DNA of 35,258 nt from Alphaproteobacteria bacterium (GTDB lineage: Bacteria; Pseudomonadota; Alphaproteobacteria; Rhizobiales; Beijerinckiaceae): NCBI GenBank assembly GCA_021325385.1, contig JAJPHH010000144.1, positions 1-35,258 on the forward strand, in the 5' to 3' direction. Shown one piece after another: positions 1-35,258 of this stretch. Position 1 is the stretch's first letter; each line of letters begins with the position of its first letter. The notes under the pieces were generated by a model. That model saw only the letters and a program-made list of their open reading frames with translations, had not been told where the DNA came from and searched no databases. The position numbers and the translations under genes were made by a program.

Positions 1-85
1 CCCATCCCGAACTCGGCCGTCAAACGCCTTAGCGCCAATGGTACTATGTCTTAAGACCTGGGAGAGTAGGTCGCCGCCAGGCCTG
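1..85 (+). rRNA. rrf: 5S ribosomal RNA, 3' portion
   Basis: The window opens inside 5S rRNA. The conserved segments CCCATCCCGAACTCGGCCGT, GGTACTATGTC and GGGAGAGTAGGTCGCCGCC are all visible, and the molecule ends near GCCTGCC. The 5' third lies outside the window. It is followed by tRNA-fMet, the usual 23S-5S-tRNA-fMet order of alphaproteobacterial rRNA operons. The exact 3' end is uncertain by a few bases. Confidence 0.95.
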
Positions 86-168
86 CCAAGGGCGTAAATT
101 CCTCTTTCGCGAAACGCGCGTGACGAATGGCGTCGGATTTAGCCATTGGCCATACGCCCCCTTTTTGA

Positions 169-245
<77 letters not shown>

Positions 246-278
246 AATTCCCCTTGAAAGTACCAGGGGTTGAACAAG

Positions 279-310
279 CGCCCCGGACGCAAGTCCGGGG
301 CGTTCGTTTG
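279..310 (+). terminator. rRNA operon terminator hairpin
   Basis: A perfect 10-bp stem (CGCCCCGGAC / GTCCGGGGCG) with a GCAA tetraloop occupies 279-302 and is followed by the T-rich stretch TTCGTTTG. It begins about 33 bases after the tRNA-fMet CCA end, as expected for the terminator of the rRNA operon. Confidence 0.8.
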
Positions 311-456
311 TCAACTCGCCAATACCTCCGCAAATTGATCCGGCGCAGTAGCCGCCGCCGCCTGAGCGGTGGGGCTTCGCGACAGGCAAGATGCTCTTTC
401 GAGCGGGAGCGCTTAGGCGGAAACAGGCAGAAAGCGGCAAGATATGCCCTCGGGCT

Positions 457-647
457 GATCGGCCTAATGATCGGCCAAGGACGCCCGGCTGGATTGCAAA
501 GCCTCGGGAAATCAGCAGGTTGGCGGGCCGCCCAAGCCGGCCAAATGCCAGCGCCTGCAAGATCGGCCAAAAGATCGGCCAACGACCTCGCATAGGCACG
601 ATTTTTCCTTTATCTTCAAACGTCTGAGGATTTGCAGAATCGGCCAA
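457..647 (+). repeat. GATCGGCCAA repeat array upstream of fic
   Basis: The gene-free stretch 311-648 contains repeated copies of GATCGGCCAA. There are two pairs in which the copies start exactly 12 bases apart (457 and 469; 561 and 573). A further near-perfect copy (AATCGGCCAA, 638-647) abuts the fic start codon, and a weaker one sits at 535-544. Paired spacing close to one helical turn suggests protein-binding sites on one DNA face. The copy at 639-649 shares 11 bases (ATCGGCCAAAA) with the copy starting at 562. Nothing else recognisable was seen in this interval, and no protein gene is supported. Confidence 0.6.
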
Positions 648-648
648 A

Positions 649-1842
649 ATGACGCCTGAAACCGCCCAGCGCATAGAGCCGGCCCGGCCCGAGGAGGCGA
701 CCGAGGCGTTGACCGACGCCATTGCCGATCTCGTTGCTGCGGCGACCAAGCTCGGGCAGGCGCTTCATCCCCGCACAGCGGCCAACCTCGCGGACCTCAT
801 GCGGATTGCGAACACCTATTACAGCAACCTAATCGAGGGCCATAACACGCGCCCCAAAGACATCGAGCGCGCCCTCGCCGGCGATCTCGATCGCGACAAG
901 GAACGCCGCAACCTGCAAATCGAAGCGGCGGCGCACGTGCGGCTACAGGCCGAGATCGATCGCCTGGCCGAGAAAGGAAAGCTTGGCGAGCCGGCTGCGT
1001 CGGATTTTCTGCGTTGGCTGCACCGCGAGTTCTACAAGGGCGCAACCGAAGACATGCTCCGCATCCGCGGCGCTGGTCGCGAGTTCATGATGGCGCCGGG
1101 TGAATGGCGTTCGCAGCCCGAGCACGACGTTGCGGATGGTCGGCACGAGCCGCCATCCAGCGCGCGCGTTCCGGACTTCATGGCATATTTCGCCGAACGC
1201 TATCGGCTGGCGCCCCTTGGGACGGCCGGACGACTGATGGCGATGGCCGCGGCGCATCATCGCTTCAACTACATTCACCCGTTTCCGGACGGCAATGGAC
1301 GCGTAAGCCGATTGATGAGTCACGCGATGGCGCTCATTGCGGGAATCGGCGCGCATGGGCTGTGGTCGATCTCGCGCGGCCTTTCACGCGGGCTCGAAAG
1401 TCGCTCGGAATACAAGCGGATGATGGATTACGCCGACACGCCGCGGCAGGGCGATCTCGACGGGCGAGGCAATCTCTCGCTTCGTGCCCTCAATGAGTTC
1501 GTGCTGTGGTTTCTCCGGGTGTGCCTTGACCAGGTGAATTTCATGTCGGGCCTGTTCGAGATCGACGCTCTTGCGAAGCGCCTCCGAACCTATGTCGCGC
1601 GAAGCGATGCATTGAAGCCGGAAGCGACACGGTTGCTCGAGGAAGCACTTATTCGCGGCGAGTTCGAGCGGGGCGAGATCGCGAGGATTACCGGATTGCC
1701 GGAGCGCAGTGCACGGCGCGTGCTGAAGGAAGTCATCGACGCCGGCCTGCTTGCGTCGGACACACCGAAGGGCGCGGTCTCGCTTCGCTTCCCGGCGGAC
1801 ACCCTAGATGTTCTATTTCCGCGCTTGTTCGCCGAAGCGTGA
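649..1842 (+). CDS. Fic family protein (class II, probable AMP-transferase)
   Basis: This 397-residue Fic-domain protein likely transfers AMP (or another NMP) from a nucleotide to hydroxyl side chains of target proteins. The complete active-site motif HPFPDGNGR is at residues 210-218. An N-terminal inhibitory-helix motif, S59-N-L-I-E63-G64, matches (S/T)xxxE(G/N) and makes it a class II, self-inhibited Fic protein. The C-terminal ~80 residues look like a winged helix (segments [17 protein letters not shown] and a following Gly-Leu-Leu turn), as in many stand-alone Fic proteins, so DNA binding and autoregulation are possible. An in-frame stop at 625 and no other in-frame start make ATG 649 the start. 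No good Shine-Dalgarno sequence precedes it, and a GATCGGCCAA-type repeat lies directly against the ATG. A strong terminator follows. The target protein is unknown. Confidence 0.92.
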
Positions 1843-1899
1843 GCCGGCCCCGAATACGTCAACTCCACAATACCTAGCCCATCGTAACGGAGTCGGAAC

Positions 1900-1930
1900 G
1901 CCGCTAAGCGTCTGCTTAGCGGCATTTTTA
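1900..1930 (+). terminator. Rho-independent terminator of fic
   Basis: GCCGCTAAGC (1900-1909) pairs with GCTTAGCGGC (1914-1923) around a 4-base loop and is followed by ATTTTTATTT. A second GC-rich dyad (TTGGCGCG / CGCGCCAA, 1932-1955) lies directly downstream but has no T-run of its own. Confidence 0.85.
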
Positions 1931-2045
1931 TTTGGCGCGCTGCGCGCCGCGCCAATGATCGCGTTCGAAATTTGAACGCCGAGACAAGTGCGAATTCCCT
2001 CCATCGACGTCGCCTGACTGTCCGGCGGACAAGGCGAGGCGATCG

Positions 2046-2774
2046 TCATCGCCCGCGCAGCCCAAGCGCTCCGCCCGCGCTGAGCGGCGCCGCTCCGCAA
2101 GGCGCGATGATCGGCGTCGGCTTTCCTTCCCACCGGAAGACATAAGCGCCGTCCTTGCGCACATTAGTGACCAGCGTCGGCCGGAAGCAGGCCAGGCATG
2201 TCCCGCCTCGTTTCCGAACGCTCGGATAGACGATGCCGAGCGCTCCGGCCTCAAGGAGTTGCTCGGCAAGTTCCTGCGAGGCGACATAGCTCTCGGGATC
2301 CAAACAAGCTCGAAAGGCCTCCGCGCCGCGGATATCGTGAAAATCGGCGCTGAAATCGGCGAGATAATCGTCGTAGACCGCCTCCTCCTCGAGCCATCCG
2401 ACTTCGAGGAGCTCCCGGCTCTTGTGATAGGCGATTTCGGCCTGCGACGTGTCCAGCTCAAACGCCCCGTACCACGCGCCGCGATCTGGCCCGTTGAAAC
2501 GGCTGCCGAGCGGATGGGCGTGGCAGAACGCGGCGTTCACGATGCGGTAATAAGGCACGCCGAAGACAAGCTCGTGAACGCTGACGCCCGGCAGGAGGCC
2601 GTTCTCGGCAAGCAGCCGATCGTTGGTGGCGTTGTCGAGGTCGAAGATTTGCGGCAGGTCTGCATCGCTGGCCGCGGCGCGGACGAGCACACTGTCGCCG
2701 CTGGCGCTGTATTTGGCGGGGATGAGGCGATGCGTGTCGTATTGTCGGATCAGACTCGTCCGCGGCAGATTCAC
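2046..2774 (-). CDS. RES-domain toxin (NAD-degrading family)
   Basis: This 242-residue protein has the RES domain, the toxin half of RES/Xre modules. Characterised relatives (MbcT, Pseudomonas putida Res) destroy NAD+. Likely active-site residues are Arg92 (in SRFN), Tyr102, Glu113 (in AEIAYH) and Ser185 (in GIVYPSVR). Their spacing is close to the R-Y-E-S pattern of P. putida Res. The ~60-residue N-terminal extension before the core is longer than in the smallest family members. The GTG start at 2774-2772 overlaps the antitoxin stop in the string ATGTGA, implying coupled translation. A longer reading to 2900 would run through the antitoxin gene and is rejected. The assignment is secure from motif plus neighbour; the NAD activity is inferred from the family. 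Confidence 0.9.
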   Translation of the reverse strand: MNLPRTSLIRQYDTHRLIPAKYSASGDSVLVRAAASDADLPQIFDLDNATNDRLLAENGLLPGVSVHELVFGVPYYRIVNAAFCHAHPLGSRFNGPDRGAWYGAFELDTSQAEIAYHKSRELLEVGWLEEEAVYDDYLADFSADFHDIRGAEAFRACLDPESYVASQELAEQLLEAGALGIVYPSVRKRGGTCLACFRPTLVTNVRKDGAYVFRWEGKPTPIIAPCGAAPLSAGGALGLRGR

Positions 2775-3208
2775 ATCCCGCCTCGACGGGCGTCGAGCAG
2801 CCGGCGCACGGTTTGCATCGCCGCCTGTCCGCCCTTCATCATGTAAGCCAAGGGCGTTCGGCCCCCGAAAATCGGATTTTCGTTCGGGAGCTGGACCCAT
2901 TTGTCGGCCAGCTTCTTCGAGTAGAGGATGTTCAGCGCTTTGAAGATGCCGATCACGTATGAAATGCGGGTCAGCCGGTCCGCATCAAGCGTCCGGTCGG
3001 GGTTCTTCTTCATTTCGTAAAAGGGGCCATTCGATATCCCGCCGAGCAGCGTCCGAGCGTCCTCGTCGCGGACCCCCCAATGGCCCATAATGTTGAAGAA
3101 GGTCCGGATGGCGGCCGGGCTGAGGCGCTCGCGCTCTCCTTTCGACGTGAGATCGACGATGGGCGAGGGCGGATAGCGCGTCTGAGGATAAGCGGAAACG
3201 TGGCTCAT
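2771..3208 (-). CDS. Xre/MbcA/ParS-type antitoxin of the RES pair
   Basis: A 145-residue antitoxin. The C-terminal toxin-binding domain is clear: LGGISNGPFYEMKK, then a helical segment, then PNENPIFGGRTPLAYM and VRRLLDARRGGM. The F-GG-TPL and R-LLDA-RGG signatures typify the DUF2384 antitoxin family. The preceding region (about residues 25-60) is the expected helix-turn-helix, which would bind the operator. Two ATGs are available. ATG 3208 sits 7 bases after TAGGA and is preferred over ATG 3214, which lies only 2 bases after it. It precedes and overlaps the RES toxin gene by 4 bases. An inverted repeat in its promoter suggests autorepression. Confidence 0.9.
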   Translation of the reverse strand: MSHVSAYPQTRYPPSPIVDLTSKGERERLSPAAIRTFFNIMGHWGVRDEDARTLLGGISNGPFYEMKKNPDRTLDADRLTRISYVIGIFKALNILYSKKLADKWVQLPNENPIFGGRTPLAYMMKGGQAAMQTVRRLLDARRGGM

Positions 3209-3215
3209 CGGCATA

Positions 3216-3259
3216 TCCTATTGTTGATTACAAATACTCCTGAATAGGAGAACAATCAA
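3216..3259 (-). promoter_or_regulatory. Promoter/operator of the RES-Xre operon
   Basis: On the minus strand, TTGATT (complement of 3254-3259) and TATTTG (3231-3236) are separated by exactly 17 bases and could serve as -35 and -10. The spacer holds a dyad CTCCT-ATTC-AGGAG (3237-3250). A longer inverted repeat, TCCTATT (3216-3222) and AATAGGA (3243-3249), links it to the ribosome-binding site. Binding of the Xre antitoxin here would block RNA polymerase. Promoter hexamers are weak matches; the dyads are directly visible. Confidence 0.55.
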
Positions 3260-3343
3260 GCCGGCGCTCGAAGAAACGTTTTTCGGTCACGGCCGCAATC
3301 CTCGACCCCAACAGGCGGCGCCGTTTCGCTCGCCCAGACTAGC

Positions 3344-4093
3344 TCACGCCGGAATACGCAAGAAATCCAACGGCGCGGGCGACGTTTCGTCGAGCACGGC
3401 CGCGGTCAGCGCGCCGCCATAGACCGCGCCCGTATCGATATTGGTGCGGAAAGGCCGTCGCTCGGGGCCGTCAAGCCGAGGCGTGTGGCCATGGATCACG
3501 TGTTTGCCGAAATCGTGATCCACTTCGAGAAAGTCTTCGCGAATCCAGAGGCGGTCATGGTCGCTCTGCCGGTCGTAAGGCGCGGCGGGGCGAAGGCCGG
3601 CATGAACATAGATTCGACCGGCGTCTTCGCGCCAAGTCGGCAGCCGCTCCATCCACTCGATCGCCTCCGCCATGGCTTGGCCGCTCTCGTCGCCAATTCC
3701 GCTAAAGGATTCGATCGTCTCGAGGCCGCCATTCACGAGCCACAGACCGTCGCCCTTACGCGCCCAGTCGATCATCATCTGCTCGTGATTGCCGCGCAGA
3801 CAAACGACGGTCGACGTCGCCTCCTGGAGCGCCCGGACCATGGCGACGGTTTTGGCGCTATCGGGCCCCCGATCGACGAGATCGCCGATGAAAATCGCTC
3901 TCAGGGCGTGGTCGGCCGGATGCGCCGCGGCAATGGCCGCAAGCAGCGCGGCGAGAAGATCGGCGCAGCCATGGACATCGCCGATCGCGTAGATCCTCAT
4001 CGGCGACGGCGAGGCGACGCGGCCGACCCGCGCGAAAGCCGCGACCGCGTCGCTCGCCGCCCGATCGAGGAATTGCTCTGGCCCTCTGGCCAT
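3344..4093 (-). CDS. PPP-family metallophosphoesterase (Ser/Thr phosphatase-like)
   Basis: A 249-residue calcineurin-like phosphoesterase with the full PPP signature set: GDVHG (about residue 38), GDLVDRG (about 69), GNHEQ (about 100), a later histidine in YVHAGLRP, and HGHTP near residue 200. These ligate two metal ions. The length and motif spacing fit bacterial PrpA/PrpB-type protein phosphatases and ApaH-like Ap4A hydrolases, and the sequence alone does not decide between them. The start at ATG 4093 gives 31 residues before the fold. An internal ATG at 4000 (MRIYAIGDVHG) is a reasonable alternative start, since the core begins there. It is divergent from purU across about 220 bases. Confidence 0.85.
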   Translation of the reverse strand: MARGPEQFLDRAASDAVAAFARVGRVASPSPMRIYAIGDVHGCADLLAALLAAIAAAHPADHALRAIFIGDLVDRGPDSAKTVAMVRALQEATSTVVCLRGNHEQMMIDWARKGDGLWLVNGGLETIESFSGIGDESGQAMAEAIEWMERLPTWREDAGRIYVHAGLRPAAPYDRQSDHDRLWIREDFLEVDHDFGKHVIHGHTPRLDGPERRPFRTNIDTGAVYGGALTAAVLDETSPAPLDFLRIPA

Positions 4094-4316
4094 ATGGACT
4101 CTCGTCTGATTGCCGACATCGGCCGGCGAGGTCGGTTTAACACCGGCAGTCCCGGGAAACTCAATCAGCGCCTTTCATGGCCTCCTGATGGCCCCAACTC
4201 ATTTTTGCTTAGGCGAGCCGTTATTAAACAGAGGGTTCCTCTTGACGGCCAACCCGTCCTTGCGGCCACTTGGCGGCCGCGTTGACGCAAAAGCGTCGCC
4301 AACAGAGGCGATTCGA

Positions 4317-5180
4317 ATGGCCGGGCCCCGACATATTCTCACTCTTTCCTGCGCCAACCGGCCAGGCATCGTCGCGAGGGTCTCTACCTGCCTGTTCGAG
4401 AGCGGCGCGAACATTCTCGATGCGCAGCAATTCGACGACACCGAGACCGGCAATTTTTTCATGCGCGTCGTTTTCGACGCCGCCGCCGAGCCGATCGAGC
4501 ACGCCGCGTTGCGCAGCCGTTTCGAGGCGATCGCCGGAACCTTCGCCATGACTTGGTCGCTGCGACCGAGCGACGAGAAAAAACGCGTCCTGATCCTCGT
4601 CTCCCGTTTCGACCATTGCCTGGTCGATCTGCTCTATCGTTGGCGCAGCGGCGAACTCAGGATGGACGTCGTCGGGATCGGCGCCAATTACTCGCGCGAG
4701 ACCTACGCGCATATCGATTTCGGCGATCTCCCATTCCATTATTTGCCGGTTACGAAGCAAACCAAGCTCGAGCAAGAGACGCAGATCTGGGAGTTGGTGC
4801 GGGCGACGAAATGCGACGTGGTTGTGCTCGCCCGCTATATGCAGATCCTCTCCGATGGCCTCGTCGCCAAGCTGCAGGGGCGCGCGATCAACATCCATCA
4901 CTCCTTCCTGCCCGGCTTCAAAGGCGCTCGTCCCTATCACCAGGCGCATGAGCGCGGCGTCAAGCTGATCGGCGCGACCGCCCATTACGTGACTTCCGAT
5001 CTCGATGAGGGCCCGATCATCGAACAGGACGTCGAGATGATCACGCATCGCGACACGCCCGAAGATCTCGTGCGCAAGGGCCGCGACATCGAGCGGCGGG
5101 TGCTCGCCCGAGCGCTGGCCCATCACCTCGAAGATCGGGTGCTGCTCAACCGCAACAAGACTGTGGTCTTCGCCGGCTAG
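4317..5180 (+). CDS. purU: Formyltetrahydrofolate deformylase
   Basis: A 287-residue PurU: hydrolyses 10-formyl-tetrahydrofolate to formate and tetrahydrofolate, balancing one-carbon pools and supplying formate. The N-terminal ACT domain (about residues 5-80, [17 protein letters not shown]) is followed by the formyltransferase-fold catalytic domain, with [16 protein letters not shown] and the aspartate in DLDEGPII marking the active site. Length is normal for the family. ATG 4317 is chosen because AGAGG lies 8 bases upstream and the ACT domain begins at once; an upstream in-frame reading to 4110 has no homologous content. Its stop codon shares the bases CTAG (5177-5180) with the convergent LssY_C gene. 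Confidence 0.95.
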
Positions 5181-6025
5181 GCGCCGCGATGGAAGAAGGA
5201 GGCGATCGGCGCCCCAATGTTGCGCCAGATCCAGCCCCGGGTCTGAACGAGCGGCGGCGTCGGCAAGGTCGCCGGCTGCGCGTTATGATTGTCGCATCCA
5301 GGCGTTAGCTTGCTGAAGCGGATTTCGCCGTCCGTGTAATAGAAGTCGCCGCCGCCATTGCGCAGCGCGATCGAAGGCTCCACGCCGCTCGTTTCGTAGC
5401 TCGCATCGACCTTGTTGGCCGCGACGAGATCGACGGAGAGGAGGTCGCGTTCCGCGTCGATGTCCGGCGCGATATGATGCGTGACCTGGCCCGTGTAATG
5501 ACTGACGCCGATTCCGCGATCGAATGTCGCCGCGCCGAGCCATACTGGCAGGCCGTCGTCGCCGGCGTCGAGAACCTTCCAGAAACGTACGTGATGCCGC
5601 GTGTCGGCGCTGCGGCCGGCCGGCTTCTCGAAAGCGAGGTCTTCGCGGCGACCGAGATAGAAGAGAGGGCTGACCGGCGCTTTCGAATAAGGGCGGTTGA
5701 AGAGGACGCTGCCGGTGATTTTAAGGCTTGATTTAAGCGTGATCGGATCGGCCGGCGACCAGCCGGCGGCTTGCATCGCGCAGATCACATCCGTCTCGCT
5801 GCCCTCGAGGCCGACATTGAGCGCGTCGCCGGGCATCCCGAGCGAGGTGACGGTCGTCATCGGCAGCGGGTCGAGCCCCTTTTGACGCTCGTGGCGCCGC
5901 CAAAGAGCCGGAAGCGCGACATAGGCGAGGCTGAGATAAATTGCGATCAGACTCAGCGCGACGAAGCCGATCCGCCGCCGCCGCAAGCGCCGGCGCGTTT
6001 CCCGCGGCAAGCTCGGCGCGCTCAT
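5177..6025 (-). CDS. LssY_C-domain membrane-anchored protein
   Basis: A 282-residue protein with an arginine-rich N-terminus, one transmembrane helix (about residues 19-42) and a large LssY C-terminal domain. Recognisable family segments are [48 protein letters not shown] and a late FYYTDGEI. The domain is found alone or fused to PAP2 phosphatase or DedA-type membrane domains, and its function is unknown. The globular part is probably periplasmic. ATG 6025 follows AGGAG by 6 bases. It lies 54 bases downstream of the aminotransferase gene on the same strand and may be co-transcribed. It ends tail-to-tail with purU, with overlapping stops. Confidence 0.85.
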
Positions 6026-6079
6026 GCCGGCTCCTGATCCGTGGCTCCGCCCTCGTCGATGAGTTTGTCGGCGCGCCCC

Positions 6080-7264
6080 TCACCGCGGCAGGTTGCGTCG
6101 GCTCAGGAAATCGCCGATCCGTTCGAGCGCGCGCCCAATATTCTCGGTCGAGTTCGCGTAGGACAGGCGGATGAAGCCTTCGCCATAGACGCCGAAATCC
6201 GGTCCGCCGATCGTCGCGACGCCGGCGTCTTCGAGCAGCGCTGAAGCGAGCGACTTGGCCTTCCATCCAGTCGCGGCGACGTTCGGAAAGGCGTAGAAGG
6301 CGCCCTTCGGCGTCGCCGCACGCACGCCCGGCAGCTTGTTGAGCCCGTCGACAACGACGGTGCGGCGGCGATCGAATTCAGCGACCATGTCCCGCACCGC
6401 GTCCTGCGGCCCCGTCAACGCGGCGAGGCCGGCGAACTGCGTCGGCGCATTGACGCAGGAATAGGAATTGACCGCGAGTTTGCGCGCGTTATCGTAAAGC
6501 GGCTTCGGCCACACTGAAAAGCCGAGCCGCCAACCGGTCATCGCGTAAGTTTTCGACCAGCCGTCGAGCAGGATGAGTCGCTCGCGTATTTCCGGATATG
6601 CGAGCAGCGTTTGGTGGGCGAGACCGTCATAGGTCATCTGGCCGTAGATTTCATCGGAAAGGATCGCGACGTCAGGCCAGCGGTCGAGGCCGGCTACGAA
6701 CCTGTCGATCTCCGCCTTCGGCGTTACGCCGCCTGTCGGGTTGGCTGGCGAATTGAGGATGATGAGCCGCGTTTTCGGCGTGATCAGGCTCAAGACTTCT
6801 TCGGCGGAAAAGGCGAAGCTATTCTCTTCGCGCACTGGAATTGGGATAGGGGTCGCGCCGGTATATTCGATCATCGAGCGATAGATCGGAAATCCCGGAT
6901 CCGGATAGAGGATGTCGGCGCCCGGCTCGCCGAACATCACGATCGCCATATACATCGTCACCTTGCCGCCCGGAACGATGAGGACGAGATCGGGCGAGAC
7001 CTCGACATTGAAGCGCCGCTTGAGATCGGCCGCGACCGCTTCCCGCAGGACGGGAACGCCCGTCGCCGGCGTATAGCCGTGCTGCCCATCGCGTAAAGCT
7101 TTGACGGCCGCCTCGACGATGTGCGGCGGCGTCGAAAAGTCCGGCTGGCCGATGCCGAGATTGATGATGTCGCGGCCCTGCCGCTGCAGCTCGCCGGCCC
7201 GGGCGAGAACGGCGAAGGCGTTCTCCTCGCCGATGCGCGAGAAGGCGGAATTGACGTGCAGCAT
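6080..7264 (-). CDS. Class I/II pyridoxal-phosphate aminotransferase
   Basis: A 394-residue fold-type I aminotransferase. Visible features are NLGIGQPDFSTP near the N-terminus, GYTPATGVPVLREAVA (substrate and cofactor region), NSPANPTGG, SDEIYGQMTYDG, the PLP lysine in GWSKTYAMTGWRLG (about residue 234) and the terminal FIRLSYANS with the carboxylate-binding arginine. This is the aspartate/aromatic/alanine aminotransferase group, and the amino donor cannot be named. It is distinct from the clearer aspartate aminotransferase at 30200-31402, so the window holds two paralogues. ATG 7264 follows GAGGAA by 7 bases. It sits upstream of the LssY_C gene on the same strand. Confidence 0.9.
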   Translation of the reverse strand: MLHVNSAFSRIGEENAFAVLARAGELQRQGRDIINLGIGQPDFSTPPHIVEAAVKALRDGQHGYTPATGVPVLREAVAADLKRRFNVEVSPDLVLIVPGGKVTMYMAIVMFGEPGADILYPDPGFPIYRSMIEYTGATPIPIPVREENSFAFSAEEVLSLITPKTRLIILNSPANPTGGVTPKAEIDRFVAGLDRWPDVAILSDEIYGQMTYDGLAHQTLLAYPEIRERLILLDGWSKTYAMTGWRLGFSVWPKPLYDNARKLAVNSYSCVNAPTQFAGLAALTGPQDAVRDMVAEFDRRRTVVVDGLNKLPGVRAATPKGAFYAFPNVAATGWKAKSLASALLEDAGVATIGGPDFGVYGEGFIRLSYANSTENIGRALERIGDFLSRRNLPR

Positions 7265-7376
7265 GGGCGCTTCCTCTGTTGACGCGCCTATCTGCCGCGA
7301 AGAGCGCCTGGAATCAACCGAAGGCCGCGACGATCGCGTCGCGCAGACAGCGGCTTCTTAGCAGGCGCGCCCGCAT

Positions 7377-8006
7377 CTATTCACGGAATTTCGGCCAGAG
7401 GCGAAGCCGTTGGCCGAGCGGCGAAGCCGCTCCTTTCTCGGTCCAATCCGGCGCAGCGCCGATCGCGTGGCGAATGCTGCTTCGGACCCAATTTCCCCAA
7501 CCCGGCAGCCGGGCCAAAATACGTCCGCCCGGTCCAAAGGCCTGACGCGACCAAGTCGAATAGTCGCACCTATCGACCTGACGCTCGACGCCTGAGGCGG
7601 TGAAGGTCAGAAGCGTCGTTCCCGGAAGACAAAATGTTCGCAAGCTTCGCGCGGAGGAGCAGCGGAGGGTCCAGGCGACGATCGCCCCGTCAAATCCCGC
7701 GGTTTCGATCCTGAATTGCAGGTTGAACCCGACCGTCTCGCGAAAGAGACCTTCCCAGGCTTTCCTTATGTCGTCGCCTGTCAATCGCCCTGCGAGTTGG
7801 TTCAAGAGCGCCGCGTCGCCGGCGTAGCATCGCATGACTTTCTCGATGTCTTTCGCTTGCGCGGCGGAGAATAACCTGTGCGCTTGCCTGAAAGAAGCGT
7901 CGCCGATCGAAAACGCCTCGCGCCGGCGTGCCCGCTCATGTTGAGCCGCTACGGGCGGTGTGATTGTAACGCCAAAGTCGTACGGCGATGTCGTGGCTTC
8001 GACCAT
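7377..8006 (-). CDS. SnoaL-like (NTF2-fold) protein
   Basis: A 209-residue protein whose middle (about residues 40-150) resembles the SnoaL/NTF2-like fold. It has a first helix FRQAHRLFSAAQAKDIEKVMRCYAGDAALL, then DDIRKAWEGLF and beta strands ending in VERQVDRCDYSTW. The residue pattern DIEKVMxxYAxDA is typical of this fold. No catalytic motif can be assigned, and such proteins include cyclases, isomerases and non-enzymatic binding proteins. ATG 8006 is supported by AGGAGG 9 bases upstream. The C-terminal ~50 residues are rich in Trp, Arg and Gly and are not recognised. Confidence 0.7.
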   Translation of the reverse strand: MVEATTSPYDFGVTITPPVAAQHERARRREAFSIGDASFRQAHRLFSAAQAKDIEKVMRCYAGDAALLNQLAGRLTGDDIRKAWEGLFRETVGFNLQFRIETAGFDGAIVAWTLRCSSARSLRTFCLPGTTLLTFTASGVERQVDRCDYSTWSRQAFGPGGRILARLPGWGNWVRSSIRHAIGAAPDWTEKGAASPLGQRLRLWPKFRE

Positions 8007-8173
8007 CGGTTCTGACCTCCTCGCGCTGGACGCGGCGCTGCGGGCGAAGCCATAGCGCAGCCCCGTTTCCGGACTTACGTCGCGATGTGAAGAAAGGTGA
8101 AGGAAATGCGGCGCCTATGCGGCTGAGCCAAATCGTGCGGCCGATGGAAACAACGCCGAGTCCGGGATTCTAA

Positions 8174-8272
8174 CCATATTTCAGCGGGCGTTGAATTTCG
8201 ACCTTGGGCAAGTTTTCGCCGGGCGCTTCGCGAGAAAAAGGAAGAATCCCGCTTCCGTACTTCAGCGGGCGT
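8174..8272. repeat. Imperfect 18-bp direct repeat at a gene end
   Basis: Two 18-base segments (8174-8191 and 8255-8272) match at 16 of 18 positions, share the core TTCAGCGGGCGT, and are offset by 81 bases. The second copy contains the stop codon of the minus-strand CxxC-protein gene; the first lies just downstream of that gene. The rest of 8007-8261 shows no gene. Confidence 0.6.
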
Positions 8273-8876
8273 ACTCTCCCGCCCAGCGCGGCCGATAGCC
8301 GGCGCACAACACGCCAAGGATCGACGGCGGCGTCAATGTCGCGATCGCGCCGCGGGCCGGCCTCGTCATGGGCGCGCCGTAGCCTTCGAATGACCACGGC
8401 AGCAGCGCGTCGTCGCGCACGGCGTAGGCGCGGCCTTCGACGGCGACCATCGCGCCGTCCGGCAACTGCTCGATCCTCTGCTCGCTCGCGCGCTTGCGCC
8501 CCGCCGCCAGGCGTTCTTCGTGCAAGGTCGCGTCCATGTCCCGCGCGCTGATCCAAGCGCTCTCGAAGGCTGCGCGGAACGCCTCCGCCTCTGCCCGCCG
8601 GCACTCGAAACAAGGCCGGTGGCCGGCGGCGAGCGCGGTCGGCTCGTCCAGGAAGAACAGTTCGGTATAGAACCTGCCCCAGACGTCGCGATGGCGGCCC
8701 TTGAACGAGCAGACGCAGCAGATCCATTGCCGCGACGCCCAGCGCCTTCGCCCGAGCGTCTGGTCGGGCCGATGGAATTTGCCGCCGCGATTGCCCATCA
8801 GGGTCCCGCGGGCGCTGACCGCGACCAGTTCGCCGAACGGATCGACGCGGTTCTGGAGCGGCCGGCTTGGGCTCAC
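8262..8876 (-). CDS. Conserved hypothetical protein with two CxxC motifs
   Basis: A 204-residue soluble protein of a family I recall only as hypothetical in alphaproteobacteria. Distinctive segments are LMGNRGGKFH, RRRWASRQWICCVC, GRFYTELFFLDEPTALAAGHRPCFECRR and a C-terminal beta-rich part with RAYAVRDDALLPWSFEGYG. The two cysteine pairs (in WICCVC and RPCFECR) could bind zinc or be redox-active. GTG 8876 is used because it overlaps the stop of the L,D-transpeptidase gene as GTGA, suggesting coupled translation. ATG 8798 (at LMGNRGG) would give 178 residues and is a real alternative, since the conserved part starts there. It shares strand and operon position with the L,D-transpeptidase, but I see no functional link. 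Confidence 0.75.
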   Translation of the reverse strand: MSPSRPLQNRVDPFGELVAVSARGTLMGNRGGKFHRPDQTLGRRRWASRQWICCVCSFKGRHRDVWGRFYTELFFLDEPTALAAGHRPCFECRRAEAEAFRAAFESAWISARDMDATLHEERLAAGRKRASEQRIEQLPDGAMVAVEGRAYAVRDDALLPWSFEGYGAPMTRPARGAIATLTPPSILGVLCAGYRPRWAGEYAR

Positions 8877-10348
8877 TGCGGCGCGGAGGCGGTCGTCGCT
8901 CTCGGCGCGACGCTCGCTGTGGCGTCGCCGATCGTATCGATCCCATAGACGTCGTCGCGGAAATGGACGACGCCGTCGCTATTGGCCCAGCCGGTCAGAT
9001 AAACCCAGACGACCGGTACGGGTTTTGCGAGCTTGACGTCCTCGCGCTCGCCCTGCTTGACCTTGTCCAGAAGCGCCTGCTTGTCCCAAACGCCCGCCGG
9101 ACCGCCCGGCGTGCCCTGCAGCAGCCATTCGGCTAGATCGTAGACGCCCTGCACGCGCACGCAGCCATGCGAAAGGAAGCGGTAGTCCGCGCCGAACAAG
9201 CCCTTGGAAGGGGTATCGTGCATATAGACGGCGAGCTTGTTCGGCATGCCGATGCGGATCGCGCCGAGCGAATTGCCCGAGCCCGAGTCCTGGCGCAGCG
9301 TATAATTGGCGGCGCGTTCGGTGCTCCAATTGATGCTCTTCGGATCGACGACGTCGCCTTGCCCGTCGAGAATCCGGATTTTCGCGCGGGCGAGATAGCC
9401 TGGATCGCGCTGCATTCTCGGAATGATCTCTTTCTTGATGATCGAGACCGGCACGGTCCAGGTCGGGTTGAGATTGATCACCGAAATCTTGGCCGAGATT
9501 TCCGGGGATTGATGTTCGACGTCGCCGACAATGGCGACATAATGATGCGCGACCTTGCCGTCCTCGACCGCTTCGACCGAGAGCGACGGCAGATTGACGA
9601 CGACATAGCGGTCGCCGAATGAAAAATTCAGGCCGGCCAGCCGCTGCGCGCTCGAGGCGAGCTGCCTGAAGCGTGTCGACGCCGGAACATTCATCTCCTT
9701 GAGGGTGGCGCCGGCGATGATTCCCGTCTCGCGGAGGCCCAGGCGCGACTGGAAACGCTTCACAGCCGCCGTGACCTCGGCGTCCCATCGCTCGGCGTTT
9801 GATCCTGCGGCTCTCGCCGGGTCGAGATCGCCTTCCGCCGCGAGCCGCTGCCGCAGGATCGCCACGGCCGGTCCCGTGGCGCCGGCTTTGAGCGGCCCCG
9901 GCACGGTTGGCCAGCCGCCGGAATCGGCGATCGCGCCATAGCGCTCGGACGCTTTGGCGGTGGCGAAGAACGTGTTCGGCTGCAGCGTCGGATTGGGGTC
10001 GGTCGACAGCGCCGTCTCGCGCGGCGGCGCGGGATGAACGATTTTCTTGCGCGGAGGCGGCGCGCCGGTCTGATTCGGGGCTGGCATGCCCATCAGGGCC
10101 GGGGCGGTCGGAATGGGGACCGGGGCGGGCTCAGCGCCGGCGGCGGCGCCCGTCGCGGCGGCCGGCGGCGGATTCGGCGCCTCGGGCGCGGCGTTAGGTG
10201 CCGGTGCCGCCCGTTTGCCCAAATCAGGCGCGGTAATGGCGGGCGGCGGCAGGTCGGCGGGCAGGGGCGCGTTCAAATCCTGCGCCGCGGCGCAGGTCGC
10301 CGAAAGCGCGAACGCGGCCGCGCACAAAGGAACGATTCTCAAAATCAT
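8873..10348 (-). CDS. Periplasmic L,D-transpeptidase (YcbB/LdtD type)
   Basis: A 491-residue exported enzyme forming 3-3 cross-links in peptidoglycan. It has a signal peptide (about residues 1-22, ending CAAAQ), a long Pro/Ala-rich linker (about 25-130), and a peptidoglycan-binding-1 domain with LKAGATGPAVAILRQRL and VKRFQSRLGL. The YkuD catalytic domain follows, with YMHDTPSKGLF and the catalytic SHGCVRV; its cysteine is the nucleophile. The size and the split of the catalytic domain by an insert fit the YcbB class. ATG 10348 is chosen because the signal peptide starts there; the 26 residues upstream in frame are not signal-like. It is 78 bases downstream of lutC on the same strand, and the CxxC-protein gene overlaps its stop. 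Confidence 0.92.
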   Translation of the reverse strand: MILRIVPLCAAAFALSATCAAAQDLNAPLPADLPPPAITAPDLGKRAAPAPNAAPEAPNPPPAAATGAAAGAEPAPVPIPTAPALMGMPAPNQTGAPPPRKKIVHPAPPRETALSTDPNPTLQPNTFFATAKASERYGAIADSGGWPTVPGPLKAGATGPAVAILRQRLAAEGDLDPARAAGSNAERWDAEVTAAVKRFQSRLGLRETGIIAGATLKEMNVPASTRFRQLASSAQRLAGLNFSFGDRYVVVNLPSLSVEAVEDGKVAHHYVAIVGDVEHQSPEISAKISVINLNPTWTVPVSIIKKEIIPRMQRDPGYLARAKIRILDGQGDVVDPKSINWSTERAANYTLRQDSGSGNSLGAIRIGMPNKLAVYMHDTPSKGLFGADYRFLSHGCVRVQGVYDLAEWLLQGTPGGPAGVWDKQALLDKVKQGEREDVKLAKPVPVVWVYLTGWANSDGVVHFRDDVYGIDTIGDATASVAPRATTASAPQ

Positions 10349-10426
10349 GCCAGCCGATTCGCTTAGAAACCGGGCGCGATCATGGCCCCCAAACGTGTTT
10401 GATGGGTAAATACGCGCGGGTCGCAT

Positions 10427-11101
10427 TCACCCGTCCCTAACCATCACGATGTGGAGGCGCCGCGGCCCGTGGGCGCCGAGGAGCAGCGTTTGCTCGATAT
10501 CGGCGGACCGCGACGGGCCCGTGATCAGATTGAGCGTCCGCGGCATCGCCCCCTTGCCGTAACGCTCGCGCAACTTTCGCCAGACGCTCTCGTAATCGGC
10601 GACAATGTCACGCTCGAAGACCACGACGAAATGATTGTCGGGGAGGAAGTTGATCGTCGTCGGATTGTCAGGACCCGAGCAGAGAGCCAGCGTGCCGGAT
10701 TCGGCGACGCCCGCGAATGCGGCGCTGACGCCGTTGAGGTCGTGTCCGTCGGAAGGCCCGCGAAGGATTTCGAGCGCCGTTTCGCTCCAGGGCATTGCGG
10801 CGAGGCGGGCGTCTTCGCCCATGCGGAACGTCGCCGGGAGATTGGCCTCGCGAAGATAGCGCGCGATCTCGTTCGGGACGTCGGCGGCGCCGGCGACCTC
10901 CGCGACGCTCGCCTGAGCGCGCTCGGCTTCAGCTTTGAACGTCGCAACGCGCGCCGCAGGATCGCCCTGGCCGCGCCGGGGAATGACTCCCTCCGGCGAC
11001 TGAGCCAGCCTTTCCTTGGCCGCAAAGCGGCGCGGCGCCTCGGCGCCGGTCACGCCGAGCGACGCGCGAATATTGGCGAGGATGTCGTCGCGGGCGCTCA
11101 T
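10427..11101 (-). CDS. lutC: Lactate utilisation protein C (LUD domain)
   Basis: A 224-residue LUD-domain protein, the smallest subunit of the LutABC (LldEFG) system that oxidises L-lactate to pyruvate. Typical segments are MSARDDILANIRASLG at the start, GVSAAFAGVAESGTLAL, NFLPDNHFVVV and GPSRSADIEQTLLLGAHGPRRLHIV at the end. ATG 11101 overlaps the lutB stop as ATGA. A longer in-frame reading upstream to 11554 runs inside lutB and is rejected. It is the last gene of the operon. Confidence 0.94.
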   Translation of the reverse strand: MSARDDILANIRASLGVTGAEAPRRFAAKERLAQSPEGVIPRRGQGDPAARVATFKAEAERAQASVAEVAGAADVPNEIARYLREANLPATFRMGEDARLAAMPWSETALEILRGPSDGHDLNGVSAAFAGVAESGTLALCSGPDNPTTINFLPDNHFVVVFERDIVADYESVWRKLRERYGKGAMPRTLNLITGPSRSADIEQTLLLGAHGPRRLHIVMVRDG

Positions 11102-12528
11102 GCGACCGGCCGGCTCTTGGCGCGCCACTGGCTCTGGAACGTCGCGCCCTGCGGCGCCGGCAGATCGCGATAGCGCGTCCAGCCCCTGGCCAGCGGCAAG
11201 AACGAGAAGCGGCCCTTGGCGCGGCCGATGAGATGGAGCGCGCGCATGCCGAAGCTCGTCGCCAATCGATAGAGCGTCGGCCGCTTGGCGAAAAAGGCCC
11301 AGAAAGCAAGGCCTGCGCGTACAGTCGTCGGCGACAGATGGCGCTCGAATTCGCGCTCGCGCCAATGGCGCATCATGCCCGGCAGAGGGATGCGGACCGG
11401 GCAGACTTCCTCGCAGCGGCCGCAGAAGGTCGAGGCGTTCGGCAATTGCCCGCCTTCCTTCACGCCGATCAGCGTCGGCGTCAGCACCGCGCCCATCGGC
11501 CCTGGATAGACCCAGCCATAGGCGTGGCCGCCAACCGCATGGTATACGGGGCAATGGTTCATGCAGGCGCCGCAGCGGATGCAGCGCAGCATGTCTTCGA
11601 ATTCGCCGCCGAGCATCGACGAGCGGCCATTGTCGAGCAGCACGACATGATACTCTTCCGGCCCATCGGGATCGCCGGGTCGGCGCGGGCCGGTCGAAAG
11701 GGTCGTATAGACCGACATGTCCTGGCCCGTGGCCGAGCGCGCGAGCACGCGCAAGAGTTGCGCGGCGTCCGCCAAAGTCGGGGTGATCTTTTCCAGAGAT
11801 GCGATCACGATATGGACTTTAGGCAGGATTTGCGTGAGATCGCCATTGCCCTCATTGGTGACGATGATCGACGTTCCGGTTTCGGCGATCAGGAAATTAG
11901 CGCCGGTTATGCCGATATCGGCATTGAGGAACTTGTCGCGCAGCACGCCGCGCGCCTCGCCCAGCAACTGCGCCGGCTCGGATAGGTCGCGGTCCTTCGG
12001 CAGATGGAGGTGAGCGCGGCGGAACTCGTTTTCGACCTCGTCTTTGTTGACGTGCACCGCCGGCGCGATGATATGCGAGGGCGCTTCGCCGCGAAGCTGG
12101 ATGATGTATTCGCCGAGATCGGTCTCGACCGCTTCGATCCCCGCCGCCTCTAAGGCGTCGTTCAGGCCGATCTCTTCGGCGATCATCGACTTGCCTTTGG
12201 TGACGGTCTTGGCGCCGCGCTTTCGGCAGATATCGAGAATGATGTCGAGGCCCTGCTTGGCGGTGGCGGCGTAATGCACCTCGCCCCCGAGTTCGCGCAC
12301 CTTGGCTTCGTACGCTTCGAGATAGAGATCGAGGTGTTTCAGCGTGTGATTCTTGATGTCGCGCGCGCTGTCGCGCAAGGCCTCGAATTCCGGCAGGCGC
12401 TGCGCCGCCTCGGCGCGTTTCTGGATGAAATTGGAGCGGACGTGGACAAGCGCTTTTTGCAGCGGCGCGTCGCGCAACGCTTCGTGAGCGTTCTCCTTGA
12501 AATGGGACGATGTCGGCTGGTGGGTCAC
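11098..12528 (-). CDS. lutB: Lactate utilisation protein B (LUD domain plus 4Fe-4S)
   Basis: A 476-residue central subunit of the lactate-oxidising complex. The N-terminal LUD domain (about 1-290) contains VTKGKSMIAEEIGLN, GANFLIAETGT and TNEGNGDL. Near residue 310 come two ferredoxin-type clusters, CIRCGACMNHCPVY and CGRCEEVCPVRIPLP, for electron transfer. A C-terminal DUF3390-like tail follows. The start is GTG 12528, which overlaps the lutA stop as GTGA and begins MTHQPTSSHFKENAHEAL, normal for the family. The upstream in-frame extension to 12780 lies inside lutA and is not coding. Confidence 0.95.
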   Translation of the reverse strand: MTHQPTSSHFKENAHEALRDAPLQKALVHVRSNFIQKRAEAAQRLPEFEALRDSARDIKNHTLKHLDLYLEAYEAKVRELGGEVHYAATAKQGLDIILDICRKRGAKTVTKGKSMIAEEIGLNDALEAAGIEAVETDLGEYIIQLRGEAPSHIIAPAVHVNKDEVENEFRRAHLHLPKDRDLSEPAQLLGEARGVLRDKFLNADIGITGANFLIAETGTSIIVTNEGNGDLTQILPKVHIVIASLEKITPTLADAAQLLRVLARSATGQDMSVYTTLSTGPRRPGDPDGPEEYHVVLLDNGRSSMLGGEFEDMLRCIRCGACMNHCPVYHAVGGHAYGWVYPGPMGAVLTPTLIGVKEGGQLPNASTFCGRCEEVCPVRIPLPGMMRHWREREFERHLSPTTVRAGLAFWAFFAKRPTLYRLATSFGMRALHLIGRAKGRFSFLPLARGWTRYRDLPAPQGATFQSQWRAKSRPVA

Positions 12529-13325
12529 TTTCGCGCCTCGGTCTTGGGCTCGCCGATTGCGGGCTCGTCCGTCATGCCGGCGAGAATTTCGGCGACATGC
12601 CGAGCCGCCACTTTCTTGCCTTCGCGCTGCAGCTTGCCGGCCATGTTCATCAAGCAGCCAAGATCGCCGGCGAGCAAGGTCGGAGCGCCGCTCGCAGCGA
12701 TGTTGGCGGTCTTCTGTGCGACGATTGCGTCGGAAAGCTCGCCGTATTTGACGGCGAATGTACCGCCGAAGCCGCAGCAAACGTCCGGCGATTTCATCTC
12801 GACGAGTTCGAGGCCTTCGACGCTGGCGAGCAATTTGCGCGGTTGGCGCTGAACGCCGAGTTCGCGCAGACCGGAGCAGGAATCGTGATAGGTGACGAGG
12901 CCGTCGAAGCGCGCTGAGACTCTCGACACGCCGAGCACGTCGACGAGAAAGCTGACGAGTTCATAGCACTTCGCCGAAAAGGCGCGCGCCTTCGCCGTCC
13001 ATTCCGGCTCGTCGGCGAACAGTTCGGGATAATGCTTGGCCAGCATGCCGGCGCAAGAGCCGCTCGGCGCGACGACGTAATCGCATCCGTCGAAAGCGGC
13101 GATGACTTGGCGAGCCAGCTCTTTCGTCGTGCCGCGATCGCCGGAATTGTAGGCCGGCTGTCCGCAACAGGTCTGGCTCGGCGCGACCACTCGGCAGCCG
13201 GCGTCCTCCAACAGCTTCACCGCCGCGAAGCCGACGCTTGGACGGAACAAATCGACGAGGCAGGTGACAAAAAGCCCGACGCGAATCGGGTCGCGAATGG
13301 CGTCGGTCAAGACGTTTTCCTTCAT
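12525..13325 (-). CDS. lutA: Lactate utilisation protein A (CCG-domain Fe-S protein)
   Basis: A 266-residue subunit with two cysteine-rich CCG domains, seen as SQTCCGQPAYNSG and PDVCCGFGGTFAVK, with partner cysteines in FVTCLVDLF and TYHDSCSGLRELG. These domains bind an unusual Fe-S cluster and resemble those of GlcF and heterodisulfide reductase subunit B. First gene of lutABC. ATG 13325 is preferred over an in-frame TTG at 13340, because a plausible -10 element overlaps the TTG and family members begin close to IRVGLFVTC. No lactate permease or regulator gene adjoins the operon. Confidence 0.94.
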   Translation of the reverse strand: MKENVLTDAIRDPIRVGLFVTCLVDLFRPSVGFAAVKLLEDAGCRVVAPSQTCCGQPAYNSGDRGTTKELARQVIAAFDGCDYVVAPSGSCAGMLAKHYPELFADEPEWTAKARAFSAKCYELVSFLVDVLGVSRVSARFDGLVTYHDSCSGLRELGVQRQPRKLLASVEGLELVEMKSPDVCCGFGGTFAVKYGELSDAIVAQKTANIAASGAPTLLAGDLGCLMNMAGKLQREGKKVAARHVAEILAGMTDEPAIGEPKTEARK

Positions 13326-13336
13326 TTCCGGCTGCG

Positions 13337-13369
13337 ACAATGGACTAGGCTTGCGGGCGATTCAAGCCT
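13337..13369 (-). promoter_or_regulatory. Candidate lutABC promoter with dyad operator
   Basis: On the minus strand, TTGAAT (complement of 13360-13365) and CATTGT (13337-13342) are spaced by 17 bases. A perfect 7-bp dyad, AGGCTTG-N9-CAAGCCT, spans 13347-13369 and covers the -35 and the spacer. This is where a repressor would act. The predicted transcript would start only a few bases before lutA ATG 13325, so it would be almost leaderless. This is inference from sequence pattern only. Confidence 0.4.
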
Positions 13370-13370
13370 G

Positions 13371-13461
13371 CCATGTCATTCCCGCGCAAGCGGGAATCCA
13401 GGCAGCCGCGGCTTTTGCGGAGAGGCTGTACTGGATTCCCGCTTGCGCGGGAATGACATGG
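13371..13461. repeat. Perfect 31-bp inverted repeat (REP/MITE-like)
   Basis: The arms 13371-13401 and 13431-13461 are exact reverse complements (31 of 31) around a 29-base spacer. Each arm contains its own small hairpin, CCCGCGCAAGCGGG. The element fills the lutA-lhr intergenic space, 16 bases from the lhr stop codon. Repeats of this type (arms reading CATTCCCGC...GGGAAT) are common in alphaproteobacterial genomes and often end transcripts. It may act as the lhr terminator. Confidence 0.9.
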
Positions 13462-13476
13462 CGCAGCGTACGAAGG

Positions 13477-16400
13477 TCACGCCAAATCCGCCAACATGCC
13501 TCGCGACGCCGAGCGGAGCAGCCGTTTCCTCGCCTCCCATTCGCTTGCGGCGTCGAGCTCGATCAGCGCCTCGACATTGCCGCCGACCAGCGCGGCGGCC
13601 GGGACGCCGTCGCGATAGACGATCCGATTGCCGGTCAGCGCTGCGATTCGGGCGCCCGGCGTGACGATCCCGGCGAGGTTCAGCGGGTCCGCCGCCGAGA
13701 GCGAGATCCATTGGCCGGAGGCCGGCTTGCGTCGCATGTCGCGCATCAGCCCGATCGCCTCCGGCAAGGCGTATTGCTCGCCGGTGAAGCCGGCGACGAA
13801 ACGGCCGCCGCGAATTTCGCCGCGCGCCTCAAGTCGGCGGTACACGCCGACGAGATCGCGCCAAGGCGGCAGCCAGCCCGCCTCGCGCGCCAGCAATCGC
13901 CAGAACACGACGCCGTAGCGCTTCAGCAGCGTGCGCGCGACATGCTCGATCGCGGCGGTTTTGATTTGCGGGTCGGCCCCGTCCGGGGTTCGGCGGACCA
14001 GGGACCAGCGGCCGGCGCTCTCCATGCCGAAACCGAGAATCTTGCCGCGCCGCCGCGCGCCGGCGATCGGCTTGCGGCGTTCGGACGGAACCAGCAACGC
14101 GCGCAAGCCGCCGAAACTATCGGAATTGACCAAGCCCAATGAAACCAGTTCGCCGAGCGCTTCTTCAAGCTGCGGCCGCAATAGGCGGGCCGCGTCCGCC
14201 AATTCGTCGAAGAACAGCGCGCCGTGGCGGGTAAGCGAATCGAGCGCGGCTTCGGCTTTCGGACTCGGCCGAAACTCAGTCGCGGGTCGGGCGAGCGCCA
14301 TCCAGAGCGGCATGCGCCTTCGCTCGAGCAGCGCGATCGGCGCGGTGCGGACCGGCGCGACGGCCCGGCGGCCGGCGCCTGCCGCCGAAGGCGTCAGCCG
14401 CGTCCAGGCGACCTTGCCGGCGAGGCATTGCGCGTCGAGAAAGCCCGTCTCGTATTTCGCGACGCGAGCCGGCAGGATCTCCGTTTCCCAAGCGCTGGCC
14501 GGCGCCTCGAATCCTTCCAGCAGGCCGAGGGCGACGCTCATCGCCGCCTCGCCTTCGAGCCGCGAGTCCTCGCTCACGCGTTGCCATGAAAATAGGAATC
14601 GGAGGAAATCGCGCGGCGCGACGGGCTCAATCTCGGCGCGTAGCCGTCGAATCGTGTAGTGATGAATGCGAGCGAGGAGGCGACGGTCGCACCATTGCTC
14701 GGCGTTGAGGCCGGGTACAAAACGGCCGCGCAGGATCGAGCCTTCCGCCTCCAGGGCCAGAAGCGCGGCGTTGAGAGCGTCCGGCTCGAGGCCGAGCGGC
14801 GCGGCGAGCGCCGTCTGCGTCGCCGGGCCAAGGCCTTCGAGCCGGCCGCGGATGATTTCGACGAGCGCTTGATCCGCCGACCAGACCGCCTGAGCCTGAT
14901 CCGCCGGCGGCGCGATAGTCGGCTCCAGCTTGGCGTGCGGCCAGATCGCCTGGACCTGGTTGAGGCGTTCAGCCGCGACCCAGAGCGTCGCCTGCGGCGC
15001 TTTCAGCCGCGTTGCACGCTTGGCGTTGGCGAGCGCTTCAAGCCAGCCGGGCCAGTCGCGCGCAGCTTTGGCCTCCTCCTCGGTCAGGCAGCCGAGCCAT
15101 AGCAAAGCGTCGTGCAACTCTTCGGCGTCGGCCGGCTCGGGCCATGCCTCAGCGCGGACGCGCTCGATCGCGTCCTTGTCGAGTCGGCCGAGATCGGCGG
15201 CGCTTTCCGGATCGAGCCAGCGCCGGGCCATGACGGCTTGCGTGCGCCGTTCCTCCAGCGGCGCATCGTCAAGAAATGCGTAAGGCCGCGCCGACAGCAC
15301 TTCCAGCGCCAAGGGCGAAGCCTGCGTCAAATCGCAGGCGACGATGCGCACGTCGCCGGCTTCGATCCGCCTGAGCAGCCGCTCCAGTCCGTCAATATCC
15401 ATCGCCTCGTGCAGGCAATCGTCGATCGCCTGATTGGTCAGCGGGTGATCGGGCACTTCGCGTTCGCCGACGAGGTTTTCCGCGCAGGCGATCTGATCAG
15501 GAAAGACCGCGGCGATCAGGTCCTCGGCCTGCATCCGCATGAATTGCGGCGGCACTTTCTTGCCGGCCCGATAGCGCGGCAAAGCCAGCGACGCGCTCGC
15601 CACCCAGCGCCAACGCGTGGTGAACATCGGCGAATCCAGCATCGCCTGGATCAGCACGTGGCGGACGCTGTTGGAATGGAGGTAGCGCGCGACCTCGCCG
15701 AGGTCGAAACTATGCGCCGTGGTCAGCGACAGGACGATATTGTCCTCGGTCGCGGCCGCCTGAAGCTCGAAATTGAACTTCCGGCAGAAGCGCTTGCGCA
15801 GCGCGAGGCCCCATGCCCGATTGATGCGGCTGCCGAAAGGCGAATGGACGATGAACTGCATGCCGCCGGCTTCATCGAAGAAACGCTCGAAGACGATCGT
15901 CTCTTGCGTCGGCAGGCAGCCGAGCGCGCCCATCGCGGCGGCGAGGTACTCGACGAGTTGCGCCGCCGCCGGCTCGCCGAGCCCGAGTTCCCGCATCAGC
16001 CAGGCGCGCGCCGTCTCGCCCGAAGAGTCGGCTTTCAGCTTCTGCGCGATCGCCTCGCGCAGCCGCGAGACGGCGGCCGAGAGCTCGTCGGTGCGGCCCG
16101 GCGCTTCGCCGAGCCAGAACGGAATGGTCGGCGGCTGACCCTGCGCATCCTCGACCCGCACGGCGCCACGCTCGACGCGCAAGATACGGTATGAGGCGTT
16201 GCCAAGCAGGAAAATGTCGCCTGCCATGCTTTCGACGGCGAAGTCTTCGTTGACGCTGCCGATGACCTGATTTTCCGGTTCGAGCAGCACTTGGTAGTCG
16301 GCGGTGTCCGGAATCATGCCGCCGGAGGTCAGCGCGGTCGTACGCGCGCCGCGTCGGCCGCGGAGCATGCGATTGATCGCGTCGTAATGCAGGAGCGCGC

Positions 16401-17907
16401 CGCGCCGGCCGCGCCGGGTCGTGAAGCCTTCGGCGAGCATGCGGATGGCCGCGTCGAACTCTTCGCGTTTGAGATCGCGATAGGGCCAAGCACGGCGATA
16501 GCGCGCGTAAAGCTCCGCCTCTGGCCAGTCCTGGGCGGCGACTTCGGCGGCGATTTGCTGCGCCAGCGCGTCGAGCGGCTGGCGCGGGATCGCGAGGCGG
16601 TCGAGCTCGCTGCGGCGGACGCTGTCGAGCAAGGCGGCGCATTCGACAAGATCGTCGCGCGATAGCGGGAAAAGGCGCCCTTTCGGCGTGCCGCCGACGG
16701 CGTGACCGGAGCGGCCGACCCGCTGCAGGAAAGCGGCGATCGAACGCGGCGAGCCGAGCTGGCAGACGAGGTCGACATCGCCGATATCGATGCCGAGCTC
16801 CAGCGAGGCGGTTGCGACCAGCGCTTTGAGCTCGCCGTTCTTCAACCGCCGCTCGGCGGCGAGGCGATGCTCCTTGGCCATGCTGCCGTGATGGGCGGTC
16901 AGAGCCTTTTCGCCGAGCCGCGCCGTCAATTCATGCGCGACGCGCTCCGCCATCCGTCGCGTATTGACGAAGACCAGCGTCGTCCGGTGCCCTTCGATGA
17001 GCCGGGCGAGCTTGTCATAGACCAAACGCCAGACGTCGGCCGACATCACGGCTTCGAGCGGCGCCTCGGGGACTTCGATGGCAAGATCGCGCTCGCGCTG
17101 ATGGCCGGTGTCGATAATCGCCGCTTCCGCCGCCGGCGCGCCGTCAGGCGCCGCGCCGACTAAAAGATGAGCGACCGAGGCGATCGGGTTCTGCGTCGCA
17201 GAAAGTCCGATGCGCAAAAGCTTGTCGCCGCAGAGCGCGGCGAGGCGCTCGAGCGACAGGCTCAAATGCGCGCCCCGCTTATTCGGCGCAACGGCGTGGA
17301 TTTCGTCGACGATCACCGCGCGCGTCGTCGCCAGCATCTTGCGGCCAGACTCCGAGCCGAGCAGCACGTAAAGCGATTCCGGCGTCGTCACAAGAATATG
17401 CGGCGGCTTGCGGCGCATGCGCTCGCGCTCGGCGGCGGGCGTGTCGCCGGTGCGGACCACGGCGCGGATTTCGACGTCAGGGAGGCCCAAGCGGAGCAAT
17501 TCCTTGCGGATGCCGGCGAGGGGAATGTCGAGATTGCGATGGATATCGTTCGACAGCGCCTTGAGCGGCGACACGTAAACGACCTGCGTTTCGTCCTTAA
17601 GCTCGCCGTCGAGACCTTGTCGGACGAGATCGTCGATCGCCGCGAGAAAGGCCGCCAGCGTCTTGCCCGAGCCGGTCGGCGCGGCGATCAACGTGTGGCG
17701 GCAGGACTTGATCGCCGGCCAGGCTTCGCTCTGCGCTCGCGTCGGCGCGGCGAAATGGCGCGCGAACCAGGCCGCGACCGCCGGATGGAAGAGCGTCGAT
17801 AACGGCGAATCGGCCGCGATCTGCGTGGCGACGCGTGGGCGCCTGGGCGCGCCCGCCCGCCCGCCGGAACGGGCCTTCTCAAGCACAGGGTGGCCGGATT
17901 GTCGCAC
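13477..17907 (-). CDS. lhr: Large helicase-related protein Lhr (SF2 DEXH-box)
   Basis: A 1476-residue ATP-dependent superfamily 2 helicase, 3'-5' on DNA and DNA/RNA hybrids in studied homologues. Motifs run in order: Q-type region TRAQSEAWP (about 56), Walker A APTGSGKT (76-83), [10 protein letters not shown], motif II DEIH (about 197), SATQNP (motif III), [35 protein letters not shown] and QRVGRSGH (motif VI). The long C-terminal part contains winged-helix and Lhr-CTD modules. The length matches full-length bacterial Lhr (about 1500) rather than the ~850-residue ligase-associated short form. GTG 17907 has GAGGAG just upstream. No ligase, nuclease or phosphoesterase partner adjoins it. Confidence 0.95.
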
Positions 17908-18045
17908 GAAAGCTCCTCGATTCGCGGGCCGCTTTGCTCAATCGACGAGCGCGACGCTTTCTCGGGCGATTCAGTTGCTGATTGCGATCTATTTAGGATC
18001 GTTTGGCTCAACGGCAAGCAGCTTAAACCGCCTGTGAGCCGACGC

Positions 18046-18486
18046 CTACTGGGCCGCCTTCTGATGTTCGGCAAGGCCGATCGCCTTGTAATCGTAAGTC
18101 GGATAGAATTCGGTTCGATAGGCACCCCAGGCGGTGTCTTCGAGCACGCGGTTGACTTCTCGCAAGCGCGAAGCCGGCAGGCGAAGGGTAATCACCTGGC
18201 CTATGCCCATCATCACGTACCAGCTCACGACCTCGACGCCTGGCGGCGGAAAGGCCTTGTAGAAGCCCTGTTTGGCGAGCTGAGCGTCCAACTCGCCGAG
18301 CGGCCGCGACTGGTCGTGCTTGAGAAAGATCGTCAGCAGAATGGCGTTGTCCGGCGTCGCTTCGGCCGTGCTCGCCGGCGGCGCGCTCTGCGCCTGGGCC
18401 TCGCTGACAGAGGCTACGGCAAGGGCGAGAGCCGCGGCCCGTACAAAGAGACGCAACCCGCCAAACAAACCGAACGAATGGGCCAT
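18046..18486 (-). CDS. Conserved secreted hypothetical protein
   Basis: A 146-residue protein with a clear signal peptide (about residues 1-33, hydrophobic core RAAALALAVASVSEAQAQS). The mature part has ILLTIFLKHDQSRPLGEL, FPPPGVEVVSWYVMMGIGQVITLRLP and WGAYRTEFYPTYDYK. I recall this as a conserved periplasmic hypothetical family in alphaproteobacteria with no known function. ATG 18486 has GAGGAG 8 bases upstream. It is divergent from the DUF763 gene; the LexA-type box in between is 59 bases from this gene's start, so it could also be affected. Confidence 0.8.
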   Translation of the reverse strand: MAHSFGLFGGLRLFVRAAALALAVASVSEAQAQSAPPASTAEATPDNAILLTIFLKHDQSRPLGELDAQLAKQGFYKAFPPPGVEVVSWYVMMGIGQVITLRLPASRLREVNRVLEDTAWGAYRTEFYPTYDYKAIGLAEHQKAAQ

Positions 18487-18544
18487 CGAACCGATCTCCT
18501 CGCCGCACCGGCGAGAGGCTAGCTCGCCAGCGGCTTTTCTGCTA

Positions 18545-18559
18545 GAACATTAAGGGAAC
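18545..18559 (+). promoter_or_regulatory. LexA (SOS) box upstream of DUF763 gene
   Basis: The sequence GAAC-ATTAAGG-GAAC is an exact GAAC-N7-GAAC, the reverse complement of the alphaproteobacterial LexA target GTTC-N7-GTTC. It ends 17 bases before ATG 18577, a normal place for an SOS operator. No clear -35/-10 pair was recognised around it. Confidence 0.7.
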
Positions 18560-18576
18560 ATTTTCGTGAGGTCTCA

Positions 18577-19851
18577 ATGGCGCGGCGCGCTGGAACCGCC
18601 GATCTTCCATTGCATGGCGGCCGCGTGCCGGCCTGGCTCGCCGAGCGCATGACGCGCCTCGGCGCGGTGATCTGCGAGGCGATCGTCCATCATTACGGCC
18701 GCGACGAGTTGCTGCGCCGGCTCGCCCATCCATTCTGGTTCCAGTCCTTTGGCTGCGTCATGGGCATGGACTGGCACTCGTCCGGCATCACCACCAGCGT
18801 GCTCGGCGCGCTCAAACGCGGGCTTCAACCGCTTTCCGGCGAACTCGGTCTCCATGTCTGCGGCGGCCGCGGCAAACATTCGCGCAAAACGCCGCAAGAG
18901 CTGGCGGCCGTCGGCGAAAAGGTCGGCCTCGACGGCGCCGCTCTCGCCACGGCCAGCCGGCTTGTCGCCAAGGTCGACAGCGCCGCGGTGCAGGACGGGT
19001 TCGAGCTTTACCTGCATGGCTTCATCGTCGCCGACGACGGCCATTGGGTCGTGGTCCAGCAGGGCATGAGCGACGAGCGGGGCCAGGCGCGGCGTTACCA
19101 TTGGCTGTCGGAAGGCCTAAAAAGCTTCGTCGAGGAGCCGCATGCCGCAATCGAGGGGCAGGCGCAGGGCGAGATCGTCAATCTCACCGATCGCCGCGCG
19201 GCCGCCTCGCGCCGCGGCCAGGTCGAGATGCTGGAAGCGCTTGGCCCGGATCGGATCGTCGCCGAAGTCGCAGCCCTGGCGCGCGCGACGCAGCCTTCGC
19301 CGGCCGCCGAGGCGCAGCCGCTTCTGCCGCATCTGATCATGCCGGCTCATCATGACGTCCGGCCCAAAGACGTATTGGCGCGGCGCCTGCGCGGGACGCT
19401 GGCTGCGGCCGCCGAATGCGGGCCGAAAGACTTTTCGGACTTGTTGCTCGCGCCCGGCGTCGGCGCGCGCACAGTGCGCGCCTTGGCCGCGGTCGCCGAG
19501 GCGATTCACGGCGCGCCCTATCGATTCAGCGATCCGGCGCGCTTCTCGCTCGCCCTTGGCGGCAAAGACCGGCATCCGTTTCCCGTGCCGTTGCGCGTCT
19601 ACGATCAGACGATCCAAGTTCTGAAATCGGCGGTGCAAAAGGCCAAGCTCGGCCGGGACGAGGAGCTGGGCGCGTTGAAGCGGCTCGACGGGCAGGCGCG
19701 GCTGCTCGAGCGCAGCGCGTCAGGGCCGACCCTCGACGAGCACATCGCGCAAGAGCGGCGCGAGTCTCACCGCTATGGCGGCCGCAGCGTCTTCGGCTGG
19801 GAGACGCCGCCCGAGGCCGACAGCGACGGACGCACGGCGCAAACGGCGTAG
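18577..19851 (+). CDS. DUF763 protein, probable SOS-regulated DNA-processing factor
   Basis: A 424-residue member of the DUF763 family, found in archaea and scattered bacteria, with no established function. Family hallmarks are RAGTADLPLHGGRVPAWL at the N-terminus, GCVMGMDWHSSGITTSVLGALKRGL, HVCGGRGKHSRKTP, and a middle segment with HWVVVQQGM and YHWLSE. Around residue 290, FSDLLLAPGVGARTVRALAAVAEAI resembles a helix-hairpin-helix, the non-specific DNA-binding motif of repair enzymes. A LexA-type box lies 17 bases before ATG 18577, and GTGAGG lies 5 bases before it. DNA repair or recombination is an inference from these two observations. It ends 3 bases from the convergent glcF gene. Confidence 0.88.
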   Translation: MARRAGTADLPLHGGRVPAWLAERMTRLGAVICEAIVHHYGRDELLRRLAHPFWFQSFGCVMGMDWHSSGITTSVLGALKRGLQPLSGELGLHVCGGRGKHSRKTPQELAAVGEKVGLDGAALATASRLVAKVDSAAVQDGFELYLHGFIVADDGHWVVVQQGMSDERGQARRYHWLSEGLKSFVEEPHAAIEGQAQGEIVNLTDRRAAASRRGQVEMLEALGPDRIVAEVAALARATQPSPAAEAQPLLPHLIMPAHHDVRPKDVLARRLRGTLAAAAECGPKDFSDLLLAPGVGARTVRALAAVAEAIHGAPYRFSDPARFSLALGGKDRHPFPVPLRVYDQTIQVLKSAVQKAKLGRDEELGALKRLDGQARLLERSASGPTLDEHIAQERRESHRYGGRSVFGWETPPEADSDGRTAQTA

Positions 19852-19854
19852 CCG

Positions 19855-21159
19855 TCAGCCGCTCATAGCTTCCGGCATGGCCCCGCCGGTCGCCCAATTG
19901 AGCAACTCCACCGTGTGGACGATCGGGACCTCCGCGCCGAGCGCGAGTTGCGTGATGCAGCCGACATTGCCGGTCGCGATGACGTCCGGCTTGAGGCGAT
20001 GGATGTTCTTCAATTTGCGCTCGCGCAATTGCCCGGCGATCTTCGGCTGAAGGATGTTGTACGTTCCAGCGGAGCCGCAGCACAGGTGGCTTTCCGCCGG
20101 CTCGCGCACATTGAAGCCGGCCTTTCGCAATAAAGCTTTGGGTTGCTCCGTGACTTTCTGGCCATGCTGCATGGAGCAGGCCGAGTGATAGGCGACGGTC
20201 AGTTTCGGCGTCTCGATAAAGGAAAGATCGAGCGTCGCCAGGTATTCGGTCACGTCCTTGGCCAGCGCTGAAATGCGCGCCGCCTTCTCGGCATAACCCG
20301 GATCGTCGCGCAGCATGAAACCGTAATCCTTGACCGTCGTGCCGCAGCCCGAAGCGGAGATGAGGACGGCCTCGAGCCCGCCAGCCTCGATCTCGCGCGT
20401 CCAGGCGTCGATATTGACGCGCGCCTGCTGCAGCGCCCGCGGCTCCTGACCCATATGGTGAACGAGCGAGCCGCAGCATCCCTCGCCTGCGGCAAAGACG
20501 ACCTCGACGCCGGAGCGGGTCAGCATATCGATCGCCGCCGCATTGGTTTGCGGCGTCAGGACCGATTGCGCGCAGCCGCGAAGCAAGGCGACCCGGCGCC
20601 GCGTTCGGGCGTTCGACGCGCCGAAGACTTTGGCTCGGTCGGCGGTCGGCGCGGGCAATCGTCTCGGGGCAAGGGCGAGCATGGCCGCCAGGTTCGGGCC
20701 AAGTTTCGGAATACGATTCAAGATCGTCGCAAAAGGCCGGCCGACCTTGGCGGCGAGCAAAGCGAGCCGGAGCAGCCGCGGCGACGGCAGGATACGGGCC
20801 AGCGCGGCGCGCAAGGCGCGATCGAGGAAGGGGCGGCGGTACGTCCCTTCGATATAGGCGCGGGCGTGATCTACGAGATGCGCATAATGCACGCCGGAAG
20901 GGCAAGTCGTCATGCAGGCGAGGCAGGAAAGGCAGCGGTCGATATGCGTGACCACCTCGGCCGAGGCCGGCTTCTGGTTCTCCAGCATATCCTTGATGAG
21001 GTAGATGCGGCCGCGCGGGCTGTCGAGCTCGTCGCCGAGCAGAACATAGGTCGGACAGGTCGCAGTGCAGAAGCCGCAATGCACGCAGGAGCGGAGAATT
21101 TTCTCCGACGCCTGCATATGCGGGTCGGCTAGAAGCTCGGGCGAGAAGTTAGTTTGCAT
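19855..21159 (-). CDS. glcF: Glycolate oxidase iron-sulfur subunit
   Basis: A 434-residue Fe-S subunit of glycolate dehydrogenase. Two 4Fe-4S motifs lie near the N-terminus (CVHCGFCTATCPTY and CLSCLACMTTCPSGV). Two CCG domains follow (EGCCGSLVHHMG and SHLCCGSAGTYN) with partner cysteines in LRGCAQSVL and YHSACSMQHGQ. It passes electrons from the GlcD/GlcE flavin to the respiratory chain at the membrane. ATG 21159 lies 6 bases after the glcE stop. Length is about normal (E. coli GlcF 407). Last gene of glcDEF. Confidence 0.95.
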   Translation of the reverse strand: MQTNFSPELLADPHMQASEKILRSCVHCGFCTATCPTYVLLGDELDSPRGRIYLIKDMLENQKPASAEVVTHIDRCLSCLACMTTCPSGVHYAHLVDHARAYIEGTYRRPFLDRALRAALARILPSPRLLRLALLAAKVGRPFATILNRIPKLGPNLAAMLALAPRRLPAPTADRAKVFGASNARTRRRVALLRGCAQSVLTPQTNAAAIDMLTRSGVEVVFAAGEGCCGSLVHHMGQEPRALQQARVNIDAWTREIEAGGLEAVLISASGCGTTVKDYGFMLRDDPGYAEKAARISALAKDVTEYLATLDLSFIETPKLTVAYHSACSMQHGQKVTEQPKALLRKAGFNVREPAESHLCCGSAGTYNILQPKIAGQLRERKLKNIHRLKPDVIATGNVGCITQLALGAEVPIVHTVELLNWATGGAMPEAMSG

Positions 21160-21165
21160 GCGGCG

Positions 21166-22362
21166 TCAAATTCCAGGGTACATCCGCCCGAAATTGAATA
21201 TTCCGTCAGGATCGAAGCTCGCCTTGATTCCGGCGGTGAGCTTGGCAAGCGCGGGCGACAGCGGCTCGAAGACGTCGACGCTTGCCCGCAACCCGTCCGG
21301 CGCGCGAACCAGCGTGGCGTGGCCGCCAAAGGCGGCGAGGGCCGAACGGATCGTCTCGGCCGCGGCGGACGACGTCTCGCTCGCCAGCCAAACCAGGCCG
21401 CCGCCCCAATCGTAGAAATGCGCCTGAGCGATCGGGCCCAATTTTTTTACAAACTCGGCGCCGGCCGAGGGCTTGAGCGAGACGCGCCAAATCGCCCGCT
21501 CGCGCGGCTCGGCGAGAAATTCGGCGTCGCGAATCGCGCGCCAGAGCCGTCGGGATTCCTCTTCGGCCAGCGCGTGCTTAGCGCCGAACGGCGCAAGCAG
21601 CTTGATCAGCCCGCCGACGCGATGCTCGACCGAAGCGGCGAAGCCTTCGACCCGAAAGAAGGTGCGGCCGAATTCGCGGCCCATGCCGGGCGTCACATGC
21701 GCCGCGCCGCTGACGTTATAGGCCGAGCCGAGCGCGGCCGCCATGGCCGCGATCGCGCCCTGATCGTCGAGACGGCGGATCACCACGGTCGCCTCGCGCT
21801 CCGGCCTCGGCAGGACTTTGAAGATCGCCTCCGTGACCAAGCCGAGCGTCCCATGCGCGCCGCAGATCAGCTTGACGAGGTCGAGGCCGGTGACGTTCTT
21901 CATCACGCGGCCTCCGTTCTTGATCGCTTCGCCGCGCCCGTTGACGAGCCTAATGCCGATCAGGCTGTCGCGCGCCGCGCCGACGCTGATTCGGCGCGGG
22001 CCGGATACGTTTCCCGCCACGACTCCGCCGATCGTCGGCTCGCCGCTCGTCGCATAGAGGGGGCGATGATCCATCGGCTCGAACGGAAACATCTGTCCGC
22101 GCTGCGCAAGCAGCGCCTCGGCCGCCGCCACAGGCGTCCCGGAGCGTAGGGCGATCACCATTTCGGCGGGCTCGTAGAAGACGACGCCGTCGAGCCGCGT
22201 TGTGGTCAGCGCAGCGCCGTGCGAGCACGGACGGCCCAGGCCGGCGCGCGTGCCGCCGCCGACAATGGCGAGCTTCTGCGCTCTCGCCGCCGCCGCGCGT
22301 ACGATGTCGACCGCCTCGTCTTCGCTCGCCGGCGCAAACATCGCCTCGCTGGCCAGCGTCAC
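21166..22362 (-). CDS. glcE: Glycolate oxidase FAD-binding subunit
   Basis: A 398-residue FAD-linked oxidase subunit. The PCMH-type FAD-binding motif region reads AIVGGGTRAGLGRP, followed by ATSGEPTIGGVVAGNVSGPRRI, GEAIKNGGRVMKNVTGLDLVK and GTLGLVTEAIFKVLP; the C-terminus is ASFDPDGIFNFGRM. The start is GTG 22362, overlapping the glcD stop as GTGA. The longer in-frame reading to 22545 lies inside glcD. It works with GlcD and GlcF as a three-subunit enzyme converting glycolate to glyoxylate. Confidence 0.94.
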   Translation of the reverse strand: MTLASEAMFAPASEDEAVDIVRAAAARAQKLAIVGGGTRAGLGRPCSHGAALTTTRLDGVVFYEPAEMVIALRSGTPVAAAEALLAQRGQMFPFEPMDHRPLYATSGEPTIGGVVAGNVSGPRRISVGAARDSLIGIRLVNGRGEAIKNGGRVMKNVTGLDLVKLICGAHGTLGLVTEAIFKVLPRPEREATVVIRRLDDQGAIAAMAAALGSAYNVSGAAHVTPGMGREFGRTFFRVEGFAASVEHRVGGLIKLLAPFGAKHALAEEESRRLWRAIRDAEFLAEPRERAIWRVSLKPSAGAEFVKKLGPIAQAHFYDWGGGLVWLASETSSAAAETIRSALAAFGGHATLVRAPDGLRASVDVFEPLSPALAKLTAGIKASFDPDGIFNFGRMYPGI

Positions 22363-23795
22363 GCCGCGATCCTTCCCGCCAATGGAAAGACCTTGGCCGG
22401 ATTGAGACGCCAATCGGGATCGAAAACGGCGCGCACCCGCATCTGCTGGGCGAGGTCGGCCGGCGTGAATTGATGGCTCATCAGGTCGCGTTTTTCGACG
22501 CCGACGCCGTGTTCGCCGGTGAGGCAGCCGCCGAGATCGACGCACATTTTCAGAATGTCTGCGCCCGCGGCCTCGGCCTTCGCCTGTTCGTTCGGATCAT
22601 TGACGTTGTAGAGAACCAACGGATGCATGTTGCCGTCGCCGGCATGGAAAACATTGGCGACGCGCAACCCGTACGAGGCGACGATCTCGCCGGTTCGCTT
22701 CAGCGCCTCCGGCAGGCGGCTCGTCGGCACGGTGCCGTCCATGCAAATGTAATCGGCGACTCGGCCGGTCGCGCCGAAGGCCGATTTGCGGCCCTTCCAG
22801 ATTTGCGCGGCCTCCATCGCGGACATCGATTCGCGCACGACCTTGACGCCATGCGCCTTCGCGATCGCCTGGATTTTCGCCAGCTCCGCGTCGATCTCTT
22901 GCGGCGAGCCTTCGACCTCGATGATCAGCATCGCTTCGACATCGAGCGGATAGCCCGCATGGGCGAAAGCTTCGCAGATTTGAATCGCCGGCTTGTCCAT
23001 ATACTCCATCGCCACCGGCACGATTCCGGCGCCGATGATCGCGGCGACGCATGCGCCGGCCTCTTCGGCGGAATCAAAGCCGAACAGGACCGGCCGTGCG
23101 CCCTCAGCCGCGGGGATCAAACGCACAATGGCCTCGGCGACGATTCCGAGCTGGCCCTCCGAGCCGGTCATCAGTCCCATCAGATCGAGGCCGCCGGAAT
23201 CGAAATACGGTCCGCCCAATTCGATTGTCTCGCCGTCGAGCAGCACGACTTTGAGGCCGAGCAGATTGTTGGTCGTGACGCCATATTTCAGGCAATGGGC
23301 GCCGCCCGAATTCATGCCGATATTGCCGCCGATCGTGCAGGCGAGTTGGGAGGAGGGATCCGGCGCATAGAAGAACCCGTCCGCCGCGACGGCGTCTGAA
23401 ATCGCGAGATTGGTCACGCCCGCTTGGACCCGGGCGTAACGATCGGCGAGATTGATCTCGAGGATGCGGTTCATCTTCGAAAGGCCGATGACGATCGCGT
23501 CCTCCTGCGGGATGGCGCCGCCCGAAAGCGATGTTCCGGCGCCGCGCGGCACGGCGTTGACGCCGGCGTTGCGGCAGAACTTGAGCACCGCGGCGATCTC
23601 CTCGACACTGCTCGGCAACGCGACAGCGAGCGGCAGCTTGCGATACGCGGTGAGCGCGTCGGTCTCGAAGGCGCGACGCTCTTCTTCGGCGACGATCAGC
23701 GCTTCCTTCGGCAGGAGCGTCGAAAGGCCGGCGATGATCGCGTCGCGCCGCGCGAGGATCGACGGATCGGGGGTGGGGAACGCGATGTGCGACAT
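22359..23795 (-). CDS. glcD: Glycolate oxidase catalytic subunit
   Basis: A 478-residue flavoprotein of the FAD-linked oxidase/VAO family. Landmarks are VPRGAGTSLSGGAIP (FAD diphosphate loop), LACTIGGNIGMNSGGAH, GLDLMGLMTGSEGQLGI, FHAGDGNMHPLVLYN with the metal-binding histidines, GGCLTGEHGVGVEKRD and the terminal DPDWRLNPAKVFP. It oxidises glycolate and probably D-lactate. ATG 23795 begins MSHIAFPTPDPS; 83 further in-frame residues upstream are not family-like. First gene of the glcDEF operon, divergent from a VapBC pair. No glcC-type regulator adjoins it. Confidence 0.95.
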   Translation of the reverse strand: MSHIAFPTPDPSILARRDAIIAGLSTLLPKEALIVAEEERRAFETDALTAYRKLPLAVALPSSVEEIAAVLKFCRNAGVNAVPRGAGTSLSGGAIPQEDAIVIGLSKMNRILEINLADRYARVQAGVTNLAISDAVAADGFFYAPDPSSQLACTIGGNIGMNSGGAHCLKYGVTTNNLLGLKVVLLDGETIELGGPYFDSGGLDLMGLMTGSEGQLGIVAEAIVRLIPAAEGARPVLFGFDSAEEAGACVAAIIGAGIVPVAMEYMDKPAIQICEAFAHAGYPLDVEAMLIIEVEGSPQEIDAELAKIQAIAKAHGVKVVRESMSAMEAAQIWKGRKSAFGATGRVADYICMDGTVPTSRLPEALKRTGEIVASYGLRVANVFHAGDGNMHPLVLYNVNDPNEQAKAEAAGADILKMCVDLGGCLTGEHGVGVEKRDLMSHQFTPADLAQQMRVRAVFDPDWRLNPAKVFPLAGRIAA

Positions 23796-23922
23796 GGCGA
23801 CGTCCAAGCAGCCGCAAATATATAGCGCACTCTGATCAAAAGCGGCAGGGCGCGCATATCGGAAGTCGGCCCTGTGTGTGCGAATTGGCCATAGGATCAA
23901 ATTCGCGGCTTGCCGGTTCAAA

Positions 23923-23950
23923 TCATTTCCGGTAAATTTTCCGGGAATGA
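23923..23950. promoter_or_regulatory. Inverted-repeat operator before vapBC
   Basis: TCATTTCCGG (23923-23932) and CCGGGAATGA (23941-23950) form a 10-bp inverted repeat with one mismatch around the AT-rich spacer TAAATTTT. It ends 13 bases before the antitoxin start, the expected place for toxin-antitoxin autorepression. Confidence 0.6.
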
Positions 23951-23963
23951 TGCGGAGGACGCC

Positions 23964-24248
23964 GTGCCAAAGGCTAAAGCTTCGCCCTTGGTCCGATATC
24001 GGAAGCGTTTGAAGCAACGGGGAAACGTCCGCCTCGAAATTCAAGTTCCAAAGGATGATGTCGAGCTCGTCCGTGGCATGGCGCGCGCGCTCATTGATCC
24101 GGCGCGCCGGGAAGAAACGCGCGCCGTGCTGAAACGCGGGTTATCGCGGCAGGGGGCGCTCGGCTTGAAAGCGTTGCTCGCCGCCGCTCCGTTGGAGGGA
24201 GTCGATCTCGAACGCTCCAGCGACACAGGTCGAGAGATCGACTTTTGA
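23964..24248 (+). CDS. Antitoxin of a VapBC-type pair
   Basis: A 94-residue basic protein preceding a PIN-domain toxin. The central RLEIQVPKDDVELVRGMARALIDP followed by basic helices suggests a ribbon-helix-helix-like DNA-binding part, and the acidic tail (DLERSSDTGREIDF) could neutralise the toxin. It is not an AbrB-type VapB. GTG 23964 is chosen because GGAGG lies 5 bases upstream; a TTG at 23910 would add 18 residues encoded across the operator dyad. Its stop overlaps the toxin start. Identification rests mainly on the partner gene and layout. Confidence 0.75.
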   Translation: MPKAKASPLVRYRKRLKQRGNVRLEIQVPKDDVELVRGMARALIDPARREETRAVLKRGLSRQGALGLKALLAAAPLEGVDLERSSDTGREIDF

Positions 24249-24670
24249 CCTATCTGATCGACACGAATGTGATCTCGGAGGTCCGCAAGGGCGAGCGATG
24301 CGATGCGCGCGTCAGCGCGTGGTACGGCGAGATCGAAGACGATGAACTGTATCTCAGCGTTCTGACGATCGGCGAAATTCGCAAGGGCGTCGAGCGGATG
24401 CGCTCGCGCGATGCGAATCAGGCGCAAGCTCTAGAGCGTTGGCTCGGCGCCGTCGGCGAGGCCTTTGCCGATCGCATTCTGCCGGTCGACAATTCGATCG
24501 CGCAGGAATGGGGGCGTATGAGCTCGACGCGACCGATACCGGTCGTCGATGGGCTGCTCGCAGCCACGGCGAAAATACGTGGCCTGACGCTCGTGACTCG
24601 CAATGACGCGGACGTAGCCGGGCTTGGCGCGAAGCTGCTTAATCCATTCAAGGAGGCCGCCGGGCGCTGA
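24245..24670 (+). CDS. vapC: VapC-like PIN-domain ribonuclease toxin
   Basis: A 141-residue PIN-domain protein, probably a Mg2+-dependent RNase that inhibits translation. The acidic active-site set is complete: Asp6 (YLIDTNVIS), Glu44 (TIGEIRKG), Asp102 (VVDGLLAATA) and Asp123 (TRNDADV). This pattern is the plasmid-type VapC/FitB group. The start is TTG 24245, overlapping the antitoxin stop as TTGA and placing MTYLIDTN at the N-terminus, as in relatives. The RNA target cannot be read from the sequence. Confidence 0.9.
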   Translation: MTYLIDTNVISEVRKGERCDARVSAWYGEIEDDELYLSVLTIGEIRKGVERMRSRDANQAQALERWLGAVGEAFADRILPVDNSIAQEWGRMSSTRPIPVVDGLLAATAKIRGLTLVTRNDADVAGLGAKLLNPFKEAAGR

Positions 24671-24698
24671 CGGCGTCGGGCATTGTTCGCGCCGCGCC

Positions 24699-26015
24699 TC
24701 AAACCAAGACTGGCTGCGCGCTCACTCCCGCCGCGCCGAACACCCGGCGGTACCGTTCGATCTCGGCGGGAGGGCCGATCATTTTGTTGGGGTTGTCGGA
24801 GAGCTTGACCGTCGGTTTGCCGTCCGCTTCGACGACCTTGCAGACCAGCGAGATCGCGCGCAATTCGCCGTCGACGCCGGCTGGCGCGCAGCCCATGAAG
24901 TCGTTGGTCAGGTTGGTGCCCCAGCCGATCGAGACATTGACCTGGCCGCGCAGGGCGCGCACCGAATTTTCGATCGTGTCGATATCCATGCCGTCGGAGA
25001 GCACGACCAGTTTCTCGCGCGGGTTGCGGCCGCGTTCGCGCCACCACGCGATGAGTTCGCGCGCCGCCGGAATGGCCGGCTTGGAATCTGGCCGCGCCCC
25101 CTTCCAATCGGCGACCCAGTCGGGCGCCTGGCTCAAAAAAGCGGTGGTCCCAAAACAGTCCGGCAGGACGACAAGCAGATTGCCGCCATACATCTGGGCC
25201 CAGTCGCGCAGCACCGCGTAAGGCGCGTCGCGTAAAGCCTTGTCGTTCGGCGCGACCGCAGCGTAGACCATCGGCAGCTCATGCGCGTTGGTGCCGATTG
25301 CTTCGAGGCCGGTGTCCATCGCGTGCTTGACATTGGACGTGCCGATGAAGCTCTCTTCGCCGAGGCCCTCCAGCATCGCCTCCACGCACCAGCGCTGCCA
25401 CAGGAATCCATGCCGGCGACGTGTGCCGAAATCCGAGAGGCGCAGCGGCCCTTCCTTGGCGAGGACGCGCAAGCGCTCGACCTTGCTCCACAGCTTGGCC
25501 TTGGCGCGGGCGTAAAGGACGTCGAGATCGAAGCGGCTCATCGAACGGACCGCGGCCCGCGCCCGGAGCTCGTTGATGATGGCGAGCGCCGGGATCTCCC
25601 ACATCGTCGTATCGGTCCATCGCCCTTCGAAGCGCAATTCGAACTGGCCGTCCCGGCGGATCAACTCGTATTCCGGCAGGCGGAAATCGGCGAGCCATTC
25701 CATGAAGGCCGGCTCGAAAATCTGCTTCGTTCCGTAGAACGTGTTGCCGGCCAGCCAGATCAACTCGTTCTTGGCGAAGCGCAATGTGCGGGCGTGGTCG
25801 AGTTGATCGGTCAGCTCGCGCTCCTCGATGAGGTCGGCGATGCGCACGCTGGTCGTGCGGTTGATCAGCTGGAACGTCACCCGCCGCTCGCGATGGAGCT
25901 TCCAGATCATCTGCTGCATCAGCAATTTATAGAAATCCGTATCGAGCAGCGTGCGCACGATCGGATCGATGCGGAACGTGTGGTTATAGACGCGCGTGGC
26001 GATGTCCGGGATCAT
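24699..26015 (-). CDS. pncB: Nicotinate phosphoribosyltransferase
   Basis: A 438-residue PncB, which joins nicotinate to PRPP (with ATP hydrolysis) to make nicotinate mononucleotide in NAD salvage. Characteristic stretches are [71 protein letters not shown] (including the phosphorylated histidine region), [11 protein letters not shown] and [12 protein letters not shown], ending [12 protein letters not shown]. Length is slightly above E. coli PncB (400). The ATG 26015 context has only a weak ribosome-binding site. Its 3' end lies 28 bases from the convergent vapC stop. Confidence 0.95.
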
Positions 26016-26054
26016 GGATTAGAGCCTAAAGGGGTAGGCGCCTCGCGACAATAG

Positions 26055-26077
26055 GCCGTCCGGCTGGCCCGGACGGC
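26055..26077. repeat. Hairpin in the pncB-DUF2461 divergent intergenic region
   Basis: GCCGTCCGG (26055-26063) and CCGGACGGC (26069-26077) form a perfect 9-bp stem with a 5-base loop. It lies between the divergent pncB and DUF2461 genes, so it is not at a 3' end. It could be an operator or a leader structure; no T-run follows it. Confidence 0.4.
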
Positions 26078-26157
26078 GTCCGGAGCGCCGGCGCATCGAC
26101 CGGCGTCGCGCCCCCCGCTATCATCGCCGGGACACGATTTCCCGTCGCGAGGACTCA

Positions 26158-26838
26158 ATGCCTTTCAAAGGTTTCGGCCCGGAGGCGCTGCCTTTCTTCA
26201 AAGCGCTGGCCTTCCATCAGACCAAGGAATGGTTCGAGCAGAACCGGGCGATTTACGAAACGCAAATCAAGGAGCCGTTCGGCGAGCTTGTCGAGGAATT
26301 GAGCGCAGCCTTCGCCAAGGCCAAGCTGCCGTTGAAAGGCGACCGCAAGAGCTCGCTGTTCCGCCTTCATCGCGACATCCGCTTCTCGAAGGACAAGAGC
26401 CCCTACAAGACGCATGCCGGCGCGGTGCTGACGCGCAGCGGCGGCAAGAACGATCATGGCCTCTTCTATATCCATATTTCGCCGGAAGAGTGCTTCGCCG
26501 CCGCCGGCTTCTACGCGCCCGAGCCGGCCGACCTGGCGCGGCTGCGCCGCGCCATCGTACGGGCGCCGAAGCCTTACGCAAAAATGGTCGATGCGCTCGC
26601 GAAAGGCGGCCTCGAGCTTTCGAGCGAGTACGACGTCAGCCGCGTCCCGCGCGAATTCGCCGACATCGACGACTCGGCCATCGTCGCCGCACTGAAGAAG
26701 AAATCCTTCATCTGCTCGCGGCCGATTCGAGCCGCGCGTCTGAAGTCCGCGGCCCTCATCGACGATCTCGTCGCCTTCGGCAAGGACTCGCTGCCCCTGC
26801 TGCGATGGGGCTGGGCCGCGGTCGTCGACGAGCGGTAA
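26158..26838 (+). CDS. DUF2461 family protein
   Basis: A 226-residue protein of the DUF2461/TIGR02453 family, widespread and without known function. It has the typical opening KGFGPEALPFFKALAFHQTKEWFEQNR, then SLFRLHRDIRFSKDKSPYKTHAGAVL, YIHISPEECFAAAGFYAP and VSRVPREFAD. ATG 26158 has GAGGA just upstream. It appears monocistronic, ending 18 bases from the convergent LysR gene. Confidence 0.9.
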   Translation: MPFKGFGPEALPFFKALAFHQTKEWFEQNRAIYETQIKEPFGELVEELSAAFAKAKLPLKGDRKSSLFRLHRDIRFSKDKSPYKTHAGAVLTRSGGKNDHGLFYIHISPEECFAAAGFYAPEPADLARLRRAIVRAPKPYAKMVDALAKGGLELSSEYDVSRVPREFADIDDSAIVAALKKKSFICSRPIRAARLKSAALIDDLVAFGKDSLPLLRWGWAAVVDER

Positions 26839-26856
26839 GTCTCGAAGGCGCTCGGT

Positions 26857-27747
26857 TCAGGCGGCGACGACTTGCGGCGCTGTCCGGCCAATCGTCGCAC
26901 GGACCGCGTCGGCCAAAGCCGCGGCCTCTGGACTGGCCTTGCCAGACGCATGGATCAATCCGATTCGTGAAGGCTGCAGGAGCGGCATGTTGCTTTCCGG
27001 ACCCAGCACTTTGAGATCGGCGGGAACGCAGCCGAGCGGAAGAATCGTCACGGCGAGGCCGGCCCGAACGACCGGCCCGATGGCGGAATAATTGTTCGAT
27101 GTGAACAAGGCGCGCGTCGGTCGGTTGCTGGCGCGCAGCGCCTCTTCGCCGATCCTGCGCCAGATGCAAACCGTGCTGGAGACGGCGAGCGGCACGGGCG
27201 CGTCTGGCTCGAGTTGGAAACGCTTCGATGCGACCCAGGCTAGCCGGTCTTCGCGAATCACCTCGACATTCTCGACGCCCTGCATGTCGGTGACGACGGC
27301 AAGGTCCAGGGCTCGGGCTCGCACTTGGGCGGCCAGCGATACCGACGGCTCGCATAGAACGGAAATCTCGACCAGCGGATGGCTCCGGCAGAAGCGAGTG
27401 AGGATGTCGGCCAGGAAGAATTCGGCGTAGTCGTCCGGCATGCCGAGGCGAACCCGGCCGGAAAGCCCCTTGCGCGACAACGCTGCGAGCGCCCCGGCTT
27501 CGGTCTGGATGATGCGGCGCGCATAGTCGATTAGCCTCTCGCCTTCCTCCGATAGCCGCGCGCCGCGGCCTTGCTTGATGAACAACGCGCAGCCGAGCTG
27601 CTCTTCAAGCCGGCGGATATGCATCGAAACCGCCGACTGGGTCTTGTTGACGCGTTCGGCCGCGCGGGTGAACGAGCCGGTGTCGACGATGGCGAGGAAC
27701 GATCGGAGCTGGTCGGTATCGAGCATGGCGCTGACAATTGATTTCAT
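26857..27747 (-). CDS. LysR-type transcriptional regulator
   Basis: A 296-residue LysR regulator. The N-terminal winged helix-turn-helix (about residues 8-67) reads LDTDQLRSFLAIVDTGSFTRAAERVNKTQSAVSMHIRRLEEQLGC in family-typical form, split here across a longer stretch. The effector-binding domain starts near residue 95 (GRVRLGMPDDYAEFFL). ATG 27747 or ATG 27726 could be the start. It is divergent from a DUF1127 gene, an arrangement frequent in Hyphomicrobiales, which suggests it controls that gene. The shared region contains TTGGACCGATCAA (27777-27789), which fits the LysR T-N11-A pattern weakly. Confidence 0.93.
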   Translation of the reverse strand: MKSIVSAMLDTDQLRSFLAIVDTGSFTRAAERVNKTQSAVSMHIRRLEEQLGCALFIKQGRGARLSEEGERLIDYARRIIQTEAGALAALSRKGLSGRVRLGMPDDYAEFFLADILTRFCRSHPLVEISVLCEPSVSLAAQVRARALDLAVVTDMQGVENVEVIREDRLAWVASKRFQLEPDAPVPLAVSSTVCIWRRIGEEALRASNRPTRALFTSNNYSAIGPVVRAGLAVTILPLGCVPADLKVLGPESNMPLLQPSRIGLIHASGKASPEAAALADAVRATIGRTAPQVVAA

Positions 27748-27886
27748 ATTTCGATGGATTATCTAACAAACATTCGTTGGACCGATCAATAAGAATCCGG
27801 CATCTTCATCGCATCAAACACACCGAAACCGCTGCGCCGCCGCCTTGACGGCGAACGGGATCGCTTCGCCCGAAAGGAGAAGTCCG

Positions 27887-28174
27887 ATGAATATGGCTAC
27901 GGTCCCCTGCTCGAAGTCTTCGTCCTATGCGCGCGCGCCGCGACCCTCCTTCATCGAGAAGGCGACGACTTTGGTCGCGCGCGTCGCGCTCTGGCCAGTT
28001 CATGTCATCGAAGCGCGGCGCACGCTCGCCCAGCTCGGCGCGTTGAGCGATTACGAATTGCGAGACGTCGGCTTGACCCGTCAGGACCTCGCTGATCTGA
28101 CCGCGCGGCCGCTCGACGAAGATCCGACGCCGCATCTCAACCGCGCACGATTGAGCCGGATCCGCAAGGCCTAG
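27887..28174 (+). CDS. DUF1127 small basic protein
   Basis: A 95-residue protein whose C-terminal half carries the DUF1127 (YjiS-like) motif ARRTLAQLGALSDYELRDVGLTRQDL, followed by a charged tail. Related small proteins in rhizobia affect RNA metabolism, phosphate or polyamine responses. ATG 27887 has the near-perfect ribosome-binding site AAGGAGA 6 bases upstream, predicting strong translation. It is divergent from the LysR gene, and its stop shares CTAG (28171-28174) with the convergent mntR gene. Confidence 0.88.
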   Translation: MNMATVPCSKSSSYARAPRPSFIEKATTLVARVALWPVHVIEARRTLAQLGALSDYELRDVGLTRQDLADLTARPLDEDPTPHLNRARLSRIRKA

Positions 28175-28647
28175 GACGCTTCGCGCCGGCGTAGGAACTC
28201 CTCGAACGCCCGCAGCGTCGCCTCGCTGACATAGTGCTCGATGCCTTCGGCGTCGGCCTCCGCCGCTTCGCGCGGCGCGCCGACGGCGAGCAGCAGGTCG
28301 ACAACGAGGCGGTGGCGCTGGCGCACCTTGTCCGCCATGGCCTCGCCGGCTTCGGTCAGGAAGACGCCGCGATAAGGGCGCGCCGTCGCCAGACCTTCGC
28401 GCTTGAGGCGGGCGATGGTCTTCGTCGCCGTCGGATGCGCGACGCCGAGCCTTCGGGCGATGTCGACGGTGCGCGCCTCGCCATTGGCGGCGATCAGATC
28501 GGCGATGAGCTCGGTATAATCCTCGAGCATGGCGGCCGAACGCGCCGAGCGCGCGCGGCCGAAATGGCGGGCTTGGACCCGCTCGGTCGCCATGTCGGGA
28601 CCGGCGTCAGGTCTGCGCCTGTCCGCCTTCGTTTTGGCCGCCCCCAC
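28171..28647 (-). CDS. mntR: Manganese-responsive regulator MntR
   Basis: A 158-residue DtxR/MntR-family repressor. The winged helix-turn-helix is YTELIADLI...TVDIARRLGVAHPTATKTIARLKREGL, followed by PYRGVFLTEAG and the metal-binding/dimerisation helices with RHRLVVDLLLAVG and EAEGIEH-type residues (seen here as DAEGIEHYVSEATL). Mn2+ binding would promote repression of mntH. GTG 28647 is selected because AAGGAGG lies exactly 5 bases upstream. GTG 28662 overlaps that site, and ATG 28593 lacks one. Divergent from mntH. Confidence 0.92.
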   Translation of the reverse strand: MGAAKTKADRRRPDAGPDMATERVQARHFGRARSARSAAMLEDYTELIADLIAANGEARTVDIARRLGVAHPTATKTIARLKREGLATARPYRGVFLTEAGEAMADKVRQRHRLVVDLLLAVGAPREAAEADAEGIEHYVSEATLRAFEEFLRRREAS

Positions 28648-28793
28648 GACGCCCTCCTTCACTTAGCCGCCATACATTGTCGAGCTTTTACCAATTTTAA
28701 GCCTTGGCTGCAAAGTCGTCCGTCCTGCTCAGTCGGACGCTTCGAGTTCGATCACGTTGCGGCGATCAAGCCTCGGCGCGCTTTCAAAGCTTC

Positions 28794-28821
28794 TTGACCA
28801 TGATGTAGCTTACGCTACATT
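28794..28821 (+). promoter_or_regulatory. mntH promoter with MntR-type dyad
   Basis: TTGACC (28794-28799) and TACATT (28816-28821), 16 bases apart, are a plausible -35/-10. A perfect 7-bp dyad, ATGTAGC-TTAC-GCTACAT (28803-28820), fills the spacer and overlaps the -10. It resembles the known enterobacterial MntR palindrome (ACATAGC/GCTATGT type). Manganese-loaded MntR binding here would shut off mntH. Confidence 0.65.
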
Positions 28822-28848
28822 ATCCAGCGTGGGCGTTAGGAGCGCGGC

Positions 28849-30165
28849 ATGAGCGATGCGGCCAATATCGCTTTCAGCGGCGACCTGTCGGCGCGAACCG
28901 AAGCCGCGATTCGCGACGTTTTCGACGGCCGGCCGCGCCGGTTTTCCGCGATCCTATTCGCCGGGCCCGCGGTCGTCGCTTCGATCGCCTATATGGATCC
29001 CGGCAATTTCGCGACCAACATTCAGGCCGGCGCGAGATACGGCTACGCCCTGCTCTGGGTCGTGGTCGCAGCGAACGCGATCGCGATGCTGTTCCAGGCG
29101 CTGTCGGCCAAGCTCGGCATCGTCACCGGCCGCAATCTCGCGGAAATGTGCCGCGAGCATTTTCCGCGGCCGGTCGTCTACACGCTGTGGGGCGTCAGCG
29201 AAATCGCCGCCATGGCGACCGACCTCGCCGAATTCCTGGGCGGAGCGATTGGCCTGTCGTTGCTGCTTCACGCGCCGTTATTGGTCGGCATGGCGGTCAC
29301 CGCTGTGTTGACCTATGGCCTGCTGGTCGGGGCCGGGCGCGGCTTCCGGCCGATGGAGCTCGCCATCGGCGCGCTCGTCGCGGCGATCAGCCTCTGTTAC
29401 GTGGTCGAACTCTTTGTTGCGCCGGTCGATTGGGGCTCGGCGGCGCTGGGATCGATCGCGCCGCGATTTCCGGACGCCGCCGCCCTGACGGTCGCGGTCG
29501 GCATTGTCGGCGCGACGGTCATGCCGCATGCGATCTATCTTCATTCCGGTCTGACCCAGAACCGAGCGCCGGCGCGCCATGACGACGACCGCCGCAAGCT
29601 CGTCCGCTACTCCAATCGCGAAGTGATCATCGCCCTCGCCATCGCCGGCTTGGTCAATATGGCGATGGTCATCACGGCGGCGAGCGCCTTCCACGCGGGC
29701 CATAGAGACGTCGCCGAGATCGAGACGGCCTATTCGACGTTGAGTCCGCTGCTCGGCGCCGGCGCGGCCGGAATATTCCTGGTTTCGCTGCTCTGCTCGG
29801 GCCTGTCGAGCTCGACCGTCGGCACGATGGCCGGGCAACTGATCATGCAAGGGTTTGTCGGCTTCAAGATTCCGCTCGTCCTGCGCCGGCTGGTCACCAT
29901 GGTTCCGGCTTTCGTCGTCGTCGCGCTTGGGGTCAACGCGACCAACGCCTTGGTGGTGAGCCAAGTCGTCTTGAGCTTGGCGCTGCCGGCGCCGATGATC
30001 GCGCTTGTGATGTTCACGCGCCGACGCGCGATCATGGGCGCCTACGCCAACACTCGTCTCACCGACGCCGCCGCGATCGTCGCGACCGTCGCGATCACGG
30101 CGATGAACGCGATCCTGCTGGCGCAGACGTTCGGCATGAACGTACCGTTCTTGCCGAGCGCCTAA
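28849..30165 (+). CDS. mntH: Nramp-family manganese/divalent metal transporter
   Basis: A 438-residue inner-membrane Nramp transporter that imports Mn2+ (and Fe2+) with protons. The metal-binding motif of helix 1 is DPGNFATNIQAGA (about residue 50) and that of helix 6 is MPHAIYLHSGL. Eleven or so hydrophobic helices can be counted, and a basic cytosolic loop (RAPARHDDDRRKLVRYSNRE) follows helix 6. ATG 28849 has TAGGAG 8 bases upstream. The divergent mntR and the dyad in the promoter argue for manganese over other substrates. Confidence 0.94.
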   Translation: MSDAANIAFSGDLSARTEAAIRDVFDGRPRRFSAILFAGPAVVASIAYMDPGNFATNIQAGARYGYALLWVVVAANAIAMLFQALSAKLGIVTGRNLAEMCREHFPRPVVYTLWGVSEIAAMATDLAEFLGGAIGLSLLLHAPLLVGMAVTAVLTYGLLVGAGRGFRPMELAIGALVAAISLCYVVELFVAPVDWGSAALGSIAPRFPDAAALTVAVGIVGATVMPHAIYLHSGLTQNRAPARHDDDRRKLVRYSNREVIIALAIAGLVNMAMVITAASAFHAGHRDVAEIETAYSTLSPLLGAGAAGIFLVSLLCSGLSSSTVGTMAGQLIMQGFVGFKIPLVLRRLVTMVPAFVVVALGVNATNALVVSQVVLSLALPAPMIALVMFTRRRAIMGAYANTRLTDAAAIVATVAITAMNAILLAQTFGMNVPFLPSA

Positions 30166-30166
30166 T

Positions 30167-30193
30167 CCTTCTCCCCGCAAAGCGGGGAGAAGG
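30167..30193. terminator. Bidirectional hairpin between mntH and aspartate aminotransferase
   Basis: CCTTCTCCCCGC and GCGGGGAGAAGG form a perfect 12-bp stem with an AAA loop. It sits between two convergent stop codons (mntH 30165; aminotransferase 30200). There is no T-run on either side, but position and strength suggest a shared terminator. This sequence type also occurs as a dispersed repeat in rhizobial genomes. Confidence 0.65.
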
Positions 30194-30199
30194 AAAGTA

Positions 30200-31823
<1,624 letters not shown>

Positions 31824-31844
31824 GGCGGCGGGCTTGCCGCCGCC
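31824..31844 (-). terminator. Hairpin after the 85-residue hypothetical gene
   Basis: GGCGGCGG and CCGCCGCC form an 8-bp stem with a 5-base loop directly after the minus-strand stop codon at 31845. It is followed on that strand by CGGTTATTT. A probable, weak intrinsic terminator. Confidence 0.5.
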
Positions 31845-32102
31845 TTAAACCGTTCGGAACCGGCTCGCGGCGCTGATCCGGTCGATCGCGCCATGCGCCA
31901 TCATCTCGCTGTCGTTTCCTGCTGCGGCGAGGTCGATCACCGCCTTGGCTATCCTCTTGCGCAAAATCGCCTCGGCGCGATCGTCGCAGCCGCCCGCCTG
32001 CTGAGCGCCGAGCACCCGCCAGGCCTTGACGAACGCTTCGCTCATATCGTGCGTCGCCTCGTCGTCGAAAAAGCCGTCATAAGGATGAACACGTTCCGCC
32101 AT
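31845..32102 (-). CDS. Small conserved hypothetical protein
   Basis: An 85-residue acidic-to-neutral protein beginning MAERVHPYDGFFDDEATHDM. It is mostly helical, with AFVKAWRVLGAQQ and RAEAILRKRIAKAVIDLAAAGNDSE. Short proteins of this kind are frequent in Hyphomicrobiales, and no function is known. ATG 32102 is chosen over a longer in-frame reading to 32273 because a near-perfect GGGAGGAG lies 8 bases upstream. A GC-rich hairpin follows the stop. The compact unit with its own ribosome-binding site and terminator argues for a real gene. Confidence 0.7.
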   Translation of the reverse strand: MAERVHPYDGFFDDEATHDMSEAFVKAWRVLGAQQAGGCDDRAEAILRKRIAKAVIDLAAAGNDSEMMAHGAIDRISAASRFRTV

Positions 32103-32269
32103 CGCCCAAACTCCTCCCGGACAGGTTCGGGCGCAGGGGAGGGGCGCCGCAGCCGTCCGCGCCCCTGACTCTGGCCGACGAGTTCTGCGCTTGCCGCATC
32201 GTCGACTGGCCTCAAACGGCAACCATAGACCGGCTTTGCGGGGATTTCGAGGCCTTTTTTGGTCCCGCT

Positions 32270-32446
32270 TCAAGAGCGAAAGAGCGCAAAATAAACCACG
32301 TAAAGCCAGCCTAGAATTCCATCGACGATCGCCCAGAGAATCGAATGATTGTTGGCGTAGGAAACGGCGATGGCGAGCGCCGAGCCGAAACCGATGCCGT
32401 ATTTTGCGCCCTCGACCCGCACGCCGTAATAACGATTGCCGTTCAT
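32270..32446 (-). CDS. Small two-helix membrane protein
   Basis: A 58-residue protein with a short polar start (MNGNRYYGVRVEGAKYG), then hydrophobic segments IGFGSALAIAVSYA and ILWAIVDGILGWLYVVYFALF. It is likely a small inner-membrane protein with one hairpin or two short helices. GGGGAGAG lies just before ATG 32446. Readings extending further upstream lose all membrane character. The pattern of a Gly-rich segment before SYANNHSILWAI and then GWLYVVYF is seen in short membrane proteins across bacteria, but I cannot name the family. Confidence 0.65.
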   Translation of the reverse strand: MNGNRYYGVRVEGAKYGIGFGSALAIAVSYANNHSILWAIVDGILGWLYVVYFALFRS

Positions 32447-32625
32447 TGGCTCTCCCCTCGGCCGGCCGCGCCGACTGTCCCTCGTTTGCTCGCCGGCGGC
32501 AAGCCGACCGATCCGCTCAAGGCGGCGCCACACGCGGAGAGGAACGGAACTTTCGCCGAGCCAGACCGTAATACGTCCAGAAAACGCCGCATGTCGGGCG
32601 GCGGTCTTGAGCCTTGGGGATTGGC

Positions 32626-32757
32626 GTGATCCGGAACGGACTTCGAATTTTCGCGTTTCTCCTTTTCGCGTCCTTTGCCGCCTATAGCGCCTTCGTTCCG
32701 GCGCATGCCGGCTCCGGCTACGGCGTCGACGAAGTCGTCGTCTCGCAGGCGAACTGA
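32626..32757 (+). CDS. Possible 43-residue secreted peptide
   Basis: A short frame starting GTG 32626, with GGGGA about 5 bases upstream, encodes a compact signal-peptide-like N-terminus. It has basic RNGLR, the hydrophobic core IFAFLLFASFAAYSAF, then VPAHAG as a possible cleavage site, and a mature tail of about 15 residues ending VDEVVVSQAN. The hydrophobic organisation is unlikely to be random in GC-rich DNA. No family is recognised and the product could be an unprocessed membrane peptide. It lies 68 bases before the DUF488 gene on the same strand. Confidence 0.45.
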   Translation: MIRNGLRIFAFLLFASFAAYSAFVPAHAGSGYGVDEVVVSQAN

Positions 32758-32824
32758 ACGCGCGTCCGGCGCGCTCGACGAGGCGCCGAAGCAAGTTTAA
32801 GGTTCGCCTGAAGGAAGATCGGGC

Positions 32825-33196
32825 ATGCGCGCCAAGGCGCATCCTCTCAAGCTCAAGCGCGTTTACGAGCCGGCGGACAAGAGCGACGGCTTTCGCGTGC
32901 TCGTCGACCGGCTGTGGCCGCGCGGGCTTTCCAAGGAGAAGGCGCAGGTCGACCTCTGGCTGAAAGAAATCGCGCCGAGCGACGAGTTGCGTCGTCGCTT
33001 TCACGGCCAGCCGACGAAATGGCGCGAATTCGCCGCCGCCTACGCCAAGGAGCTGAAAGCGGAGCCGGCGGCCGCGGCTCTGGAGTCGCTGCGCGACTGC
33101 GCCCGTCGCGAAACGGTGACCCTGCTGTTTGCGGCGCGCGACGAAGACCATAACAACGCCGTCGCGCTCAAAGACCTTCTCGAGAAAACGGCGTAA
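32825..33196 (+). CDS. DUF488 family protein
   Basis: A 123-residue YeaO/MarR-associated-type DUF488 protein. The family pattern is plain: LKLKRVYEPADKSDGFRVLVDRLWPRGLSKEKA broken into conserved blocks, then WLKEIAPSDELRRRFHG, KWREFAAAYAKEL and VTLLFAARDEDHNNAVALKDLL. The function is unproven; a role in nucleic-acid or stress biology is often suggested but not shown. ATG 32825 has AAGGAAG about 9 bases upstream. Confidence 0.92.
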   Translation: MRAKAHPLKLKRVYEPADKSDGFRVLVDRLWPRGLSKEKAQVDLWLKEIAPSDELRRRFHGQPTKWREFAAAYAKELKAEPAAAALESLRDCARRETVTLLFAARDEDHNNAVALKDLLEKTA

Positions 33197-33227
33197 AGCG
33201 CGCCGCGCGCCGACGCTTCGCGGAACG

Positions 33228-34865
33228 CTACGTCGCCGCGGCGAATGTATCCGCCCGCGCCATGGTCCAGGCTTCGCGCAGCCTGTCGTCGCGCGCGCCG
33301 GCGAGCAGCTCGCCTTCGGCCAAGCGCGGATAGATATCGGCGAAGGTCATCACCTCGCGCGTCGAGACCCGGCGACAGAAATGCGCCGGGCGGAAATCGT
33401 TCGGATGATCGAGGCCGGCTGCGGCGGTCAGTTCGGCCAGCGCGTGCAGGGTCGAGCGGTGGAAATTATAGACGCGTTCGGCCTTGTCGGGCACGTAGAG
33501 CGCGCGCGAACGAGTCGGGTCCTGCGAAGTCACGCCTGTCGGGCACCGGTCGGTGTGACAGCTCAGCGACTGGATGCAGCCGAGCGCAAACATGAAGCCG
33601 CGCGCCGAATTGCACCAATCCGCGTCCAGCGCCATGGCGCGGGCGATATCGAACGCATTGGTGATCTTTCCCGACACGCCGATCTTGATGCGCTGGCGCG
33701 CGCCGATCCCGACAAGCGCGTTGTGGACGAAGACGAGGCCGTCGCGCATCGGCATGCCGAGCCGGTCCATGAATTCGATCGGCGCCGCGCCGGTGCCGCC
33801 CTCCTTTCCGTCGACGACGATGAAATCGGGATAGGTCCCGCTCTCGAGCATCGCTTTGCAGATCGCCAGAAACTCCCAGGGATGGCCGAGGCACAGTTTG
33901 AAGCCGATCGGCTTGCCTCGCGAGAGACGGCGGAGCTGGGCGATGAAGGCCATCATCTCGAGCGGCGTCGAAAAGGCCGAATGGCGCGCCGGCGAGATGC
34001 AATCCTCGCCTTGCGAAACGCCGCGGATCGCGGCGATCTCGGCGCTGACTTTGGCGGCAGGCAGGACGCCGCCATGGCCGGGCTTCGCCCCTTGGCTCAG
34101 CTTGATCTCGACCATCTTGATCTGCGGCTCGGCCGCGACCGTCGCGAATTTCTCCGGATCGAAAGCGCCGCCCAGCGTCCGGCAGCCGAAATAGCCCGAG
34201 CCGATCTCCCAGATGATGTCGCCGCCATTCTCCTTGTGGTACGGCGAGAAACCGCCCTCGCCGGTATCGTGGGCGAAACCGCCGCGCGCCGCGCCTTTAT
34301 TGAGCGCGCGGACCGCATTGGCCGAAAGCGCGCCGAAGCTCATGGCGGAAATGTTGAAGACTGAGATCGAATAGGGCTTGGCGCAGTCCGGGCCGCCGAC
34401 CAGCACGCGGAAATGTCCCTTGTCCCGATCCAGCGGCTTGGGCGCGAGCGAATGGCGCAGCCATTCATAGCCTTGCGCATAGACGTCGAGCTGCGAGCCG
34501 AACGGGCGCTTGTCGAGTTGCAGCTTGGCGCGCTGATAGACGATGGCGCGCTCGTCGCGGCTGAAGGGCAGCCCGTCTTTCTCGCTCTCGAAGAAATACT
34601 GCCGCATTTCGGGACGTATTTCTTCGAGGAGAAAGCGCAAATGCGCGGAGATCGGATAATTGCGCAGGACCGCGTGCTTGGTTTGAACCAGATCGCGGAA
34701 GCCGAGGGCCGAAAGCGCTGCGAACGTGGCGAGTCCGACGCCGAGCGGCAGGTCCCAGCGCGAATGCGGCGCCACGACGATGAGGAGAGCGAGCGCCAGC
34801 GCGATGAGGACGCTGAGCGTCAGGACGATGAAGCGATGCGAGAAGGCGAGAGTCAGGGCGGTCAC
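33228..34865 (-). CDS. Membrane-anchored FMN-binding glutamate-synthase-like protein
   Basis: A 545-residue protein. Two N-terminal transmembrane helices (about residues 10-32 and 39-57) precede a glutamate synthase central FMN/3Fe-4S domain. Core motifs are NISAMSFGALSANAVRALNKGA, GGFAHDTGEGGFSPYH, EIKLSQGAKPGHGGVLP, DFIVVDGKEGGTGAAP and the 3Fe-4S cysteines in CIQSLSCHTDRCPTGV. It lacks the glutaminase domain, so it is not a classical GltB; the acceptor and donor are unknown. GTG 34865 has GGGGGAGG 6 bases upstream. It converges on the DUF488 gene and is divergent from the 6S-like RNA. Confidence 0.92.
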   Translation of the reverse strand: MTALTLAFSHRFIVLTLSVLIALALALLIVVAPHSRWDLPLGVGLATFAALSALGFRDLVQTKHAVLRNYPISAHLRFLLEEIRPEMRQYFFESEKDGLPFSRDERAIVYQRAKLQLDKRPFGSQLDVYAQGYEWLRHSLAPKPLDRDKGHFRVLVGGPDCAKPYSISVFNISAMSFGALSANAVRALNKGAARGGFAHDTGEGGFSPYHKENGGDIIWEIGSGYFGCRTLGGAFDPEKFATVAAEPQIKMVEIKLSQGAKPGHGGVLPAAKVSAEIAAIRGVSQGEDCISPARHSAFSTPLEMMAFIAQLRRLSRGKPIGFKLCLGHPWEFLAICKAMLESGTYPDFIVVDGKEGGTGAAPIEFMDRLGMPMRDGLVFVHNALVGIGARQRIKIGVSGKITNAFDIARAMALDADWCNSARGFMFALGCIQSLSCHTDRCPTGVTSQDPTRSRALYVPDKAERVYNFHRSTLHALAELTAAAGLDHPNDFRPAHFCRRVSTREVMTFADIYPRLAEGELLAGARDDRLREAWTMARADTFAAAT

Positions 34866-35117
34866 GGGCGCCTCCCCCTAAGGCGGCGCTTATGAGCATA
34901 GCTGATTCGGGAAGATGTCCGGGTTGCGGCAAGGAGATAGGCGCGGCTTAGTCGCAATTTTGTTGACGCTGCAGCTTGAGCCGTGCAGAGCCACAAAGGC
35001 TCGCGAGACATCGCTCCGCGCCCGATCAGGTTCTTCTGAACCTGCTTTGCCTGACGAGCGAAGGGGCCGCTGAAATCGAGAACTCGTCACGCCTCCCCGC
35101 TAGCCATTTCCCTCCGT

Positions 35118-35258
35118 CCGCCCTACATTGGCTCAGCGGAGCTGCGGGGTTCGTGAGGACACTTATCCCCGGGGCCTTACGATCCTGAAGGGAGCTGTCC
35201 CTGGCCTTGCCCGTGGGCTTGGTTACACGGCGCCCACCTACTTTGTAGGTTCCCGGGA
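35118..35258 (+). ncRNA. ssrS: 6S RNA-like (ssrS), reaching the window end
   Basis: The final ~110 bases match my memory of alphaproteobacterial 6S RNA: GTGAGGACACTTATCC, CTTACGATCCTGAAGGGAGC, GTTACACGGCGCCCACCTA and a closing hairpin ACCTAC-TTT-GTAGGT. The terminal hairpin would form from GGGGCC pairing with GGCC further on, with GGGA-GCTG-TCCC inside. 6S RNA binds sigma-70 RNA polymerase holoenzyme and damps transcription in stationary phase. The 5' end is a guess within about 20 bases, and a few 3' bases may be missing. In many alphaproteobacteria a 5-formyltetrahydrofolate cyclo-ligase gene follows; it would lie outside. The interval 34866-35117 before it holds no recognised gene. Confidence 0.72.

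Follow-up and report, generated by a model that had tools for sequence, protein, structure and literature searches.

Two described systems lie closest to the locus considered here. The first is the alphaproteobacterial LexA regulon, whose established motif is the direct repeat GTTC-N7-GTTC, as given in passages of three papers (PMC3323433, PMC8565304, PMC12700426); the sequence-only reading of this DNA had relied on that motif and was right to do so. A Caulobacter LexA box, GTTCttgttatGTTC, is published in a passage of one of them (PMC12700426). The second is bacterial NHEJ, with its components Ku and LigD. DUF763 itself is a family of archaea and bacteria, which a survey of domains from 2005, in its passage on the family, lists in rhizobia, Bradyrhizobium, Xanthomonas and archaea and to which no function is given there (PMC554113). 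In the literature that we searched, with most subscription journals outside its scope, neither a function of DUF763 nor a link to SOS was found.

The window, that is, the whole analysed stretch of 35,258 nucleotides, carries on its plus strand, at 18577..19851, a gene for a protein of 424 aa. The protein matches PF05559 over the whole model (1-319 of 319; 409.7 bits against a curated cut-off of 35.5; E 1.1e-122), so the gene had been correctly assigned to DUF763, and it is the single PF05559 match in the window's genome. An exact GTTC-N7-GTTC match, the LexA-type operator GTTCCCTTAATGTTC, is located on the minus strand at 18545..18559 and reads GAACATTAAGGGAAC on the plus strand. The gap between this site and the DUF763 ATG at 18577 is 17 bases, just as the sequence-only reading had described it for GAAC-N7-GAAC. 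Genes of the alphaproteobacterial SOS regulon are expected to have such a site no more than some 100 bases from their start, and it is this location, less than 100 bases from the start codon, that makes the window site notable. The host encodes LexA, with the box GAACACAGCATGAAC upstream of lexA, and boxes also stand before vsr, dinB and rmuC, while the recA box has one mismatch; the same operator is thus present at recognised SOS genes of this genome. By eye we also noted a possible extended -10 element, TGCTAGAAC (18540..18548, plus strand), which overlaps the first half-site and recurs ahead of the L126, L066 and L270 boxes; a consensus scan of this region reported no sigma-70 promoter. A repressor at 18545-18559 would cover such an element.

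We propose that the DUF763 protein is an SOS-induced factor of double-strand-break repair, repressed by LexA and acting beside Ku/LigD, and we regard this reading as reasonably probable. LexA would bind GAACATTAAGGGAAC over the DUF763 promoter and repress it, and DNA damage, through RecA-stimulated cleavage of LexA, would release DUF763. The protein would then help to repair broken DNA by binding or trimming its ends, most likely alongside Ku/LigD. Its Asp/His/Gln-rich N-terminal domain would be the catalytic part, and the C-terminal part, which resembles a helix-hairpin-helix, would make the DNA contact. The components of this proposal are of different strength: LexA control of DUF763 is, judging from the promoters compared, very probable, while a role beside end joining is plausible and put forward more tentatively.

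Orthologous loci were taken from public genomes (80 loci, the 80 best-scoring among 577 relatives), from the window's family (47 further loci; 48 of 199 genomes DUF763-positive), from the order (60 loci from 63 further positive genomes, with the fragmentary G260, G511 and G535 left out; 64 of 397 genomes positive, the window's included) and from plasmids (four records, L240-L243, including one Legionella and one haloarchaeon). Together with the window this gave 192 loci, from which L160, L273 and L274 were dropped for an incomplete N-terminus. The 189 loci with an intact start formed 74 clusters at 85% protein identity; some genomes were present twice among the loci, and the clustering absorbs these duplicates. 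Nine further loci, from elsewhere in the class and the phylum, entered the matrix scan, which thus covered 80 clusters from 198 loci; L275 (39.6% identity, with an uncertain start and no visible box) and one cluster with fewer than 300 upstream bases were left out. In five genomes (G198, G260, G497, G535, G556) DUF763 has an in-frame stop or lies in separate pieces. These broken genes may be due to decay or to breaks in the assemblies, and they would point to a gene that is lost now and then.

If DUF763 acts in the repair of breaks, then we can ask: How is it placed with respect to the genes of end joining? The flanks were searched at 196 loci in 82 clusters, and Ku was detected within about 6 kb of DUF763 in six of these clusters: L034, the Mesorhizobium group of L035 (10 of 30 loci), the L148 group (L155), the L151 group (L317), L244 and L270. 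Chance would give 0.2-0.5 Ku-linked clusters (Poisson P 6e-8 to 1.4e-5), with Ku densities approximated from the same genomes, and since 118 of the 196 loci have 5 kb of sequence on both sides, the adjacency may be undercounted. The arrangements differ. At L064, L109 and L270 ku is divergent from DUF763 and adjacent to it, and at L151 and L317 it lies directly downstream with LigD beyond. At L244, LigD and a further match, LigD-like but weak (23% identity), lie upstream, with a LexA box in the gap before DUF763; at L270 a box lies between the divergent ku and DUF763. The shared neighbourhood is found across genomes and is not seen in the window's genome, whose three Ku matches are all on contigs other than that of DUF763. 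One of the called ku starts in this genome has an exact box, GTTCTTGATACGTTC (C36:13784-13798, L031), about 98 bases before it.

Co-occurrence was also found across genomes. In the order, Ku is present in 40/40 DUF763-positive and 12/40 negative genomes (P 3.8e-12), where the sample consisted of 40 of the 63 positives in list order, each with the next free negative, and phylogeny was handled by genus counts and a size band only. Among genomes of 4-7 Mb the counts are 27/27 and 8/25, by genus 19/19 and 5/24, and among genomes with a completeness of 90% or more and a contamination of 5% or less 39/39 and 12/31 (P 2e-9). In the window's family Ku was found in 37/48 positive against 68/151 negative genomes (P 1.1e-4), or, by genus and counted by hand, in 16/17 against 14/26 (P 0.006). 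Two other kinds of gene were counted in the same 80 genomes of the order: photolyase has no link with DUF763 (27/40 positive, 32/40 negative, P 0.31), and DEAD_assoc (Lhr-type) helicases have a small one (40/40 against 34/40, P 0.03). The DNA-repair role that had been suggested for this protein thus gains independent support from Ku/LigD linkage and co-occurrence, and on these comparisons the association puts double-strand-break repair first among the ideas on what DUF763 does.

A LexA-controlled DUF763 might instead belong to some other damage-tolerance or nucleic-acid pathway unrelated to end joining, with the Ku link a consequence of mobility or of lifestyle, namely that of soil bacteria with large genomes and plasmids. 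The Sulfolobus control genome, which has a DUF763 match and no Ku match, would fit such a pathway, as would the lack of a Ku match in 11 of the family's 48 DUF763-positive genomes, the 230 plasmid records that hold DUF763 and the diversity of its immediate neighbours. We nevertheless consider it rather unlikely, for the Ku link persists within the 4-7 Mb band and by genus, photolyase from the same genomes does not behave in this way, and Ku adjacency occurs in six separate clusters.

The neighbours deserve a closer description. A conserved operon was rejected, since the immediate neighbours span 149 Pfam families, the most frequent of which was seen in 3 of the 129 proteins considered, a subset of 159 neighbour proteins picked by a home-made ORF chooser, with the longest and some short ones omitted. 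The window hinted at a partnership with an Lhr-type helicase, whose gene (1476 aa; DEAD, WH_Lhr, DEAD_assoc and WH4_Lhr domains) occupies 13477..17907 on the minus strand. This was rejected too, because no relative of the helicase was found at the other 198 DUF763 loci searched, and DEAD_assoc was discarded as a marker of such a link, being nearly universal (74/80 genomes of the order). On the plasmid p42f of Rhizobium etli (L241), DUF763 is divergent from an annotated phospholipase D gene, relatives of which were found at 20 of the DUF763 loci searched. In Sinorhizobium meliloti DUF763 is carried by pSymB. A phage or mobile-element gene was likewise rejected: 50,697 phage records contained no DUF763 at E<=1e-3, and viral contigs gave none in a scan for close relatives, but DUF763 does occur in the 230 plasmid records mentioned above. 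An anti-phage defence function was set aside with no PADLOC match.

The preferred reading, an SOS-induced repair factor, depends further on the operator being real. Taken alone the motif is at chance level and proves little, because the window of 35 kb has one exact site where shuffled windows average 1.0, and the whole genome has 135 exact GTTC-N7-GTTC sites against 151 for the reversed-pattern control. The spacer of the window site is also unremarkable (24 of 100 genome sites score at least as high against the recA spacers, these being the 100 listed of 135). With a matrix built without any DUF763 box the site scores 13.4 bits, which is under every training site (minimum 16.7). Within the window's genus the expectation of the sequence-only reading that close orthologues would share the box held in part: the exact box was found in three of seven orthologues (the window, L126 and L129) and is missing in the other four. 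The chance-level counts, the spacer and the four orthologues without an exact box would agree with a chance match and a DUF763 gene that is not SOS-controlled here, a possibility that we consider highly improbable in view of the orthologous promoters.

The element TAGAAC-ATT-N4-GAAC is common to the DUF763 promoters of the window, L126, L129 and L066, and among these four the half-sites are kept while the spacer varies, as predicted under selection on the half-sites. The scan of orthologous promoters, as proposed in the sequence-only reading, found the motif recurring. Between -100 and -15 an exact GTTC-N7-GTTC occurs in 36 of 189 loci and in 22 of 74 cluster representatives, with 0 for the reversed pattern; the longer stretch from -300 to -101 has it in 2 of 74 clusters. 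In total, 37 exact sites lie in 16,254 bp of DUF763 promoter, where 0.52 would be expected from the rest of the same loci (55 sites in 1,706,987 bases; the loci are not independent).

The matrix gave the same picture. Its training set consisted of recA boxes of the same family and of SOS-type boxes from the window's genome, at lexA, vsr, dinB and rmuC, at a radical-SAM gene and at three members of an unnamed family; no DUF763 box was included. At 9 bits or more, a box was found at -100..-1 in 31 of 80 clusters, against 1 at -200..-101, 0 at -300..-201 and 0 in shuffles. With the threshold at 6 bits there are 33 proximal boxes, 4 in the two distal stretches together and 3 in shuffles; at 12 bits these numbers are 22, 1 and 0. 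Among the 31 boxed clusters, L158 and L132 are doubtful, as their half-sites are poor and they may be false, and the box of L095 overlaps the called end of the upstream ORF. The boxes are placed from -95 to -17, most of them between -25 and -57; that of Neorhizobium galegae (L105/L106), for example, is GAACGTTTGCAGAAC at -57. As a set, the spacers of exact boxes are nearer to the recA spacers than those of genome sites are (P 1.6e-5; 24 boxes against 100 listed of 135 genome sites, the recA boxes being from the same family). By this comparison with orthologues the window site stands clearly above chance, the chance match is rejected despite the level of the motif alone, and the LexA control of DUF763 suggested earlier is supported.

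The operator is kept at orthologous promoters more than chance would allow, though patchily. At 9 bits, 49 of the 80 clusters have no box. The Mesorhizobium, main Rhizobium and Sinorhizobium meliloti clusters are among those in which none was detected; the Neorhizobium group is boxed. Outside the order, the box is exact in L281, L284 and L290, has one mismatch in L278, L279 and L280, and is absent from L276, L277, L288 and the Legionella copy. The boxes are dispersed across the gene tree and differ from one another in spacer and orientation. A quickly built tree of 78 proteins, 32 of them boxed at 7.5 bits, requires 21 changes of the box label where shuffles require 24.9 (30-32 of 500 shuffles gave a value as low; 40 of 75 inner branches are poorly supported). 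Since the label needs this many changes, the boxes do not represent one inherited promoter, and the operator has been gained and lost many times.

To which gene does the box belong? Where a neighbour was called in boxed clusters, the upstream gene is co-directional with DUF763 in 15 of 24 and divergent in 9, and in a further 7 boxed clusters no neighbour was called; because of the co-directional majority we consider that the box serves DUF763. In the window, a divergent ORF of 146 aa (18046..18486, minus strand), with no Pfam or NCBIfam match, starts 59 bases beyond the box on its other side and could share the operator with DUF763. That the box serves this ORF and not DUF763 is, in spite of that short distance, extremely improbable, as no relative of the ORF was found at any of the other 198 DUF763 loci searched, and the box accompanies DUF763 even where the upstream gene is co-directional, in the 15 of 24 boxed clusters counted above.

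Other LexA-type boxes were observed elsewhere in the window's genome. An AT-rich one, GTTCTCTATTTGTTC (C2:82815-82829, L005), is located shortly before a Cas_GSU0053 gene, and judging from this box the CRISPR operon may be under SOS control. Four further genes, L017 (C21:17373), L196 (C98:9171), L199 (C105:14616) and L203 (C126:18173), start near an exact GTTC-N7-GTTC, with called starts 9-53 bases from the first base of the box; the true start of L199 is probably later, because its called ATG lies inside the box. The N-terminus of L017 is akin to those of L199 (42% identity) and L203 (33%), and to that of L196 by eye only. L017 has a weak AHH-nuclease match, and none of the four matched NCBIfam or PADLOC. 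They possibly represent a LexA-controlled paralogous family.

At the level of the protein, conservation is concentrated in an N-terminal block, residues 65-176 (18769..19104, plus strand), as judged from an alignment of 13 rows in which a haloarchaeal member, a Legionella member and a divergent member from the alphaproteobacteria were included. The block contains the motifs DWHSSG, SRxTP, D134, QDG, YxH, QQGM and ARRYHW. The invariant residues in these 13 rows are D65-W-H-S-S-G70, S102, R103, T105, P106, D134, Q139-D-G141, Y145, H147, Q161-Q-G-M164 and A171-R-R-Y-H-W176. Because many of them are polar, the alignment suggests that DUF763 is more likely an enzyme than a plain DNA binder, with the block as a candidate active site. 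Residues 111-217 also have a sub-threshold match to DUF6918 (PF21893; E 7e-4 with the whole protein, 2e-4 with the N-terminal part).

The helix-hairpin-helix-like stretch that had been noticed in the protein is present as sequence, at residues about 286-310 (19432..19506, plus strand), and contains LLLAPGVGARTVRALAAVAEAI. Its identity as this domain fared less well: the Pfam HHH model reported nothing at E<=10 against fragments of the window protein. The only PF00633 match came from the archaeal relative L243 (E 0.01) and did not reach the curated cut-off; a low-confidence model places a helix at 286-290, a turn, and a helix at 297-310, with pLDDT <50 over the stretch. A helix-hairpin-helix in DUF763 is thus weakly supported. 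The two AlphaFold models were poor (mean pLDDT 41 and 50), and a Foldseek search against the PDB and viral models returned nothing at E<=0.001. By sequence, no solved relative of DUF763 was found; the single match of a profile search of PDB sequences (E 2.5) was judged to be due to chance.

Going further, one may imagine DUF763 as a DNA-end-processing enzyme of an unmatched fold, shared with archaea, that in Hyphomicrobiales has been linked to Ku/LigD end joining and placed under LexA repeatedly and independently, as a damage-induced third component of bacterial NHEJ. We offer this wider picture as speculation and consider it doubtful. For the DUF763 of archaea and bacteria the proposal nevertheless provides a concrete hypothesis, damage-induced double-strand-break repair, the first in the literature searched. 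If it is true, bacterial end joining, of which few parts are listed, would gain one more protein, and SOS and end joining would seem to be coupled in these bacteria.

How, then, does the locus compare with known systems? As far as sequence comparison reaches, the operator, its recurrence at orthologues and the association with Ku are established. The window DUF763 has the direct repeat of the alphaproteobacterial LexA regulon at a short distance from the start, and the Caulobacter box given in the passage cited above ends like that of the window (PMC12700426). Unlike that regulon, the box at DUF763 is carried by only part of the orthologues. With bacterial NHEJ, DUF763 shares a recurrent gene neighbourhood and a strong co-occurrence in Hyphomicrobiales; it differs in having no Ku or ligase domain by Pfam in the window protein and in its presence in Sulfolobus alongside no Ku match. 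Within DUF763 of archaea and bacteria, the window protein is a full-length member, and its motif blocks are invariant as far as the haloarchaeal relative, with which it shares 43% identity.
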